Part shown: piece after piece, positions 1 through 64,000 of the stretch
How positions within the stretch are numbered: position 1 is the stretch's first letter
How the letters are laid out: each line of letters opens with the position of its first letter
Origin: Nitrosomonadales bacterium
Lineage (GTDB): Bacteria > Pseudomonadota > Gammaproteobacteria > Burkholderiales > Gallionellaceae
Direction: 5' to 3'
NCBI GenBank assembly: GCA_016223025.1
Contig: JACRPU010000037.1
Coordinates: 1 to 64,000 of the forward strand
DNA length: 64,000 bases
The notes under the pieces: model-generated
The model's database searches: none
The model's input: the letters and a program-made list of their open reading frames with translations, nothing else
What the model was told of the DNA's origin: nothing
Made by a program: the position numbers and the translations under genes

Positions 1-531
1 CCGTGGGACACGCTGTTCGTCTCGGTGATTTTTTACATCGTGATCCCGGTCGTCATCGCGCAACTGCTGCGCCGCCGCTTGCTGGCTAACGGCGATGCGG
101 CTTTCAGACAAGTGATGGAGCATATCGCACCGTATTCGATGGGCGCGCTGCTGGTGACGCTGGTGTTGCTGTTCGCGTTGCAGGGCAACGCCATCGTCGC
201 GCAGCCGCTGGTGATCGCCATGCTGGCCGTGCCGATCCTGATCCAGGTGTTGTTCAATTCCGGCCTGGCCTATTGGCTGAACCGCCGCCTGGGCGTGGCG
301 CACTGCATCGCCGCCCCGTCGGCGCTGATCGGCGCGAGCAACTTTTTCGAACTGGCGGTGGCCGCCGCCATCAGCCTGTTCGGTTTCCGGTCCGGCGCGG
401 CGCTGGCAACGGTGGTCGGCGTGCTGATCGAGGTGCCGGTGATGCTGCTGGTGGTGAAAATCGCCAATGCCTCGCAGGGTTGGTATGGGCAGACAGCGAT
501 ACCCGGTTTGCGGAAGATTTCTGACAAGTGA
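1..531 (+). CDS. Acr3-family arsenite efflux permease, C-terminal part
   Basis: The reading frame is already open at base 1 (P-W-D-T-L-F-V-S) and runs 176 codons to a TGA, so the N-terminal half lies outside the window. The residues are mostly hydrophobic, with about five membrane segments. The run GASNFFELAVAAAISLFG, and the earlier N-S-G-L-A-Y-W-L, are typical of the Acr3 branch of the bile acid/arsenite transporter superfamily. Acr3 pumps As(OH)2O- out across the inner membrane using the proton motive force. No ars regulator or reductase is visible downstream, so the rest of any ars operon would lie upstream. The family is fairly sure; the exact substrate is inferred. Confidence 0.85.
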   Translation, partial: PWDTLFVSVIFYIVIPVVIAQLLRRRLLANGDAAFRQVMEHIAPYSMGALLVTLVLLFALQGNAIVAQPLVIAMLAVPILIQVLFNSGLAYWLNRRLGVAHCIAAPSALIGASNFFELAVAAAISLFGFRSGAALATVVGVLIEVPVMLLVVKIANASQGWYGQTAIPGLRKISDK

Positions 532-540
532 GACGATGCG

Positions 541-2379
541 ATGGTGATCGAGGAAGCCAGGCGCAAACTTTACGACAGCACTTTTCTGCTGGGCAGGTTC
601 CGGCGGCAATCCGCCATTCGCGAGCTTGCGGCGTCGTCCGATCCGGCTGCGGCGGTCGCTCTGGCCGAAGCGTTGGGCGAAAATCATCCGGACGCCGCGC
701 GGATAGCCGCCAGCCTGCGGCAACTTTCTCCCGAACGCGACACCGGAAAATTACTGGCTTTATGGGAATACTGGGCGCGTGCGCCGGGCGTGCCGCTGGC
801 AGCTACCCTGGCCCGCCTGGGCTGGCCGGAGGGGAGCGCGGCACGGGAGGAAACAGCGCGCGACATTTTTGCCGCCGCAGTTGCTGGCGCAGATCCGGAA
901 ACCCTGGCGGCGGTGGCCGCTTTCGCGCGCGGGCAGCCGCTGGCGGACGAGAGCGCCAATAACGCCACCTACGGCGCCTGGGCGCGTTCCCGGTCGGAAA
1001 TTCTGGGGCGGCTCATCCGCGAGCAGGGAAGGCGGCCCGGCAGCGCGGCTTCGGTCGTCGCGCTGGCGGAAGCCTTGGACGATGATCACCCGGATGCCGC
1101 GCGGATGGAAGCCGTTTTGCGGGAGCTTTCCCCGGAGCGCGATGCCGCCGAGGTGCTGGCTTTGTGGGAATACTGGTCGCGGGCGCCGACCGCTCCGGTC
1201 GCGGCCATCCTCGCCAATCTGGGCTGGCCGCCACAGTGTGCGGCACAAGCAAAGATAACCTGCGACATCCTGGCGCTGGTAAATTCGGGTGCTGCTCCGG
1301 GCATCCTGATGGCGGTTGCGGTTTTCGCGCGCCATCTGCCCGTGGCGGACGAAGAAATCAACGACGCCGTTTACGGCGCATGGGTGCGCTCCGGATCGGG
1401 CGATCTGGAACGGCTCATCACCGAGCAGAAAAGGCAGCCGGGCAGCCCGGCGCTGGAAGCGCTGCACGCTCTGGTGGCGGGCGACACGGAGCGCTATGCC
1501 AGCCTGCGCGACGAGAGCGGCCACCTGCTGATCCAGGCTTACACTCTGGCGCCCGAACCCCTGCGCGAGCGGCTGGCGCGAGCGGTGGCCGCGAGCCACG
1601 ACCGCCGCCTGATGGCCGCCTACCGCGAGGCGCTGGCCGGCAGCGGCGCAGATGCGGCGGACAGCGTCGGCAATCTTGAGCGGATCGGCGATGAAGACGG
1701 CCTGTTCGAGGCTTGCCGCGCTCTCAGGCTGGCGCAGGTTCTCGGCCTGTGCGAGCGCTGGGCCAGCAATCCCGCCCGCCCGAGCGGCGCCAGCCAGCGC
1801 GCCGCCGTTGACCGCGCGGTGGCCGCATACCGGCGGCTGTGCGAATACGGGGCGGAGAGCCGCGAGAAACTTCCAAGGGGGCTGGTGGATATTTTCGATT
1901 GGTGGCACGCCCAAAAACCTGGCGATGACCAATTGCGCGCCGACCTGCTGAACGACGATCCTTTCATCGCGGCGCGCGGCCTTTATCTCGGCCACGAGCG
2001 CGGTATTGTTGATGCGCCCATGATCGCCGCTGCGGCAAAAAGCGAGCATTGGCCCGAGCGGCTGATAGCGCGGCTGGTGGATACCGCATACTGCGCGCAG
2101 ACAACCGGCGATCGGGTATTCTGGGCCACCGCCTGCGCGACCGATGCCGGGCTGCTCAACGCGGTGTTGGGCGGCGGCCCCGATGACTACGCCCGCAACA
2201 CCGCGCTGCTCGCCGCCATGCGGGGCGGCGGGGCCGACGCGCGCAACCGGGGGTTGCTGGAAATCCTGTGCGCGTTCCAGGAAGTTTTTGTCGGCGCGGG
2301 TATCACGGTAGACGCGAGCGCCGATGCCTCCGACCGCCATGCCATCGAGATCGAGGATGCGCCCGGCGAAATGTTCTGA
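541..2379 (+). CDS. Unknown 612-aa protein with a 134-residue internal duplication
   Basis: The start ATG lies 9 bases after the acr3 stop. I do not recognise a family. The protein is Ala/Leu/Arg-rich and probably all-helical, with no signal peptide or clear membrane segment. Residues ~34-168 are repeated at ~170-302: the blocks VALAEAL, HPDAAR, LSPERD, LALWEYW and LGWP recur with a period of 134 residues. A third, weaker start of the unit follows near residue 300. The C-terminal half (~310-612) does not obviously repeat. The Hsp70-like gene starts 90 bp downstream on the same strand, so the protein may be a helical-repeat partner or client adaptor of that chaperone; this is inference from position only. 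Confidence 0.7.
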   Translation: MVIEEARRKLYDSTFLLGRFRRQSAIRELAASSDPAAAVALAEALGENHPDAARIAASLRQLSPERDTGKLLALWEYWARAPGVPLAATLARLGWPEGSAAREETARDIFAAAVAGADPETLAAVAAFARGQPLADESANNATYGAWARSRSEILGRLIREQGRRPGSAASVVALAEALDDDHPDAARMEAVLRELSPERDAAEVLALWEYWSRAPTAPVAAILANLGWPPQCAAQAKITCDILALVNSGAAPGILMAVAVFARHLPVADEEINDAVYGAWVRSGSGDLERLITEQKRQPGSPALEALHALVAGDTERYASLRDESGHLLIQAYTLAPEPLRERLARAVAASHDRRLMAAYREALAGSGADAADSVGNLERIGDEDGLFEACRALRLAQVLGLCERWASNPARPSGASQRAAVDRAVAAYRRLCEYGAESREKLPRGLVDIFDWWHAQKPGDDQLRADLLNDDPFIAARGLYLGHERGIVDAPMIAAAAKSEHWPERLIARLVDTAYCAQTTGDRVFWATACATDAGLLNAVLGGGPDDYARNTALLAAMRGGGADARNRGLLEILCAFQEVFVGAGITVDASADASDRHAIEIEDAPGEMF

Positions 2380-2468
2380 ACTTTTCTCAAGAGGTTTATC
2401 GAATAGGGTAAATCCGGTTGCGACAATGCCGGCAAGGAGTTAGCGGTGCGAGGATCAGGAAAAACAAC

Positions 2469-4091
2469 ATGACGCTGGCGCTGGATTTTGGCACCTGCAA
2501 CACGGTGCTGGCGCGCTGGAACCCGGACACGCGCCGGGCGGAAACCCTGCGCCCGGACGGCCTGGCCAAGACGTACCGTTTCCGGTTGCCGGGGGAAAGC
2601 ACAACGCAGGAATCGGCGGTGATCCCGTCGCTGGCGCATTACGGCGAACGCAACACGCTGCGCGCCGGCGCCGAGGTGGAGAACGCCGGGCTGACCAGCC
2701 ACCGCAGCACATTCAGCAAGCTCAAACTCGACATCCTGCGCGACAATAACCGCGCGCGCCGCATCAACGGCGACCTGATCACCCCGCGCCAGGCAGCAGA
2801 AGACCTGATCGGCCAGGTGCTGATGTCGGCGGCAATCCACGCAGGAGAAGACCTGGTGGTTACCCTGCCGGTGGAAGCCTACGACAGATATGCCGACTGG
2901 TTACAGGATGCGGTGCTGAAGAGCTATCGCGGCACGGTGCGCATGCTGGATGAGGCCACCGCCTGCATCCTCGGCTACGAAGCCCATGTGCGCGAAGGCC
3001 AGATTTATGTGGTGATGGATTTCGGCGGCGGCACGCTGGACGTGTCGGTGGTCAAGACGCGCGATTTCGGAGCGGCGGAAACCCGGCTGTGCGACGTGCT
3101 CGGTCGCGCCGGCGAAGAAATCGGCGGCGCCCTGGTGGACCAATGGCTGCTGCGGCAGATGCAGGAGGCGCAGCAGCTTGCCGACCAGGACTTGGCGGAC
3201 ATGGGCATCGCCCTGCTGCGCGCCGCCGAAGACGCCAAAGTGCGGCTTTCCGGCGGGGAAGAGCGGGTCGAAATCTGGCACACAAACAGCGTCACCGGCC
3301 AGATCATCGGCTACACATTCACCGCAAACGGTCTGCGCGAGCTATTGGAAAAACCGCGCCCGGAAATGCGCGGATCGAGTCTGTACGGCCTGGTGGTGCG
3401 CACGTTGGGCCGGGCGCTGGAAGCCGCGCGGAAGTACGGCGCCGACAAATCCCAGGTGCAGAAAGTTTTTCTGGTCGGCGGCTCCAGCCTGCTGCTGGGC
3501 GTGGCGCAGCGGGTGCGCGAGCAGTTCGATGGCTGCACGGTACACTGCGAGCTCCCGTTCGAGGCTATCGCGCGCGGCGCGTGCCGCTACGCCGGGGAAG
3601 ATCTCAGCCAGAAGCTGGTTCACGACTACTGCCTGCGCAGTTGGGACAGGGAGGCGAAGAGCTATGTCCTGGTGCCGGTGGTGCCGAAGGGAACCGCCTA
3701 CCCGAGCGATGGCATGGTAACCAACAAGTACATCAATGCCGCCTGCGATGGCGCAACGCGGCTTGGGCTGGTGGTGATCGAGCGCTCCGCCATGGTGAGG
3801 CCGGAAATGGTTTACCAGATGGAAGGCGGCAGCCTCAGGCCGGTGCAGATGCTGCGGCGCGAAGACATCGCCTTGCGCGAACTCAACCCCGGCGATTCTG
3901 AATTCATCTGCGCCGACCCGCCGTGCGCCATCGGCGAAAAGCGCTTCGTGGCAGGCTTCGGCATTGACGCCAACAAGCGCCTCACCCTCTCGCTGAAGGA
4001 TCTGCTGCCCGGCAACCGCTCCCGCGTGCAGCTCGCCAGCGGCGAGCGCGTGAGCCTGCCGATAAAGAACATGCCGTTTGTGAAGTTGTAA
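2469..4091 (+). CDS. Hsp70-family ATPase (DnaK/YegD-like)
   Basis: A 540-aa actin-fold ATPase. Start ATG 2469 is chosen because the protein then begins MTLALDFGTCNTVLA, the Hsp70 phosphate-1 loop, and an AGGA site lies just upstream; the frame stays open further upstream but without similarity. Other visible Hsp70 motifs are the phosphate-2 loop (VMDFGGGTLDVSVV, residues ~183-196), DEATACILGYEA and the adenosine loop VFLVGGSS. It is about 100 residues shorter than DnaK, and the C-terminal ~130 residues do not look like a full peptide-binding domain plus lid, so it is a divergent Hsp70 rather than housekeeping DnaK. No dnaJ or grpE lies nearby. It is probably co-transcribed with the repeat protein upstream. 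Confidence 0.85.
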   Translation: MTLALDFGTCNTVLARWNPDTRRAETLRPDGLAKTYRFRLPGESTTQESAVIPSLAHYGERNTLRAGAEVENAGLTSHRSTFSKLKLDILRDNNRARRINGDLITPRQAAEDLIGQVLMSAAIHAGEDLVVTLPVEAYDRYADWLQDAVLKSYRGTVRMLDEATACILGYEAHVREGQIYVVMDFGGGTLDVSVVKTRDFGAAETRLCDVLGRAGEEIGGALVDQWLLRQMQEAQQLADQDLADMGIALLRAAEDAKVRLSGGEERVEIWHTNSVTGQIIGYTFTANGLRELLEKPRPEMRGSSLYGLVVRTLGRALEAARKYGADKSQVQKVFLVGGSSLLLGVAQRVREQFDGCTVHCELPFEAIARGACRYAGEDLSQKLVHDYCLRSWDREAKSYVLVPVVPKGTAYPSDGMVTNKYINAACDGATRLGLVVIERSAMVRPEMVYQMEGGSLRPVQMLRREDIALRELNPGDSEFICADPPCAIGEKRFVAGFGIDANKRLTLSLKDLLPGNRSRVQLASGERVSLPIKNMPFVKL

Positions 4092-4325
4092 ATTAGAGTG
4101 CGCTTGCTACCCTTTTGCTCTTACATTTGCTGCCCTTTCCGTTGCAACTTCTCCCCTGCTCATTTAGAGTGCATTCCACTTTTGTGGATTGATAGCGGGG
4201 GTGACAATCTTGCCCGGCCTTTGGCTGGACGCAAGTTGCCTGCAGTGCAATCTTTTGCGGGTGTAACCGCAACAAGCCCGCAGAAATCGTTGAGAGCTTG
4301 ATTCGAGCTTGGAGCATTTAACCGT

Positions 4326-4556
4326 ATGAAACTCGAAGTCGTCGGCAAAATCGCCAATATTGAAACCATAGCCCAAGGCAACGGCATTCGTGATATATCA
4401 TTGCTGAGAAAACAGTACGGACTTGGCAACTGGAGAAAAAAGAAAGGCATCGTGCGGATAAGATTGCCGGACGGCAGTATGGCGATGGCCGAAATTCATT
4501 GGTATGAGGCCCACGGTATCGGTAAAGTGAAAATCAAGATAAAGGAGTGGCTATGA
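4326..4556 (+). CDS. Small unknown basic protein (76 aa)
   Basis: A short Lys-rich protein. The stretches RKQYGLGNWRKKKGIVRIRLPDG-S and AEIHWYEAHGIGKVKIKIK recall small conserved proteins often found singly near toxin-antitoxin genes, but I cannot name the family with certainty. The stop overlaps the start of the next gene by four bases (ATGA), so the two are translationally coupled. There is no clear Shine-Dalgarno site before ATG 4326. The 234 bp upstream hold no gene; a short repeat of TTAGAGTGC occurs there at about 4093 and 4165. Confidence 0.6.
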   Translation: MKLEVVGKIANIETIAQGNGIRDISLLRKQYGLGNWRKKKGIVRIRLPDGSMAMAEIHWYEAHGIGKVKIKIKEWL

Positions 4557-4777
4557 AATTCGTTGTCTGCATCTCGCGGGAAGACTGCGGCGATCTTTCC
4601 ACCGACGACCTTACGCTTGGACGCCTTTACGAACTGTTGGCGCCCGCCGACAGCCACGGCATGATCAGGGTGGTTGACGACAGTGGTGAGGACTATCTAT
4701 ATCCCGCAGAACTGTTTGAGGCCGTCGAGGTTCAAGAACAAACAGCCGCACGCCTTCATGCGTTGTTGGCAGCGTGA
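4553..4777 (+). CDS. Small unknown acidic protein (74 aa), coupled to the preceding gene
   Basis: Start ATG 4553 is preceded by a strong AAGGAG (4542-4547) at 5 bases and overlaps the stop of the preceding gene as ATGA. The protein begins MKFVVCISREDCGDLS and contains VVDDSGEDYLYPAELFEAVEV, a pattern of small beta-rich proteins without a known role. A basic 76-aa protein followed by an overlapping acidic 74-aa protein has the layout of a two-gene toxin-antitoxin or modulator module, but nothing in the sequences proves it. I do not recognise the family. Confidence 0.6.
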   Translation: MKFVVCISREDCGDLSTDDLTLGRLYELLAPADSHGMIRVVDDSGEDYLYPAELFEAVEVQEQTAARLHALLAA

Positions 4778-4856
4778 AAACTGGCATTATCAAAATCAGC
4801 GGCGTGTTAATGCAAAACCCTTGCTGCATGCTTGCTGCAAAACTGAGGAGTGCAAC

Positions 4857-5033
4857 ATGGTTAAGAATGGAATGCGCCCGGTACATCCGGGAGAAATCTT
4901 GCGCGAGGAATACCTCGCCCCTATGGGCATGAGCGTCCACGCGCTATCGCAGGCGCTGCGTGTATGGTCAAGCCATTCTCCCGCAAGGACACCCAGGCAC
5001 TGTTTGAGGGGGGTAAAGCCCAAGAAGAAATAA
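4857..5033 (+). pseudogene. Truncated HigA-type antitoxin remnant
   Basis: ATG 4857 follows a GAGG site and opens a frame whose first ~36 residues (MVKNGMRPVHPGEILREEYL, then a helix ending ALSQALRV) match the N-terminus of HigA/VapI XRE-type antitoxins. After residue 36 the similarity stops abruptly and 22 unrelated residues (WSSHSPARTP...) lead to a stop. The helix-turn-helix is therefore incomplete; HigA is normally 90-110 aa. The most likely reading is deletion or recombination that left only the head of the gene. A second frame starting at 4964 looks like the head of a HigB toxin. Confidence 0.7.
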
Positions 5034-5065
5034 ACAGCCACGGGAGCAATACCCGGCTAAAATAA
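4964..5065 (+). pseudogene. Possible HigB/RelE-type toxin N-terminal remnant
   Basis: In another frame, overlapping the higA remnant, ATG 4964 encodes 33 residues beginning MVKPFSRKDTQALFEGGKA. HigB toxins typically start M-I-(K/R)-S-F-x-x-K-x-(T/L)-x-x-(F/L)-F-E/R-G, so this resembles the first helix of the toxin; the catalytic core is absent. If correct, the junction joins the head of the antitoxin to the head of a toxin, which is scrambled relative to a normal higBA operon. The match is short, so this is tentative. Confidence 0.3.
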
Positions 5066-5129
5066 TCAACGAGCGTTGAGTTTTTCTTGCGTTTAGGGTC
5101 AATGCAAGGCAAAATTCAACGCTCGTTTA
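5066..5129 (+). promoter_or_regulatory. Paired palindromic operators of hipBA
   Basis: The perfect palindrome TCAACG-AG-CGTTGA lies at 5066-5079 and a one-mismatch copy TCAACG-CT-CGTTTA at 5116-5129. Their centres are 50 bp apart, about five helical turns, which would place two HipB dimers on the same face of the DNA. They sit directly upstream of hipB. HipB autorepression at palindromic operators is established for Escherichia coli, although with a different sequence (TATCC-N8-GGATA). That these are the HipB sites here is inference. Confidence 0.6.
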
Positions 5130-5146
5130 TCTTTATGGGGGGCGTT

Positions 5147-5383
5147 ATGGCACATATAGAGGTTGCTATCTCCTCTGCCGCCGAGTTGGGAAAAATACTT
5201 CGTGCCGTTCGCAAGGAGTCCGGGCTGACCCAACGCGATGCCGCCGCGCTATGCAATGTCAGCCTGCCATTTCTCAACGGCCTGGAGCAAGGGAAACCCA
5301 CGGCCCAGATCGGGAAAGTCCTGTCCGTCTGTAGCCGCTTCGGTATTGGTGTCAGTCTGAAACTGCCGGGTGAAACGGCATGA
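5147..5383 (+). CDS. hipB: HipB-type antitoxin, XRE helix-turn-helix
   Basis: A 78-aa DNA-binding antitoxin. Start ATG 5147 is preceded by a GGGGGG run; an in-frame start further upstream would add 20 residues unlike HipB. The helix-turn-helix spans residues ~13-60: LGKILRAVRKESGLTQRDAAALCNVSLPFLNGLEQGK in parts, followed by the HipB-like tail GVSLKLPGE. HipB neutralises the HipA kinase and represses the operon. The stop overlaps the hipA start as ATGA, so translation is coupled. Two palindromes just upstream are candidate operators. Confidence 0.85.
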   Translation: MAHIEVAISSAAELGKILRAVRKESGLTQRDAAALCNVSLPFLNGLEQGKPTAQIGKVLSVCSRFGIGVSLKLPGETA

Positions 5384-6738
5384 GTGTTTTGATCGTCTCG
5401 GCCAACGGGATTCCGGTCGGAACTCTGGAAGTCAAGAAAGGGCAGTGGGAATTTGTCTACGCGACCGAGTGGAAGGATTATTCACTCTCGCCCAACTTTC
5501 CGGTTGCCACCAATAAATATGAAGACACCGCGAACGACAAGCCGGTCGAGTGGTTCTTCGAGAACCTGTTGCCCGAAGGCCGGCTGCGGGACCTGATCGC
5601 CACTCGGGACAGGATAGACCCTCGCGATATGTGGGCGCTTCTGGTCAGACATGGACAGGATACGGCAGGGGCACTTTCGCTGATCCCGGAAGGACTCGCG
5701 GCAGCAGCAAAGGAAATTCTGGCACCACTTTCTCAAGCGGCGCTACAGGAAAAGATCAAGGCTTCCAGAGCGCGCAATCTACCCTTGATGGCATCATGGG
5801 ACGAAATCCGCATGTCCCTGGCGGGCGCTCAGGAAAAACTGGGGCTGCGTATTGACGCTAATGGCGCGATGTTTCTTCCAGAAGGTTCGGCGCCATCTAC
5901 CCATATCGTCAAGCCGGAAAATGCCAGTGCGGACTTTCCATATTGCCCTGCGAATGAATTTTTCTGCATGCGTCTCGCACATGAGCTGAAGGTCCCAGTA
6001 CCTGCGGTTGGATTGCTGCACCTCCCCGAACCGCTTTATGTCATCGAGCGGTTTGACCGGGAGCCATTGGAACAGAGCGCGGAGAAGGGTGCTGGGACGA
6101 CGTTCAGGCGGCTCCACCAGATAGACCTGTGCCAGGCGATGGGTGTCGCACCATCAAAGAAATACGAGAGCGAAGGCGGCCTGGGTTTGCATCACCTGTT
6201 TGGAGTGCTTCGAGGCACCTTCATGGATCGTCCGGTCGTGGCTGCCAATGCCGTTGTCCAATGGATTGCCTTCAACTATTTGATCGGCAATCTGGACGCT
6301 CACGCGAAGAACATAGCCTTCCTGATGCGCGGCCACAAAGCTGCGGTGGCGCCGTTCTACGACATGCTGTGCGTAGAGGCCTATCTGCCGAGACAGACCA
6401 TGGCCATGTCCATCGCCGGAGAGAACAAGCCCGGTTGGGTGGAAGGGGCGCACTGGGATGCGATGGCCTATGAGGCCGGTGTGGCGCCCCGACTCGTTCG
6501 CGGTGTCTTGTCGCGCATGAGCGAGGAGTTGCCGGAAGCGATTTCCAAGGTGATCGGAGATGAACGGTTGTTGCCTGTCGAACGCGATTTCCTGCGAGAG
6601 AAAGTGCTTCCCGTCATCGAAGATCGAAGAGGCTTCGTGGCCGATGCGCTCAAGACCCGGCAGTCTACAATCGCTGAACTACTGACAAAGCAGGAATTTG
6701 ATCCGTCGGTAGCGGAGCGGTTAGCCAGGCTTTCCTGA
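5380..6738 (+). CDS. hipA: HipA-type serine/threonine kinase toxin
   Basis: A 452-aa protein, close to the usual ~440 aa of HipA. In E. coli HipA phosphorylates glutamyl-tRNA synthetase, halting translation and giving persistence. The N-terminal barrel is at residues ~5-105. The kinase core shows GAQEKLGL (ATP loop), HIVKPE (nucleotide-binding lysine), the catalytic loop IGNLDAHAKN (Asp and Asn present) and the DFG-like metal site PFYDM. All key residues appear intact, so the toxin is probably functional. It is translated by overlap with hipB and ends before a bidirectional terminator at 6941. Confidence 0.9.
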   Translation: MSVLIVSANGIPVGTLEVKKGQWEFVYATEWKDYSLSPNFPVATNKYEDTANDKPVEWFFENLLPEGRLRDLIATRDRIDPRDMWALLVRHGQDTAGALSLIPEGLAAAAKEILAPLSQAALQEKIKASRARNLPLMASWDEIRMSLAGAQEKLGLRIDANGAMFLPEGSAPSTHIVKPENASADFPYCPANEFFCMRLAHELKVPVPAVGLLHLPEPLYVIERFDREPLEQSAEKGAGTTFRRLHQIDLCQAMGVAPSKKYESEGGLGLHHLFGVLRGTFMDRPVVAANAVVQWIAFNYLIGNLDAHAKNIAFLMRGHKAAVAPFYDMLCVEAYLPRQTMAMSIAGENKPGWVEGAHWDAMAYEAGVAPRLVRGVLSRMSEELPEAISKVIGDERLLPVERDFLREKVLPVIEDRRGFVADALKTRQSTIAELLTKQEFDPSVAERLARLS

Positions 6739-6940
6739 TGTGTGATGGAGGGCCGGTTTGCAACGGTCAGCGGCAAGTATCGCGCCGATGCAGCGCCATA
6801 TCCTGCGGCCGATCTCGACCGTGCGTTTTCGCTTGGATCGAGCCATCGCCGGAAGTCTTTCACAATGCCCCTGTTGCGGAAAACCGTTCGCATGGGGCAT
6901 GAGAAATTGGCAACACCGTACAAGTAATATTTCAAAACAA

Positions 6941-6966
6941 AAAGGCACGCTTGGCGTGCCTTTATT
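6941..6966. terminator. Bidirectional terminator between hipA and rhlE
   Basis: A 7-bp perfect stem GGCACGC/GCGTGCC with a 3-nt loop is flanked by TTTATT on the plus side and by TTTTTGTTTT when read on the minus strand. It lies between the convergent hipA and rhlE genes. The minus-strand U-run is the stronger, so it mainly ends rhlE. Confidence 0.85.
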
Positions 6967-6986
6967 GTTTGTGGCGGGCATTCCTC

Positions 6987-8426
6987 TTACCGGTTGCCGC
7001 TATTGTGGCCGCGCCCCAGCGTGAAGCTGGATGCCGGGCGGCGCGTCTGGCCTGGAGTTGCGCTGTTGCCGCTGCGGCGCGGTGTGCTGGCGTCAAAGCG
7101 GTTGTGCGAATGCCCCTCGCGGCGCCCGCCTTCCGGGCGGGCGTGGCGGCTGTCCGGCGCGGTGTGGCGGCTGAAGCCGCCGGGTTTGCCGCGCGGGCTG
7201 GCAGGTTGCGGGCGCGGCTTGAACCTGGGCTCCAGCCCGGCGATGGTGTGGGCAACAATGCTCTGGCCGGTGTAGCGCTCGATCTTCTTCAGGTGCAGCG
7301 CATCGCGGTTGGAAGCGAACGACACGGCGATGCCGGAAGCCCCGGCGCGGCCCGTGCGCCCGATGCGGTGCACATAGTCTTCGGCAAACTTGGGCAGATC
7401 GAAATTGATGACATGCGAGATGCCGGCGACGTCAATGCCGCGCGCGGCAACATCGGTTGCCACCAGCACGCGCACCATGCCCCGGCGCAGGTTGAGCAGC
7501 GTGCGGTTGCGCTCGCGCTGGTTCATGTCGCCATGCAGCGCGGCGGCGGAATGCCCCTGCGCCAGCAGGCCGTCGGCCAGCGCATCGGCATCGCGCTTGG
7601 TGGCAGTAAATATCAGGGCCTGGTTCAATTCCGTGTCGCGCAGCAAGTGGTCCAGCAGGCGGTTCTTGTGCGCCATGTCGTCCACGTACATCAGGCGCTG
7701 TTCGATGTTCTCGTGGCGCGCCTGCGCGGCCGCAACGGTGATGCGCCTGGGGCTCTTGAGCAGGCGCTTGGCCAGGTTTCCGATGACGCCATCCAGCGTG
7801 GCCGAGAACAGCAGCGTCTGGCGCGTGGCCGGGGTGGCGGCGGCAATGCGCTCCACGTCGTCAATGAAGCCCATGTCCAGCATGCGGTCGGCCTCGTCCA
7901 GCACCAGCATTTCCAGGCGCGAAAAATCAATGCGCCCGCGCTCGATGTGGTCAATCAAACGGCCGGGTGTGGCCACCAGAATATCCACGGGACTGGACAG
8001 CAGCTTGTTTTGCAGCGGGTAGGGCATGCCGCCCAGAATGCTCACCACTTTCAGGCGCATGTTCTTGCCGTATTTGGCGGCGGCGTCGGAAACCTGCTGC
8101 GCCAGTTCGCGCGTCGGCGTCAGCACCAGCACGCGCGGGCCTTTGCTGCGCACGGCGGAAGGCTGCGCGATGCGGTGCAGCGCGGGCAGGATGAAGGCGG
8201 CGGTTTTGCCGGTGCCGGTCTGGGCGGAAGCCATGATGTCTTGGCCGGCCATCACTTCCGGAATCGCCTGCGCCTGAACCGGCGTGGGCGTGGTATAGCC
8301 GGATTCTTCCACAGCTTTCAGGATGGCCGGGTTCAGGCCCAGGGTTGCAAAGGTGGATGCCGCTTCGTTCGGTGCATTTTCACCAGTTGTTGTATTTTTT
8401 CCAGTTGTTGAATTTTCAATAAACAC
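6987..8426 (-). CDS. rhlE: DEAD-box ATP-dependent RNA helicase, RhlE type
   Basis: A 479-aa cytoplasmic RNA helicase. All core motifs are visible: Q-motif region TTPTPVQAQAIP, Walker A AQTGTGKT, PTRELAQQ, the DEAD box (LVLDEADRMLDMGF), SAT, and HRIGRTGRAG at the end of the second RecA domain. The C-terminal ~110 residues are a basic Gly/Arg/Pro-rich tail, as in RhlE. RhlE-type helicases act in ribosome maturation, cold adaptation and RNA turnover. The start is a GTG (MFIENSTTG) because an AAGGA lies 6 bases ahead of it; no good ATG is nearby. It stands alone, facing hipA across a shared terminator. Confidence 0.9.
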   Translation of the reverse strand: MFIENSTTGKNTTTGENAPNEAASTFATLGLNPAILKAVEESGYTTPTPVQAQAIPEVMAGQDIMASAQTGTGKTAAFILPALHRIAQPSAVRSKGPRVLVLTPTRELAQQVSDAAAKYGKNMRLKVVSILGGMPYPLQNKLLSSPVDILVATPGRLIDHIERGRIDFSRLEMLVLDEADRMLDMGFIDDVERIAAATPATRQTLLFSATLDGVIGNLAKRLLKSPRRITVAAAQARHENIEQRLMYVDDMAHKNRLLDHLLRDTELNQALIFTATKRDADALADGLLAQGHSAAALHGDMNQRERNRTLLNLRRGMVRVLVATDVAARGIDVAGISHVINFDLPKFAEDYVHRIGRTGRAGASGIAVSFASNRDALHLKKIERYTGQSIVAHTIAGLEPRFKPRPQPASPRGKPGGFSRHTAPDSRHARPEGGRREGHSHNRFDASTPRRSGNSATPGQTRRPASSFTLGRGHNSGNR

Positions 8427-8854
8427 ACTAATTCCTTAAAAGAATTTACGACACAGCGCATGTGCGACATGGAATGCCACACGATAAATTCAGCGGGGGT
8501 TAACCTCCACCGGCGCAATAACATCGTCGCTAACCGGTGAAGCTAGATGGGCGCCATGCTGCCGGCGCACAAAGGATGGGGTCAGGAAACGATGAACCAA
8601 CGCTGCGCGAACCTCGCAGCGAGGCGCGCATTATAGGCAAGCGTGCCTGGAAAGCAAGCAAAATTTTTGCGGCAAGCATCAGCTCCCGGAAAACACGTTA
8701 CACTGTATGGCAATATGGAAACCAAATATCCATATCTGCCGTTTACCGCGCGTGAAAAGGTATGGCAGCTTTTCCATTTAACGTGAAGCTCGCGCAGCGA
8801 GAGCCTCGCCCTTTAACCTTGAGGCGCACCCCGGCAGGGGTGATGCTTTCATGC
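8427..8854. other. Divergent intergenic region between rhlE and the TIGR03790 gene
   Basis: No credible gene in 428 bp. The left part holds the rhlE Shine-Dalgarno site and presumably its promoter. A truncated copy of the composite palindromic repeat of this genome (TTAACGTGAA, then CTCGCGCAGCGAG) lies at 8777-8813, immediately before the downstream start region. Confidence 0.5.
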
Positions 8855-9943
8855 ATGCGACCATTCCGTAATCGCCCCGATTTGCCGCCACCACCTGGCT
8901 TCTGCTTGCCGGTATTCATTCTGGCATGGTCTTGCGCGCAAGCTCTCGCGGCAGAACCCTCCTTTCCCCGAACGTATAACCTGCAACCAAAAAACGTGGC
9001 GGTCGTAATCAATGATGACGATACGCACAGTGTCGCGGTTGGCGAATACTACCAAAAGGCACGGGAAATCCCCGCGCAGAACGTGGTGCATGTGCGTATT
9101 CCGGGCAGCCCGCGCAAACTTTCCATCGCGGCGTTCAACCAGCTCAAACAACAGATCGGGGCGCAACTGAACCCGGATATTCAAGCCATCGCGCTGGTAT
9201 GGACCGCGCCCTATGCGGTCGAGTGCAACTCGATCACTTCGGCGCTATCGTTGGGATTTGACGCGGAGCAGTGCAGGAAAACCTGCGCCCCCGGCAAGCC
9301 GAGCCGCTATTTCAATTCGAATTCCGTGCGCCCTTTCACCGATTTCGGCATCCGCATTTCCATGCTGCTGCCCACCGGTTCGATCGAGCAGGCGCAGGCA
9401 CTCATTGATCGCGGCAAACTCAGCGGCTTCAGCGTGCCTCCCGCAAGCGCCTATTTTCTGGTGACTTCGGATGCCGATCGCAGCTCCCGCGCGCCCTTTT
9501 TTCCGAAGTCCGGCCGTATCTCCCGGCTGAAACTCACCATCAAGACGATCAAGGCGGACAGCATCGAGGGCGTGAGCGACATCATGTTTTACCAGACCGG
9601 GCTGGTCAGGGTGCCTAAGCTGGATACCCTCCATTTTCTGCCCGGTGCCCTGGCCGACCATCTGACTTCGTCCGGAGGCGATCTGCTCGGAACGGGGCAG
9701 ATGAGCAGCCTGCGCTGGCTGGAGGCGGGCGCCACCGCAAGCTACGGCACGGTCTCCGAGCCGTGCAATTACCCGCAGAAATTTCCCAACCCGGCAGTTT
9801 TGCTCAGGCACTACCTGTCCGGCGCAAGCGCCATTGAAGCCTACTGGAAGAGCGTTGCCTGGCCGACGCAGGGGCTGTTCATCGGCGAGCCGCTGGCTTC
9901 GCCTTACCGTCGTTTCGGTGACAGGGGGATGCTGCAAAATTAG
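8855..9943 (+). CDS. TIGR03790 family exported protein of unknown function
   Basis: About 362 aa with a signal sequence (FCLPVFILAWSCAQALAAEP) ending near residue 37. The mature part begins P-R-T-Y-N-L-Q-P-K-N-V-A-V-V-I-N-D-D-D and contains REIPAQNVVHVRIP and IQAIALVWTAPYAVEC, hallmarks of the uncharacterised TIGR03790 family found in many environmental proteobacteria. ATG 8855 is preferred: an AGGGG lies 10 bases upstream, whereas ATG 8843 is too close to it and earlier codons run into a palindromic repeat. The last third (GGDLLGTGQMS, GATASYGTVSEPCNYP) resembles the peptidase-like fold proposed for related gingipain/caspase-type families, but no catalytic claim is made. Confidence 0.8.
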   Translation: MRPFRNRPDLPPPPGFCLPVFILAWSCAQALAAEPSFPRTYNLQPKNVAVVINDDDTHSVAVGEYYQKAREIPAQNVVHVRIPGSPRKLSIAAFNQLKQQIGAQLNPDIQAIALVWTAPYAVECNSITSALSLGFDAEQCRKTCAPGKPSRYFNSNSVRPFTDFGIRISMLLPTGSIEQAQALIDRGKLSGFSVPPASAYFLVTSDADRSSRAPFFPKSGRISRLKLTIKTIKADSIEGVSDIMFYQTGLVRVPKLDTLHFLPGALADHLTSSGGDLLGTGQMSSLRWLEAGATASYGTVSEPCNYPQKFPNPAVLLRHYLSGASAIEAYWKSVAWPTQGLFIGEPLASPYRRFGDRGMLQN

Positions 9944-10052
9944 CGATCTGCGGTCTGGTGCGGAGTTGCCGGTCGAGCCGCATGATAGATTATCCGGGAT
10001 AAATTGCTGAGGCCCGGTGTACTCGCGGTTTTTCCGCAACGAATGGATTGTC

Positions 10053-10976
10053 ATGCATACTGCCTATATTACCCATCCCGCCTGCCTCAAGCACGACATG
10101 GGGGCGGGCCACCCGGAGTGCCCCGCGCGTATCCAGGCCATCGAAGATCATCTGGTCGCATCTGGCCTGCTGCAGTTTCTGGATCGGGTCGAGGCGCGAC
10201 AGGCGAGCGTGGAAGAGCTGGCGCTCGCCCACGGGCGCGGCTACATCGAGGCGATATTCCGCCGCGCGCCAGCCTCGGGGCTGGTTTACCTCGACCCCGA
10301 CACCGCGATGAACCCGCATAGCCTCGAAGCCGCGCTGCGCGCTGCCGGGGCGGCGGTGATGGCGGTGGACCGGGTGATGTCGGGCGAGGCGGAAAACGCC
10401 TTCTGCAATATCCGCCCGCCCGGCCACCACGCCGGGCGCAACAGCGCGGCAGGATTCTGCATCTTCAACAATGTTGCGGCGGCGGCGGCGCACGCGCTGG
10501 AGCGCCACGGCCTGGAGCGCGTGGCCATCGCCGATTTTGACGTGCATCACGGCAACGGGACGGAAGATATTTTTCACGACGATGCGCGCGTGATGCTGTG
10601 CTCCACTTTCCGGCATCCCTATTACCCCTATTGCGGCGCCGACAGCGGCAATGAGCACATCATCAATGTTCCCCTTCCATATGGCACTTCGGGCGAGGAA
10701 TTCCGCGACGCCGTGACGCGGCGCTGGCTGCCGGCGCTGGAACGCTTCCGCCCGCAACTGCTGCTCGTTTCTGCGGGGTTTGACGCCCACCGTGAGGATG
10801 AAATGGGGGGGTTCGGCTTGAATGAAAACGATTATGCCTGGGTGACCGGAGCGATCAAGGATATCGCCGGTCGCCACGCCGGCGGGCGCATCGTTTCCGT
10901 GCTGGAAGGCGGCTATGCGCTGCAAGCGCTGGGGCGCAGCGCGCTGGCGCACATCAGGGTATTGGGCGGCATGTAA
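10053..10976 (+). CDS. Histone deacetylase-family (class II-like) amidohydrolase
   Basis: A 307-aa Zn-dependent deacetylase of the HDAC/AcuC/APAH superfamily. ATG 10053 gives M-H-T-A-Y-I-T-H-P, the normal family start; the frame extends 12 codons upstream without similarity. Visible motifs: HPECPARI (residues ~16-23), IRPPGHHAG with the catalytic His pair, IADFDVHHGNGTEDIF with the Asp and His zinc ligands, SAGFDAH carrying the third ligand Asp, and LEGGYAL near the end. Bacterial members remove acetyl groups from polyamines or proteins; the substrate here is unknown. It is monocistronic, bounded by the hairpin at 10980. Confidence 0.9.
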   Translation: MHTAYITHPACLKHDMGAGHPECPARIQAIEDHLVASGLLQFLDRVEARQASVEELALAHGRGYIEAIFRRAPASGLVYLDPDTAMNPHSLEAALRAAGAAVMAVDRVMSGEAENAFCNIRPPGHHAGRNSAAGFCIFNNVAAAAAHALERHGLERVAIADFDVHHGNGTEDIFHDDARVMLCSTFRHPYYPYCGADSGNEHIINVPLPYGTSGEEFRDAVTRRWLPALERFRPQLLLVSAGFDAHREDEMGGFGLNENDYAWVTGAIKDIAGRHAGGRIVSVLEGGYALQALGRSALAHIRVLGGM

Positions 10977-10979
10977 AAA

Positions 10980-11011
10980 CGGGCCGGAAAGACATCTGTT
11001 TTCCCGGCCCG
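10980..11011 (-). terminator. Terminator of the DUF934 gene (shared hairpin)
   Basis: CGGGCCGG at 10980-10987 pairs with CCGGCCCG ending at 11011. Read on the minus strand the stem is followed by GTTTTTAC, a good U-run just downstream of the DUF934 stop. On the plus strand the U-run is poor (GCAGAGTTTGTTT), so it serves mainly the minus strand. Confidence 0.75.
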
Positions 11012-11040
11012 GCAGAGTTTGTTTCCAACCGGGGTCAGGT

Positions 11041-11394
11041 TTATGCCGCCGCGAGCAGTTCGCTCTTGAAGCCGTAATGTTCGCGCAACAGGCGCACCGC
11101 ATCGCGGCTCCTGCCGTCGGCAAGCGTGTCCGACTTGATCGCGACCACGGAAAAATCGTCCAGGTCACCCTTGATCGCCTCCGGGTTTTCTTCGGCGGCA
11201 AGCCACACGCCGAGCGGCCAGCCGTGCTCGTATTCGCTGTGCAGCAGCTCGGCGCGGCGCGCGCGCCACACCGACAGCGGCACCAGCACCGGCCCGGCGG
11301 GCAGCCTGACATTGTGCGGGGTTTCGCCCTCGGCGAGCGTCAGGGTTTTCCATTGGTCAACGGCAATACGATCATCTTTTATCAGCTTGAGCAT
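11041..11394 (-). CDS. DUF934 family protein (COG3749), apparently C-terminally shortened
   Basis: A 117-aa protein starting MLKLIKDDRI after a strong AAGGAAGG site. The core LPAGPVLVPLSVW, GVWLAAEENPEAI, LDDFSVVAI and DGRSRDAVRLLREHYGFKSEL is characteristic of DUF934 proteins, usually encoded after the assimilatory sulfite/nitrite reductase gene cysI. In relatives I recall, a further ~45 residues follow this point (a segment like IGDVLRDQLFYL-RCGFDAF). Here the frame stops directly after SELLAAA. No cysI or other sulfur-assimilation gene lies in this window, so the gene is both shortened and out of its usual context. It may be a decaying or repurposed copy. Confidence 0.75.
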   Translation of the reverse strand: MLKLIKDDRIAVDQWKTLTLAEGETPHNVRLPAGPVLVPLSVWRARRAELLHSEYEHGWPLGVWLAAEENPEAIKGDLDDFSVVAIKSDTLADGRSRDAVRLLREHYGFKSELLAAA

Positions 11395-11597
11395 TTGGCC
11401 ACCTTCCTTTCCGAATACGGTCTGCGGGGTTCGCTTAAAGTGTTGCGTTTCATCGAATGGGTGAAGCGCATTCTAGTAGCGCCGCATATATAATCAAGCA
11501 ATTGTTTGTTACATCAATATAAGCAATGGCTATAAGGGAACCAGAAAAACTTTGCATTGCCGGCTCACGCGCAAACACAAACCGGTAAAATGCGCTT

Positions 11598-12434
11598 ATG
11601 ACCTTAACCTGCCCGGCGCCCGCCAAGCTCAACCTGTTCCTGCATGTGGTGGGGCGCAGGGAAGACGGCTACCACCTGCTGCAAACCCTGTTCCGCTTCA
11701 TTGATTTCGGCGACACGCTGCATTTCTCGCCGCGCGAAGACGGCATGGTGCGCCGCGCCATCGAAATAGAAGGCGTTCCGCCGGAGCAGGATTTGTGCGT
11801 GCGCGCCGCGCGGCTGCTGCAACAGGAATGCGGCTGCAAGCTGGGCGCGGACATCGTGCTGGAAAAGCGCATCCCGATGGGCGGGGGGATGGGCGGCGGC
11901 AGCTCCGATGCGGCCACCACCCTGCTGGCGCTCAACCGCCTGTGGGATCTGGGTTTGCCCCGCGAACGCCTGATGCGGATGGGGCTGACTCTGGGTGCCG
12001 ATGTGCCGGTATTCGTTTTCGGCGAAAACGCCTTCGCGGAGGGCGTGGGCGAACGCTTGCAGGCCTACCCTTTGCCGGGTGCCTGGTATGTGGTGCTGTT
12101 CCCTCGCGCGCACGTCGCGACGGCGCAGATTTTTGCGCATCCCGAATTGACACGGAATACGATTTCCCTCAAAATCCGCGACCTTTCGCACAGGGTGCTG
12201 CAGAACGATTTGCAGCCGGTAGTGTGCGGCCTTTATCCGGAAGTGGCGCGGCATCTCGCCTGGCTGGCCAGGTTTGCGCGGGCGCGGATGACCGGCTCCG
12301 GGGCCTGCGTGTTTGCCGAATTTCCCGGCCCGGTACAAGCGCGGGCCGCGCTGGAACAATTGCCGCCGGACATGCGCGGCATCGTGGCGCGAGGCTTGCC
12401 GCACCATCCGTTGCGGGATTTTGCCGCTCCATAA
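11598..12434 (+). CDS. ispE: 4-diphosphocytidyl-2-C-methyl-D-erythritol kinase
   Basis: A 278-aa GHMP kinase of the MEP isoprenoid pathway that phosphorylates CDP-methylerythritol at the 2-hydroxyl. It begins [26 protein letters not shown], with the substrate-binding N-P-A-K-L-N region. The ATP loop [17 protein letters not shown] is at residues ~93-109 and [12 protein letters not shown] near the C-terminus. A tRNA-Gln and prs follow closely, the usual order in proteobacteria. The partners ispD and ispF lie at 54.7-55.9 kb. Confidence 0.95.
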
Positions 12435-12440
12435 AAATTT

Positions 12441-12515
12441 TGGGGAGTCGCCAAGTGGTAAGGCACCGGATTTTGATTCCGGCATTCGTAGGTTCGATCC
12501 CTACCTCCCCAGCCA
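12441..12515 (+). tRNA. tRNA-Gln (anticodon UUG)
   Basis: A full cloverleaf can be folded. The acceptor stem TGGGGAG (12441-12447) pairs with CTCCCCA (12505-12511), followed by discriminator G and an encoded CCA (12513-12515). The D-loop carries CCAAGTGGTAAGGC, the anticodon loop ATTTTGATT gives UUG, and the T-arm contains GGTTCGATCC. The sequence closely follows bacterial tRNA-Gln, and the location between ispE and prs is conserved. Confidence 0.97.
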
Positions 12516-12573
12516 GTATTGCGGGTCGCTTTTGCGCGGAGCGCCCGCGTCCGTTCCAATTTTAGCGGGAGAA

Positions 12574-13530
12574 ATGTACGTGTCCTACGACAGCTTGATG
12601 GTGTTCACCGGCAACGCCAACCCCAAGCTTGCAGAAGATGTGGCGCGATACCTGGATATCCGCCTCGGGCGGGCCGTTGTCGGACGTTTTTCCGACGGCG
12701 AGGTGATGGTCGAAATTCTCGAAAACGTGCGCGGCAAGGACGTGTTTGTGCTGCAATCCACCTGCGCCCCGACCAACGACACCCTGATGGAAGTCCTGGT
12801 GATGGTGGACGCGCTGAAGCGCGCTTCTGCCGGACGCATCACCGCCGCGTTGCCGTATCTGGGGTATGCCAGACAGGATCGCCGCCCGCGTTCCGCGCGC
12901 GTGGCGATTACCGCCAAGGTGGTGGCGAACATGCTGACCGGCGTGGGAGTGGACCGGGTGCTGACCATGGATCTGCACTCGGACCAGATTCAGGGATTCT
13001 TCGATATTCCGGTGGACAACATCTATGCCAGCCCGATTTTGCTGTCCGACGTGTGGAAGCACAACTACCCGAACCTCGTGGTGGTGTCGCCGGACGTGGG
13101 CGGCGTGGTGCGCGCCCGCGCGCTGGCCAAACAGATGGACGCGGACCTGGCGATTATTGACAAGCGCCGCCCCAAGCCCAATGTGGCCAAGGTGATGAAC
13201 ATCATCGGCGAAGTGGCGGGGCGCACCTGCCTCATCATGGACGACATGGTGGATACCGCCAACACCTTGTGCGAGGCTTCCGATGCGCTCAAGGAAAAGG
13301 GCGCGGAGCGGGTGATCGCCTACTGTACGCATCCGGTGCTGTCTGGGCCGGCCATCGAGCGCATCGAAAAATCCGCGCTGGACGAACTGGTGGTGACCGA
13401 CACCATCCCGTTGCGCGCCGAAGCCCGCGCCTGCAAAAGGATACGGCAGTTGAGCGTGGCGGAGTTGATGGCCGAAACCATGCGCCGCATCAATACGGAA
13501 GAGTCGGTCAGCTCCCTGTTCGCCGAATAG
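12574..13530 (+). CDS. prs: Ribose-phosphate pyrophosphokinase (PRPP synthase)
   Basis: A 318-aa enzyme that makes 5-phosphoribosyl-1-pyrophosphate from ribose 5-phosphate and ATP for purine, pyrimidine, His, Trp and NAD synthesis. The start ATG 12574 ([20 protein letters not shown]) has a GGGAG site; GTG 12580 is an alternative nearer the usual N-terminus. Visible motifs: YARQDRRPR (ATP binding), [18 protein letters not shown] (Mg2+ and flexible loop) and the PRPP loop [11 protein letters not shown]. The length is the family norm. It lies between tRNA-Gln and rplY. Confidence 0.97.
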
Positions 13531-13613
13531 TTTTTGCGGCAGCCGCGTTGGCTGCCGCGCAACCCGGAACCGCCTGGTCGCGGGCGTTTCCAATTTTGAA
13601 GCGGAGAAGCAAA

Positions 13614-14318
13614 ATGAAAATTGAAGTGAGCGCAACATCCCGCAAGGCGCAAGGAACGGGTGCGAGCCGCCGTCTGCGCAAGACCGGTCGCGTGCCCGGC
13701 ATCGTGTATGGCGACGGCGAACCGGCATTGATTGATATTGACCACAACAACCTGTTTCACGCCCTGCGCAAGGAAGCTTTTCATGCTTCCGTGCTGACGC
13801 TCGATCTGGACGGAAGCAAGCAGCAGGTGCTGCTGCGCGATTTCCAGATGCACCCGTTCCGCCAGCAGGTGCAGCACATAGACTTTCAGCGCGTGTCGCC
13901 GGACAAGAAGATACACATGAAAGTGCCGCTGCACTTCATCAATGCCGACATTTCACCCGGTGTGAAACAAAGCGGCGGCATCATCAGCCACGTGATGAAC
14001 GATCTGGATATCGCCTGCCTGCCTGCCGATCTGCCCGAATTTATCGAGGTTGACCTTTCCGGCATGGCGATGGGCCACTCCCTCCACGTGTCCGATCTCA
14101 AGCTTCCCAAGGGTGTGGCGGTGGTTGCTCACGGGCACACCGCAGATGCCGTGGTGGCGACCGTGCAGATACCGCGCGGCGCCGTGGAAGCGGAAGCGGA
14201 AGCGGCTGCTGCCGCCGCCGCAGCAGCGGCTCCTGCCGGCGAAGCAAAATCCGCAGCCAAACCTGCAGGCGAGGCGAAACCAGCAGCCAAATCAGCCGCC
14301 AAACCGGCAGCAAAATAA
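13614..14318 (+). CDS. rplY: 50S ribosomal protein L25, Ctc-type long form
   Basis: 234 aa: the 5S-rRNA-binding L25 domain (residues 1-~92, beginning [22 protein letters not shown] with [12 protein letters not shown]) followed by the C-terminal Ctc beta domain (~93-180) and a low-complexity tail. The tail (residues ~192-234) is Ala/Lys/Glu/Pro-rich with repeated AGEAK and SAAKPA units, as in other betaproteobacterial L25 proteins. GCGGAGAA precedes the start. A strong terminator follows at 14337. Confidence 0.95.
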
Positions 14319-14336
14319 GCCGTAAACACGATCCCA

Positions 14337-14378
14337 AACCCGCCATGCTTTCATTGCGATTGCGTGGCGGGTTTTTTT
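14337..14378 (+). terminator. Rho-independent terminator after rplY
   Basis: AACCCGCCA (14337-14345) pairs perfectly with TGGCGGGTT (14365-14373), and the stem runs into a tract of seven T. It lies between rplY and pth. Confidence 0.9.
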
Positions 14379-14395
14379 CATGACCGGATTTTGGC

Positions 14396-14971
14396 GTGGC
14401 CGAGATAAAACTGATCGTCGGGTTGGGCAACCCCGGCCGCGAGTACGAAAGCTCGCGCCATAACGCCGGTTTCCGGTGGGCGGACGAATTTGCGCGCGCG
14501 CACCAGTTAACCTTCAAGACGGAGAACAAGTTTCACGGCTCGACCGCGCGCGGCTCGCCGCACGGGCACGAGATTTTCCTGCTCAAGCCGCAGACCTTCA
14601 TGAACGGCAGCGGGCGCGCGGTGGCGGCAATGGCGCTGTTTTACAAGATAACACCGCAGAGCATCCTGGTGGTGCATGACGATCTGGATCTGCCGCCGGG
14701 AAGCGCCAAACTAAAACTGGGCGGCGGCCACGGCGGGCACAACGGCTTGAAGGATATTATCGCGCATCTCGGCTCGCGCGATTTCTGGCGGCTGCGCATC
14801 GGCATCGGCCATCCCGGAGAGCGCGGCGAAGTCTCGAACCATGTGTTGAGCGCGGCGCGCCGGGAAGAGCAGTCGCTGATTGACGATGCGATGCGGCGAG
14901 CGCAGGATGTGGCGGCGCTCATCGTGGATGGCAAGCTGGAAGCGGCGATGCTGAAACTGCACAGCACGTAA
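14396..14971 (+). CDS. pth: Peptidyl-tRNA hydrolase
   Basis: A 191-aa enzyme that releases peptides from peptidyl-tRNA dropped by stalled ribosomes. The start is GTG 14396 (MAEIKLIVGLGNPGREYESS); ATG 14380 is out of frame. Catalytic residues are visible: RHNAGF (His), KPQTFMNGSG (Asn), HDDLDLPPG (Asp) and GGGHGGHNGLKDI. In many proteobacteria ychF follows pth directly. Here ychF is found at 29484, with the transport/RiPP island between them. Confidence 0.95.
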   Translation: MAEIKLIVGLGNPGREYESSRHNAGFRWADEFARAHQLTFKTENKFHGSTARGSPHGHEIFLLKPQTFMNGSGRAVAAMALFYKITPQSILVVHDDLDLPPGSAKLKLGGGHGGHNGLKDIIAHLGSRDFWRLRIGIGHPGERGEVSNHVLSAARREEQSLIDDAMRRAQDVAALIVDGKLEAAMLKLHST

Positions 14972-15081
14972 TAAAACCAACGCTTCTACGCTACATGGCG
15001 CGCGATTCAAACTGAGGTGGAATAATCTGACGACCCTATCCACCACCTTGAAGAAAGGAGATTTCCATGGGGGTGAGCGCA

Positions 15082-15216
15082 GGGTAAACCTGTTCTCGCA
15101 AACTTGTTTTATAAATCAGCGATGACTGATTTATTGTCCCCCGGCAAATCAAAGAAATGCAGGGTAGATAAGCGTAGCGCATCCACCCACATTATTTGTC
15201 GAGAACAAATTTACCC
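15082..15216. repeat. Inverted-repeat intergenic element at the left edge of the island
   Basis: GGGTAAA plus TTCTCG on the left pair with CGAGAA plus TTTACCC on the right, bounding 135 bp. Inside is a smaller palindromic motif, GGGTAGATAAGCGTAGCGCA followed by TCCACCC, of a type widespread in proteobacterial intergenic DNA. It has no coding capacity. It marks the boundary after pth. Confidence 0.6.
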
Positions 15217-15609
15217 TGGAGATGAGTGCGGCCTAGGCGGATAAGGCAAGAGCCGCCGCAAACATGGGCGACGGGGCAAACAACCAAGGCCCAGGAAATG
15301 GTCGGGCTGATCACCCCGCTCTGCACCCGTGCCAACTGCCGGGCACGCCAGGCGATGAATCTTTTATCACCATTTGGCATCCATGATGCAATATGCTGTT
15401 CGTGCTGCGTTGACACTTTGGCCCGCCCGCCAGGCGCGCCGCCTTGTTTGGGAATCGGCTCCGGGCTGCGCCCTACATCGCTTTCCAATCTAAACAGGTG
15501 GCCGTGATCGATCTGCCGTGCCCGTGAAATCAGTATTTTTTGACATCAGATTTTCAGTATACTCCAAGCACCGTAACCGCCTATTTTCCATGCCCGCAGG
15601 GAGGCTCGC
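15217..15609. other. Gene-free leader region of the island
   Basis: About 390 bp without a gene I can support. An open frame on the minus strand (15192-15488) has no recognisable family. Just upstream of the first island gene the DNA becomes AT-richer (15530-15570) and contains TTGACA and TATACT boxes, but with only 12 bp between them. The promoter for the export operon probably lies here; its exact position is not clear. Confidence 0.4.
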
Positions 15610-16137
15610 TTGCGCAAGGTCTTATACATTCTTGGCCAACTCTCCGACTCTGATGTCGATTGGCTCGCTCGCACCGGCAAGCGCATCAAGCACGTCAAGG
15701 GCACGCAACTGATCAAGTTCGGGGTCAGCCTCAGCCAGGTCTTCCTGGTGTTGGACGGCGAACTCTCGATTCAAACCAATAAAGGATTCGAGCTGGCCAA
15801 GGTGGGCTCAGGCGAAATCCTCGGTGAAATGTCGCTGGTGGATTCCCGCCCTCCTTCGGCTTCCGTGGTGGTGGTGCAGGACGCTTTCGTGCTCGCGCTG
15901 GACAAGACGGTGATTCAGGAAAAGCTCGACACCGACTCAGGTTTTGCCTCGCGCTTTTACCGCTCAATCGCGATATTCCTGTCCGAGCGGATGAGGAACA
16001 CCGTCGGGCGCATGGGTTATGGCGACGAGGCCGAAGAAGTTTCTGCGGACGAAGACGAACTCGACGCCAACGTGCTGGACAACGTTCATCTCGCGGGCGC
16101 TCGATTCGAGCGCCTGCTGCAGAAATTGATGGGATGA
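15610..16137 (+). CDS. Cyclic-nucleotide-binding domain protein of the export locus
   Basis: 175 aa. The start is TTG 15610, fixed by a strong AGGGAGG 5 bases ahead; the nearby ATG 15590 is out of frame. The N-terminal part MRKVLYILGQLSDSDVDWL is typical of small proteins at the head of NHLM/NHLP-type transport operons. Residues ~35-125 form a CRP-like cNMP-binding barrel with a recognisable phosphate cassette (GEILGEMSLVDSRPPSASVV). There is no helix-turn-helix, so it is a cNMP sensor rather than a CRP transcription factor. The C-terminal ~45 residues are acidic (DEAEEVSADEDELD). It is probably the first gene of the tolC-hlyD-ABC operon. Confidence 0.8.
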   Translation: MRKVLYILGQLSDSDVDWLARTGKRIKHVKGTQLIKFGVSLSQVFLVLDGELSIQTNKGFELAKVGSGEILGEMSLVDSRPPSASVVVVQDAFVLALDKTVIQEKLDTDSGFASRFYRSIAIFLSERMRNTVGRMGYGDEAEEVSADEDELDANVLDNVHLAGARFERLLQKLMG

Positions 16138-16198
16138 ATGACGCGGTGAGACACGAGCGTCGCAATCCTTCGCTGAAATCGCCACCGGGAGCCCGCCC

Positions 16199-17794
16199 AT
16201 GGCTTTGTCGGCGAAATTAGTGCGATCCGCTGCAATAGTACTTGGCACAAGCGCGTCGTTGCTGCTCGGCGTATTTTCGCAAAATGCCCAAGCGCAGCGC
16301 ACGCGGGATATGCCGCAAGGTTTGAGCCTGGAAGCGGCGCTATCGGTCGCGCTATCAGGCAATCCCAACGTGCTGCTCTCGCTCACACAGGTCGAGGTGG
16401 CCCAGGGCGTGGCGCAGCAGCAGCATGGGCCGTTTGATCTCGCGCTGAACGCGCAGGGCGGCAGCACGCGCAACATACAGCCCCTGCGCGAGGCCGAGCG
16501 TCTGAACTTCCTGCAGGGCGGATACGACCTGCGCTACCAGATCAGCGATACCACCATTGCGCAAGCAGGGGTCACGCAGTTGTTCATCAACGGGGTGCAG
16601 GCAAACCTGGTAGCCACTTATACGAACAATGCGGACAACACCTTCCCCGCAACCGGAACGCTGCGGCAAGGCAGCGGAACCGTGGCTTTCCAGTTGCGCG
16701 TGCCGATAATGCGCAATGCGGGAGATGTGGCCAGCGCGCCGTTGCGCGCAGCCGAAATCGAATCTTCCGCCACGCGCGGCGAACTCGAATTCACGGTCGC
16801 ACAGGCTCTGTTGAACAGCGCGCTTTCCTACTGGGATTATCTGGGCAAGACGCAGCGTCTGGCAATCAGCCGCGCCAACGAACGTCGCGGCGAAGAGCAA
16901 CTCGATGAGATTCGCAAATTGATTGCTGCGGACGAGTTGCCAGAGGCGGAAGCCAATCTTGCGCAAGCGAGCCTGAATGATCGCCGCTCGGCACGCATCG
17001 CGGCGGAGCAAGCGCTTCTGGAGTCGCGCCGCGCGCTCGGGCGCACGCTCGGGATGAGCGCGCAAGCGACCATGTCCATCGGCGATCTGGTGGACGCGTT
17101 TCCGCCATACGCCAACGTGGCGATCAACACCGTGCTTCGCAAGGAAGAGCTTACCTTGCGCGCACTTGAGTTGCGCAGCGATCTGGCGGCGCTGCGCCAG
17201 CACCGGGAAGCCGCGCAAATTCTCCGCGATGCCGCGCGCAAAAACGAACGCCCGCAGCTCGATCTGGTGCTGGGCGCAACGCAAAACGGCTTGACTGAAG
17301 GCGCCTCGCCGGGCGCGATCGCACCTGCGTTCACCCGGAATTTTGGCCCCGGTTATAGCGCCAACCTGATTTTTCAAATGCCGCTGGGAAACAACACCGC
17401 GCGCGGGCTGTACCGGCAGCAGGCGGCGCAGGCCGACGCACAGCGCATCCGCATCAGCGAGCTGGGCCATTCGATCAGCAACAGCATCGAGATTTCGGCC
17501 TACGCCGTGCAGCGCGCCACGGAACAATTGATTGAAGCGGATGCGGCAGTCAAGACCTATGCCGTGAGCCTGGAGAACGAGCGCACCAAACGGCGCCTCG
17601 GATTGGCGACGCTGATCGACACCCTGAATATTGAAGACCGCTACAACAATGCGCTGCTGGCCGCAGTGCAGGCGCACCAGAATTTTGCCGGCAGCATCGC
17701 GCGGTTCCGGTTCGAGACCGGTACCTTGCTGGCGCGCGAAGGCGACACTTACAGCGCCCGCGTGAGCGAACTGCTCACTCCAGAGGTTCGCTGA
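16199..17794 (+). CDS. TolC-family outer-membrane efflux protein
   Basis: 531 aa with an N-terminal signal peptide (AIVLGTSASLLLGVFSQNAQAQ) and a GGGAG site 8 bases before the ATG. The mature part begins with SLEAALSVALSGNPNV, the usual OEP opening, and contains long alpha-helical heptad segments in two halves (~60-290 and ~300-520). It should form the trimeric channel through the outer membrane for the HlyD/ABC exporter encoded next. 87 bp separate it from hlyD. Confidence 0.85.
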   Translation: MALSAKLVRSAAIVLGTSASLLLGVFSQNAQAQRTRDMPQGLSLEAALSVALSGNPNVLLSLTQVEVAQGVAQQQHGPFDLALNAQGGSTRNIQPLREAERLNFLQGGYDLRYQISDTTIAQAGVTQLFINGVQANLVATYTNNADNTFPATGTLRQGSGTVAFQLRVPIMRNAGDVASAPLRAAEIESSATRGELEFTVAQALLNSALSYWDYLGKTQRLAISRANERRGEEQLDEIRKLIAADELPEAEANLAQASLNDRRSARIAAEQALLESRRALGRTLGMSAQATMSIGDLVDAFPPYANVAINTVLRKEELTLRALELRSDLAALRQHREAAQILRDAARKNERPQLDLVLGATQNGLTEGASPGAIAPAFTRNFGPGYSANLIFQMPLGNNTARGLYRQQAAQADAQRIRISELGHSISNSIEISAYAVQRATEQLIEADAAVKTYAVSLENERTKRRLGLATLIDTLNIEDRYNNALLAAVQAHQNFAGSIARFRFETGTLLAREGDTYSARVSELLTPEVR

Positions 17795-17881
17795 ATTGGA
17801 CGGCACGATTATGGAAACCCCTCATCGCGCATCTTGCGCAAACCTCCGTCACCACTTGGCAATCCATCCGGAGCACACACC

Positions 17882-19156
17882 GTGAGCACATCTGAAATTC
17901 AGACAAAACTGTTCCGAAAAGTCGCTCTGGACCGCCTGTCTTCGCCGGAACAGCTCGATACCATGATCCAGATCGTGACCCTTAAAAGCTGGCTGATGCT
18001 CGCGCCGCTGGTGGCGCTGGTGGCGCTGGCAATACTCTGGGGCATCTTCGGCTCGATACCCTCGAAGGTCACCGGCAAGGCTCTCCTGATTCAAAGCGGG
18101 GGTCTTGCCGACATTACCAGCGGTTCGGCGGGCCGCATCACGTCAATGAAAGTGAAAGTGGGCGATCTGATCGGCGCCGGGCAACTGATTGCAGTTCTGG
18201 CGCAGCCCGATCTCGCGGACAGGATCAAATCCGCCGAGGGCAGGCTCGCCGAATTGCAGCGCCAGGACAACGAATTGCAAGGTCAGATCAGCCGCTCGCA
18301 AACCCTGTCGCGCTCCCTGCTGTTGCAGCAGCGCGCGGCCGTCGAAGGCCAGATAAAGGCGGCGCAAGATCGCGCCCAGGTGCTGCGCGAGCGGGTGGAA
18401 ACCCAACGCCGTCTTGTCGAGCAGGGCTTGATCACCCATCAGACGCTACTCAACTCCCAGAACGAATTGGCGTCATCGCAACTGGAAATTGAAAACGCCA
18501 AATCGCAGCTCCAGCAGGGGTCGTTGCGGGGAGCGGAAGACGACAAGCGCGCATTGCAGGAAATTACCGCCATACGCAACCAGATGAGCGAGACGCGCCG
18601 CACCCTTGACGGACTGCATTCCAGCCTGTCCCAGACCGCGCAGATCAATTCGAGTTATGCCGGGCGAATCGTCGAAATCAAAGCTGGTCCGGGCACCCTG
18701 GTGGCGCAAGGCGCGGCGGTCGTAACGGTGGTGCCCGCGTCCGGCGGCGTTTCCGAAACCGAAGCGGTGATCTATATCCCTGCTGCCGAGGGCAAAAAAA
18801 TCGAAACCGGGATGGAAGCGCAGATCGTACCCACGACGGTGAAGCGCGAGGAGCACGGCTTCATGATCGCCAAGGTCAATTATGTTTCCGAGTATGCGGC
18901 AACGGAGGATTCGATGATGGCGATCCTGCAAAACAGGCAGATCGTGCAGGAATTGTCCGGAGGCAGCGCACCGATCGAGATACGCGCGAAGCTCCTGCCC
19001 GCCAGCACGCCCAGCGGATTCAAATGGTCGAGTAAAGACGGCCCGCCGTTCAAGGTGGGAGCCGGTACGCTGGGAACTGCGGAGATCGTGGTGTTCAGGC
19101 AAGCTCCGATCACGCTGGTGATTCCGTTTCTCAGGAAAAGCCTGGGGGTGAATTGA
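17882..19156 (+). CDS. HlyD-family periplasmic adaptor, NHLM/NHLP type
   Basis: 424 aa. GTG 17882 is chosen: GGAG lies 8 bases upstream and the protein then starts MSTSEIQTKLFRKVALDRLS, followed by SPEQLD, the conserved cytoplasmic stub of adaptors in NHLP bacteriocin systems. One membrane anchor follows (residues ~38-58, WLMLAPLVALVALAILWGIF). The lipoyl/barrel half (TSGSAGRITSMKVKVGDLI) flanks a coiled-coil hairpin (~105-240), and the second half IVEIKAGPGTLVAQGAAV follows. It bridges the ABC transporters to TolC. Confidence 0.88.
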   Translation: MSTSEIQTKLFRKVALDRLSSPEQLDTMIQIVTLKSWLMLAPLVALVALAILWGIFGSIPSKVTGKALLIQSGGLADITSGSAGRITSMKVKVGDLIGAGQLIAVLAQPDLADRIKSAEGRLAELQRQDNELQGQISRSQTLSRSLLLQQRAAVEGQIKAAQDRAQVLRERVETQRRLVEQGLITHQTLLNSQNELASSQLEIENAKSQLQQGSLRGAEDDKRALQEITAIRNQMSETRRTLDGLHSSLSQTAQINSSYAGRIVEIKAGPGTLVAQGAAVVTVVPASGGVSETEAVIYIPAAEGKKIETGMEAQIVPTTVKREEHGFMIAKVNYVSEYAATEDSMMAILQNRQIVQELSGGSAPIEIRAKLLPASTPSGFKWSSKDGPPFKVGAGTLGTAEIVVFRQAPITLVIPFLRKSLGVN

Positions 19157-19203
19157 GCGAGCGCCGGTCTCCGCGCGCTCCCGCTTCCTCGTCAACTTAT
19201 TGA

Positions 19204-19344
19204 GGGCACCTCTAAAAATTCAAAGTTCTAAGCAAGACAAGGCGCGAGCAAAAAATTGCGACGCGGCATATGTGTGATATGTAAGGAGTAATTTTTTGTG
19301 AGCAACGCAGTATTGTGACGAAATTTGGATTTTTAGAGGCGCCC
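19204..19344. repeat. MITE-like element inside the export operon
   Basis: A 141-bp non-coding unit bounded by 18-bp inverted ends: GGGCACCTCTAAAAATTC on the left and GGATTTTTAGAGGCGCCC on the right (two mismatches). The interior is partly palindromic (AAAAAATT ... AATTTTTT). It separates hlyD from the C39 transporter gene by 200 bp. A related element occurs at 63301-63422, and the end sequence GGGCGCCTCTAA reappears at 42699. Confidence 0.7.
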
Positions 19345-19355
19345 TTGAAAAAAGC

Positions 19356-21557
19356 ATGACAAGCCCCGACACCCAATCCGCCCCCGCGACCATGCTGAAG
19401 AATATTCGCGTCAACACACCCGCCATCCTGCAGATGGAGGCTGCGGAATGCGGTGCGGCATCGCTGGCGATAGTGCTGGCTTTTTACCGGCGATGGGTGC
19501 CGCTGGAAGAGCTGCGCGTCGCCTGCGGCGTGTCGCGCGATGGCTCCAAGGCATCGAACGTGTTGCGTGCGGCGCGCACTTACGGCCTGGCGGCCAAGGG
19601 TTACAGGAAGGAGCCCGATGATCTGCGCAACATGAAGCTGCCGATCATCGCCTTCTGGAATTTCAATCACTTTCTGGTGGTCGAGGGCTTTGTCGGGGAC
19701 AAGGTCTATCTGAGCGACCCGGCATCGGGCAAGCGCTGGGTTTCTGCGCAGGAATTCGACCAATCCTTTACCGGCGTGGTACTGAGCGTCGAACCGGGGC
19801 CGGATTTCAGGCCCGGCGGCGAAAGCCCCAGCGTGCTGCGCGCGCTGAAGCGGCGTTTTACAGGCGCGAGCAATGCCATCGCGCTGCTTCTGGTGTGCGG
19901 CCTAGCCCTGGTCATACCGGGCATGGCGGTGCCCGCGTTCGGGCGGGTTTTCGTTGACGAAGTATTGATCGGGCACCATGAGAGCTGGCTGCTGCCGCTG
20001 TTGGTCGGCATGGCCGCGACCTGCTTGCTGCGCGCCGCGCTCGCCTGGACGCAGCAGTATTACCTGCTGCGCGTTGAAACCAAGATGGCCCTGGCGACCT
20101 CGTCCAAGTTCTTCTGGCATGTGCTGCGCCTGCCGATCGAATTCTACACACATCGCTCGCCCGGCGAAATCAGCGGCCGCGTGGCGATCAATGATCTCGT
20201 GGCGCGCATTCTCACCGAGGATCTGACCCACTCCCTGCTGGCGATCCTCACGGCGATTTTCTTTGGCGCCCTCCTGTTGTTCTACGACTGGCGGCTGGCG
20301 CTCATCGCGTTTGTGACCGTCGGGCTGAATCTGGGCGCACTGCAATACGTCGCCAGGAGCAACAGGCAGCTCAACCAGCGCCTTGCCATGGATGGAGGCA
20401 AACTCGGCGGCGTCGCGATGTCGGGCCTGGCGATGATGGAAACCATAAAATCCTCCGGTGGCGAAGCGGGCTTTTTCTCGAAGTGGTCCGGGCACCAATC
20501 CAAATTTCTCAACTCGCAGCAGGAAACGGCGCGCATCGGGTTGAATCTCTCGCTGCTGCCGACGCTGTTGAACGCTTTCAGCAGCACCCTGATTCTGGGC
20601 TTAGGCGCCATGCGGGTGATGGATGGGGCGATGACCATGGGCACGCTGGTGGCATTTCAGAGCCTGGTGGCAAGCTTCATGGCCCCGACCAACCAGTTGA
20701 TGGGCATGTTCTCGAAATTGCAGCAGACGCAGGGCAACATTGACCGGCTCGACGATGTCATGAAGTACCCGCTTGATCCGCTGGTTCGCGAAGACAGCGA
20801 AAAAGCGCGCACCGCGCCGCTGGAAAAGCTCCGCGGCGAGATCGAATTCAGGAACGTCAGTTTTGGTTACAGCCGCGCCGAAAAGCCGTTGCTGGAAAAT
20901 TTCAGCATGAAGATTTATCCCGGGCAACGCGTAGCGCTGGTCGGCCCCTCCGGTTGCGGCAAGTCCACCGTCGCGAAACTCGCGATGGGGCTGTACCGGC
21001 CGTGGGAGGGCGAGATTCTGTTCGACGGCAGGCCGCGCGAGGACTACAGCCGCTACGCGATGATCAACTCCATGGCAATGGTGGATCAGAACATCGCGCT
21101 GTTTACCGGCACGGTGCGCGACAACATCACCATGTGGGACAGCACCGTCGGAGAGGCGGCCTTGATTCGCGCCGCGCAGGACGCCTGCATCCACGAGGTC
21201 ATACTGCAACGGCCGGGCGGCTACGACGCCAGCATCCTGGAGGGCGGCGCCAACTTTTCCGGCGGCCAGAAGCAACGCATTGAAATCGCCCGCGCGCTGG
21301 TCAATGACCCGCGCATCCTGGTGCTGGATGAGGCCACCAGCGCCCTGGATGCGACGACGGAGAAGCTGTTCGATGACAACCTGCGCCGGCGCGGCTGCTC
21401 CTCAATGGTAGTGGCGCACCGCCTTTCCACGATTCGCGATGCCGACGAAATCATCGTGCTGCGCGCGGGCCGCGCCATCCAGCGCGGCACGCACGATGCC
21501 CTGGTACGGGAAGAAGGCGGCCTGTACCACCAGCTCATGTCCACCGAGGCGCACTGA
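19356..21557 (+). CDS. Peptidase C39-containing ABC exporter (NHLP type)
   Basis: 733 aa: an N-terminal C39 bacteriocin-processing peptidase (residues ~18-150), six membrane helices (~165-440) and an ABC ATPase (~495-730). The peptidase triad is present: Cys32 in QMEAAECGAASL, His105 in FNHFLVVE and Asp121 in SDPASG. The ATPase has Walker A VGPSGCGKST, signature FSGGQKQRIEIARAL and Walker B ILVLDEATSALD. It should cleave leaders after Gly-Gly and export the cores. Directly downstream genes encode matching Gly-Gly leader peptides. ATG 19356 lacks a good Shine-Dalgarno site; M at 19392 is an alternative. Its stop overlaps the next ATG. Confidence 0.93.
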   Translation: MTSPDTQSAPATMLKNIRVNTPAILQMEAAECGAASLAIVLAFYRRWVPLEELRVACGVSRDGSKASNVLRAARTYGLAAKGYRKEPDDLRNMKLPIIAFWNFNHFLVVEGFVGDKVYLSDPASGKRWVSAQEFDQSFTGVVLSVEPGPDFRPGGESPSVLRALKRRFTGASNAIALLLVCGLALVIPGMAVPAFGRVFVDEVLIGHHESWLLPLLVGMAATCLLRAALAWTQQYYLLRVETKMALATSSKFFWHVLRLPIEFYTHRSPGEISGRVAINDLVARILTEDLTHSLLAILTAIFFGALLLFYDWRLALIAFVTVGLNLGALQYVARSNRQLNQRLAMDGGKLGGVAMSGLAMMETIKSSGGEAGFFSKWSGHQSKFLNSQQETARIGLNLSLLPTLLNAFSSTLILGLGAMRVMDGAMTMGTLVAFQSLVASFMAPTNQLMGMFSKLQQTQGNIDRLDDVMKYPLDPLVREDSEKARTAPLEKLRGEIEFRNVSFGYSRAEKPLLENFSMKIYPGQRVALVGPSGCGKSTVAKLAMGLYRPWEGEILFDGRPREDYSRYAMINSMAMVDQNIALFTGTVRDNITMWDSTVGEAALIRAAQDACIHEVILQRPGGYDASILEGGANFSGGQKQRIEIARALVNDPRILVLDEATSALDATTEKLFDDNLRRRGCSSMVVAHRLSTIRDADEIIVLRAGRAIQRGTHDALVREEGGLYHQLMSTEAH

Positions 21558-24535
21558 TGCAGGCCTTGCGCACACGGCTGCTGCAGATGGGCGACGCGTA
21601 CATCATCGGCGCGCACGCGCCCCTGCTCCTGCGCGATCCGGAGCGGGCATGGTGGATCGAAGACGGCACGGTGGACATATTCGCCGTCGAGCAGGCCGCG
21701 CCCACCGGCGGCGCCGGGGAGACGGGCGGTATCGGGGCGGATCAATTCGTCCCCGGCCCGCGCGAACATCTCTATCGGGTTGAAAGCGGCCAACTGTTTT
21801 TCGGCATCGCCCATGCCAACCTCGATCCTGGCTGGACGCTGATCGGCTCGGCGACGGCGGGCGCCAAGGTGCGCGAATTCTCCTGGCGCGAGTTGCGCGA
21901 ACTGGCGGCGGATGAACGCCTGCACCGCGGCTTGACGGAACTCATTGACACATGGGTGAGCGCCACGACGCGCGGCGCGGCAAAAGATATTCAGCCCAAG
22001 AACTACGTCCCGCTGAGCCTGGGCCAGGAAACGCCCACGGCGGTTGCGGGCGGGCGCTCTTTTTCCCCGGCGGAGCGTCTGGCGTATATGCGCATGGCCG
22101 AAGGCGAGGCAAGTTTCCTGTCGCGCGCCGCGTTGCGCGTCGGCCCGGCCACACCGCTGCTGCCGCTGCGCGATGATGCGTGGTGCGATGCCGTCCGGGA
22201 TTGCAGTGTCCATGCGCTTGCGCCAGGCGCGGCGCTGCGGGAGGCCGATTTCTGGGACGGGCTGCGCCATTACTACCGGTTGATTGTGTGCTTTTCGCTG
22301 GCAGGTTTTGCCGCGACAGCGAAGCAAGAGTCCGGGCGCATGCGCATGAAATCGGCGCAGGCCGCCGAACAGATGCACAGCGGGCTCGCGAGTTTTGTGC
22401 GCACACTGAAGCCCGATCAGGGTACGCGCTTTGCCGACATCTCTGGCGATCCTCTGCTGGGCGCCTGCCAGTTGATCGGAATGCGCATGGCGACGCGCTT
22501 TGTCGCCCCGCCGCACACCGGTTTGGCCAATGCCGATCCGCTGGAAGCCATTGCCGACGCGGCGCGCGTGCGCTTTCGCCAGGTGGCGCTGCGCGGCGCG
22601 TGGTGGCGGTCCGACGGCGGCGACCTGCTGGCGCGCTTTCAGGAAAACAAACAGCCGCTGGCTTTGTTGCGCGTCCGCGGTTGTTACGAACTGCATGACC
22701 CGGTGGCCATGACAGTACGGGTAGTGGATGAAGCGCTGGCGGGGCAATTGGCGCCGTTCGCCACATCGTTTTTCCGCTCGCTGCCCACGAAGAAACTGCG
22801 CATGCGGGACATCGCGCATTTCATCTACGCCGGCATGGGATCGGACGCAATGTGGATGCTCGGCCTGGGGCTGTCCATCGGCCTGCTGAGCCTGCTCACG
22901 CCCCTGTTGACGGGTTATATCTTCGACATCCTGATTCCCTCCTCGGACCGGGGTCAGGTGGCGCAATTGATGGGCGCGCTTATGGCGGTTGCAATCGCGA
23001 CCACCCTGTTCACTCTGGCGCGCTCGATGGCGGCGCTGCGCCTGGAGACGCGCGCCGATTCCGGCCTGGAGGCCGCTATCTGGGACAGGGCGCTGAATCT
23101 GCCCGCGACCTTCTTCAAGCAATATTCCTCTGGCGACCTGGCCGCGCGCCTGGGCGCGATCAACACCATCCGCTCGGCGATTTCGGGCACCACGCTTGGC
23201 TCCATCCTGACCGGGGTGTTTTCGCTGCTCAACATCGCGCTGCTTTTTTATTACGACACGAAACTCGCAACCCTGGCCGTGATCCTCGTTCTGGGTGCGG
23301 CGCTACTGAGCTTCGCGCTCGGTTTTTTTACCCTGCGCTACCAGCGGCGCATGGTCGAGATATCGGGCACGCTATCGGGATTGGTGCTGGAATATTTGCG
23401 CGGCGCAGCCAAACTGCGCGTAACCGGCTCCGAGGCGCGCGCTTTCGCCAACTGGGCGCGCGAGTTCAGCCGCATGAAGCAGCTCGCCTTTGGCGCGGGC
23501 CATGTAAAAAACATCAACGATGTGTTCTTTTCCGCCTACGGGGTGGTCACGGATATCCTCCTGTTTGGAGCAATCGGCTTTTTTCTGTTCAAGGCTGGCG
23601 GTGCGCCGATCACCGGCCAGGATGCCGTCAGGGCGCTCACGACGGGGCAGTTCATCGCCTTCTATGGCGCGTTTGGCGCGGTGATGGGTGCGGTCACCGG
23701 GCTGAGCCATACCGCGCTCGGCCTGCTCGGCCTTATTCCTGTGTACGAGCGGGCCAAGCCGGTGCTGGAAGCCCTGCCCGAAACCGATGAGGCCAAAGCG
23801 CATCCGGGTGAAATGCAGGGGCAGCTCGATGTGGTGAATGCGGTGTTCCGCTATCGCGCGGACGGCCCCCCGATACTCGATGATGTATCGTTTTCGATCA
23901 GGCCCGGCGGCTTTATCGCGGTGGTGGGCGCATCCGGATCGGGCAAATCGTCCTTGCTGCGCTGTCTGCTCGGCTTCGAAAAACTATCTTCCGGAGGCAT
24001 ATTTTTCGACAACCAGAATCTCGATGACCTGGACTTGCGCGCGGTTCGCCGCCAGATGGGCGTGGTGCTGCAACACAGCCAGTTGATGCCCGGCGACATC
24101 TTCACCAACATCGTCGGCACCAGCTTGTTCAACATCGACGATGCCTGGGAAGCGGCACGGTTTTGCGGTCTGGAAGATGACATCAAGGCCATGCCCATGG
24201 GCATGCATACGATGCTCTCCGAGGACGGCGGCACGCTCTCCGGCGGTCAGCGCCAGCGCATCCTGATCGCGCGCGCCATCGTACACCGACCGCGCATCAT
24301 TTTCTTCGACGAAGCCACCAGCGCACTCGACAACCGCACTCAGGATATGGTCACGCAAAGCCTGAACCAGTTGCGCGCCACGCGCATCGTCATCGCGCAC
24401 CGCCTGTCCACCGTCATCAACGCGGATCGGATCATCGTCATGGACAAGGGCAGGATCGTGCAGGTCGGCAATTACCAGGCACTGATCGGTGTGCCGGGCA
24501 TTTTTCAGGATCTCGCCAGGCGGCAGATGCTGTGA
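21557..24535 (+). CDS. Second NHLP-type ABC exporter with large N-terminal extension
   Basis: 992 aa, starting within the stop of the preceding gene (TGATG). The first ~400 residues are a soluble extension without peptidase motifs; the beginning (LLRDPERAWWIEDGTVDIFA, then VESGQLFFGIAH) recalls a cNMP/cupin-like barrel. Membrane helices follow at ~430-700, then an ATPase with VGASGSGKSS, LSGGQRQRILIARAI and IIFFDEATSALD. In NHLM-type systems this protein pairs with the C39 transporter, probably as a heterodimer. The two half-sites have different signatures, fitting an asymmetric exporter. Confidence 0.9.
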   Translation: MQALRTRLLQMGDAYIIGAHAPLLLRDPERAWWIEDGTVDIFAVEQAAPTGGAGETGGIGADQFVPGPREHLYRVESGQLFFGIAHANLDPGWTLIGSATAGAKVREFSWRELRELAADERLHRGLTELIDTWVSATTRGAAKDIQPKNYVPLSLGQETPTAVAGGRSFSPAERLAYMRMAEGEASFLSRAALRVGPATPLLPLRDDAWCDAVRDCSVHALAPGAALREADFWDGLRHYYRLIVCFSLAGFAATAKQESGRMRMKSAQAAEQMHSGLASFVRTLKPDQGTRFADISGDPLLGACQLIGMRMATRFVAPPHTGLANADPLEAIADAARVRFRQVALRGAWWRSDGGDLLARFQENKQPLALLRVRGCYELHDPVAMTVRVVDEALAGQLAPFATSFFRSLPTKKLRMRDIAHFIYAGMGSDAMWMLGLGLSIGLLSLLTPLLTGYIFDILIPSSDRGQVAQLMGALMAVAIATTLFTLARSMAALRLETRADSGLEAAIWDRALNLPATFFKQYSSGDLAARLGAINTIRSAISGTTLGSILTGVFSLLNIALLFYYDTKLATLAVILVLGAALLSFALGFFTLRYQRRMVEISGTLSGLVLEYLRGAAKLRVTGSEARAFANWAREFSRMKQLAFGAGHVKNINDVFFSAYGVVTDILLFGAIGFFLFKAGGAPITGQDAVRALTTGQFIAFYGAFGAVMGAVTGLSHTALGLLGLIPVYERAKPVLEALPETDEAKAHPGEMQGQLDVVNAVFRYRADGPPILDDVSFSIRPGGFIAVVGASGSGKSSLLRCLLGFEKLSSGGIFFDNQNLDDLDLRAVRRQMGVVLQHSQLMPGDIFTNIVGTSLFNIDDAWEAARFCGLEDDIKAMPMGMHTMLSEDGGTLSGGQRQRILIARAIVHRPRIIFFDEATSALDNRTQDMVTQSLNQLRATRIVIAHRLSTVINADRIIVMDKGRIVQVGNYQALIGVPGIFQDLARRQML

Positions 24536-24635
24536 TTGCACCGGAAAGTGCAGGGGCTGATAATGCCAGCGATGAATTCATTTTCCCATCACGGAATAGC
24601 GCGGGATATTCGTGCGGGGATGCCGGGGAAGCAGG

Positions 24636-25211
24636 ATGACAAATAATTCGAATAAAGCGCCCGATGATGCGCTGATAGCGGCGGTGCTCGGGGGGGATAC
24701 GGAGAGCTTCGCGTTGCTGGTGACACGCCACCAGCAGCGCGTCATGCGTTTCATCCTCCGGTACGAATTCAACGCCGATGACGCCGAGGATCTCGCGCAG
24801 GAAACCTTTCTGCAAGCCTTTCGCGCCCTGCCCGGCTTCAATTGCCAGTCCCGTTTCTCCACGTGGCTGACGGGCATAGCCTTCAACCTGCTCAAGAACC
24901 ATATCGGCCGCACCCCGACCAAGTGTCATGCCCACCTGGATCACGACGAACAGCCGGAGGATGCGTGCGGCGTTGCCGCCGCCGACCCCGCACGGGAGTA
25001 TGCGCACGGCCAACTGCTTCGCGCCATGGAGCGGGCGGTCGCGGCGCTGCCGGAAGAGATGCGGGATGCAATCATCCTGGTCGCCGCCGAAGGGCTGAGC
25101 TACGGCGAAGCGGCTGCAATGCTTGACGTGCCGGTCGGCACGCTCAAGAGCAGGTTATGCCGGGCGCGCATGCAGCTTGCCGGCGCATTGCAGGAATACC
25201 GGGGGTTTTGA
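24636..25211 (+). CDS. ECF-type RNA polymerase sigma factor
   Basis: A 191-aa sigma-70-family protein with regions 2 and 4 only. Region 2 is at ~22-95 (FNADDAEDLAQETFLQAFRA for core binding, then SRFSTWLTGIAFNLLKNHI). Region 4 is at ~130-185 (LPEEMRDAIILVAAEGLSYG, then AAAMLDVPVGTLKSRLCRAR). ATG 24636 is preceded by GGGGAAGCAGG. It lies between the exporters and the precursor array; the putative anti-sigma partner closes the array at 28435. It probably directs transcription of the precursor genes, but I could not match the repeated upstream element to a standard ECF promoter. Confidence 0.9.
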   Translation: MTNNSNKAPDDALIAAVLGGDTESFALLVTRHQQRVMRFILRYEFNADDAEDLAQETFLQAFRALPGFNCQSRFSTWLTGIAFNLLKNHIGRTPTKCHAHLDHDEQPEDACGVAAADPAREYAHGQLLRAMERAVAALPEEMRDAIILVAAEGLSYGEAAAMLDVPVGTLKSRLCRARMQLAGALQEYRGF

Positions 25212-25274
25212 AGCTTTGTTGTGCGAGGGTGGAACAAATTGGCGGCAATTGTTACTCATACATGAGAAGCGTTT

Positions 25275-25338
25275 TTCACCTCAACGGCGCGGGTGGGATT
25301 TTCTTAACAATGCGCCGCTTAAAAAGAAAGGAACCACC
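25275..25338 (+). promoter_or_regulatory. Conserved precursor upstream element, copy 1
   Basis: TTCACCTCAACGGCGCGGGT, GGGATTTTCTTAACAATGCG and CCGCTTAAAAAGAAAGGAAC follow in order, then CACC and the ATG. This is one of six copies, all ending exactly at a precursor start. This copy has GCTTAAAAAG where copies 2, 3, 4 and 6 have TTATAAAT. It includes the Shine-Dalgarno AAAGGA. Confidence 0.75.
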
Positions 25339-25551
25339 ATGAACCAGGAACAAGGCAAGGAAATAAACCAGGTCAATGCGCCAGTTAGTGATGCGGCAGA
25401 AGTCGCGGCCACCGGCGGTGAGTTGGCAGAGCAGGATTTGGATGCGGTGGCGGGCGGGCTCGCAAAAACAATGCCTAAGCGCTTCATTCTTCATACCGGC
25501 GACGAGGATGAGACAGACGATCTGGAAATCCAGCGCCTGAGTAGGCTCTGA
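25339..25551 (+). CDS. RiPP-like precursor peptide 1, Gly-Gly leader
   Basis: 70 aa. The leader MNQEQGKEINQVNAPVSDAA ends with ELAEQDLDAVAGG (residues 28-40), the Nif11/NHLP-type double-glycine motif read by C39 peptidases. The predicted core is 30 residues, starting LAKTMPKRFILHTGDEDETD and ending RLSRL; it is acidic in the middle and has no cysteine. The start has AAAGGA 8 bases upstream. The leader is almost identical to those of precursors 3 and 5. Processing and export by the 19356/21557 transporters is inferred from the cleavage motif and proximity. Confidence 0.85.
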   Translation: MNQEQGKEINQVNAPVSDAAEVAATGGELAEQDLDAVAGGLAKTMPKRFILHTGDEDETDDLEIQRLSRL

Positions 25552-25590
25552 TGTCGGCAAATTCTCGTCCGGCAGGTATGGGGCAGCCCG

Positions 25591-25670
25591 CGTAGGGCGC
25601 AATAACCAACGGGCATTGCGCCGCATGGTGGACCCATTCGGCGGATTACGCTACGCTAATCCGCCCTACG
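25591..25670. repeat. 80-bp double-hairpin repeat between precursors 1 and 2
   Basis: Outer ends CGTAGGGCG (25591-25599) and CGCCCTACG (25662-25670) are perfect inverted repeats. Inside are two hairpins: GGCGCAAT/ATTGCGCC and GGCGGATTA/TAATCCGCC. This class of intergenic palindrome is common in proteobacteria. It abuts upstream element copy 2 exactly. Confidence 0.7.
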
Positions 25671-25751
25671 CAGTTTCCGATTCTCACCCCCTGCGGCGCG
25701 GGTGGGATTTTTTAGCAATGAGCCGTTTATAAATTAAAGAAAGGAACCACC
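25671..25751 (+). promoter_or_regulatory. Conserved precursor upstream element, copy 2
   Basis: 81 bp identical, base for base, to copy 4 (27498-27578). It contains CACCCCCTGCGGCGCGGGTG then GGATTTTTTAGCAATGAG and TTTATAAATTA before AAAGGA. The CTGC-GGC-GCGG part can form a short hairpin followed by six T, which looks like a weak terminator or attenuator. TTTATAAAT could be a -10 box. Confidence 0.75.
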
Positions 25752-25946
25752 ATGAACCAAGAAAAAGGCAAGGAAATAAACCAGGTCAATGCGCCAGTTA
25801 GTGATGCGGCAGAAGTCGCGGGCACCGGTGAATTGTCGGAGCGGGATCTCACTGAAATCTCCGGTGGTCTGATTTTCCCCCAACCAACTACGAAAATTAA
25901 AGGCAAGAAATATACGAACGTAAGTGGCTGCTCAATCATCATTTAA
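25752..25946 (+). CDS. RiPP-like precursor peptide 2, Gly-Gly leader
   Basis: 64 aa. Leader MNQEKGKEINQVNAPVSDAA, then GTGELSERDLTEISGG; cleavage after Gly-Gly would leave a 25-residue core: LIFPQPTTKIKGKKYTNVSG then CSIII. The core has five lysines, one Tyr, one Cys and a hydrophobic end. It is the precursor nearest upstream of the radical SAM gene and is followed by its own terminator. Lys, Tyr and Asn-Val are plausible targets for radical SAM chemistry, but this is speculation. Confidence 0.85.
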   Translation: MNQEKGKEINQVNAPVSDAAEVAGTGELSERDLTEISGGLIFPQPTTKIKGKKYTNVSGCSIII

Positions 25947-25962
25947 TCTCTTCGGGCCAATT

Positions 25963-25990
25963 CCCCGCAGCTTGCTGCGGGGTGCTTTAT
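25963..25990 (+). terminator. Terminator after precursor 2
   Basis: CCCCGCAGC (25963-25971) pairs perfectly with GCTGCGGGG (25974-25982) around a 2-nt gap, followed by TGCTTTATTT. It separates precursors 1-2 from the radical SAM gene. Confidence 0.8.
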
Positions 25991-26067
25991 TTGGGTTGCT
26001 TCTGTTGGTAATGGAGGCATCCTGGCCGTAATGAGCTGCAGTTTTGCGGGTTGACTGCAAAATATGA

Positions 26068-27201
26068 ATGGGCCTTCGAGATGCTGGTGTGTCGAACTGG
26101 GCAACCTCCGTGACAAAACAAACGCCCTTCCTGTCCGAGGCAGCCCTGTCGGATGCGCTGTATCTAAAAGTGCTGAATCTGATTCTGCTGCCGACCGAGC
26201 AATGCAATTTCCGCTGCACCTATTGCTACGAGGACTTCGAGGCCGGCAAGATGCGCCCCGAGCTCGTGCATAGCATCAAAATGCTGGTGGACCGGCGCAT
26301 CGCCGATTTGCAGGCCATCAGTCTTTCTTGGTTCGGCGGCGAACCCTTGGTGGCCAAGGACATCATCTTCGACATTGCCGAGCATGTGAACCTGCGGTGT
26401 CGGGAGACAGGCGTGCAAAACCTAGGCGGCCATTTGACCACGAACGGCTACCTGCTTGATATCGGCACTGTAGAGCGTCTTTGCGCGGTCGAGCAACGCT
26501 CGGCGCAGATATCGCTCGACGGCTTGGGCGCGGCTCATGACCGCAGCCGTCCGCTGGCATCGGGCAAAGGAAGTTTCGGGCGCATCTGGGACAACCTCGT
26601 GGCCATACACAATAGCGAGCATGACTTTCATGTTGGCCTGCGCGTTCATGTGGGCGCAGCCGATCTTGCGGAAACGGAGAACTTGTGCCGGGAGATCAAC
26701 CGCCAGTTCGGTGGCGATCCACGCTTCACATTCCATTTTCGGCTTGTCTCTAATTGGGGAGGTGCCAACAAGGACAGCATCCACCCCATGGACGAGGAGC
26801 TCGGACGGGCTACCGTGAAACAGCTTGAGCGACTGCTGACCGACATACCCAATAACTGCGGGCAAGAAGATGATGTCCAGTACATCTGCTACGCAGCCAA
26901 GCCGAATACCTGGCTGATCCGGGCTGATGGCCGGGTGGGAAGATGTACGGTCGCCCTGAATGATCCGCGCAATACCGTAGGCAATTTGGATGAGCGCGGT
27001 TTTTTGCGGGTTGATAAGGAAATGCTCCGGCCCTGGATGGCGGGATTCAAAGATATTGATTCCCAGTTATTGTCTTGCCCTTACACCGGTGTTAGAAAAA
27101 TCGCGCTGTCGGAAGTGGCCAAGCCAATTGCCATCATCAAATCGAACCACGAGGCGTTGGTGTATCCTATGAATCAAACACCTTCGGCTTCAGGTGCCTA
27201 A
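26068..27201 (+). CDS. Radical SAM peptide maturase with reduced SPASM domain
   Basis: 377 aa. The [4Fe-4S]/SAM motif CNFRCTYCYED (Cys46, Cys50, Cys53) is followed by SWFGGEPL and the TIM-barrel strands LTTNGYLL and AQISLDGLG. The C-terminus has the opening signature of a SPASM domain, C-x13-G-x4-C (Cys274, Gly288, Cys293), then only one more cysteine in CPYTG (Cys337) instead of the usual four or five. Auxiliary cluster binding is thus probably altered. It is expected to modify one or more precursor cores, for instance by cross-linking or epimerisation. There is no obvious Shine-Dalgarno site before ATG 26068; GTG 26110 is an alternative. Confidence 0.88.
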   Translation: MGLRDAGVSNWATSVTKQTPFLSEAALSDALYLKVLNLILLPTEQCNFRCTYCYEDFEAGKMRPELVHSIKMLVDRRIADLQAISLSWFGGEPLVAKDIIFDIAEHVNLRCRETGVQNLGGHLTTNGYLLDIGTVERLCAVEQRSAQISLDGLGAAHDRSRPLASGKGSFGRIWDNLVAIHNSEHDFHVGLRVHVGAADLAETENLCREINRQFGGDPRFTFHFRLVSNWGGANKDSIHPMDEELGRATVKQLERLLTDIPNNCGQEDDVQYICYAAKPNTWLIRADGRVGRCTVALNDPRNTVGNLDERGFLRVDKEMLRPWMAGFKDIDSQLLSCPYTGVRKIALSEVAKPIAIIKSNHEALVYPMNQTPSASGA

Positions 27202-27240
27202 TCCGGGAGCCAACATTATATGATAGCTTAAATATGATTT

Positions 27241-27312
27241 TCACCTCCTGCGACGCGGGTGGGGATTTTTTAGCAATGAGCCGTTTATAAATAAATTATG
27301 AAAGGAACCACC
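27241..27312 (+). promoter_or_regulatory. Conserved precursor upstream element, copy 3
   Basis: TCACCTCCTGCGACGCGGGT then GGGGATTTTTTAGCAATGAG and CCGTTTATAAATAAATTATG lead into AAAGGA-ACCACC-ATG. The stem CTCCTGCG/CGCGGGTGG keeps pairing through G-T wobbles, although bases differ from copy 2. Confidence 0.75.
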
Positions 27313-27477
27313 ATGAGCCAAGAACAAGGCAAGGAAATAAACCAGGCCAATGCGCCGGTTAGTGATGCGGCAGAAGTCACGGCCACCGGTGAATTGGCAG
27401 AGCAGGATTTGGATGCGGTGGCGGGCGGGCTTGCAAAATTCCGCCCCAGCAAGTGCTTGAAAGATTCCCTAAATTAA
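27313..27477 (+). CDS. RiPP-like precursor peptide 3, Gly-Gly leader
   Basis: 54 aa. Leader MSQEQGKEINQANAPVSDAA and ELAEQDLDAVAGG, nearly identical to precursor 1. The predicted core has only 15 residues, LAKFRPSKCLKDSLN, with four positively charged residues and a single Cys. It shares its L-A-K start with the precursor 1 core. AAAGGA lies 8 bases before the ATG. It is the first precursor after the radical SAM gene, 111 bp downstream of its stop. Confidence 0.8.
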   Translation: MSQEQGKEINQANAPVSDAAEVTATGELAEQDLDAVAGGLAKFRPSKCLKDSLN

Positions 27478-27497
27478 ACAGTAAACAGGGGACACCA

Positions 27498-27578
27498 CAG
27501 TTTCCGATTCTCACCCCCTGCGGCGCGGGTGGGATTTTTTAGCAATGAGCCGTTTATAAATTAAAGAAAGGAACCACC
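27498..27578 (+). promoter_or_regulatory. Conserved precursor upstream element, copy 4
   Basis: Identical over 81 bp to copy 2 (25671-25751), although the gene behind it (precursor 4) has the most divergent leader. This argues for recent duplication or gene conversion of the upstream element as a unit. Confidence 0.75.
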
Positions 27579-27779
27579 ATGAACCAAGATCAGGGCAAGA
27601 ACAAGGCAAATTCGCAACAGCAACAATCACCGACAAAGGGAAAGCAGGAGACCGAATCCACCGAACTGAGCGATGTAAGTTTGGACAAGATTTCGGCGGG
27701 TATCAAGATGGTAACAAAGCCCCGTGCCACGGGCACGGAGACGGAAGACGAGGTTTACATTGGTAACAAGCGGGCGTAA
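27579..27779 (+). CDS. RiPP-like precursor peptide 4, divergent leader
   Basis: 66 aa. The leader begins MNQDQGKNKANSQQQQSPTK and ends STELSDVSLDKISAG, so the double glycine is replaced by Ala-Gly. The -4 and -7 positions (Ile and Leu) and the acidic helix are kept. The predicted core is 25 residues: IKMVTKPRATGTETEDEVYI then GNKRA. It is the most diverged of the six genes in the coding part, yet has the same upstream element as precursor 2. Ala-Gly is accepted by some C39 peptidases, so cleavage remains plausible. Confidence 0.75.
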   Translation: MNQDQGKNKANSQQQQSPTKGKQETESTELSDVSLDKISAGIKMVTKPRATGTETEDEVYIGNKRA

Positions 27780-27811
27780 AGAATTTAAAGGGGGTCAGGT
27801 TGAATTGTTCT

Positions 27812-27878
27812 TTCTCACCTCAACGGCACGGGTGGGATTTTCTTAGACAATGCGCAGCTTAAAAAGAAAGGAACTACC
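27812..27878 (+). promoter_or_regulatory. Conserved precursor upstream element, copy 5
   Basis: TTCTCACCTCAACGGCACGG then GTGGGATTTTCTTAGACAAT and GCGCAGCTTAAAAAGAAAGG before AACTACC-ATG. It is closest to copy 1 (both have CTCAACGG and CTTAAAAAG) and, like it, lacks TATAAA and a good hairpin. Confidence 0.75.
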
Positions 27879-28058
27879 ATGAGCCAAGAACAAGGCAAGG
27901 AAATAAACAAGGAAATAAACCGGGTCAAAGCGCCGGTTAGTGATGCGGCAGAAGTCGCGGCCACCGGCGGTGAGTTGGCAGAGCAGGATTTGGATGCGGT
28001 GGCGGGCGGAATAATTGCCAAGATTCTGCCTATGAAGAAGATCAAAGGCATGCTGTAA
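27879..28058 (+). CDS. RiPP-like precursor peptide 5, Gly-Gly leader
   Basis: 59 aa. The leader MSQEQGKEINKEINRVKAPV has a short internal duplication (KEIN-KEIN) and ends ELAEQDLDAVAGG. The predicted core is 15 residues, IIAKILPMKKIKGML: strongly basic and amphipathic, without Cys or acidic residues, which would suit a membrane-active peptide. The KIKG block is shared with the core of precursor 2. The same AAAGGA ribosome site is used. Confidence 0.8.
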   Translation: MSQEQGKEINKEINRVKAPVSDAAEVAATGGELAEQDLDAVAGGIIAKILPMKKIKGML

Positions 28059-28094
28059 GAAACAATAAAGGAATGGGGAGACCACCGTTTCTGA

Positions 28095-28165
28095 TTCTCA
28101 CCTCCCGCGGCGCGGGTGGGATTTTTTAACAATGCGCCGCTTATAAATTATAGAAAGGAACCACC
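28095..28165 (+). promoter_or_regulatory. Conserved precursor upstream element, copy 6
   Basis: TTCTCACCTCCCGCGGCGCG then GGTGGGATTTTTTAACAATG and CGCCGCTTATAAATTATAGA before AAGGAACCACC-ATG. Here CCCGC-GGC-GCGGG forms the best hairpin of the six, directly before GTGGGA and a T6 run. Confidence 0.75.
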
Positions 28166-28360
28166 ATGAACCAAGAACAAGGCAAGGAGATAAAAAAAGT
28201 CAATACGCCAATCAGTGATGCGGCAGAAGCCACGGCCACCAGCGGTGAGTTGGCAGAACATGATTTGGATCAGGTCGCGGGGGCGGGGCTCGCTTCGATC
28301 CCTGTGGGCAACTTCGGCGGCGAGGAATGGGATTTTAAACCGAAAACAACCATTCGATAA
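28166..28360 (+). CDS. RiPP-like precursor peptide 6, Gly-Ala-Gly site
   Basis: 64 aa. Leader MNQEQGKEIKKVNTPISDAA, then ELAEHDLDQVAGAG: the cleavage motif reads Gly-Ala-Gly rather than Gly-Gly. The predicted core of about 23 residues, LASIPVGNFGGEEWDFKPKT then TIR, is the only one with Trp and has an aromatic/acidic character (F, W, F). It ends 74 bp before the anti-sigma/leader fusion, probably in the same transcript. Confidence 0.8.
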   Translation: MNQEQGKEIKKVNTPISDAAEATATSGELAEHDLDQVAGAGLASIPVGNFGGEEWDFKPKTTIR

Positions 28361-28434
28361 GAGTGGGCGCACCCTTATGGATCAATGGGGGCAGACTCCA
28401 TTGATTCTCTGCGGCCGGCTAATTGGAGGATGAA

Positions 28435-28995
28435 TTGAACGCGGATGAGACTGGGTTGGAAGGTGTATGCGGGCAGATGTTGCCGCGTATGAGCCGCGCC
28501 CTGGACGGTGATCTTGACGGCGATGAAATGGCTGAACTGTCGGCCCATTTGGCGTGCTGCGCGCCTTGCCGCACGCGTGCGACCGGGATAAACGCCGCAG
28601 ATAATCTGTTCCGGGAGTTGGACGAGAAACATTCCGTGCCGCTGGTGCGCGAAGCCGCTTTCGCCCGGCAGGTGATGAAACGGGTACGCCTGGAGGCCGC
28701 CTCCGCCGGAGGCGTTCGGGAATTCATCCGGCTGGTGGTGCAGACCCCGGATTTGCGGGATCAGCTCCGCCCGTCCGCCAGCACGGATGCGTTTGTCGAA
28801 TCGTTCGTCAGCCTGGCATGGCAGCGCGGCTACCGGTTCGGCAGCGGTGAAGTCGTCAGCCTGCTGGCGGCCCGCCGCGCCGCGAACGACGATTTGAGCG
28901 ACGAGCAACTCGACGCCGTAGTTGGCGGCGCGAGCCAAGCTGACGCAGGGTTGCATGCACTCATCGACGAATTGCTGCCGAACTGGTTCAAATAG
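28435..28995 (+). CDS. Anti-sigma zinc finger fused to a Nif11-type leader domain
   Basis: 186 aa. The start is TTG 28435, set by GGAGG five bases ahead; ATG 28430 stops after two codons. Residues ~14-50 match the zf-HC2/ZAS anti-sigma fold: MSRALDGDLDGDEMAELSAH followed by His38-x3-Cys42-x2-Cys45. Residues ~94-160 resemble a Nif11 leader domain (REFIRLVVQTPDLRDQL, AFVESFVSLAWQRGYRF), ending LSDEQLDAVVGG with Gly164-Gly165. A 21-residue tail follows (ASQADAGLHALIDELLPNWF-K). It has no membrane helix, so it would be a soluble anti-sigma that is also a potential C39 substrate. It likely controls the sigma factor at 24636. Confidence 0.8.
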   Translation: MNADETGLEGVCGQMLPRMSRALDGDLDGDEMAELSAHLACCAPCRTRATGINAADNLFRELDEKHSVPLVREAAFARQVMKRVRLEAASAGGVREFIRLVVQTPDLRDQLRPSASTDAFVESFVSLAWQRGYRFGSGEVVSLLAARRAANDDLSDEQLDAVVGGASQADAGLHALIDELLPNWFK

Positions 28996-29042
28996 ACTGC
29001 CGGACGCGAAACAAATTCACGGCAGATGTTATTCCATCCCCG

Positions 29043-29173
29043 TTTAACGTGAATCTCGCGCAGCGAGGGCATACCGTACCCCTCTCCTTCCGGGAGAGGG
29101 GGAACGGGGGTGAGGGAAACGCACATGGCGCAGACGATTCATCATTCGGGGTGGCCTGCGCCATGTGCGTTAG
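29043..29173. repeat. Composite palindromic repeat, copy B
   Basis: TTAACGTGAATCTCGCGCAG-CGAG, a CTCTCCTTCCGGGAGAG hairpin, GGGGTGAGGGAAA, then a large inverted repeat CGCACATGGCGCAG / CTGCGCCATGTGCG. Related copies lie at 42709, 55981, 59443 and 61515. It follows the last island gene directly. Confidence 0.75.
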
Positions 29174-29226
29174 TGCCGTAGGGCGCAGCACCCGCAAGGG
29201 GTAAACACGCCTTACTTGGTTTTTTC

Positions 29227-29322
29227 CCCTCTTTGGAAAAGGGGGGCAGGGGGATTTACACAGGCATCATGCGTAGTGGGTAACAAATCCCCCTCCTCCC
29301 CCTTTTTTCAAAGGGGGAGGAG
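29227..29322. repeat. Inverted repeat at the right edge of the island
   Basis: GGAAAAGGGGGGCAGGGGGA-TTT on the left pairs imperfectly with AAA-TCCCCCTCCTCCCCCTTT-TTTC on the right around a ~27-bp spacer. It has no coding capacity. Together with copy B it fills the 488 bp between the island and ychF. Confidence 0.65.
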
Positions 29323-29483
29323 GTATCGGCAGTATGTACTCCAGGCCTTGCTGTGCTTTGTTAAGAGGCATAAATTACTTTGAACCGGCCATCCGCCGCT
29401 CTATCCACCGCTCTGGCAGGACCGAGTGCCCAAGGTGTTACAATTCGCGCTTTTTCGAATCCGGCAATATTCAAGGGATAACC

Positions 29484-30575
29484 ATGAGTCTCAAATGCGG
29501 CATAGTCGGCCTGCCCAACGTCGGCAAGTCCACGCTGTTCAACGCGCTCACCAAGGCGGGCATCGCGGCGGAAAACTATCCTTTCTGCACCATCGAGCCT
29601 AACGTCGGCATCGTCGAGGTGCCCGATGCGCGCCTTGCCGCACTGTCGAAAATCGTCAACCCGCAGAGGGTGCAGCCCGCCATCGTCGAGTTCGTGGACA
29701 TCGCGGGACTGGTGGCGGGAGCAAGCAAGGGCGAAGGGCTGGGCAACCAGTTTCTCGCCAACATCCGCGAAACCGAAGCCATCGTCAACGTGGTGCGCTG
29801 CTTCGATGACCCCAACGTGGTTCACGTGGCGGGCAAGATTGACCCGCTGGCCGACATCGAAACCATCGTCACCGAGCTGGCGCTGGCCGATCTCGCCACG
29901 GTGGAAAAGGCTATCGCGCGCGATGGCAAGAAGGCAAAATCCGGCGACAAGGATGCGCTGAAGCTGGTCGCCGCGCTGGAGAAACTCATGCCGCACCTCA
30001 ACGAGGGAAAGCCCGCGCGCACCCTGGCTCTGACCGCCGAAGAAAGGGAGATCGTCAAACCGCTGTGCCTGCTCACCATCAAACCCGCGATGTACGTCGG
30101 CAACGTGCTGGAAGACGGTTTCGAGAACAACCCGCATCTCGATCACCTGCGCGCATATGCCGCCAAAGAGGGCGCGCCGGTGGTGGCGCTGTGCGCCAAG
30201 ATCGAGGCCGAGATGGGCGACCTCGACGATGCCGACAAGAAGGTGTTCCTCGCCGACCTCGGCCTCGATGAACCCGGCCTGAACCGCCTGATCCGCGCGG
30301 GCTACGACCTGCTCGGCCTGCAAACCTACTTCACCGCAGGCGTGAAGGAAGTGCGCGCCTGGACCATCCACAAGGGCGACACCGCGCCGCAGGCGGCGGG
30401 CGTCATCCATACCGATTTCGAGAAGGGTTTCATCCGCGCCCAGACCGTTTCCTACGCCGACTTCATCGCCTGCGGCGGCGAGGCGGGCGCCAGGGAAAAA
30501 GGCAAGATGCGCGTGGAAGGCAAAGACTATGTGGTGCAGGACGGAGATGTCCTGCATTTCCTGTTCAACGTCTAA
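29484..30575 (+). CDS. ychF: Redox-regulated Obg-like ATPase YchF
   Basis: A 363-aa universally conserved P-loop ATPase (OLA1/YchF) that binds ribosomes and influences stress responses. The start ATG 29484 ([20 protein letters not shown]) follows AAGGGA. Visible parts are G1 GLPNVGKST, the G3 region [20 protein letters not shown], a coiled-coil insert (~130-200) and the C-terminal TGS domain ([20 protein letters not shown] to [13 protein letters not shown]). It normally sits next to pth, which is now 14.5 kb upstream. Confidence 0.96.
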
Positions 30576-30689
30576 ACCGTTTTAGCTGCGTCATTCCCGA
30601 ACCCGCCATGCCGCCGGATGAGGTGAGCCGGACACGCCGATGAAGCGGAAGCGGTAGCGGGCATGTTACAGAAACTTCGCTTCCGCGAT

Positions 30690-32189
30690 CTATCGCGCCA
30701 CGGCGCGCCCGTTTCCTGCCGACATTTCCGCCAGAGCCCGGGTGTGTTCCGGCTTGATCTGGCTCCATGAAAACCGCCACTCCCAGTTTCCATCCGGCTT
30801 GCCGGGAAGGTTCATGCGGTGCTCGCTGGGCAGACCAAGCACATCCTGCATGGGGAAGATGACGATATTCGCCGCAGACCGGGAGAGTGCGTTCATCATG
30901 ACCCAGTTGATCGCCTCTCCGTCCGTGCCGAGATATTGCCGGGCGTAATTCTTTTCGTGATCGGACAAGGTACTCCACCACCCGATGCTGGTGTCATTGT
31001 CATGCGTCCCGGTATAGGCGATGGTGTTTGGCACATAGCGGTGCGGCAGAAAGTGGTTGGTTTCCCCGTCGCCAAAAGCAAACTGCAGGATGCGCATGCC
31101 CGGCAGATTGAATTTGTCGCGAAGCTCCATCACATCCGGGGTGATCACACCCAGGTCTTCTGCGATGATGGGCAGGCGCGGAAAGGCTTTTTCGAATGCG
31201 GCAAACAGTTTTTCGCCGGGGCCCGGCCCCCACTTCCCGGCAATGGCGTTTGGCGCATCGGCGGGTATTTCCCAGTAAGCGGCAAATCCCCGGAAATGGT
31301 CTATGCGCACCAGGTCGGCAAACTGCAAGGCGTGCCGCAGACGCGCCACCCACCACGCGAAACCGGTCTGGCGGTGGACATCCCAACGGTAGAGCGGGTT
31401 GCCCCAGAGCTGCCCGGTCTCGCTGAAGTAGTCGGGCGGTACGCCGGCAACGGCGGTGGGGCGCCCCTTGCCGTCCAGCTCGAACAATCCCTGGTGCGCC
31501 CACACGTCGGCGCTCTGGTAGGCCACGAATATCGGCACGTCGCCGATGATCCGGACACCGCGCTCGTTGGCGTAATATTTCAGCTTGTACCACTGGCGCG
31601 CAAAACTCCACTGGCAGAATTTCCAGAAGCCGATTTCATCGGGGTGTGCCATTTTTATGCCGAGCAGCGCTTGCGGGTCGCGGTGCGCCAGGCTCTTTGG
31701 CCAGCGGTTCCAGTCGCGCCCGTGTTCGATTCCCGCAATCGTCATGAACAGCGCATAGTCTTCCAGCCAGTGGCTTTCCGCGATGCAGAATTCTTCGTAG
31801 AGCCAGAACACGCTATCCTGGCGGTCCGCGAAGAAATTCCGGGCCGCGCGGCGCAGCCGCTCCATGCGGAAAGGGCGCATGAGCACAAAATTCACCCGGT
31901 CACCCCGGAATTCCGGAGGGGGTGTCAGGTCGTCGCGGCTGAGCCAACCCTGGCTGGCCAGTTCGGCAAGATCAATCAGGAGGAGACTGCCGGCGAAGGC
32001 CGAACTGCTCATGTACGGAGAGTTGCCCGGCCCGGTTTCGCCGAGGGGAAGAACTTGCCAATACGACTGTCCGGCGCTTGCCAGCCAATCTACGAACCGG
32101 CACGCGTCCGAGCCGAAAACGCCTCCACCGAACATGCCCGGAAGCGAGGTCGGGTGCAGCAGTATTCCGCTGGCGCGATCCGTCGGCAT
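30690..32189 (-). CDS. malQ: 4-alpha-glucanotransferase (amylomaltase)
   Basis: A 499-aa GH77 enzyme that transfers maltooligosaccharide units between glucans in maltodextrin and glycogen metabolism. It starts MPTDRASGILLHPTSLPGMF, the family opening, with VLPLGETGPGNSPYMSSSAF next. The catalytic residues are visible: Asp in DLVRIDHFRGF, Glu in PIIAEDLGVI, Asp in YTGTHDND. It lies 8 bp after the GH57 gene, third in a minus-strand operon glgC - GH57 - malQ. Confidence 0.95.
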   Translation of the reverse strand: MPTDRASGILLHPTSLPGMFGGGVFGSDACRFVDWLASAGQSYWQVLPLGETGPGNSPYMSSSAFAGSLLLIDLAELASQGWLSRDDLTPPPEFRGDRVNFVLMRPFRMERLRRAARNFFADRQDSVFWLYEEFCIAESHWLEDYALFMTIAGIEHGRDWNRWPKSLAHRDPQALLGIKMAHPDEIGFWKFCQWSFARQWYKLKYYANERGVRIIGDVPIFVAYQSADVWAHQGLFELDGKGRPTAVAGVPPDYFSETGQLWGNPLYRWDVHRQTGFAWWVARLRHALQFADLVRIDHFRGFAAYWEIPADAPNAIAGKWGPGPGEKLFAAFEKAFPRLPIIAEDLGVITPDVMELRDKFNLPGMRILQFAFGDGETNHFLPHRYVPNTIAYTGTHDNDTSIGWWSTLSDHEKNYARQYLGTDGEAINWVMMNALSRSAANIVIFPMQDVLGLPSEHRMNLPGKPDGNWEWRFSWSQIKPEHTRALAEMSAGNGRAVAR

Positions 32190-32197
32190 GAGGGCTG

Positions 32198-33913
32198 TCA
32201 GGAGCCGCGGCGCATCGCGCCGCCCGCTTCCGGCGATCCGCCGCCGTGGCTGACCGGATGGGAAAGGTTCGCCGGGACGGGCAGTTTCAGCAGGCGGTAT
32301 AACTGCATCAGATTATGCCGGAACAGGCGATCGAAGCTCTCCACCGCGTGAGAGGGGTTGTAATCGCCGAACCACCAGAACCAGTCCGAGCTTTCGCACG
32401 AGGCGAGCTGTTCTTCCGCGGCTTGCCGCTCTGCCGCGTCCAGACGCCCTCCCGCCATCACCATATCGTAATTCTGTTTCGCCACGCACAAAAGATCCCA
32501 GGCGTGGTTTTTGTCGGGCGAGCCGATCCAGGTGGAAAAAGTACCGTACACCCAACTGCCCGCAACCAGTTGCGGCAATTCGCCCTCCCTGGCAAAACCC
32601 TGTCCGTCGGCGGCATCGCGCTGATCCAGATACCCGCTATAGGTTGTCGTGCGGATCTGCGGGTGAGCCTCCAGTGCGTCGTACAGGTCTTCCAGAAAAT
32701 GATGGCCGTTGTACGGATAATATTCCCATGCGTTCTCGCCATCGAGGATGACGCTGACCAGCGGCGTTTCGCCTTCGGGCGCCTGTTGCGCGATCGCTTC
32801 GATCTGGGCGACGAAGTGCAGCGCCGCGTCTTTGCCGAACCATCGGGAGTACTCGAAGCCGATCAGGTCGGACAGGTGGTCATCGCGAAAGAAACAGGGC
32901 ATGCCCTTTGCCGCGCCTTGCAGGTGATAGGGGCGATAGAGGTACTGCACGTGATCGGGCAGGGACAGGTTCGCCGCCCGCAGGCTGTTGGTCAGCACGT
33001 TTTGCCCGCTCGCGGCCCAGCGGCATTTCTGTTCTGCCAGCGCCTCCAGCAGCGCGGTGGAAACCGCGCCTTCCGCCGGCCAGACGCCCTGCGGGGGCGC
33101 ACCGAAGCGGGCCAGGTGGCTCTCCCTGGCGGATGCCAGGTGCGCCAGCACGCGCCCTTTCCCGCCGGGATAGCCGCGTGCTTGCGGCAGGCTGCTTTCC
33201 GGCGCGCTTTCCCGCGCGCTGTGCAGATCAATCAGCAGCGGCGCAAGCGGGTGGTAGTGCGGCGTGGTAGAAATTTCGATTTGCCCGCTCTCGGCCAGCA
33301 TGCGGTAACGCGGGATAATGCCGGTGATGAGCTGGCCGATCAGGTGAAACAGCCGCTTGCGGTCGGCATAATCAAACCCCCCGTCCTTGCTCATCAACCG
33401 GATGATGAAATCGTGGGTGCGGCGCACGCTTTCGCCGCACCACACCAGGTGATACCAGACCAGCAGGTCGGCCAGGTATTGCCCGGACAAATAGGCGAGG
33501 CCCTCGCTGCCGCCGGGTTCGAGCGTCTTGAACAGATCGAACAGGCGGCTGTAGGTGGGATAGGGCTCGATCATTTTATGGTGGTTGGTGCGGAAGCAAC
33601 TGCCCAACACCAGATCGCGCTCGGTTTTGCTCAGGTCGTTGAGGTTTTCGCACACCAGCAATCGCAACAACGGGTCGCGTATCTCGCCGCCGGCAAACTG
33701 CTGCGCGTAATCCTCCAGTTGATCCAGCAACACCGGCACGAAATTCACCACGGCTTTCACCTGCGGGTGCTGCTCCAGATGGTGGGCCATGTCGGTGTAA
33801 TCCTTGATGGCGTGCAGGTATACCCACGGCAGCAGGAAATCCCCCGTGGCCTGGTCGCGGTAGTCCGGCTGATGCATGTGCCAGAGGAAGACAAGATCAA
33901 CGGGTTTTGCCAT
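32198..33913 (-). CDS. Glycoside hydrolase family 57 alpha-glucan enzyme
   Basis: 571 aa. The N-terminus MAKPVDLVFLWHMHQPDYRD carries the H-x-H-Q-P motif of GH57. The region PPQGVWPAEGAVSTALLEAL holds the likely nucleophile Glu, and VSVILDGENAWEYYP the likely acid/base Asp. GH57 members include alpha-amylases, amylopullulanases and branching or 4-alpha-glucanotransferases; the ILDGENAWE form is common in amylase-like members next to glgC/malQ. It probably trims or rearranges glycogen. It lies 29 bp after glgC. Confidence 0.9.
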   Translation of the reverse strand: MAKPVDLVFLWHMHQPDYRDQATGDFLLPWVYLHAIKDYTDMAHHLEQHPQVKAVVNFVPVLLDQLEDYAQQFAGGEIRDPLLRLLVCENLNDLSKTERDLVLGSCFRTNHHKMIEPYPTYSRLFDLFKTLEPGGSEGLAYLSGQYLADLLVWYHLVWCGESVRRTHDFIIRLMSKDGGFDYADRKRLFHLIGQLITGIIPRYRMLAESGQIEISTTPHYHPLAPLLIDLHSARESAPESSLPQARGYPGGKGRVLAHLASARESHLARFGAPPQGVWPAEGAVSTALLEALAEQKCRWAASGQNVLTNSLRAANLSLPDHVQYLYRPYHLQGAAKGMPCFFRDDHLSDLIGFEYSRWFGKDAALHFVAQIEAIAQQAPEGETPLVSVILDGENAWEYYPYNGHHFLEDLYDALEAHPQIRTTTYSGYLDQRDAADGQGFAREGELPQLVAGSWVYGTFSTWIGSPDKNHAWDLLCVAKQNYDMVMAGGRLDAAERQAAEEQLASCESSDWFWWFGDYNPSHAVESFDRLFRHNLMQLYRLLKLPVPANLSHPVSHGGGSPEAGGAMRRGS

Positions 33914-33942
33914 GAAGGACTCTGCGGTGTCGCGCCGGGAGA

Positions 33943-35232
33943 TCAGCGAAGGTTGCCGTGAACATCCTGCCCCAGCATCTCCGGCGTGATGAGCGTGATG
34001 CCTTTCTCGGTCACGAAGAAGCGTTCCGCATCAACCTCGCGGTTCACCCCGGCAGTCAGGCCTTCCGGAATCGTGCAGTTCTTGTCCACCACCACGCGCT
34101 TGAGGGTGACATTGCGGGCGATCTCGACATCGGGCAGGATCACCGAATCTTCGACATGGCTGAAACTGTGGACGCGCACGTTGGAGTACAGCAGCGAGCG
34201 GCGCACGAGCGAGCCGCTGATGATGCAGCCGCCGGACACCAGCGAATCCACGGCCATGCCCCGGCGCGCGTCATCGTCGAAAACGAATTTTGCCGGGGGC
34301 AATTGCTCCTGATAGGTCCAGATCGGCCAGTCCACGTCGTACATGTTCAGGTCCGGGGTGACCTTGGTGAGTTCCATGTTCGCTTCCCAGTAGGAATCTA
34401 TGGTTCCCACGTCGCGCCAATACGGGGCACCCCCATCCATCGCCACGCAACTGTCCTTGAAGCTCTGGGCGATGACGCGGTAACCTTTGGACATCAGATG
34501 CGGGATGATGTCCTTGCCGAAGTCGTGGCTGGAATTCGGGTCGCCCGCGTCGCGCTCCAGTTGCCAGGTCAGAAAATCCGTGTTGAAAATGTAAATGCCC
34601 ATGCTGGCCAGCGCAAAGCCGGGGTTGCCGGGAATCGGTGCGGGACGTTTCGGCTTTTCGCTGAAATCTATCACCCTCGACTCCTCGTCCACGCCCATTA
34701 CGCCGAATCCCGTGGCGTCCGCGATCGGCACCTCGATGCAGGCGACGGTCATGTCGGCCCGGTTATCCACATGGCACGCCAGCATCTTGCCGTAATCCAT
34801 CTTGTAAACGTGGTCGCCGGCCAGTATCAGCACGTAATCTGGCCTGGATTCGCGCAGGATGTCCAGGTTCTGGAACACCGCGTCGGCCGTGCCCTGATAC
34901 CACGATTCCTGCACCCACTGCTGGGCGGGCAGCACGTCAATGAATTCGCCGAATTTGCCATTCAGGAAGCTCCAGCCGCGCTGGATATGCTGGATCAGGC
35001 TGTGCGATTTATACTGCGTGGCCACGCCGATGCGGCGGATGCCCGAATTGACGCAGTTCGACAGCACGAAATCAATGATGCGGAATTTCCCGCCGAACGG
35101 CACCGCCGGTTTTGCGCGCCAGTCCGTCAACTGGTGCAGGCGGCTGCCGCGCCCCCCGGCCAGCACCACGGCGTAGGTGTTTTTGGTCATCCAGCTCGCT
35201 ATGCGCGCTTGCTCGTGAACTTCGGTCGGCAT
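33943..35232 (-). CDS. glgC: Glucose-1-phosphate adenylyltransferase
   Basis: About 429 aa; makes ADP-glucose from glucose 1-phosphate and ATP, the committed step of glycogen synthesis, normally under allosteric control. Start ATG 35232 ([13 protein letters not shown]) has GGTGA 8 bases upstream; TTG 35247 is an alternative. Visible: [20 protein letters not shown] (nucleotide loop), [31 protein letters not shown] (metal/substrate Asp) and [10 protein letters not shown] (glucose-1-P site Lys). A left-handed beta-helix C-terminal domain follows. It is the first gene of the minus-strand operon, divergent from glgB. Confidence 0.95.
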
Positions 35233-35338
35233 GATCGTGGTCACCAAGAGATGGAGTTTCCCGCAAGGAACTCTGTATATCTTATCAGATTGCAGTTATA
35301 GTCTAACCGTAATTCAAGCCGCGACAAAACATGGGTAT

Positions 35339-37519
35339 ATGAAAAAAAATCAACGCACCAAAAACGACTCACGCGCCGATCTGCTTTTGCAGGGGCGCCT
35401 GCACGATCCCTTTTCCTACCTGGGCCTGCACCGCGAACAGGGCGGGTGCGTGGTGAGGGTGTTCCGCCCCAATGCCAGCGAAGCCGCTCTCGAAACCGCG
35501 CACGGTTTCGAGAGTCTGCAACGGGTTCACCCGGGCGGGCTGTTCGAATGGCGCGGCCCCGTCGAGCCTCTTCGCCCCTGCCGGCTCCGCCTCACGGAAG
35601 AGGGCGCGCAACGCCTGATTTATGACCCTTACGCATTCCTGCCGCAAATTTCCAGCTTCGATCTGCACCTGTTCAACGAGGGCAGGCTGCATCAGGGCTA
35701 CCGCATACTCGGCTCGCACGCGATGCGGATTGACGGAATTTCCGGCGTGCGTTTTGCCGTGTGGGCGCCGAACGCCGGGCGGGTCAGCGTGGTGGGCGAG
35801 TTCAACCGCTGGGACGGGCGCATCCACCCGATGGCGGTGCACGGTTCCAGCGGCGTGTGGGAGCTGTTCATCCCCGGCGTCGAACGGGGCGCGCTGTACA
35901 AGTACGAGATTTTCAATGTGGCCGGAATGCTGCTGACCAAGACCGACCCCTATGCCGGCGCATTTGAAATGCGCCCCGGAACCGCCGCGCGTGCCGGAGT
36001 GGAGATCGCGCACGCCTGGCAGGACGGGGAGTGGATGGCGCGGCGCGATGCCTGGGACTGGCTGCATGCCCCGCTCAACGCCTACGAGATACATGCCGGT
36101 TCGTGGAAGCGCCACCCGGATGGCAGCTTCTACACCTACCGGGAACTGGCCGAGCACCTGATTCCCCACGTCAAAGACATGGGCTATACCCACGTCGAGC
36201 TGATGCCGGTTTCGGAGCATCCGCTGGACGAATCGTGGGGCTATCAATGCACCGGTTATTTTGCCGCAACCAGCCGGTTCGGCTCCCCGGACGACTTGTG
36301 CCACTTCATAGACAGTTGCCACCAGGCGGGCATAGGCGTGCTGCTCGATTGGGTTCCGGCCCACTTTCCGCAGGATGCCTTCGCGCTGGCGCGTTTCGAT
36401 GGCACGGCGCTGTACGAACACGAGGACCCGCGCCTGGGCCTCCACCAGGACTGGGGCACGCACATTTTCAACTTTGGCCGCAACGAGGTAAAAAGTTTTC
36501 TGCTGTCGAGCGCGCATTGCTGGCTGTCGCAATATCACTTCGACGGCCTGCGCGTGGATGCGGTCGCCTCCATGCTCTACCTCGATTATTCGCGCAAGCA
36601 CGGCGAATGGCTGCCGAACAAATACGGTGGCCGCGAAAATCTGGAGGCCATTGATTTCCTGCGCGAGATGAACATCATGGTGCATGACGAATTCCCTGGG
36701 GCGCTCACCCTGGCCGAGGAATCCACGTCCTGGCCGGCCGTGTCGCGCCCGGCCTATCTCGGTGGCCTGGGTTTTTCGATAAAGTGGAACATGGGCTGGA
36801 TGAACGACACGCTCAGCTTCATGAGGCTCGATCCCATTCACCGCAGCTTCCATCTGGACAAGCTCACTTTCGGCCAACTTTACGCCTACACGGAAAATTT
36901 CATCCTGCCGTTCTCGCATGACGAGGTGGTGCATGGCAAAGGGTCGCTGTTGTCCAAAATGCCCGGCGATTCCTGGCAAAAATTTGCCAACCTGCGGCTG
37001 CTGCTGGCCTATCAAATGGCAAGCCCCGGCAAAAAACTCAACTTCATGGGCAGCGAGTTCGCCCAGGGGCGCGAGTGGGCTTCGCGCGGGGAGCTGGATT
37101 GGTGGCAGCTCGGAATCGAGCAGCATCAAGGCATCCGCAACATGGCGCGCGACCTGAACCGCCTGTATCGAGACCTGCCAGCCATGCACCAACTGGATTT
37201 CGAGCAGTCCGGTTTTGCCTGGATAGACTGCCAGGATGCGGCGCGCTCGCTGCTCTCTTTCCTGCGGCGCGGACGCGGCGGAGAAGTGGTTGTCGCCGCC
37301 TTCAACTTTACGCCGGTGCCGCACGGCCACTACCGTATCGGGCTGCCTTCCGACGGCGCCTACCGCGAAATCTTCAACAGCGATTCGCGGTATTACGGCG
37401 GCGGCAATCTCGGCAATGCGGGGGAAATCCGTGCCGAGCAAGTGCCGTGGATGGGACAACCCTGTTCCGCTGAGATACAATTGCCGCCGCTGGCCGGGAT
37501 TCTGCTGACCCCGGCTTGA
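35339..37519 (+). CDS. glgB: 1,4-alpha-glucan branching enzyme
   Basis: A 726-aa GH13 enzyme that introduces alpha-1,6 branches into glycogen. ATG 35339 ([20 protein letters not shown]) is used since earlier codons run through AT-rich promoter DNA. Two N-terminal carbohydrate modules come first ([20 protein letters not shown] is CBM48), then the (beta/alpha)8 barrel: DWVPAHFP, the nucleophile Asp in [17 protein letters not shown], Glu in [11 protein letters not shown] and [13 protein letters not shown]. It diverges from glgC across ~106 bp that must hold both promoters. No glgA or glgP is in the window. Confidence 0.96.
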
Positions 37520-37559
37520 CCTTACCGTATCGTATTTTCAATCAAGGAAAGGGGATACC

Positions 37560-37931
37560 ATGGTTACATCGCGTACTACAACCAGCAAAAAAACCACCGC
37601 CGCCGCAACCACAAAAAAACCGGCTCCCAAAAAAGCAGCAGCAAAACCGGCAGGAAAGAAACCTGCGGCCAAGGCGAAACCCTCCCCCGCAAAGACCGCT
37701 GCCGCTCCGGCCAGCAAGCCGGAAAAGCCGCGCCCCGCCAAAAGCGGCGCATCCGGAACCGCAGCCCCGGCAAGCGGGCGAAAACCGGTTGTCACTCCCG
37801 AAGAACGCTATCAGATGATTGCCACCGCTTCCTATTATCTTGCCGAGCGGCGCGGGTTCACCGGCGGCTACGAGATGCAGGACTGGATAACTGCCGAAGC
37901 CGAAATTGACGCAAGGCTCAAGGCTGTTTGA
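37560..37931 (+). CDS. DUF2934 protein with Lys/Ala/Pro-rich tail
   Basis: 123 aa after an AAAGGGG site, 40 bp past glgB. Residues 1-~78 are a low-complexity, histone-H1-like stretch (TTSKKTTAAATTKKPAPKKA and similar, more than 20 Lys). Residues ~80-120 form the small DUF2934 domain (EERYQMIATASYYLAERRGF, then WITAEAEIDARL). DUF2934 proteins occur often beside glycogen genes in environmental bacteria; their role is unknown. The basic tail suggests nucleic-acid or polyanion binding. Confidence 0.85.
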   Translation: MVTSRTTTSKKTTAAATTKKPAPKKAAAKPAGKKPAAKAKPSPAKTAAAPASKPEKPRPAKSGASGTAAPASGRKPVVTPEERYQMIATASYYLAERRGFTGGYEMQDWITAEAEIDARLKAV

Positions 37932-38122
37932 AGCAATCCGGGCCGACAGAACCCTGACGGCGGTTTCTTTTTCCGCTGCCCCCTCAAGAAATCCGCCGTT
38001 CCTGCCGATACTCTCCCTGGCGCAATAATTCTGCCCTTCGGATTTCGAACGGAGCAAGGTTGTTGCGCGCCACGCGATCCGGCGACGGCAACCTTATCAA
38101 TATCAATACCGAGGGCTTCATC

Positions 38123-39769
38123 ATGTCAGACTTGACCCGCTCTGCCGCCTGGCAGGCATTACAGACCCATCAGGCAACCATCGGAAAACAAACGCTGCGC
38201 GAAATGTTTCGCTCCGACCCGGCGCGCTTCGACAAATTCTCCTTGCGGCTTGACGGGTTGCTGCTGGACTACTCGAAGAATCTCGTCACGGCGGAGACGC
38301 TCGATCTGCTGCTGAAGCTGGCGCGCCAGGCAAGGCTCGAAGAGTGGGTGGCGCGCATGTACGACGGCGAGAAAATCAACGGCAGCGAAGGGCGCGCCGT
38401 GCTGCACACCGCGTTGCGCGCCCCGCGCGGCTCGCGCATCACCGTTGACGGCAGGGATGTCGTACCGGACGTGCATCGCGTGCTGGATCAGATGCGCCGG
38501 TTTTCCGATGGGGTGCGCGACGGCTCGCTGCGCGGACATACCGGCAAACCGTTCCGCGACGTGGTGAATATCGGCATCGGCGGTTCGGCACTGGGCCCGC
38601 TGATGGTCAGCGAGGCGCTCAAACCTTACGGCAGCGCACAGCTTGCGGTGCATTTCGTTTCCAACGTGGATGCGACCGATCTCGCCGAAACCACCAAACG
38701 GCTCGACCCCGAGACCACGCTGTTCATCGTCAGCTCGAAAACCTTCACCACCCAGGAAACGCTCGCCAATGCGCGCTCTGCGCGGGCCTGGCTGGTTGAT
38801 CGCCTGAAATCGGAAGAGGCTGTCGCCAGCCATTTTGCGGCAATCTCGACCAACTTCGGCGCAACCTCCCAGTTCGGAATCGCCCCCGACAACGTGTTCG
38901 AGTTCTGGGATTGGGTCGGCGGGCGCTATTCGGTGTGGTCCTCGATAGGGTTGCCGGTGGCGCTCTATATCGGCATGGATAATTTCGAGCAATTTCTTGC
39001 CGGCGCTCATGCCATGGACAGGCACTTCCGCGAGGCTCCGCTGGAGCGCAACCTGCCCGCGATCATGGGCATGCTCGGCATCTGGTACGCCGATTTTTTC
39101 GGCGCCGCCTCGAACGCCATCCTGCCTTACGATCAATACCTGCAATATTTCCCCGCCTACTTGCAGCAACTGGAAATGGAAAGCAACGGCAAGCGCGTAA
39201 ACCGCGAAGGGCAGGAGGTGGACTACGCGACGCAGATGGTGGTGTGGGGCGAGCCCGGCACCGACGGGCAGCATTCCTTCTACCAGTTGATCCACCAGGG
39301 CACGCGCCTGATCCCCGCCGATTTTCTCGCGCCGGTAATCAGCCACAACCCGATGGGCGAGCACCACGCCATGCTGCTGGCGAACTGCTTCGCGCAGACC
39401 GAGGCATTGATGCTGGGCAAAACCGGCGGGGAAGCGCGCGCCGAACTCGCGGCGCAAGGGCTCGGCGGCGAAGCGCTGGAAGCGCTGCTCCCGTACAAGG
39501 TATTTCCCGGCAACCGCCCGACCAACACGCTATTGTTCGAACGCCTCGACCCGCGCACGCTCGGAATGCTGGTCGCCCTCTACGAGCACAAAGTGTTTGT
39601 GCAGGGCGTGGTGCTCGACATCAATTCGTTCGATCAGTGGGGCGTCGAGCTCGGCAAACAGCTCGCGGGCAAATTGCTGCCGGAGCTTCAGGGAAAGCAG
39701 CCTCTGTCTTCGCACGACGCCTCGACCAATGGGCTGATCAAACATTACCTGGCGGTTTCGGGAAAATAG
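38123..39769 (+). CDS. pgi: Glucose-6-phosphate isomerase
   Basis: 548 aa, the normal length. It interconverts glucose 6-phosphate and fructose 6-phosphate and so links the glycogen genes to glycolysis. ATG 38123 ([20 protein letters not shown]) follows GAGGG. Conserved parts: [29 protein letters not shown] (phosphate loop), [16 protein letters not shown], the catalytic Glu/His region [20 protein letters not shown] and [12 protein letters not shown] with the Lys. It is the last gene of the glucan block. Confidence 0.97.
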
Positions 39770-40022
39770 GACGGCCTGTCTGTCGCCCGCCTTTCGGCAG
39801 CCAGGGCAGGCGGGGTGAACCATGAGGCATACGCATACCCGCAGTTCACTCCCGCACTCACCTCCCCCGTCAATGGAGAGGGAAACTTGCAACCCCCACC
39901 ATCACCCTCAGTCAAGGGAGTTTGTAGCTAATGGGCTATCTGGGTTACTATCACGCGCCCGGTGGCGGCACGAAACCGCCGCAGGCTCATTGTCCGTTTT
40001 GTTGCACGCAGTAAACACCACC

Positions 40023-40706
40023 ATGAAGACAAGACGTTTTCCGCTCTGGCTGCTTTCCGGACTGGCCCTGCTCGTAGCGGCCGGCGCGTCCTTCGCCGCA
40101 GACTATGAAGTCCATCTCACGGAAAAAATCATCTCCAAAGCCGAGTCGAGATACGGCCGCGACGCGCGGCGCAGGCTTGCCGCCTGGGCCAGCCTGATCG
40201 CAAGCAGCAGGAACAAATCCGAGGCGGAGAAACTGAAGCTGGTCAACAGTTTCTTCAACCGCGTCCCGCACCTCTCCGACAAGGAGAACTGGGGCGTACC
40301 CCAGTACTGGGCCACGCCGGTCGAAATGCTGGCCAGCAACGGGGCCTCCTCCGAAGATTACGCGATCGGCAAATACTTCACGCTGCTGGCGCTGGGGGTA
40401 AACATGAGTTACTTGCATGTTACCTACGTCAAGGCCATGAACCTTCCCAAGGACAATCAGGCGCACATGGTGCTGACCTATTATTCGTCGCCGGATTCCA
40501 TGCCGCTGGTACTCGACAACCTGGATCCCGAGATCAAGCCGGGCAGCGCGCGCGAGGATCTGACTCCGGTATACAGTTTCAACGGCGACGGGTTATGGCT
40601 TGCCAGGGAGCGCACCGCCGGGCGCACCGCCGCTTCCGGCAACGCCAACCTGTGGGTGGAAATGAACGCCCGCATGGGCAAGGAATTCAAGGAAATACAC
40701 GAGTAA
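40023..40706 (+). CDS. LapG-like transglutaminase protein lacking the catalytic Cys
   Basis: 227 aa with a signal peptide (LLSGLALLVAAGASFAADYE), so periplasmic. It belongs to the bacterial transglutaminase-like cysteine proteinase (BTLCP) family, typified by LapG, which clips the LapA surface adhesin when c-di-GMP is low. The family catalytic segment is N-G-G-D-C-E-D; here it reads SNGASSEDYAIGKYF, with Ser110 where the Cys should be and Ser109 for the Asp. His148 (QAHMVLTYY) and Asp165 (LVLDNL) are kept. It is therefore probably proteolytically inactive. The partner LapD-like gene starts 24 bp downstream. An intact paralog lies at 43886. Confidence 0.85.
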   Translation: MKTRRFPLWLLSGLALLVAAGASFAADYEVHLTEKIISKAESRYGRDARRRLAAWASLIASSRNKSEAEKLKLVNSFFNRVPHLSDKENWGVPQYWATPVEMLASNGASSEDYAIGKYFTLLALGVNMSYLHVTYVKAMNLPKDNQAHMVLTYYSSPDSMPLVLDNLDPEIKPGSAREDLTPVYSFNGDGLWLARERTAGRTAASGNANLWVEMNARMGKEFKEIHE

Positions 40707-40730
40707 CCTCCAACTTTCAAGGAAAGCGCC

Positions 40731-42698
40731 ATGACCCTCCTCCGCCAACTGATCATCGTGATCGCCGCATTGTTCATCATCCTGTTTGCCGGGTCGGTTG
40801 CGATCAATGTTCACAACACCCGCGCCTACCTCAACAACCAGTTGAGCAGCATTTCCCAAGATACGGCGACTTCCCTCGGCCTGTCGCTGTCGCCGCACAT
40901 GGCAAAAGGCGATATGGCCATAGTCGAGAGCATGATTAACGCCGTCTCCGACAGCGGTTACTACCGGGAAGTCGCGGTAACCGATGTCGGCGGGAAAGTG
41001 CTGATCGAACGCACGCAACCTGTCGTCATCAAGGGAGTTCCTGCCTGGTTCGTCAACCGGGTTTCCCTCGAAACGCCCCACGGCGAAGCACTGATTTCGG
41101 CGGGCTGGAAACAGGCCGGCAAAATACATGTCAGCGCCAACCCAGGCTACGCCTACGCCACACTGTGGAACAACAGCGTGGCCTCCTGCTGGTGGTTCCT
41201 CGGTTTTTCCGGCCTCACCCTGTTGCTCGGCGCGATCGCGCTGCGCCAGTTGCTGCTGCCGCTGCGCGCGGTGGAAGCGCAGGCCAAGGCGATCTGCGAC
41301 CGCGAATACCCGATCCAGGAAAGGATGCCGTGGACCACCGAGCTGCGCAATGTCGTCGCTGCCATGAACCTGATGGCCGCCAAGGTCAAGGAGATGTTCA
41401 AGGAGCAGGCGGACGCCATGGAGAGGATGCGCGCCGATACTTATGTTGACCCTACCACAGGGCTGGCCAACCGCCAGTATTTCGATGTCCACCTGCACCA
41501 GATGACCAAGCCGCGGAAATTATCCGCCTCCACCACCAACGCGCTGCTGCTGGTCGAGCTGGACGAATTCAAGAGCTTCAACGAGCGCAAGGGCTATCAT
41601 GCGGGCGACGAATTGCTGCGCGGCTACGGCGCGCTGGTCGAAAAAATCTGCAAGGAAACGCCAAACCTCCAGTATCTTACCGCGCGCCTCGGCGGGGCAA
41701 ATTTCGCTGTCGCCGTCCAGGGCATAATCGAGAAAGACGCGCTCGCCCTCGCCGGGAAACTGGCCTCGTCCTTCGGCGGGCTCGCGGAAAAAGGGCTGAC
41801 AGACTCGGCCAGTATCGGCCATATCGGCGTTGCCATCCACCACGAGCAGCCCGCCGAACAACTGCTGTCGGAGGCCCAGATGGCGCTGAGGATGGCGCAG
41901 GTCAAGGGGCCGAATTCGGTGCATGCCAACGACAGCAAGACGGTTGACGAATTCGGCTCCTATTCGGAGCAGGACTGGCTGGAAATACTGGGCGACCTGC
42001 TGACCCAGCGCCGGATTGTCCTGCACCGGCAACCGTGCCTGTCCTGCAAGGATGACACCCAGGTTATCCAGTATGAAGCCCTGCTGCGCATCCGCAGCAA
42101 CGACGGCAAGATCATCCCGGCCAACGTCATCATCCCGATGGCCAAGCATCTCCATCTCACCCAGGAGATTGACAAGAATGTCGTGCTCGAAACCCTGGCC
42201 CGCCTCGAACGCCCGGAGAACAGCGGCGTGGTAATGGCGGTGAACCTGTTCCCGATGTCTATCCGGGACAGTGGTTTCGTGACCTGGCTGTGCGATGCCC
42301 TTCACCGGCACGCGAGCGCGGCGTCGCGCATCGCCTTCGAACTGGTGGAGCACGGCGCGATTGACAATCTCGATTCGCTGCGCGGATGGGTGGAGCAGAT
42401 CGCCGGCACCGGGGCCAAGACCGGCCTGGACCAGGTTGGCAAGGGGTTCCGGTCTTTCGACTACCTCAACAAGCTCAAGCTCGACTACATCAAGATTGAC
42501 GGCGGCTACGCCCGCGACATCCACAAAAACCGGGATCACCAGTTCTTCGTTGACTCCCTGGTCAAATTCGCGCACGGCCACAACATTTACGTGATCGCCG
42601 AATCGGTGGAAACCCTGGAAGAATGGAACATGCTCAAGAGCCTTCGCGTGGACGGCGTGAAGGGCTACGGCGTGAGCCAGCCGGAAAACTGGGAGTAA
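40731..42698 (+). CDS. LapD-like inner-membrane c-di-GMP receptor (degenerate GGDEF-EAL)
   Basis: 655 aa after AAGGAAA. Two membrane helices (~5-25 and ~145-170) flank a periplasmic LapD/MoxY-type domain, followed by HAMP, GGDEF and EAL domains. The GGDEF site reads RLGGANFAV, so cyclase activity is lost. The EAL domain keeps YEALLRI, but the later motifs are changed: GLDQVGKGF for D-D-F-G-x-G and AESVETLEE for A-E-G-V-E-T. It is probably a receptor rather than an enzyme. In the Lap model, c-di-GMP-bound LapD holds LapG away from its adhesin. It pairs with the Cys-less LapG just upstream. Confidence 0.88.
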   Translation: MTLLRQLIIVIAALFIILFAGSVAINVHNTRAYLNNQLSSISQDTATSLGLSLSPHMAKGDMAIVESMINAVSDSGYYREVAVTDVGGKVLIERTQPVVIKGVPAWFVNRVSLETPHGEALISAGWKQAGKIHVSANPGYAYATLWNNSVASCWWFLGFSGLTLLLGAIALRQLLLPLRAVEAQAKAICDREYPIQERMPWTTELRNVVAAMNLMAAKVKEMFKEQADAMERMRADTYVDPTTGLANRQYFDVHLHQMTKPRKLSASTTNALLLVELDEFKSFNERKGYHAGDELLRGYGALVEKICKETPNLQYLTARLGGANFAVAVQGIIEKDALALAGKLASSFGGLAEKGLTDSASIGHIGVAIHHEQPAEQLLSEAQMALRMAQVKGPNSVHANDSKTVDEFGSYSEQDWLEILGDLLTQRRIVLHRQPCLSCKDDTQVIQYEALLRIRSNDGKIIPANVIIPMAKHLHLTQEIDKNVVLETLARLERPENSGVVMAVNLFPMSIRDSGFVTWLCDALHRHASAASRIAFELVEHGAIDNLDSLRGWVEQIAGTGAKTGLDQVGKGFRSFDYLNKLKLDYIKIDGGYARDIHKNRDHQFFVDSLVKFAHGHNIYVIAESVETLEEWNMLKSLRVDGVKGYGVSQPENWE

Positions 42699-42708
42699 GG
42701 GCGCCTCT

Positions 42709-42826
42709 AACGGGCATGGCAAGTAGCCACCCCTGATTATGAAACTCGCCATGCCCGTTCCCTCACTCTACTCTCTCCCAGAGGGAGAGAGGGCGAAGCC
42801 CTCGCTGCGCGAGTTTCACGTTAAAT
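42709..42826. repeat. Composite palindromic repeat, copy C (unoccupied)
   Basis: AACGGGCATGGCAAGT ... ACTCGCCATGCCCGTT forms the first large hairpin. Then comes CTCTCTCCCAGAGGGAGAGAG, then GGGCGAAGCCC, CTCGCTGCGCGAG and TTTCACGTTAA. The CTCTCT-CCCAGAGGG part is uninterrupted here; copy E carries an insert at this point. A short hairpin ATTCCCGC/GCGGGAAT follows at ~42833, filling the gap before sapC. Confidence 0.8.
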
Positions 42827-42958
42827 TCGCCATTCCCGCGAATGCGGGAATCCAGTGCGCAGGTCGGGCAAAGCCTGTCCTGAGTTTGTCGAAGGGCGGA
42901 GCGTACACAACATTGATGCCGAACACAGTATTTGCAACGAACCATAAAGGAGATGGCA

Positions 42959-43726
42959 ATGAGCGCATTCGCGTTTTACAAAAAAGTAGTGGCACTGAAT
43001 TCCGGTGTGCATCGCAATCTTAAATTCGCAACCGACGAGGTGAATTTCTCTTTCGCGCGCGATACCACTGCCGTGCTGGTGGCGGGGGTGGAGTTTGCCG
43101 AAGCGGGGCGAGAATATCCCATCGTGTTCGTTCGGGGACAGGATCGGCAGATGCGCCCGGTTGTGTTGCTGGGCGTGCGCGATGCCGAAAACCTGTTCGT
43201 GGACGAGCAGGGCAAATGGGATGCGCGCTACATTCCCGCCTTCGTGCGCCGCTATCCGTTCGTGATGGCGGAGGGCGGCGCGCAAGGCCAGTTGGTGGTG
43301 TGCATAGACGAAAGCTGCCCCGCGCTGAATGTGGATCGAGGCGAACTGCTGATCAGCGCGGAAGGCAAGATGGAGCCGCGCATGAACGAGGTGATGCAGT
43401 TCCTGCAAAACTTCCAGCAGGAATTCGCGCGCACCGAAATGCTGGTCAGGCAACTCGACGAGCTCGGCTTGTTCGTGCAGCAGGGCGCGCGGTTCGACAC
43501 CAATACCGGCGAGACCTTCCAGCTCAATGATTTCTATCTGATTGACGAGCAGAAGTTCGGCAAAATCGAAGACGCCAAACTGCCCGCGCTATTCCGCGGC
43601 GGCGCATTGGGCCTGGCCTATCTGCATCTGGCCTCGCTGGGCAACATGCGCAAACTGCTGGATCGCGTGTCGGCGCGCTCCGCCGCGCGCAAGGCGGCAA
43701 TGGCCGCGAATGCCTCGCTGCATTGA
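42959..43726 (+). CDS. SapC family protein
   Basis: 255 aa; ATG 42959 (MSAFAFYKKVVALNSGVHRN) follows a good AAAGGAGA. The order FARDTTAVLVAGVEFAEAGR, YPIVFV, FVDEQGKWDARYIPAFVRRY PF and QLDELGLF matches SapC proteins, named after an S-layer-associated gene of Campylobacter, whose role is not settled. There is no signal peptide. It sits between the two LapG/LapD pairs, so it may be linked to surface-protein control; this is only contextual. Confidence 0.85.
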   Translation: MSAFAFYKKVVALNSGVHRNLKFATDEVNFSFARDTTAVLVAGVEFAEAGREYPIVFVRGQDRQMRPVVLLGVRDAENLFVDEQGKWDARYIPAFVRRYPFVMAEGGAQGQLVVCIDESCPALNVDRGELLISAEGKMEPRMNEVMQFLQNFQQEFARTEMLVRQLDELGLFVQQGARFDTNTGETFQLNDFYLIDEQKFGKIEDAKLPALFRGGALGLAYLHLASLGNMRKLLDRVSARSAARKAAMAANASLH

Positions 43727-43885
43727 CCGGAGCGCGCGCAAAGAGTACGTTAAACCTTCGCAAGCCAACCCCTCCAAACCTTCCCTTGTGCGAGTATCTG
43801 CTGCTTACCCCACTTCGGGGGAGGCTTAACCCGGACAACGACGGCCTACCCTGCCCGCGTCTGGCTCCGGCTCATCCGGCCTGGA

Positions 43886-44566
43886 ATGAGTACCGTCGCC
43901 AATAAGCGGATGCGATACGCGCCGTTAGCCGTTGCCGGCTTGCTTCTGCCCGCAGTCCTGTCTGCCGGGATAGCGGACTATTCTTCCGGGTTGTTGCGCC
44001 ATGTTGCCGGGAAATGGGGCGAAGACGGCCAGCAGCGTGTTCTGGAGTTGCAGCAACTCGTCCGCAAACAGAAAACCCCTTCCGCCAACCCGGTGCAACC
44101 GGAGCGCAACCGGTTGTTTCCCGGCAACACTTTCTGGAATCGCATCCCGTATGTGAACGACAGGGAGCACTGGGGAAAGGATGATTATTGGGCGACACCG
44201 GTTGAAACTGCGGGCAGCAATGGCGGGGACTGCGAAGACTTTTCGATCGGCAAGTATTTCACCCTGAAAGAATCTGGCGTCCCCTTGCAGAAATTGCGCA
44301 TCACTTATGTGCGGGCGCGCAACCAGGCGGAATCGCACATGGTTCTCGCGTATTATCCTGAGCCGGATGCGGAGCCGCTCATTCTGGATAACCTGGTGGA
44401 TGAAATTCTGCCCGCATCAAAGCGCCCCGATCTTGATCCCGTTTTCAGCTTCAACGACGAGGATGTCTGGATTGAGGGAGGAACGCCCGCGAAATCCGGG
44501 AGTTCCAGCCATATCCGCCTGTGGAGAGAGTTGCTGGACAAAATGTCGCGCGAGCAATCGCTCTGA
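43886..44566 (+). CDS. LapG-like periplasmic cysteine protease, intact triad
   Basis: 226 aa, signal peptide at ~8-29 (YAPLAVAGLLLPAVLSAGIA). A BTLCP/LapG protein with all catalytic residues: Cys116 in SNGGDCEDFSIGKYF, His151 in ESHMVLAYY and Asp168 in LILDNLVDE. It should cleave a surface adhesin at a di-alanine-type site when its LapD partner is not c-di-GMP-bound. No LapA-like adhesin is in this window. The start could also be M9 (43910). It is followed at 44685 by its LapD-like partner. Confidence 0.88.
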   Translation: MSTVANKRMRYAPLAVAGLLLPAVLSAGIADYSSGLLRHVAGKWGEDGQQRVLELQQLVRKQKTPSANPVQPERNRLFPGNTFWNRIPYVNDREHWGKDDYWATPVETAGSNGGDCEDFSIGKYFTLKESGVPLQKLRITYVRARNQAESHMVLAYYPEPDAEPLILDNLVDEILPASKRPDLDPVFSFNDEDVWIEGGTPAKSGSSSHIRLWRELLDKMSREQSL

Positions 44567-44569
44567 ACG

Positions 44570-44665
44570 GGCAGGACAAATATGTCGCCACTGATAATGA
44601 AACCTGCCATGCCCGATACCTCCGCCTTCCACCTGGGGGAGGCGGCAAGGCTATCGCCATGCGAG
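44570..44665. repeat. Composite palindromic repeat, copy D (degenerate)
   Basis: The gap between lapG2 and lapD2 holds GGGCAGGACAAATATGTCGC ... CCTGCCATGCCCGAT, a CTCCGCC/GGCGG-type hairpin, then GCGAGTTAATA. The order is that of copy C but with many changes, so it is an old copy. Confidence 0.5.
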
Positions 44666-44684
44666 TTAATACGGAAATAACGGC

Positions 44685-46640
44685 ATGACCCTGTTCAAGC
44701 AGTTGTTTGTGGCGGTATCCCTCGGGTTCCTGTTCCTGCTGGCAGGAATAGAAGCCATTTATATCGGCAACGCCAGGGTATACCTTCAGGAGCAACTGGC
44801 CTCGCACTCCCAGGATGCGGCCACATCGCTGGGCATGGTGCTGCCCGCCGCGATGGATGGAGGCGACGCGGTTCGTGCCGAAACAACCGTCGCCGCAGTG
44901 TTCGATCGGGGGTTTTACCGTTCCATCCGGGTTATTTCTCCGCAGGGAAAAACGGTTGTCATCAGGGAACTCTCTCCGGCGCCACCCGATGTTCCGCAGT
45001 GGTTCGCCTTTCTGATCCGGCTGGAAGCCCCGTCCGCAGAATCCATGATTTCCAGGGGATGGCGCCAGCTCGGCAGGGTGATCGTGACCAGCCACCCCAA
45101 TTTCGCCTACCGGCAACTGTGGCGGACAACGTGGGAAACCACGTTCTGGCTGGCCGGGCTTTATCTGGCCTGCCTCGCCCTGTTAAGCGGGTTCCTGAAA
45201 ACGGTTCTGCGACCGCTTGAAGAAATCGAGTCTGTGGCCAACGCCATCAGCGAGCGGGATTTCAGGCTGGTGGCGGCGAAACCCGGAACCAGAGAGCTGG
45301 ATAGCGTGGTTCAGGCCATTAACAGCCTGTCCGGCAACATCCGGAGAATTATCGGGGAAGAGGCCGCAAAAGCGGATCATTCGCGGGCGGAAGCGTATAA
45401 GGATCCGCTCACGAAACTCGACAATCGCCGCAGTTTCGAGCTTCAGGTCGCGCCAGTTCTGACCGGTGCCGATACGGGCTCCGGCGTCCTGTATCTGGTG
45501 CAGGCGGCAAGGCTGAAAAAACACAACGCGATAAAAGGGTTCAAAAGCGGGGACGAGTTGTTGACGCTGATCGGCGCCACCCTGTGCGACGTATGGGCAG
45601 ACCGGAACAGCATCCGCGCGCGTATCCTGGGCTCCACTTTCGCTGTCGCCGCGTTTAACTTGTCCAGAATGGAAGCCTTTGCGCTGGGCCGGGAAATTTC
45701 CGACAGGCTGAACCGGGCGATAGAGGCGGGCGGGTATGCCGCGACTGTGGGAAAGATCGGCTGCGGCGGCGCCTACTTTTCCGAAAGCGCGCGACCGCCC
45801 TTGGGAAATCTGCTGGCTACGGCGGATCTGGCGATGCTTCAGTCCCTGCACCGTGCGGACGCAGCGCCCATCCTGCTGGACTTCAAGCCCAGCAGCGATG
45901 ATGAAAAAGGGTCACAATTCTGGAAGGCGCTGATCGCCGGCGCGCTCGCGGCAGACAGGATCGCCTTGCTCGCCCAGCCGGTCATCGCCTTCCAGGACAA
46001 TACCCGGCTGCAATACGAGATCATGGGGCGACTGATCGGCGAAGACGGGGAACTCATCGCTGCGGGAAGGTTCATGCCGATGGCGGTGCGGCACGGCCTT
46101 GCCGCTGCGGTTGACAAGAAGCTGATCGGGAAAGCTTTCCGGGTGCTGCTCGAAAAGCAACATCTTGCGGACCAGTTTGCGATCAACCTTTCGGCCCGTT
46201 CCATCAGCGATCCGGAACTGCTGGAGTGGCTGTTTCCGGCACTGGAAAGCCAGCCCGGAATGGCGCAAAGAATCGTGTTCGAGTTTGCCGAATTCGGCGT
46301 AGTGCAGGAATTGCCCGCGCTGGAGAAATTTGCATCAAGAGCCAGAAAGCTGGGCGTCAGGTTCGCGGTGGACGGTTTCGGGTTGCATGGCTCGGCCTTC
46401 GAGTACCTGCTCGCGCTGCGCCCGGAATATATCAAGCTGAACCCGGCATTCATCGAGGGCTTGCCGGACAGCCGCGAAAACCAGTTTTTTATCTCATCCG
46501 TCACCCATATCACCCGCTCGCTGGGAATCAAGACGTTCGCTCATGCCGTGGAAAATGCCGACCTGTTTGACCTGCTCGAAAAACTCGGTGTGGATGGCTA
46601 TCAGGGGTTTGCCACCGGCGCTCCGACGCGGATCGGCTAA
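44685..46640 (+). CDS. LapD-like receptor, second copy
   Basis: 651 aa with the same plan as the protein at 40731: membrane helix (~5-27), periplasmic domain, membrane helix (~148-172), HAMP, GGDEF and EAL. It is even more degenerate. The GGDEF site is RILGSTFAV; the EAL site is YEIMGRL; D-D-F-G is VDGFGLHG; A-E-G-V-E is AHAVENA. It is therefore probably a pure signal receptor. It follows the intact lapG-like gene in the same order as the first pair, indicating an ancient duplication of the pair. Confidence 0.85.
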   Translation: MTLFKQLFVAVSLGFLFLLAGIEAIYIGNARVYLQEQLASHSQDAATSLGMVLPAAMDGGDAVRAETTVAAVFDRGFYRSIRVISPQGKTVVIRELSPAPPDVPQWFAFLIRLEAPSAESMISRGWRQLGRVIVTSHPNFAYRQLWRTTWETTFWLAGLYLACLALLSGFLKTVLRPLEEIESVANAISERDFRLVAAKPGTRELDSVVQAINSLSGNIRRIIGEEAAKADHSRAEAYKDPLTKLDNRRSFELQVAPVLTGADTGSGVLYLVQAARLKKHNAIKGFKSGDELLTLIGATLCDVWADRNSIRARILGSTFAVAAFNLSRMEAFALGREISDRLNRAIEAGGYAATVGKIGCGGAYFSESARPPLGNLLATADLAMLQSLHRADAAPILLDFKPSSDDEKGSQFWKALIAGALAADRIALLAQPVIAFQDNTRLQYEIMGRLIGEDGELIAAGRFMPMAVRHGLAAAVDKKLIGKAFRVLLEKQHLADQFAINLSARSISDPELLEWLFPALESQPGMAQRIVFEFAEFGVVQELPALEKFASRARKLGVRFAVDGFGLHGSAFEYLLALRPEYIKLNPAFIEGLPDSRENQFFISSVTHITRSLGIKTFAHAVENADLFDLLEKLGVDGYQGFATGAPTRIG

Positions 46641-46787
46641 TTCCAATTCCAAATTAAAAATCCGCCAATTACCACCACAAGCCGTTCGCCCTGTGATTGT
46701 CGAAGGGGATGAGCGATGGGCGCTTGCGGTTCGACAGGCTCACCGCGAGCGGGTTAGATTATTGGTGTTATAATTTGGAATTGGAAT
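46640..46787. repeat. 148-bp inverted-repeat-bounded intergenic element
   Basis: ATTCCAATTCCAAATTA at the left end is matched by TAATTTGGAATTGGAAT at the right, a perfect 17-bp inverted repeat. The interior contains GTTCGACAGGCTCACCGCGA, part of a palindrome common in proteobacterial intergenic DNA. No gene is inside. Confidence 0.7.
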
Positions 46788-46840
46788 AACCCTCAAACAG
46801 TGTTCTGAGCCCCGGTTTGAAAATACAGTTGCGCCAAGAA

Positions 46841-46873
46841 AAAGCCCCGCCAATTTATCGGCAGGGCTTTTTT
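46841..46873 (-). terminator. Terminator after the PsiF-like gene
   Basis: AAAGCCC-c-GCC (46841-46851) pairs with GGC-a-GGGCTTT (46860-46870) with one internal mismatch. Both strands have a T-run after the stem, so it can end transcripts from either side. Confidence 0.8.
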
Positions 46874-46901
46874 CAAGAGGAAAACACAAGTGGTGCGGGG
46901 A

Positions 46902-47252
46902 TTATTTATGCCCTGCGGCAGCAGGGGATTCCCGCAGTGTCTTGTTGATGTCGTTTGCCGCGATCCGGGTTGTTTTTCCGTTGACCAGAGCGAGCTGCTC
47001 GCGGGCTTCATCGCGGTTCATGCAGGTATTGATATAAGCTTCTTTGTCGCTACCGTGCAGTGACTTGTTCTTTGCGTTTCTTTCGCAATACTTTTCCTTC
47101 TGCCGCAAAGCGACAGCTTTCACGTTGGCTGACGAGCTGTCATGGGCCAACTTGGAAAACATGCGTTCCTTGTGTTCGGCTTCCCCGGCAAAAGCGGAAG
47201 CGGCAAGCAGTGCGGCAAAACCGGCGGCAACGTAAAGCGCGGCGCGTTTCAT
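46902..47252 (-). CDS. Exported PsiF-repeat-like small protein
   Basis: 116 aa. ATG 47252 follows GGGAG and starts a clear signal peptide, MKRAALYVAAGFAALLAASA with cleavage after FAG. The mature part is charged and has one C-x(18-19)-C unit, KYCERNAKNKSLHGSDKEAY then INTCMN. This resembles the repeats of PsiF, a phosphate-starvation-induced periplasmic protein of unknown function. A longer frame upstream of 47252 lacks a start signal. Confidence 0.7.
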   Translation of the reverse strand: MKRAALYVAAGFAALLAASAFAGEAEHKERMFSKLAHDSSSANVKAVALRQKEKYCERNAKNKSLHGSDKEAYINTCMNRDEAREQLALVNGKTTRIAANDINKTLRESPAAAGHK

Positions 47253-47816
47253 TGAAATCTCCCAATAAGTTAAGGTTGAAAAACCAACAATAAACAATCA
47301 AAAAATCCGCGCCTTCCATGTGCATTCTCCGGGAGCAGGCAAGCAAAACTATCCGGCGCTACCAAGAGACAAAAAGATGCAGAAAGCAGGGAGCCTGAGC
47401 AAACGCGACTGATGATAAGGGAATTCCAGAAAAAAACAATTGTACTTCAGTACAGGTGTACAACGTATTGGGCAAATGCTCCGAATAAGCATAAATTACA
47501 GCAAACATATCAATTGGGGTAATTATCATGATCCGAGAAGCAACCGCTATAGCGGTTCGGCAAAACCCGGGTTAATGCGGTTTGAAGCGGAGGTGGTGGC
47601 TATTGCCGGGGTCGAGGCCACCCGCAAGAGGTACGCCGTGGTTGTACCGCAAGGGCAGGCAAATCTGTTACCAGCCAGAGGCTGGACAGAATTTGCACTA
47701 ACTTTCATGACGAAAGACGACACCCCTGATGATGAAATGTTTCACGATTGTGTTCCACGGTTATCAACAGGATAGATATCCCGACTGGCTGATAACCGGT
47801 GATAAGGCCGAAAAAT
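47253..47816. other. Intergenic region without a supported gene
   Basis: 564 bp between two minus-strand genes. The part near 47253-47330 is AT-rich and should hold the promoter of the PsiF-like gene. A plus-strand frame of 111 codons at 47440-47775 starts only with TTG, has no ribosome site and no recognisable domain. I see nothing else. Confidence 0.4.
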
Positions 47817-49070
47817 CTACAATTTCCCGATCAGCCGGTAGGTGGCCATGTCACCCTTGCCTTTCAGGTGGGTGATGCTGGACGGCTCGAACTGGTATTG
47901 CTGGCGCAGGCGCTTGTAGGTGGTCGTGTCAACCTGGATGTGGCCGCTTGTCGCCTCATCGGTCAGGCGGCTGGCGATGTTGACGGTATCGCCCCACAAA
48001 TCGTAAATGATGCGCTTGGTGCCGATCACGCCCGCCACCACGGGGCCGGTGGCAATGCCGATGTGGATGGACATTTCATGTTTTATCAGGCCGGGGTGTC
48101 TGGCGACCATCTCGCGCATCTCCAGGGCCATGTCGGCAATCCTGGCCACGTAGTCCTGGTTGCCGCGCGTGATACCCCCGGCCACCATGTAGGCGTCGCC
48201 GATGGTCTTGATTTTCTCCAGGCCGTATTTCTCGGAAAAAGAGTCAAACCAGGAAAAGACCGTGTTCAGCAACTCCACCATCTGCTCCGGCGACATCTGC
48301 TCGGTGAGCTGGGTGAAATTGACGATGTCGGCAAACATCACCGTCGCATCGGCGTAGCCGTCGGCGATCAGGCCCGGTTTGTCTTTCAGGCGTTGCGCGA
48401 TGTGGAGCGGCAGCACGTTGTTGAGCAACTGCTCGGATTTTTCCTGCTCTTCCACCAGCAGCTTGTGCTTCCGGTCCAACTGGGCTTTTATCTTTTCGGT
48501 TTCCAGCACGAAATACCGTATCAGGAAATAGATGATGGAAGACATCGCGACAAAGTTGAGCGCGAAGAACGTGCCTATGGTCTTCATCGGAACGCCGTCC
48601 TGCGGCCCGCCGCCGAGGTAATAATCGAAGAAACCGGATACTGCGGTCAGCACCACATAGGCGATGAACCAGGGAATGGATTCGCGCCAGCCCGACACCA
48701 CCACCGCCAGCACCGGGGCGAGCAGCGCCCACAGCATGACGCCGCTCGATGTCACCGAGTTGCCGATGCTCCACTGCATGATGAAGGGGGCAAACAGGAA
48801 CAGGCCGAGCTGGACGAAACGGAATACGGCGAAATTGCGGCTATTCAGGTAATAAACCATGGAGACGACGGAAATCGCCTGGTAGGCCAGCGGCACGTTG
48901 CTGGAGAAATTCAGCCCCATCATCCAGTAGATCGCCAGCCACATCATGACCGCGAAGGTCATGAAGGCGCTGGCAAAGATCAGCAGGCTGGTGCGCAGAT
49001 CGTCTTCCTGCGAGCCCGTTTTTTCCCCGGGCACCGCCGCTTCCGTCAAACCGGGTTGTTCTGCCATCAT
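47817..49070 (-). CDS. Membrane-bound class III adenylate cyclase
   Basis: 417 aa. About five or six membrane helices (residues ~30-190, MASE-like) are followed by a coiled coil (~195-225) and a class III catalytic domain (~235-415). Visible catalytic features are the metal Asp in TVMFADIVNFTQL, the second metal Asp and purine-selecting Lys region EKIKTIGDAYM, the adenine-selecting Asp in YDLWGDTVNIASR, and the Asn and Arg of N-I-A-S-R. The Lys/Asp pair favours ATP over GTP. It is a possible cAMP source for the cNMP-binding protein at 15610. It diverges from ilvE. Confidence 0.88.
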   Translation of the reverse strand: MMAEQPGLTEAAVPGEKTGSQEDDLRTSLLIFASAFMTFAVMMWLAIYWMMGLNFSSNVPLAYQAISVVSMVYYLNSRNFAVFRFVQLGLFLFAPFIMQWSIGNSVTSSGVMLWALLAPVLAVVVSGWRESIPWFIAYVVLTAVSGFFDYYLGGGPQDGVPMKTIGTFFALNFVAMSSIIYFLIRYFVLETEKIKAQLDRKHKLLVEEQEKSEQLLNNVLPLHIAQRLKDKPGLIADGYADATVMFADIVNFTQLTEQMSPEQMVELLNTVFSWFDSFSEKYGLEKIKTIGDAYMVAGGITRGNQDYVARIADMALEMREMVARHPGLIKHEMSIHIGIATGPVVAGVIGTKRIIYDLWGDTVNIASRLTDEATSGHIQVDTTTYKRLRQQYQFEPSSITHLKGKGDMATYRLIGKL

Positions 49071-49212
49071 TTCCCCGCAGCAATTATGTTACCGCCTGCA
49101 ATCATACCTGAACCGGGTGCAAAAAATCATGGCGGCGGTCATCCCGCGCTTCATAATCCGCCCGGAAGCGGCTAAAATCACAACCTTTGCGATACTCCTG
49201 AGGAAATCCACC

Positions 49213-50133
49213 ATGTCCATGGCTGACCGCGACGGCTTTATCTGGTATGACGGCAAACTCGTGCCCTGGCGCAACGCCACCACCCACGTTCTCACCCACA
49301 CGCTGCATTACGGCATGGGCGTATTCGAGGGGGTGCGCGCCTACCAGACCACGCACGGCACCGCGATTTTCCGGTTGAAGGAGCATACCGACCGCCTGTT
49401 CAATTCGGCCTACATTTTCAAGATGAAAATGCCGTATGACCGGGAAACCCTGATGGAAGCCCAGCGCGAAGTGGTGCGCGCCAACAGGCTGGAATCCTGC
49501 TACATCCGCCCCATCGCATTCTACGGCTCCGAAGCCATGGGCATCGCCGCCACCGCCCTCAGCACGCACGTCGCCGTGGCGGCCTGGCCGTGGGGCGCAT
49601 ACCTCGGTGCGGAGGGCATGGAAATAGGCATCCGCGTGAAGACCTCCAGCTTTACCCGCCACCATGTCAACATCAACATGTGCCGCTCAAAATCGGTCGG
49701 CACCTACACCAACTCCATCCTGGCGCACCAAGAAGTGGCGCAGGACGGCTACGACGAAGCGCTGCTGCTGGATGTGGACGGGTATGTGGCGGAGGGCGCG
49801 GGCGAGAACATCTTCATCGTGAAAAAGGGCAAGCTGTACACGCCCGATCTGACCTCCTGCCTGGAGGGCATCACGCGCGACTCCATACTCGCGCTGGCCT
49901 CCGATCTGGGCATCGAACTGATAGAAAAACGCATCACGCGCGATGAAGTATATTGCGCCGACGAAGCCTTTTTCACCGGCACCGCAGCGGAGGTGACGCC
50001 GATCCGCGAACTGGACAACCGCACCCTCGGAAGCGGCACGCGCGGCCCCATTACCACCCGGCTGCAATCGCTGTTCTTCGATTGCGTCAGCGGGAAAAAC
50101 CACCAGCACGCCGACTGGCTGGCGCACGTTTGA
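49213..50133 (+). CDS. ilvE: Branched-chain amino acid aminotransferase
   Basis: 306 aa, fold-type IV PLP enzyme that transfers the amino group in Val/Leu/Ile metabolism. ATG 49213 (MSMADRDGFIWYDGKLVPWR) follows GAGGAAA. Conserved parts: HYGMGVFEGVRAY, SCYIRPIAFYG, the likely PLP Lys in CRSKSVGTYTNSILA, EGAGENIFIVKKGKL and GTAAEVTPIREL. It is followed 16 bp later by a zf-CHCC gene and then waaF, a common betaproteobacterial order. Confidence 0.95.
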   Translation: MSMADRDGFIWYDGKLVPWRNATTHVLTHTLHYGMGVFEGVRAYQTTHGTAIFRLKEHTDRLFNSAYIFKMKMPYDRETLMEAQREVVRANRLESCYIRPIAFYGSEAMGIAATALSTHVAVAAWPWGAYLGAEGMEIGIRVKTSSFTRHHVNINMCRSKSVGTYTNSILAHQEVAQDGYDEALLLDVDGYVAEGAGENIFIVKKGKLYTPDLTSCLEGITRDSILALASDLGIELIEKRITRDEVYCADEAFFTGTAAEVTPIRELDNRTLGSGTRGPITTRLQSLFFDCVSGKNHQHADWLAHV

Positions 50134-50149
50134 AACGAGAGGTGCCACT

Positions 50150-50347
50150 ATGCAAACCGACCACACCACACAAAGCCACATCGAAGTAACCGCTGCGGAC
50201 CTGCCGCTGTGCTGCCCCACTCCCTCCATGAGCCTGTGGAACGCCCACCCCAGGGTGGCGATTCCGGTGGATAAACTTGGCGAAGCGCGCTGCCCCTATT
50301 GCAGCACGCTGTTCAAATTCAAGGGCGAGTTGCCAAGGCATCATTAA
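50150..50347 (+). CDS. zf-CHCC zinc-finger domain protein
   Basis: 65 aa after an AGAGGTG site. A single zf-CHCC domain: LCCPTPSMSLWNAHPRVAIP then EARCPYCSTLFKFKG, with a Cys/His-x-Cys-x2-Cys zinc site. The domain is related to the NDUFS6-type subunit of complex I, but as a free small protein its role is unknown. Its position between ilvE and waaF is often conserved in betaproteobacteria. Confidence 0.9.
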   Translation: MQTDHTTQSHIEVTAADLPLCCPTPSMSLWNAHPRVAIPVDKLGEARCPYCSTLFKFKGELPRHH

Positions 50348-50357
50348 CATGCAGGAT

Positions 50358-50420
50358 GGGTGGAGCGTAGCGATACCCATCATCGCTCACGTTTTTGTTG
50401 GGTATCGCTACGCTCCACCC
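50358..50420. repeat. Perfect 22-bp inverted repeat upstream of waaF
   Basis: GGGTGGAGCGTAGCGATACC-CA (50358-50379) and its exact reverse complement (50399-50420) enclose a 19-bp spacer. It would give a strong hairpin in the transcript between the zf-CHCC gene and waaF, and resembles widespread REP-like intergenic units. The U-rich spacer is inside the loop, so it is not a classical terminator. Confidence 0.75.
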
Positions 50421-50437
50421 AACCTACGTTTCCCACC

Positions 50438-51448
50438 ATGACAAAAATTCTCGTCATCGCGCCAAGCTGGGTGGGCGACACGATGTTGATGCAACCCATG
50501 CTGGCGCGCATCAAGCAGCGCATTCCGGGCGTGCAGATTGATGCGCTTGCCCCGCCGTGGACCGCGGCGCTGCTGCGCCGGATGACCGAGGTGCATGGCG
50601 TCATCGCCAACCCCTTCCCGCACGGCGCACTGAGGATTATTGCGCGCTACCGTCTCGGCAGACAGTTGCGCGCCGCGCATTACGACCAGACCATCGTGCT
50701 GCCCAACTCGTTCAAATCCGCGCTCATTCCATGGTTTGCGGGCATCCCCCTGCGCACCGGCTTTGTCGGCGAGATGCGCTTCGGCCTGCTGAACGATGCG
50801 CGCAAGCTGGACAAACATGCGTTACCGCTGATGGTGGAGCGTTTCGCGCAGCTCGCCGAAGCGCCAGGCGACGCGATCCTGCACCCGATCCCTCACCCGA
50901 AATTGCAGTTTGACGCAGAGCTGCGCCAGAACCTGCTCGACAAGCTGGGCTTGACGGACGACCGGCCCGTCGCCGTATTCTGCCCCGGCGCGGAATACGG
51001 TCCGGCCAAGCGCTGGCCGATACCCTATTTTGCCGAGCTGGCGCAGCTCCTGCGCGAACGGGGTTATGCCGTATGGCTGATCGGTTCGGGCAAGGACAAG
51101 GAGATCGGCGACAAAATCATCGCCCTGGGTAATGAGACATGCCGCAACCTGTGCGGCGCAACCGACCTGTCCGAGGCCGTCGCGCTGCTTTCTTGCGCCA
51201 GCCTGGTAGTCAGCAATGACAGCGGCCTGATGCATCTCGCCGCCGCGCTGGATCGCCCGATGCTGGCGCTGTACGGCTCCAGTTCGCCGCAGTTCACACC
51301 GCCGCTGTCGGAGCAGGCGCGCGTCATCAAACTCGATTTGCCATGCAGCCCCTGCTTCAAGCGGGTATGCCCGCTCGGCCACTTCAACTGCATGATGCAC
51401 TTGACGCCGCAGCAGGTGGCGCAATACATCCCGGAGGCAACAGGGTAA
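50438..51448 (+). CDS. waaF: ADP-heptose:LPS heptosyltransferase II
   Basis: 336 aa GT9 glycosyltransferase adding the second L-glycero-D-manno-heptose to the LPS inner core. ATG 50438 (MTKILVIAPSWVGDTMLMQP) is the family start; there is no Shine-Dalgarno site because a palindromic repeat occupies the upstream DNA. Conserved: CPGAEYGPAKRWP, VVSNDSGLMHLAAALD (ADP-heptose site) and the C-terminal SPCFKRVCPLGHFNCM. The heptosyltransferase I gene appears at the right window edge. Confidence 0.95.
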   Translation: MTKILVIAPSWVGDTMLMQPMLARIKQRIPGVQIDALAPPWTAALLRRMTEVHGVIANPFPHGALRIIARYRLGRQLRAAHYDQTIVLPNSFKSALIPWFAGIPLRTGFVGEMRFGLLNDARKLDKHALPLMVERFAQLAEAPGDAILHPIPHPKLQFDAELRQNLLDKLGLTDDRPVAVFCPGAEYGPAKRWPIPYFAELAQLLRERGYAVWLIGSGKDKEIGDKIIALGNETCRNLCGATDLSEAVALLSCASLVVSNDSGLMHLAAALDRPMLALYGSSSPQFTPPLSEQARVIKLDLPCSPCFKRVCPLGHFNCMMHLTPQQVAQYIPEATG

Positions 51449-51458
51449 TTCCGGGAAT

Positions 51459-51680
51459 TTAGCGAAGTAGGCTGAAACACCCGGCAATGCGATGTGTTAA
51501 TGCAAGACGTGACCCCGTCCATGGGACTTTCTGCGGCAGCACGATGCCGAATTCGGCGATCAGGCCGCGCAGGCGGTTGTAGCTTGCGGTGCGCTCTTCC
51601 ACAAAACCATGCCGCGTGCGGTGCAGGCACAGGATGATCTGCTGGTGTGGCGAGCCTGCGAACCGCATCAATCGCGAACG
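51459..51680 (-). pseudogene. IS110-family transposase fragment
   Basis: A minus-strand stretch encodes QQIILCLHRTRHGFVEERTA then SYNRLRGLIAEFGIVLPQKV, which matches the segment of IS110-family (DEDD) transposases before the C-terminal domain. Neither end of the transposase is present: the frame starts mid-protein and diverges at ~51520. It is a short relic. The rest of the 470-bp gap (51449-51918) holds only a run of GGGGGTGA repeats near 51803-51830 and the 3' edge of the next gene. Confidence 0.65.
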
Positions 51681-51918
51681 ATGCGGTTTCTCCGTGTGTC
51701 AATTCTGCATCGAGCTTGCTCGATAGCAGATTGCCTGACTTTGTTGCACCGCATCCTACCCTTTCCGGCTTGAGGTTCACGGGTAGGGGGTATCAACGGG
51801 CATGGGGTGAGGGGGTGAGGGGGTGAGGGGTTTTGCTCCCTTTCCCCCGGGGGCTGGGGATGTAAGGCTGCTCTTGGCCGATTCGGTTCCAACAGGTTTT
51901 CAGAGTGAATGCTTCTTC

Positions 51919-52881
51919 TCATTCTCCGGCGCAGACTACCGCGTTGCGGCCCTGCGCCTTGGCCCGATACATCGCGCTGTCTGCCGCGTTCAACAGTGCT
52001 TCCAGCGGCAGCCCGTCGTAGGGGGTCATCGAGGCGACCCCGCAACTGATGGTGACATGCCGCGACTGCGATGCGGTGTGCGGAATACCGAGGTCGTCAA
52101 CATGCTGGCGGATATTGTTGGCCACCCAGCACGCGCCATCCAGGGTGGTGTCGCCAAGAACCAGCACGAACTCTTCGCCCCCGTAACGCGCCGCAAGGTC
52201 GCTGGCGCGCGGGGCGGCGCGCGCCACCTGCGCGGCCACGGCTTTCAGGCAGTCGTCGCCGGCCTGATGGCCGTAGGTGTCGTTGTAGGCCTTGAAGTGG
52301 TCAACATCAACCATGACCAGCGACATCGGCTGTTTTATGCGCATGCAGCGCCGCCACTCGCGCCTGGCCAGCTCGTCGAACATGCGCCGGTTGGCGATGC
52401 CGGTCAGCCCGTCGGTCGTGGCCAGGCGCTGCAATTCCCGGTTGGCCGTATTCAGCTTCTGCGTGACGCTGACCAGGGAGCGCTGCATGTCCACCAGCCT
52501 GTGCATGGCGCGCATCTTGGCCTTCAGCACCACTTCGCTGATCGGCTTCATCAGGTAGTCATCCCCGCCCACCGCTATGCCGTGCGCCAGGTCTTCGTCC
52601 TTGGCCATGCTGGTCAGAAAGATGATCGCCGACCACTCGTCGCCTTTTTCCGCTGCGCGCATCTGCTTTGCGATATCGAATCCGTCAATATCCGGCAGGA
52701 TTGCGTCCAGCAATACGATATCGGGGCGGTTCCTGCGGAAAATGTCGAGGGCGGCCTGGCCGGTACCGGCCGTCAGGGGTTGGCGGATGCCCATGCGTTC
52801 GAGATAGTTGCTCAGCGCCTTCATGGTTACTTTGCTGTCTTCCACTACCAGCACTTTCAGGTCGTTGTGGTTTTTCGCCAT
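51919..52881 (-). CDS. Response regulator with GGDEF diguanylate cyclase
   Basis: 320 aa: receiver domain (~8-125) with the phosphorylatable Asp in IVLLDAILPDIDGFD and Lys in DDYLMKPIS, a linking coiled coil (~130-155), and a GGDEF domain (~156-318). The cyclase site RYGGEEFVLVL is intact, with DHFKAYNDTYGHQAGDDCL before it. It should make c-di-GMP when phosphorylated, in principle acting on LapD-type receptors such as those at 40-46 kb. It follows the uracil-DNA glycosylase gene by 3 bp, so it is the last gene of the ispD operon. No cognate kinase is near. Confidence 0.92.
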   Translation of the reverse strand: MAKNHNDLKVLVVEDSKVTMKALSNYLERMGIRQPLTAGTGQAALDIFRRNRPDIVLLDAILPDIDGFDIAKQMRAAEKGDEWSAIIFLTSMAKDEDLAHGIAVGGDDYLMKPISEVVLKAKMRAMHRLVDMQRSLVSVTQKLNTANRELQRLATTDGLTGIANRRMFDELARREWRRCMRIKQPMSLVMVDVDHFKAYNDTYGHQAGDDCLKAVAAQVARAAPRASDLAARYGGEEFVLVLGDTTLDGACWVANNIRQHVDDLGIPHTASQSRHVTISCGVASMTPYDGLPLEALLNAADSAMYRAKAQGRNAVVCAGE

Positions 52882-52884
52882 GCG

Positions 52885-53616
52885 CTAACCCCCTGCCGTT
52901 GCATTCATTGTTTTCACCGCCAGGCACAAATCCTGCCATGCCTTGGCTTTTTCCGTCGGGCTGCGCAGCAGATAGGCCGGGTGGTAGGTGATGACCAGCG
53001 GCGTGCCGCGGTACTCGTGTACTGTGCCGCGCAGGCTGCCCAGCGCCGCTTCCCGCCCCAGCAGCGCGGTCGCGGCAGTTTTTCCCAGCGCCACGATCAG
53101 CCTGGGCCGGATGAGATCGATTTGCCGTTGCAGGTAGGGCAGGCATTGCGCGATTTCGTCGGTTTCCGGTGCCCGGTTGCCGGGCGGCCTGCATTTGACG
53201 ATGTTGCCGATGTAAACATTCCTGCCGCGTTTCAGCCCGATCGCCGCCAGCATGTTGTCGAGCAGCTTGCCCGCCTGGCCCACGAACGGCTCGCCGCGCG
53301 CGTCTTCGTCCGCCCCCGGCCCCTCGCCCACGAACACCCAGCCCGCTTTCTCGTCGCCCGCACCGAACACCGTTTGCGTGCAGCCGGCGCGCAGTTTGCA
53401 CGCGGTGCAGCCGCGCACTTTCGCTTTCAGCTCCGGCCAGCCGTGCTCGCCGGCAGGTTGCTCGCGGCTCGTGCCGGGCGAGGAAACTGTTTCGCTCTCT
53501 CCCGCGCTGTCGCGCGCGCCGGAGGTGGGGAGTGGAGGTACCTGTCCGCGCCGCGCCCACAGCGGGTAGAGGTTGAGCTCGCGCAAGACGGCTTCTTCCC
53601 TGTTCACAATAAGCAT
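52885..53616 (-). CDS. Uracil-DNA glycosylase, family 4 type
   Basis: 243 aa Fe-S uracil-DNA glycosylase. The motif A region GEGPGADEDARGEPFVGQAG and motif B HPAYLLRSP are visible. CTACKLRAGC and two further Cys, including NIVKCRPPGNR, are expected ligands of the [4Fe-4S] cluster. The N-terminal ~60 residues are variable and Pro/Ser-rich. The start ATG 53616 overlaps the end of the tsaB/rimI gene by 13 bases. Family 4 enzymes excise uracil from DNA made by cytosine deamination. Confidence 0.92.
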   Translation of the reverse strand: MLIVNREEAVLRELNLYPLWARRGQVPPLPTSGARDSAGESETVSSPGTSREQPAGEHGWPELKAKVRGCTACKLRAGCTQTVFGAGDEKAGWVFVGEGPGADEDARGEPFVGQAGKLLDNMLAAIGLKRGRNVYIGNIVKCRPPGNRAPETDEIAQCLPYLQRQIDLIRPRLIVALGKTAATALLGREAALGSLRGTVHEYRGTPLVITYHPAYLLRSPTEKAKAWQDLCLAVKTMNATAGG

Positions 53617-54725
53617 TCCATCACGATCGCATCTTCGCGCCCATTATCCGCCTGATAATATCCGCGCCGCAAACCGATTTCGCGGAATCCGGCGGCGCGA
53701 TACAAACCGAGCGCCGCAATGTTGGATGGGCGCACTTCCAGCAGCACCCGCCGCATGTTGCGGTCGCGCGCCATATTCAATGTTTCGGCCAACAGCGCGC
53801 GCCCCAGCCCCTTGCGCTGGTGCTCGGCGGCGATGGTGAGGTTGAGCAGTTGCGCTTCATCCACCGCAAGCATGAGCACCACGTAGCCCAGCATGGCACT
53901 TTCCTGTTCCATCACCCTGCAGAGATAGCCGCTGTCGAGCGCATCGGCAAGATTGCCGCGCGTCCACGGATGGGCGTGCGCGCGCTGCTCGACGCGCTCG
54001 GCCGCATCTACGTCTGCCGGGTTCATCTCGCGCAGGCCCGGCATCACGGGCCGCTCGCGCTCGCTGGTTTTCAGCGCCACCTTGTCGCGCAAATACACCG
54101 GTACCGCCTGCGCCGCATCCACTCCCTGCCCTGCGGCGAATTGCACCGCTGCCAGTTCCGCGATGGCGCCGGCCTGCGGCACCGCCTGCCGGTCCATCCC
54201 GGCCAGTTGCCCGGCGTAGCGTCCGTCCAGGACAGCTTCATACATTTTGAAACCGCTGCCTGTGCCGAACCAGCCCGCGCCCTCTACGGCAGGCGCAGCC
54301 TGCGGCAGGCAGAACCCCGGCTCGCATACCGTCACCCATTCTTCCGCCCGTTTCCGGTAAGCGGCGTGGTAGATCTCGCCCATGCGCGCATCCAGCGCGG
54401 CGATCACCTTGTCGCGGCCGGCGGCCTGCGCCAGCGCCAGCAGGGTAGATACTCCGGCTACCGGCAGGCCTGCGCCCAGCGCCAGCCCCTGTGCAACACC
54501 GCAGGCGATGCGCACCCCGGTGAACGAGCCGGGGCCCGCCCCGAAAGCGATGCCATCCAGTTGCCGCAGCGTGGTCCCCTCATCCCGCAACAGACCGTCC
54601 AGCATTTCGATCAGCACTTCGGAATGTTTCTGCCCGACCAGCTCGCACCGGCTGGTGCAGTCACCGTCCCGCCACAACGCGACGGAGCAGTATTCGGTGG
54701 AGGTTTCCAGCGCCAGAATACGCAT
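53604..54725 (-). CDS. Fused TsaB - RimI protein
   Basis: 373 aa in one uninterrupted frame. Residues 1-~225 are TsaB ([40 protein letters not shown]), the TsaD partner in t6A37 tRNA modification. Residues ~228-373 are a GNAT acetyltransferase of the RimI type (MNPADVDAAERVEQRAHAHP-W, LLNLTIAAEHQRKGLGRALL, NIAALGLYRAAGFREIGLRR), which acetylates ribosomal protein S18. In E. coli these are separate genes; in many bacteria they are adjacent. The start overlaps the ispF stop by one base (TGATG). Confidence 0.92.
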   Translation of the reverse strand: MRILALETSTEYCSVALWRDGDCTSRCELVGQKHSEVLIEMLDGLLRDEGTTLRQLDGIAFGAGPGSFTGVRIACGVAQGLALGAGLPVAGVSTLLALAQAAGRDKVIAALDARMGEIYHAAYRKRAEEWVTVCEPGFCLPQAAPAVEGAGWFGTGSGFKMYEAVLDGRYAGQLAGMDRQAVPQAGAIAELAAVQFAAGQGVDAAQAVPVYLRDKVALKTSERERPVMPGLREMNPADVDAAERVEQRAHAHPWTRGNLADALDSGYLCRVMEQESAMLGYVVLMLAVDEAQLLNLTIAAEHQRKGLGRALLAETLNMARDRNMRRVLLEVRPSNIAALGLYRAAGFREIGLRRGYYQADNGREDAIVMECLL

Positions 54726-55198
54726 CAGGCGGCCAGCAGCAACGCCACCGCCTGCGCCGCGATGCCCTCGCCGCGACCGGTGTAGCCGAGCTGCTCCGTG
54801 GTGGTCGCCTTCACGTTTACGGCACTCGTTGCCACGCCGAGATCGGCGGCGATGTTTTCCACCATCTTCTGGATATGCGGCGCCATCTTCGGACTCTGCG
54901 CAATGATGACGGCATCCACATTGCCGGTGCGGAACCCTTTGTCCGCCACCATGCGCGCCACCTCGCGCAGCAGGATGCGGCTGTCAATATTCCGGTATCG
55001 TGCATCGCTGTCGGAAAAGTGGCGCCCGATGTCACCCAGCGCCGCCGCGCCCAGCAGCGCATCGCAGATGGCATGCAGCAGCACATCCGCATCGGAATGG
55101 CCGAGCAACCCTTTTTCGTGCGTGATCTCCACGCCGCCGATAATCAGCTTGCGCCCCACGACCAACTGGTGGACATCGAAGCCCTGCCCGATTCTCAT
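54725..55198 (-). CDS. ispF: 2-C-methyl-D-erythritol 2,4-cyclodiphosphate synthase
   Basis: 157 aa, the usual length; fifth step of the MEP isoprenoid pathway. ATG 55198 gives [13 protein letters not shown], with the zinc ligands Asp and His in G-F-D-V-H; further motifs are [20 protein letters not shown] and [19 protein letters not shown]. It follows ispD by 38 bp and overlaps tsaB/rimI by one base. Confidence 0.96.
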
Positions 55199-55236
55199 TG
55201 CGCTTGTCTCCCGCATATTTTGCAGGGCGTTCCGCC

Positions 55237-55917
55237 CTACATTATTTCTTTCAGCAACAGCTCTGCCAGCTTGATGTCCTGCGGATAAGTCACCTTGAAA
55301 TTGGCGGGCCCGCTCTCCACCAGTTTGGGTTTCAGCCCGAGAGTTTCCACCGCGGAAGCCTCGTCGGTAACGTCTTTTGCCTGTTGCAGCGCTTGCAGCA
55401 ACACTCCGGCACGAAACATCTGCGGCGTCTGCGCCTGCCACAACCCCGCGCGGCTTTCGGTGCGGGCGATGCGACCGGCAGCATCGGCGCGCTTCAGGGT
55501 ATCCGCCACCGGCACGGCAAGAATACCGCCCACTTCATCATCGCGCAGTTCGCCGATCAGGCGCGCCAGTTGCGCCTGACTCAAACAGGGGCGCGCCGCA
55601 TCGTGAACCAGCACCCAATCATCCGGCTCCAGCCCGGAAGCCAGCAAGCCGTTCAATACGCTTTCCGCGCGCGTCCTGCCGCCGCAAAACAGCGGTTGCA
55701 ACCTGGCGCCGAACGGTGACCAGTCAAAATGGTTCCAGTGGGCATCATCCGGCGCGAGCACCACGAATGTCGCGCCGATGCCGGTGTTGGCGCACAAGGC
55801 GGCAATGGCGTGGTGGATCATGGGTTTTCCGGCAAGCGGCATGTACTGCTTGGGCAATTCGCCGCCAAAGCGCGAGCCGGAACCAGCGGCGGGTACGAGC
55901 GCGAAAAGATCAGACAT
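55237..55917 (-). CDS. ispD: 2-C-methyl-D-erythritol 4-phosphate cytidylyltransferase
   Basis: 226 aa; third MEP pathway step, joining CTP and MEP. ATG 55917 ([20 protein letters not shown]) is chosen since this matches the family N-terminus; an upstream in-frame start would lie inside a repeat. Motifs: [10 protein letters not shown]-x-x-x-PKQY (CTP loop), [12 protein letters not shown] and [18 protein letters not shown]. It is the first gene of the operon ispD - ispF - tsaB/rimI - udg - GGDEF regulator. Confidence 0.96.
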
Positions 55918-55980
55918 GGGCGAATTGTAATGGAAAACTCCGGGATTCCAGCGCCCGTTTGTTTTGGTATGGCCGGGCAT

Positions 55981-56157
55981 AACGGGCATGGCGAGTAGCC
56001 ACCCCTGATTATGAAACTCGCCATGCCCGTTCCCTCACTCTACTCTCTGGTGGAACTACTTGCCATTCGACTAGGCTGCAAGAAGCCGCAGCCAAGTCGC
56101 TGGTTATCCCAGAGGGAGAGAGGGCGAAGCCCTCGCTGCGCGAGTTTCACGTTAAAT
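55981..56157. repeat. Composite palindromic repeat, copy E, carrying an insert
   Basis: Nearly identical to copy C: AACGGGCATGGCGAGTAGCC ... CTCGCCATGCCCGTT, CTCTACTCTCT, then (after a 59-bp insert) CCCAGAGGGAGAGAGGGCGA and the terminal GCGAGTTTCACGTTAAAT. Removing 56049-56107 restores the sequence of copy C. It fills the gap upstream of ispD. Confidence 0.85.
56049..56107 (-). repeat. ~60-bp nested mini-element in repeat copy E
   Basis: Read on the minus strand it begins ATAACCAGCGACTTGGCTGC then GGCTTCTTGCAGCCTAGTCG, containing a hairpin GACT-t-GGCTGC / GCAGCC-t-AGTC. The first 41 bases are identical to 59545-59585. It interrupts the CTCTCT-CCC / GGG-AGAGAG hairpin of the host repeat right next to GGG. 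No inverted ends or coding capacity. Confidence 0.8.
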
Positions 56158-56221
56158 GCGCCCCCGCGCCAATCGTTTTGAAAGCTGTGGCATCATTCAT
56201 TCATGAATCGAGGAGAATGCA

Positions 56222-57331
56222 ATGCGCCTTCCATCTGTTAACGCCCTCGCCCTTCTTTTTGCGCTCACGGTTTCCGGCACTGCCATCAGCCGCGACTTGC
56301 CGCTGGACAATATCAAGCTGCCGCCCGGCTTCAGCATCAGCCTCTACGCCGATAATGTTCCGGGCGCTCGCTCGATGGCGCTGGGCGCGGATGGCACGCT
56401 GTTCGTCAGCACGCGCGGAGACAAGGTTTACGCGCTGCCCAACCGCAATCGCGGCAAGCGCGCGGAGGAAACCATCGCTCTCGCCACCGGGCTCAACACC
56501 CCGAATGGCGTGGCTTTCCGCGACGGTGCGCTGTTCGTCGCGGAAATCAACCGCATCCTGCGCTTCGATGGCATCGAGGCCCGGCTGCGCAACCCGCCCG
56601 ATCCGGCGGTGATAAACAGCAGCTTTCCCGCCGACAAGCACCACGGCTGGAAATTCATCCGCTTCGGCCCGGATGGCCTGCTCTACGTGCCGGTAGGCGC
56701 GCCGTGCAACATCTGCGAGCCGGACCCCGCGCGCTATGCCGCCATCTTCCGCATGAAGCCGGATGGAACGGCGCTCGAACAGTATGCGCGCGGGGTGCGC
56801 AACACCGTGGGCTTCGACTGGAACCCCGATACCCGCGATCTGTGGTTTACCGACAACGGGCGCGACTGGTTCGGCAACGATGTCCCGCCGGATGAACTGA
56901 ACCACGCGCCGCGCCCCGGCATGAATTTTGGCTACCCGTATTGCCACGGACGTTCGCTGGCGGATTCCGAGTTTGGCGACAAACATGCCTGCGGCGAATT
57001 CACCCCGCCTGCCATGGAGCTCGGCCCGCACGTGGCCTCGCTGGGGATGCGCTTCTACACCGGCGCGATGTTCCCCGAACCTTACCGCAAGCAGATTTTC
57101 ATCGCCGAGCACGGCTCGTGGAACCGCTTCCCCGCCATCGGTTACCGCATCACCCTGGTGCGGTTGCGCAACGGGCGGGCGGCGAGCTACGAGGTGTTCG
57201 CGGAAGGCTGGCTGCAAGGCCTCACCGCGTGGGGCCGCCCGGTGGATGTGCAGGTGATGCCGGACGGCGCGCTGCTGGTATCGGACGACAAGGCAGGAGC
57301 GATCTACCGGATCAGCTATGGCGGCAATTGA
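56222..57331 (+). CDS. PQQ-type soluble sugar (sorbosone-like) dehydrogenase
   Basis: 369 aa with a signal peptide (ALALLFALTVSGTAISRDLP). A beta-propeller of the glucose/sorbosone dehydrogenase family: LPPGFSISLYADNVPGARSM, LNTPNGVAFRDGALFVAEIN, HHGWKFIRFGPDGLLYVPVG, CNICEPDP, RGVRNTVGFDWNPDTRDLWF and FIAEHGSWNR. It would oxidise aldoses or similar sugars in the periplasm with PQQ; PQQ dependence and substrate are inferred from the family. It is preceded by GAGGAG and appears monocistronic. Confidence 0.88.
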   Translation: MRLPSVNALALLFALTVSGTAISRDLPLDNIKLPPGFSISLYADNVPGARSMALGADGTLFVSTRGDKVYALPNRNRGKRAEETIALATGLNTPNGVAFRDGALFVAEINRILRFDGIEARLRNPPDPAVINSSFPADKHHGWKFIRFGPDGLLYVPVGAPCNICEPDPARYAAIFRMKPDGTALEQYARGVRNTVGFDWNPDTRDLWFTDNGRDWFGNDVPPDELNHAPRPGMNFGYPYCHGRSLADSEFGDKHACGEFTPPAMELGPHVASLGMRFYTGAMFPEPYRKQIFIAEHGSWNRFPAIGYRITLVRLRNGRAASYEVFAEGWLQGLTAWGRPVDVQVMPDGALLVSDDKAGAIYRISYGGN

Positions 57332-57413
57332 TCCTGTTGCCGACACAACTTCTGGAGTGCGGGAGCTTGCTCCCGCTTTTGTACGCAAACAACATTTGAC
57401 ATCATTTTACTTT

Positions 57414-58448
57414 TCAGAGCACCGACACCCGCGCCGCGCCCGCGCTCAATTTGCCGATCACCGCCGCGCGCGTAAATCCCTCGCCGTGCAGCCGCCGCAA
57501 AATGTCCAGCGCCGCATCGCTGCCACAAGCAATCAACAAACCGCCGCTGGTTTGCGGGTCGGTCAGCAGGTTGATCTGCCATTCGGCCAGGCTTCTGGGC
57601 AGTTCCACTTCATGCCCGTAGCTCTGCCAGTTGCGCTGCGACGCGCCGGTGGCAAAACCCTGTTGCGCCAGTTGCCTGGCCGCGGGCAGCAGCGGCAGCT
57701 TGTCGAGCCCGATTTCCGCTGCCAGATTCGAGCCACGGCAGATGCCGAGCAGATGGCCGAGCAGGCCGAAGCCGGTCACGTCGGTCATGGCGTGAACCGC
57801 ATCCATTTCCGCCAGCCAGCTTCCCGGCGTATTGAGTTGCGTGGCGCTGTGCAGCATCCCGGCATAACTCTCTTCATCCAGTTTCTGCTTTCGCAGCGCC
57901 GCGCTCAGGATGCCAACGCCCAGCCCCTTGGCGAGTATCAGCGCATCGCCGGCGCGCGCCCGGTTGTTGCGCTTGACCCTGGCCGGGTGTACCAGCCCCA
58001 GCGCCACCAGCCCGTAGATCGGCTCCGGCACGTCAATCGAATGCCCGCCCGCAACCGGGATGCCGGCGCGCGCGCACGCCGCCGCGCCGCCCGCCAGAAT
58101 CCGGCGGACCGTTTCCAGCGGCAGGGTGTTGATCGGCATACCGGCGAGGGCGAGAGCAAAAATGGGTTTGCCGCCCATGGCATACACATCGGACAGCGCG
58201 TTGGTGGCCGCGATGCGCCCGAAGTCGAAGGCGTCGTCCACGATGGGTGTAAAGAAATCGGTGGTGGCGACGATGGCCTGCTCGTCGTTCAGCCGGTATA
58301 CCGCCGCGTCGTCGCCGCTTTCGATGCCCACCAGCAGGTCGGGGCAGGCTTGCGCCAGCGGCACGGCGGCCAGCATGTCGCGCAGCAGGGCGGGAGCGAT
58401 TTTGCAGCCGCAGCCCCCGTGCGAAAGTTCGGTGAGGCGCGCAACCAT
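57414..58448 (-). CDS. selD: Selenide, water dikinase (selenophosphate synthase)
   Basis: 344 aa; makes selenophosphate for selenocysteine or 2-selenouridine. The N-terminus TELSHGGCGCKIAPALLRDM has the catalytic Cys and Lys (C-G-C-K). It is a cysteine rather than a selenocysteine form, as no in-frame TGA is present. GIESGDDAAVYRL and TTDFFTPIVDDAFDFGRIAA bind ATP/Mg; AGGHSIDVPEPIYG and TDVTGFGLLGHLLG follow. Its start overlaps the sppA stop by one base. No selA, selB or selU is in view. Confidence 0.95.
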   Translation of the reverse strand: MVARLTELSHGGCGCKIAPALLRDMLAAVPLAQACPDLLVGIESGDDAAVYRLNDEQAIVATTDFFTPIVDDAFDFGRIAATNALSDVYAMGGKPIFALALAGMPINTLPLETVRRILAGGAAACARAGIPVAGGHSIDVPEPIYGLVALGLVHPARVKRNNRARAGDALILAKGLGVGILSAALRKQKLDEESYAGMLHSATQLNTPGSWLAEMDAVHAMTDVTGFGLLGHLLGICRGSNLAAEIGLDKLPLLPAARQLAQQGFATGASQRNWQSYGHEVELPRSLAEWQINLLTDPQTSGGLLIACGSDAALDILRRLHGEGFTRAAVIGKLSAGAARVSVL

Positions 58449-59395
58449 CAGCGCAAGTGCGCGCCGGTCTGCGCGGGAAAACCGAACGCGCTTGCCATGC
58501 CCGCGCCGAAACGTTTGGCGAGGCGTTCCGCCACGCTTTCCCTGGCGGTGAAGTCAATGATGTTTTCGGCCTTGATGATGTCGCGCGCCACGCTCTCCAC
58601 GCTGCCCATCCCATCCGCCAGACCCATCTCTACGCTCTTTTGCCCGGTCCAGAACAAGCCGCTGAACGTGTCCGGAGTCTCTTTCAGGCGGGTGCCGCGC
58701 CCCTGCTTGACCACGTCGATGAACTGCCGGTGAATTTCGCCGAGCATCTGTTTGAGCAGTTCCTGGTGGTGCGGGTTGATCGGCGAGAAAGGGTCCATGA
58801 AGCCCTTGTTTTCGCCCGCAGTCAGCAAGCGGCGCTCCACCCCCAGTTTTTCCATGGCGCCGGTAAAGCCGAAACCATCCATCAGCACCCCGATGGAACC
58901 GACCATGCTGGCCTTGTTCACAAAAATCTTGTCCGCCGCAACCGCCACGTAATAACCGCCGGATGCGCACATGTCCTCCACTACCGCATACAGCGGAATA
59001 CCCGGATGCTTGGCGCGCAGGCGGCGGATTTCATCGTTGATGTAGCCGGCCTGCACCGGGCTGCCGCCGGGGCTGTTGATGCGCAGGATCACCCCCTGCG
59101 TATGCTTGTCCTTGAACGCATCCTGCAGGCTGGCGATCACGTTGTCGGCGCTGGCCAGGCTGTCCGGCGCGATCACGCCCTGCATATCCACCAGCGCGGT
59201 ATGCTTGCCGCCCAGCGGCGCTTCCGCCTTTGCGCCCATCCAGTCCATCGCCAGAAACAGCAGAACGAACAGGTAGGCGAAAGTCAGCACCTTGAAAAAG
59301 ATGCTCCAGTGGCGCGCCCGGCGCTGCTCCTGTATGGCAGACATGGCGAGCTTTTCCAGCACGTCGCGCTCCCAGTTGTTGTCTTGATCGGACAT
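58448..59395 (-). CDS. sppA: Signal peptide peptidase SppA, short form
   Basis: 315 aa. One N-terminal membrane anchor (~30-52, FFKVLTFAYLFVLLFLAMDW), then a ClpP-like S49 protease domain: GVILRINSPGGSPVQAGYIN, the nucleophile Ser in EDMCASGGYYVAVAADKIFV and the base Lys in AGENKGFMDPFSP. It degrades leftover signal peptides in the inner membrane. A GAGGAA site precedes ATG 59395. It is co-transcribed with selD. Confidence 0.92.
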   Translation of the reverse strand: MSDQDNNWERDVLEKLAMSAIQEQRRARHWSIFFKVLTFAYLFVLLFLAMDWMGAKAEAPLGGKHTALVDMQGVIAPDSLASADNVIASLQDAFKDKHTQGVILRINSPGGSPVQAGYINDEIRRLRAKHPGIPLYAVVEDMCASGGYYVAVAADKIFVNKASMVGSIGVLMDGFGFTGAMEKLGVERRLLTAGENKGFMDPFSPINPHHQELLKQMLGEIHRQFIDVVKQGRGTRLKETPDTFSGLFWTGQKSVEMGLADGMGSVESVARDIIKAENIIDFTARESVAERLAKRFGAGMASAFGFPAQTGAHLR

Positions 59396-59442
59396 ATTGT
59401 TTATTCCTCGGCAGACCGTGTCAGTATATCAGTCATGCGCCT

Positions 59443-59710
59443 GACGATCATGGCACAGGCCACCCCGAACGATGAATCGTCTGCGCCATGATCGTCAACG
59501 TGAAACTCGCGTAGCGAGACTTCGTCCCCTCTCCCGCCAGCGGGATAACCAGCGACTTGGCTGCGGCTTCTTGCAGCCTAGTCGAGTGGCTAGTTGTTTC
59601 ATTCAGAGGGTTGGGGTGAGGGAAAACGAGGCCAAAGGCCGAAGTTTCGAGGAACGGCCAACGGGCATGGCGAGTTTCATAATCATGGGTGGCCTGCGCC
59701 ATGACCGTCA
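59443..59710. repeat. Composite palindromic repeat, copy F, carrying an insert
   Basis: GACGATCATGGCACAGGCCA ... TCTGCGCCATGATCGTC hairpin, AACGTGAAACTCGCGTAGCG, CCTCTCCCGCCAGCGGG, a 60-bp insert, then AGAGGGTTGGGGTGAGGGAA and a last hairpin AACGGGCATGGCGAGTTTCA ... GGCCTGCGCCATGACCGTCA. It spans the gap between sppA and the HAD gene and overlaps the last codon of the latter. Confidence 0.75.
59545..59604 (+). repeat. ~60-bp nested mini-element in repeat copy F
   Basis: The same mini-element as at 56049-56107 in the opposite genomic orientation: the first 41 bases are identical, with differences only in the last ~19. It again interrupts the host hairpin directly after CGGG and before AGAGG. 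The internal hairpin GACT-t-GGCTGC / GCAGCC-t-AGTC is conserved. Confidence 0.8.
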
Positions 59711-60361
59711 GGTTAAACGAAACCACTCGCGCAGCCCGGCAAAATCATCCAGCAGCGCCAGGGGTTCCAGCGCGCGCAACTGGTCTTTCGGGTGCGCGCC
59801 GTGCGTCATGCCCACCGCATCCACTCCGGCGTTGCGCGCCATTTGCAGGTCGTGCGTGGTGTCGCCCACCATCAGGGCGCGCTCCGGAACGACGCCCAGC
59901 TCATCCATGATTTCCAGCAGCATCGCCGGATGCGGCTTGGAAAAGGTTTCGTCCGCCGTGCGCGTTGCCTGGAAATAGGGCCGCATTCCGGTCGCCTGCA
60001 GGGCGCGGTTCAACCCGTTGCGGCTCTTGCCGGTGGCTACCGCCAGTTGGCGCCCCGCATAGTGCAGGTCAGCAATCGCCTCGCGCGCCCCGGCAAACAG
60101 CGGAATGGCATTGTCCCGAGCGAGAAAGTGGTGGCGGTATCGCTCCACCAGCGGCTCAACCATCTCTTCCGGAGCATCCGGCACGGCATGGCGCAATGCC
60201 CCCGCCAACCCCATGCCGATGACATGGTTCGCCGCCTCGTCGCTCGGCACGGGCAAACCGAGATCGCGGCAGGCCGCCTGGATGGAGCCCGCGATCACTG
60301 CCGTGGAATCCATCACCGTGCCGTCGCAATCGAACACGATCAAATCGTAGCGCGTTGCCAT
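59708..60361 (-). CDS. HAD-IA family phosphatase (phosphoglycolate phosphatase-like)
   Basis: 217 aa. Start ATG 60361 (MATRYDLIVFDCDGTVMDST) gives motif I D-x-D-G-T; motif II is VATGKSRNGL, motif III Lys lies in FSKPHPAML and motif IV in MVGDTTHDLQMARNAGVDA. The helical cap is at ~18-85. Members of this subgroup include phosphoglycolate phosphatases and related enzymes; the substrate cannot be told. It diverges from rlmM. Confidence 0.9.
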   Translation of the reverse strand: MATRYDLIVFDCDGTVMDSTAVIAGSIQAACRDLGLPVPSDEAANHVIGMGLAGALRHAVPDAPEEMVEPLVERYRHHFLARDNAIPLFAGAREAIADLHYAGRQLAVATGKSRNGLNRALQATGMRPYFQATRTADETFSKPHPAMLLEIMDELGVVPERALMVGDTTHDLQMARNAGVDAVGMTHGAHPKDQLRALEPLALLDDFAGLREWFRLT

Positions 60362-60419
60362 GTTGACCCGCAAAAAAGAGGCGCGGATATTACCATCACT
60401 TGTGCCACAATGCGCTGCC

Positions 60420-61466
60420 ATGCAACCCGTCGCCCAGAACAACTGGCTGCTGTATTGCCGCCCCGGCTTCGAGCGCGATTGCGTGCAGGAAACCCGGGCC
60501 AAACCGATCGAAACCGCTGCCGGCAGCGGTTTTGTCGTGCTGCAAGGCAAGCCGCGCCTGGCTTACGCGCAACTGGCTTTCGCGCGCCAGCTTATCCGGC
60601 TGCACAGCGAAGTGAAGGAATTGCCGGAGCGTGACCGCATTGCTCCGCTGCTCGCCGCGCTGCCCGCCGACCCGCCGCAATTCGGCGCGCTGTGGCTGGA
60701 AGCGCCGGACACCAACGAAGGCAAAACGCTGTCCGGTTTCTTGCGGCGCTTTCAGCCTCTGCTGGAAGCGGCGCTAATCGGGGCTGGCAGCCTGGCGCAA
60801 GACGCAACCCTGCCGCGCCTGCATATTTTCTTCCCGGACAAGAACCGCGCCCTGATCGGCAGCAGCAATCCGGGCAACAGCGCGGCGTGGCCCATGGGCA
60901 TCCTGCGCCAGAAAATGCCGCACGATGCGCCGAGCCGCTCTTGCCTGAAACTCGCCGAAGCTTTTGAGATTTTTCTGTCGCGTGAAGAGCAGGCGCAATG
61001 GCTCAAGCCCGGCATGACCGCAGTGGATCTGGGCGCCGCTCCCGGCGGCTGGGCCTGGCAACTGGCGCTGCGAGGCATGAAGGTGATTGCCGTGGACAAC
61101 GGCCCGTTGAAAGGCGCGGCGGCGCAGCATCCGTCCATCAAACATCTGCGCCAGGACGGTTTCCGCTACCGCCCGAGACAACCGGTGGATTGGGTGGTGT
61201 GCGACATGGTGGAGCAGCCGCAGCGCGTGGCGGCGCTGATGGCCGATTGGGTCGCATCCGGTCTGGCCGCGCGCGCGGTTTTCAACCTCAAGCTGCCGAT
61301 GAAGAAGCGCCTGGAAGCCCTGGCCGACGCGCTGGGTGGAATGCGCGCGGCGCTGGATGGCAAAGGTGTCCGCTATCGCCTTGCGGCCAGGCAGCTTTAC
61401 CACGACCGCGAGGAAGTGACGGTGTTTCTGGCGCGGGTCGAGAAGCGGGGCAAGAAATTACCGTAG
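60420..61466 (+). CDS. rlmM: 23S rRNA (cytidine-2498-2'-O)-methyltransferase
   Basis: 348 aa; methylates C2498 of 23S rRNA using SAM. ATG 60420 (MQPVAQNNWLLYCRPGFERD) matches the family start. An N-terminal THUMP-like domain (~1-170) is followed by the Rossmann methyltransferase: VDLGAAPGGWAWQLALRGMK (SAM site, residues ~200-220), VIAVDNGPLK, VCDMVEQPQRV and FNLKLPMKKR with the catalytic Lys. Length is near the E. coli protein (366 aa). Confidence 0.94.
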   Translation: MQPVAQNNWLLYCRPGFERDCVQETRAKPIETAAGSGFVVLQGKPRLAYAQLAFARQLIRLHSEVKELPERDRIAPLLAALPADPPQFGALWLEAPDTNEGKTLSGFLRRFQPLLEAALIGAGSLAQDATLPRLHIFFPDKNRALIGSSNPGNSAAWPMGILRQKMPHDAPSRSCLKLAEAFEIFLSREEQAQWLKPGMTAVDLGAAPGGWAWQLALRGMKVIAVDNGPLKGAAAQHPSIKHLRQDGFRYRPRQPVDWVVCDMVEQPQRVAALMADWVASGLAARAVFNLKLPMKKRLEALADALGGMRAALDGKGVRYRLAARQLYHDREEVTVFLARVEKRGKKLP

Positions 61467-61514
61467 TAAGCCCGGATGAAACGAGGTGGCGCGTGGTTGT
61501 TTGGGCTTCAGCCC

Positions 61515-61636
61515 CTTAACGTGAATCTCGCGCAGCGAGGGCTTCGCCCTCTCTCCCTCTGGGAGAGAGTAGAGTGAGGGAAACGCACTTGGCGCAGACG
61601 ATTCATCATTCGGGGTGGCTGCACCATGTGCGTTAG
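61515..61636. repeat. Composite palindromic repeat, copy G
   Basis: TTAACGTGAATCTCGCGCAG-CGAG, GGGCTTCGCCC, the uninterrupted hairpin CTCTCCCTCTGGGAGAGAG, TAGAGTGAGGGAAACGCAC, then CTTGGCGCAGACGATTCATC ... GCACCATGTGCGTTAG. Closest to copy B. The rest of the 432-bp gap to 61898 has no gene. Confidence 0.75.
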
Positions 61637-61857
61637 CGTGAAATACATTTACGAAAACAGCCGTATGTTGCATGGAATCAATCTGTTACTCTGTGGATAA
61701 GTTCAGGCCCAGTAGAACCTATTTCATAATCAGGGGCGCTGCGCTTCTGCTGCATGAAAGTTAGTGTCAATTCCACACGCAGCTTGCTACGGATTCTCCC
61801 CCGCGAGATGAACGGCATCGGGGCAAGCCGCAAACCATCCGGAATCGCGGGAAAAAC

Positions 61858-61880
61858 AATCGGGGCGTAACGCCCCGATT
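61858..61880 (-). terminator. Terminator of the secreted repeat protein gene
   Basis: AATCGGGGCG / CGCCCCGATT is a perfect 10-bp stem with a 3-nt loop; read on the minus strand it is followed by GTTTTTCCC. It lies 19 bp past the stop of the gene at 61899. Confidence 0.85.
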
Positions 61881-61898
61881 ATCGGGTACCCATCGCGG

Positions 61899-62387
61899 TC
61901 AATTGTTTTTGCGATGGTTGCTCGTGATGGCAGCTTGCTTGACGGTCTTGCCAATCTCGCCCCCCAGGGCAGCATGGAATATATCTGCCAGCGGGTCGGC
62001 TGCGCCGGAAATCACTGCCGCAGAATTAACCGGCTCGCGGTACAGGTCGCGCTCGAAGCTGGCCAATACCGGGTCAGCCGTTCCATGCAGGGCGGCATTG
62101 AAAATATCCGCCAGCGGGTCGGCAGCGCCGGCAATCATTGTCGTGGCGGGTATCGGGTCGCGGTACAAGTCGCGCTCGAAGCTGGCTGCGACAGCGTCCA
62201 CTTTCGTATTCAGGATGCTGTAGAAGTTGTCCAGCGGGTCGGCCTCGGCAACTGCCGCCGTCACGATGGTAGCGCCATCCAGCAGGCCGCGCTCGAAGCT
62301 GGTAACAACCGCGTCAGAGCCGGCGTTGGCAAAGGTTGGCAGCAAGGCTGCGGCTATCAGAGTCAAAGCAAATTTGTTCAGTTTCAT
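61899..62387 (-). CDS. Small exported protein with three SFERDLYR repeats, unknown family
   Basis: 162 aa with a signal peptide (MKLNKFALTLIAAALLPTFA-NA) after a ribosome site AGGAG. The mature protein holds three units, each opening with (T/A/A)SFERxL: a short first one (TSFERGLLDGATIVTAAVAE), then ASFERDLYRDPIPATTMIAG with AADPLADIFNAAL, then ASFERDLYREPVNSAAVISG with AADPLADIFHAAL. The last two units are ~80% alike over 37 residues. I do not recognise the family. The gene has its own terminator; about 280 bp of AT-richer DNA lie upstream. Confidence 0.75.
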   Translation of the reverse strand: MKLNKFALTLIAAALLPTFANAGSDAVVTSFERGLLDGATIVTAAVAEADPLDNFYSILNTKVDAVAASFERDLYRDPIPATTMIAGAADPLADIFNAALHGTADPVLASFERDLYREPVNSAAVISGAADPLADIFHAALGGEIGKTVKQAAITSNHRKNN

Positions 62388-62667
62388 GGTGATTACTCCT
62401 TCTTGATAATGGGGGCGATACGAAATGACCGCCTACGCCATAACATAAAGCAGTAACCATGCCATAAATTTTATAACATAAAAACAATATGTTGCATTTA
62501 TTAGCCACCCTATAGACGTTAACTGTGTAAACAATGAACGTTAACGTACAGTTGGAGTTAACGTATTTGGCATAATCTAAACATGGCCTGGAATTAACCC
62601 CTCCGCCGCAAACGAGGGGTATCGGGTCAAGAACAGAACGCAACCCGGCTGACACCGGAGGCGCAAC

Positions 62668-63282
62668 CTATCCCTCCCCCCATCTCTTCACCAGTGCATG
62701 CTCCACGCCGAGATGATCCAGTATCCGCGCTACCACGAAATCCACAACATCCCGCACGCTTTGCGGATGGTGGTAGAAGCCGGGGTTGGGCGGCAGGATG
62801 ACCGCGCCGGCGCGGGAAAGCTTGAGCATGTTCTCCAGATGGATGACGGAGAACGGGGTTTCGCGCGGCACCAGGATCAGCGGACGTTTTTCTTTGAGCA
62901 TGACATCCGCCGCGCGGGTGATGAGGTCGTCGCCGATACCGCTTGCGATCTTGCCCAGCGTACACATGGTGCAGGGGCAGACCACCATGGCGTCGCCGGG
63001 GTTGGAGCCGGAGGCCATCGGCGCATACCAGTCGTCGCGACCGAACACGCGCAGTTCGCCGCTGAATTCTCCCATGCATTCACCCAGCAATTTTTCCGCA
63101 TCCTGCGGGCGGTTGGGCAGTGTGAAATCCAGCTCCTGCTTGGCGACGATCTGCGCGGCCTGCGAGTAAACCAGGTGAACCCGCTGCCCGCTGGCAAGCA
63201 GGCATTCGAGCAGGCGCATCGAGTAGGGCAGGCCGGATGCGCCGGTGATGGCGAGGGTGATGGTTTTCAAATTTGGCTCCAT
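62668..63282 (-). CDS. ubiX: Flavin prenyltransferase
   Basis: 204 aa; joins FMN and dimethylallyl phosphate to make the prenylated flavin cofactor of UbiD decarboxylases in ubiquinone synthesis. Begins MEPNLKTITLAITGASGLPY with the FMN loop T-G-A-S-G; SGSNPGDAMVVCPCTMCTLG, LVPRETPFSVIHLENML and VILPPNPGFYHHP are conserved. It lies 17 bp past a palindromic element, convergent to nothing, with waaC upstream on the same strand. Confidence 0.95.
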   Translation of the reverse strand: MEPNLKTITLAITGASGLPYSMRLLECLLASGQRVHLVYSQAAQIVAKQELDFTLPNRPQDAEKLLGECMGEFSGELRVFGRDDWYAPMASGSNPGDAMVVCPCTMCTLGKIASGIGDDLITRAADVMLKEKRPLILVPRETPFSVIHLENMLKLSRAGAVILPPNPGFYHHPQSVRDVVDFVVARILDHLGVEHALVKRWGEG

Positions 63283-63300
63283 GCGGTTAACCGCGATATA

Positions 63301-63422
63301 AAAAAACGTAGCGAGAGGCGATCAGGCAAGGCGGAAACTGGCGAAAAAGCGGAGTTTACACAGAGTAAATGAGCATTTTGAGCCGGTTTCCAACGCAGCA
63401 TCATCGCCTCGCAGTAGTTTTT
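63301..63422. repeat. MITE-like palindromic element between waaC and ubiX
   Basis: AAAAAACGTAGCGAGAGGCG-AT on the left pairs with ATCGCCTCGCAGTAGTTTTT on the right. The interior GCAAGGC ... GAGTTTACACAGAGTAAATG ... CAACGCAG resembles that of the element at 19204-19344 in order and symmetry. It touches the waaC stop codon. Confidence 0.65.
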
Positions 63423-64000
63423 ATTCATGCAGCCCTGCTTGGCGCAACGCAACCATTACCTGCTCCACATCCGGCGGCTGCTGTTTTCCGCCGAGGTTGA
63501 TCGCGCTGCCACCCGCGTGGAGCCCGGTCAGACCGGGGTCGGTGGCGGTGTAGATACCGACGGTCGGCACGCCGAACGCCGCAGCGAGGTGGCTCAAGCC
63601 GGTATCCACCCCGATCGCGGCGCGCGCCCGGCCCAGCAGCGCCGCAGCTTCATCCAGCCTGATAGCGGGGGGGCAAACCGCGCCGGGGATAACTGCGCGC
63701 AGACGTTCGCTGCGCGCCTGTTCCGTTGCGCTGCCCCACGGCAACACGATGCGCATCCCCGTCTGGCCCAGGCGTTTTCCCAAGGCAATCCAGTTCGCTT
63801 CGTCCCATAATTTTTCATCGCGGCTGGTGGCGTGCAGCAGCACGGCATAGGGTTCGGGCGGCATCCAGGGCAGTCCGAGGGCGGGCGCGCGGATGCCGTA
63901 ATCCGGCGCGCCCTGCGGGACATAGCCCAGCGCCTGCCCCGCCAACTGGCGGTTGCGCTCCACCGCGTGCAGGTTTTTTGCCACAAAATAGGTGCGGTCA
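63421..64000 (-). CDS. waaC: LPS heptosyltransferase I, C-terminal part
   Basis: The frame is open through the right window edge, so about 193 C-terminal residues are seen. The GT9 signature is clear: YFVAKNLHAVERNRQLAGQA at the edge, YAVLLHATSRDEKLWDEANW, IVLPWGSATEQARSERL, and RAAIGVDTGLSHLAAAFGVP with TVGIYTATDPGLTG. The L-P-W-G-x-x-x-E form fits heptosyltransferase I (WaaC), which adds the first heptose to Kdo2-lipid A, rather than WaaF, found at 50438. Confidence 0.88.
   Translation of the reverse strand, partial: DRTYFVAKNLHAVERNRQLAGQALGYVPQGAPDYGIRAPALGLPWMPPEPYAVLLHATSRDEKLWDEANWIALGKRLGQTGMRIVLPWGSATEQARSERLRAVIPGAVCPPAIRLDEAAALLGRARAAIGVDTGLSHLAAAFGVPTVGIYTATDPGLTGLHAGGSAINLGGKQQPPDVEQVMVALRQAGLHE

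Follow-up and report, generated by a model that had tools for sequence, protein, structure and literature searches.

How cells balance the synthesis of leader peptides against export is, to our knowledge, not understood in general. The question arises at a locus of a Nitrosomonadales bacterium in which an ECF sigma factor, its putative inhibitor, and a peptide exporter are encoded together. We analysed a stretch of 64,000 nucleotides (contig JACRPU010000037.1, positions 1 to 64,000 of the forward strand), referred to here as the window. The locus lies on the plus strand throughout, and its last gene encodes a fusion of an anti-sigma domain and a peptide leader domain. Apart from the small precursors, its genes are as follows.

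15610..16137 (+), cyclic-nucleotide-binding domain protein at the head of the export operon (Pfam cNMP_binding, 3e-11)
16199..17794 (+), TolC-type outer membrane factor (Pfam OEP, 1.9e-20)
17834..19156 (+), NHLM HlyD-type adaptor (TIGR03794, 340.7 bits; cut-off 156.2)
19356..21557 (+), NHLM C39 peptidase/ABC exporter, ABC1 (TIGR03796, 1042 bits; cut-off 853)
21557..24535 (+), second NHLM ABC subunit without peptidase, ABC2 (TIGR03797, 866 bits; cut-off 709)
24636..25211 (+), ECF sigma factor (Sigma70_r2, 5e-16; Sigma70_r4_2, 6e-15)
26068..27201 (+), radical SAM RiPP-maturase-like protein (Radical_SAM, 7e-14; TIGR04463, 7.5e-34, below its cut-off)
28435..28995 (+), anti-sigma/Nif11 leader fusion protein, 186 aa

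Homologues of the cyclic-nucleotide-binding protein adjoin other NHLM loci. ABC1 contains the catalytic residues Cys32, His105, and Asp121, and the ECF sigma gene has two candidate starts, GTG 24612 and ATG 24636. The fusion gene is located 3.2 kb downstream of the sigma gene on the same strand, and 6.9 kb separate it from the end of the C39 exporter gene. This distance agrees with an earlier note on the same DNA, which had placed an exporter about 7 kb upstream.

The fusion ORF starts with TTG at 28435, with GGAGG (28425-28429) five bases upstream, and its stop codon occupies 28993-28995. The encoded protein consists of a zinc anti-sigma domain, a Nif11 leader domain, the sequence LSDEQLDAVVGG (residues 154-165), and a 21-residue tail, in this order.

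28468..28572 (+), zinc anti-sigma core, residues 12-46 (C12, H38, C42, C45), with zf-HC2 at residues 13-46
28714..28851 (+), Nif11 domain, residues 94-139 (PF07862 and 9zn4 profile match)
28882..28923 (+), C39-recognition leader end, residues 150-163 (L-12 = L154, L-7 = L159, V-4 = V162)
28924..28929 (+), Gly164-Gly165, predicted C39 cleavage pair
28930..28992 (+), 21-residue tail ASQADAGLHALIDELLPNWFK

His38, Cys42, and Cys45, which the earlier note had read as H-x3-C-x2-C in a zf-HC2 context, are present, and Pfam zf-HC2 (PF13490) matches the protein with 29.8 bits (E 6.2e-7), above its cut-off of 22.2. Cys12 is the fourth likely zinc ligand, giving the set C-x25-H-x3-C-x2-C, and all four ligands are invariant in an alignment of the five fusions described below. 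The Nif11-like domain, LSDEQLDAVVGG, and the 21-residue tail had likewise been located and counted correctly; PF07862 scores 21.4 bits (E 3.1e-4), just under its cut-off of 23.8, and relatives of the fusion pass it. The leader end fits the pattern of Leu at -12, Leu at -7, and a hydrophobic residue at -4 followed by Gly-Gly (L154, L159, V162, and G164-G165). As an estimate of chance, the strict leader-end motif occurred in 94 of 100,000 shuffles of these proteins. The tail contains a single Ser, no Cys, and no Thr, and the protein has no evident membrane segment.

The division into two domains was also observed in structure-level searches. A profile of the five fusions, compared with the PDB, matched RsiW at positions 18-92 (1.1e-7) and the Nif11 leader structure 9zn4 at positions 98-172 (3.4e-10), bearing out the two-domain split proposed earlier. 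Foldseek gave its highest probabilities to RsiW (0.94) and the Nif11 leader structure (0.91), with weak E-values. The three best structural matches of the AlphaFold model were RsiW (Z 7.0; 3.2 Å over 59), MucA (6.7), and RslA (6.3), and ChrR was also among the PDB profile and model matches. The model is mediocre (pLDDT 64.9, with the leader end and tail mostly under 50), and the comparison covers mainly residues 1-69. With middling Z values and this pLDDT, the predicted anti-sigma fold leans mainly on the sequence match. Judged from its sequence, the protein is an anti-sigma factor joined to a Nif11 leader.

This combination is rare. In searches covering 300 genomes from the order and 398 from the phylum, a full-length fusion was detected only in the window's own genome (1 of the 300 for its order). 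A survey of 80 NHLP exporter loci yielded another in a Methylococcaceae MAG (L059), where genes for HlyD, the C39 exporter, the second ABC subunit, and the ECF sigma factor are followed directly by the fusion gene; the C39 exporter gene is two genes upstream of the sigma gene. The fusions of the window and L059 are 60% identical and their sigma factors 64%, with LSDEQLDAVVGG identical and the tail partly kept as ..AD.GLHA.ID.L.PN.FK. At L059:6920-6990, no ATG, GTG, or TTG precedes the first zinc Cys of the fusion, and AAGGA lies upstream; the gene may start at ATT, or the MAG may contain an error. When three such sigma factors were combined into a profile and another family of the order was searched with it, G1134 (L135) emerged; a profile of three fusions then led to G1441 and G1443, which belong to the same genus (g691) as G1134. 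The full-length fusions are those of the window, L059, L135, L159, and L161, and the g691 fusions are 31-34% identical to that of the window.

The same fusion, which the earlier note had wished to see sought elsewhere, is therefore found in four further full-length relatives, whose genes all follow an ECF sigma gene directly. The contig that bears the fusion also encodes an NHLM C39 exporter with a score exceeding the family cut-off, at a distance of ~21 kb in G1134, ~30 kb in G1441, and ~14 kb in G1443. The C39 Cys, His, and Asp are present in the exporters of the window, L059, G1134, G1033, and G1443. The L135 locus also encodes a LanM-like protein, whose name was assigned from sequence and setting, as well as Nif11-type precursors that end in VAGG. 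The L059 fusion passes zf-HC2 (32.8 bits) and PF07862 (32.0), and the L159 fusion passes PF07862 (25.5 bits). With four further full-length relatives, the joining of anti-sigma and Nif11 is, on this comparison, no chance fusion.

Two of these regulators, at L059:6951-7484 and L135:9220-9801, score above the NCBIfam cut-off of the Nif11 precursor model TIGR03798 (39.1 and 32.6 bits, respectively, vs 32.3). Long NHLP-type proteins at L108:15963-16613 (+) and L081:7512-8216 (-) apparently carry two tandem leader-like copies before one Gly-Gly. Several other weak matches were rejected: L002, L004, and L005 were Nif11-type, L003/L026 is an ordinary unfused sigma/zf-HC2 pair, L110 and L111 are Nif11 proteins without the zinc domain, and L006-L008 looked unrelated. 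The fusions of the window and L135 and the L075 anti-sigma discussed below had no match in the plasmid records, and no relative was found in viral contigs. In a tree of the NHLP-linked sigma factors, these were clustered (2 changes vs 6.3 in shuffles), but the tree did not show a single clade for them.

Across the five fusions, 41 positions are invariant. The densest run in the protein is formed by residues 150-163, where 10 of 14 columns are invariant (hypergeometric p 5e-5); by comparison, the zinc core has 14 of 35, the tail 2 of 21, and the cleavage pair none. Structural and mutational work on LahT and PCAT1 has revealed that C39 domains grip leaders by residues -12, -7, and -4 (PMC6363468, PMC6959990), and L-12, L-7, and V-4 are kept in all five fusions. 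The cleavage pair is Gly-Gly in the window and L059 and Ala-Ala in L135, L159, and L161, which represent one genus. The pairs named for C39 are GG, GA, and GS (PMC6363468, PMC6959990). The conserved element across the fusions is recognition, not the cut.

We scanned the ORFs of the available loci for the register L-12, [DE]-10, L-7, and [VILM]-4. In this register, the pair was GG in 123 cases, GA in 8, AA in 5, and AG in 4. Each of the five AA cases is accompanied by an ECF sigma gene; they comprise the three g691 fusions, a Trinickia anti-sigma with zf-HC2 and without Nif11 (L075), and a short ORF in the NHLP locus of G1033.

L136:9264-9473 (-), 70-aa ORF directly downstream of an ECF sigma gene, ending in RMLNDADLEWLAAAGPGFPPPQDPH, without zinc Cys

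NCBIfam weakly suggests an anti-sigma for this ORF (E 0.007), which is possibly a minimal anti-sigma with a leader end. The L075 and L136 sigma partners, both without Nif11, end in the same register as the fusions. A leader profile blind to the cleavage pair gave the five fusions 17.9-20.1 bits, like true precursors, and AA was absent from its ~150 other matches. Because the same profile gave the L075 and G1033 (L136) endings only 3.9 and 2.5 bits, we regard these as suggestive, not secure. Fisher tests of the association of AA with sigma gave 8e-8, and 1.3e-5 when collapsed to lineages, with L075 and G1033 counted as real and kinship ignored. The Ala-Ala evidence with good profile scores comes from one genus. 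At four other loci with an ECF sigma gene near NHLP genes (L033, L051, L052, and L083), the scan showed no partner with an Ala-Ala leader end.

We propose that the anti-sigma factor docks on the exporter's C39 domain, as a substrate in the window and as a pseudo-substrate in the relatives, and that sigma activity would report exporter occupancy. For this reading we consider the chances evenly balanced; the rarity of the fusion and the confinement of the well-scoring Ala-Ala endings to one genus speak against it. A cytosolic zinc anti-sigma would inhibit the ECF sigma factor of the same locus, and a copy of a RiPP precursor leader at its C-terminus would serve as its sensor. The end of this leader, with L-12, L-7, and V-4, would dock in the groove of the exporter's C39 peptidase domain, at the site used by precursors. 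An exporter with free sites would capture the anti-sigma, leaving sigma free to transcribe cluster genes, and piled-up precursors would displace the anti-sigma from C39, so that sigma is silenced. Competing with precursors for C39 sites, the anti-sigma would therefore sense free export capacity. Sigma binding, C39 docking, competition with precursors, the sign of control, and the genes read by sigma are what we infer here, and the proposed sign would give stable feedback. In the window species, capture would probably also clip the 21-residue tail, whereas the Ala-Ala relatives would dock without clipping.

The earlier note had suggested that sigma is released by either engagement of the transporter or cleavage. 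Engagement fits better. Cleavage does not hold as a general principle, because three relatives of one genus with Ala-Ala keep the recognition helix. In the window/L059 lineage, tail clipping may add a second effect, and one could go further and take it as the signal itself. Removal of the tail by C39 would then inactivate or destabilise the anti-sigma, for example via its new C-terminus, so that a working exporter turns sigma on in the Gly-Gly lineage and something else serves the Ala-Ala lineage. In line with this, the window and L059 proteins share Gly-Gly and many tail residues, but the recognition helix of the Ala-Ala relatives is left unexplained and the tail is not conserved across all five fusions (2 of 21 columns invariant). 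We consider this explanation unlikely, while granting it some weight.

It is improbable that C39 cleavage or export of the anti-sigma itself frees sigma, like FlgM export in flagella. The idea of an anti-sigma coupled to export capacity is common to the fusion and FlgM with flagellar type III export, and the earlier note had drawn this comparison in casting the anti-sigma as an exporter substrate. Part of that proposal is well founded: Gly-Gly and the recognition residues are present in the window and L059, and the exporters have their catalytic residues. What is not supported is export of the anti-sigma in the manner of FlgM. FlgM is itself exported, whereas a C39 exporter keeps the leader in the cell and exports just the part after Gly-Gly (PMC6363468, PMC6959990). 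Because the predicted sigma-binding zinc domain precedes Gly-Gly, on the side that C39 exporters keep inside, only the 21-residue tail could leave, as judged from domain order and precedent. In three relatives, moreover, Ala-Ala takes the place of a known site (GG, GA, or GS).

Could that tail be the point of the protein? The fusion would then be in effect a precursor, its exported product being the 21-residue tail (a peptide signal or RiPP) and its zinc domain making synthesis self-regulating. Gly-Gly, the tail partly kept between the window and L059, and the TIGR03798 scores above cut-off in L059 and L135 are compatible with this, but three relatives have Ala-Ala and a different tail, and the window tail contains neither Cys nor Thr and only one Ser. 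We find it very unlikely.

The window encodes six small precursors, of which numbers 1, 2, 3, and 5 were recognised from their sequence and the repeated cassette.

25339..25551 (+), small precursor 1, containing GELAEQDLDAVAGG
25752..25946 (+), small precursor 2, containing GELSERDLTEISGG
27313..27477 (+), small precursor 3, containing GELAEQDLDAVAGG
27579..27779 (+), small precursor 4, containing TELSDVSLDKISAG (Ala-Gly site)
27879..28058 (+), small precursor 5, containing GELAEQDLDAVAGG
28166..28360 (+), small precursor 6, containing GELAEHDLDQVAGAG (Gly-Ala site)

These genes sit in duplicated cassettes, with the radical SAM gene among them, and most of the precursors carry GELAEQDLDAVAGG, or a slightly altered form of it, as their short leader end. 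Pfam gave no Nif11 match in the four precursors tested. Two precursors show variant cleavage pairs, Ala-Gly (27579-27779) and Gly-Ala (28166-28360), and the others have Gly-Gly. Given the AG pair in one window precursor, a lone Ala at -2 may be tolerable.

A GC-rich hairpin followed by a T run (CACCTC..GCGGCGCGGGTGGGATTTTTT) is located ~30-40 bases before the start codon of each of the six precursor genes.

25272-25306, 25681-25715, 27238-27272, 27508-27542, 27811-27845, and 28095-28129, hairpin copies in the window

The region contains 16 terminator-like sites vs 6.4 expected, both strands counted, and the precursor hairpin looks like a terminator or attenuator carried within the duplicated cassette. 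A search for a two-block promoter shared by the cluster genes found none in their upstream regions. That the window sigma factor controls the precursors is hence a proposal, which counts against the docking model.

The precursors also bear on whether the leader half might be read by a maturation enzyme instead of the exporter, the anti-sigma then sensing the maturase. Leaders do also direct modification enzymes (PMC6363468). However, the maturation enzymes differ between loci, being radical SAM in the window and LanM-like in L135, so the likeliest shared partner of the fusions is the exporter. In addition, the window precursors tested have no Nif11 match yet share the C39-proximal motif, and we give a maturase sensor little credence. 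Hard to believe, too, is a recombination by-product, with a precursor gene and an anti-sigma gene joined and the Nif11 part meaningless for regulation: the fusion gene does end a duplicated precursor array, but conservation across the five fusions peaks at the leader end, and the fusion has also been maintained in L059 and, in another genus, in three species.

The fusion resembles ZAS/zf-HC2 proteins (RsiW, RslA, ChrR, and RsrA) in its zinc motif C-x25-H-x3-C-x2-C, in matching RsiW, RslA, and ChrR by PDB profile and model, and in the linked ECF sigma gene, but its C-terminal part, a Nif11 leader with a C39 recognition site, replaces their sensor or membrane parts. With Nif11 precursors (PF07862/TIGR03798) and double-glycine substrates it shares a predicted helical Nif11 domain, L-12/L-7/V-4, Gly-Gly in the window, and a C39 exporter in the locus; unlike them, it carries the leader at the C-terminus of a regulator, has a cargo of ~20 residues, and shows Ala-Ala in three relatives. 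The nearest regulatory parallel that we found is MibX/MibW of the lantibiotic microbisporicin, likewise a cluster-encoded ECF sigma/anti-sigma pair, which controls a ribosomal peptide cluster (PMC4973701). MibW holds its sigma factor at the membrane and has been proposed to sense the exported product or envelope stress (PMC4973701), whereas the fusion carries a leader mimic and no evident membrane segment. Among the open-access papers searched, we found none containing both 'Nif11' and 'anti-sigma'; subscription journals lie largely outside that set, and priority is not proved. The word sigma is absent from the paper defining NHLP/Nif11 systems.

For the matching of leader-peptide synthesis to export, the sequence points to a direct sensor, in that the cluster's sigma inhibitor carries the exporter's own recognition tag. 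A whole class of anti-sigma factors might gauge C39 occupancy through a precursor leader that acts as a pseudo-substrate and in some lineages carries Ala-Ala, with sigma output as a measure of free export capacity; we hold this generalisation tentatively, with somewhat more doubt than belief. For annotation, regulators that pass the NCBIfam Nif11 precursor cut-off could be misnamed as natural-product precursors. If true, the docking model would provide a testable mechanism of cluster control and a new input for anti-sigma factors, and it would offer a handle to switch on silent NHLP/Nif11 clusters.
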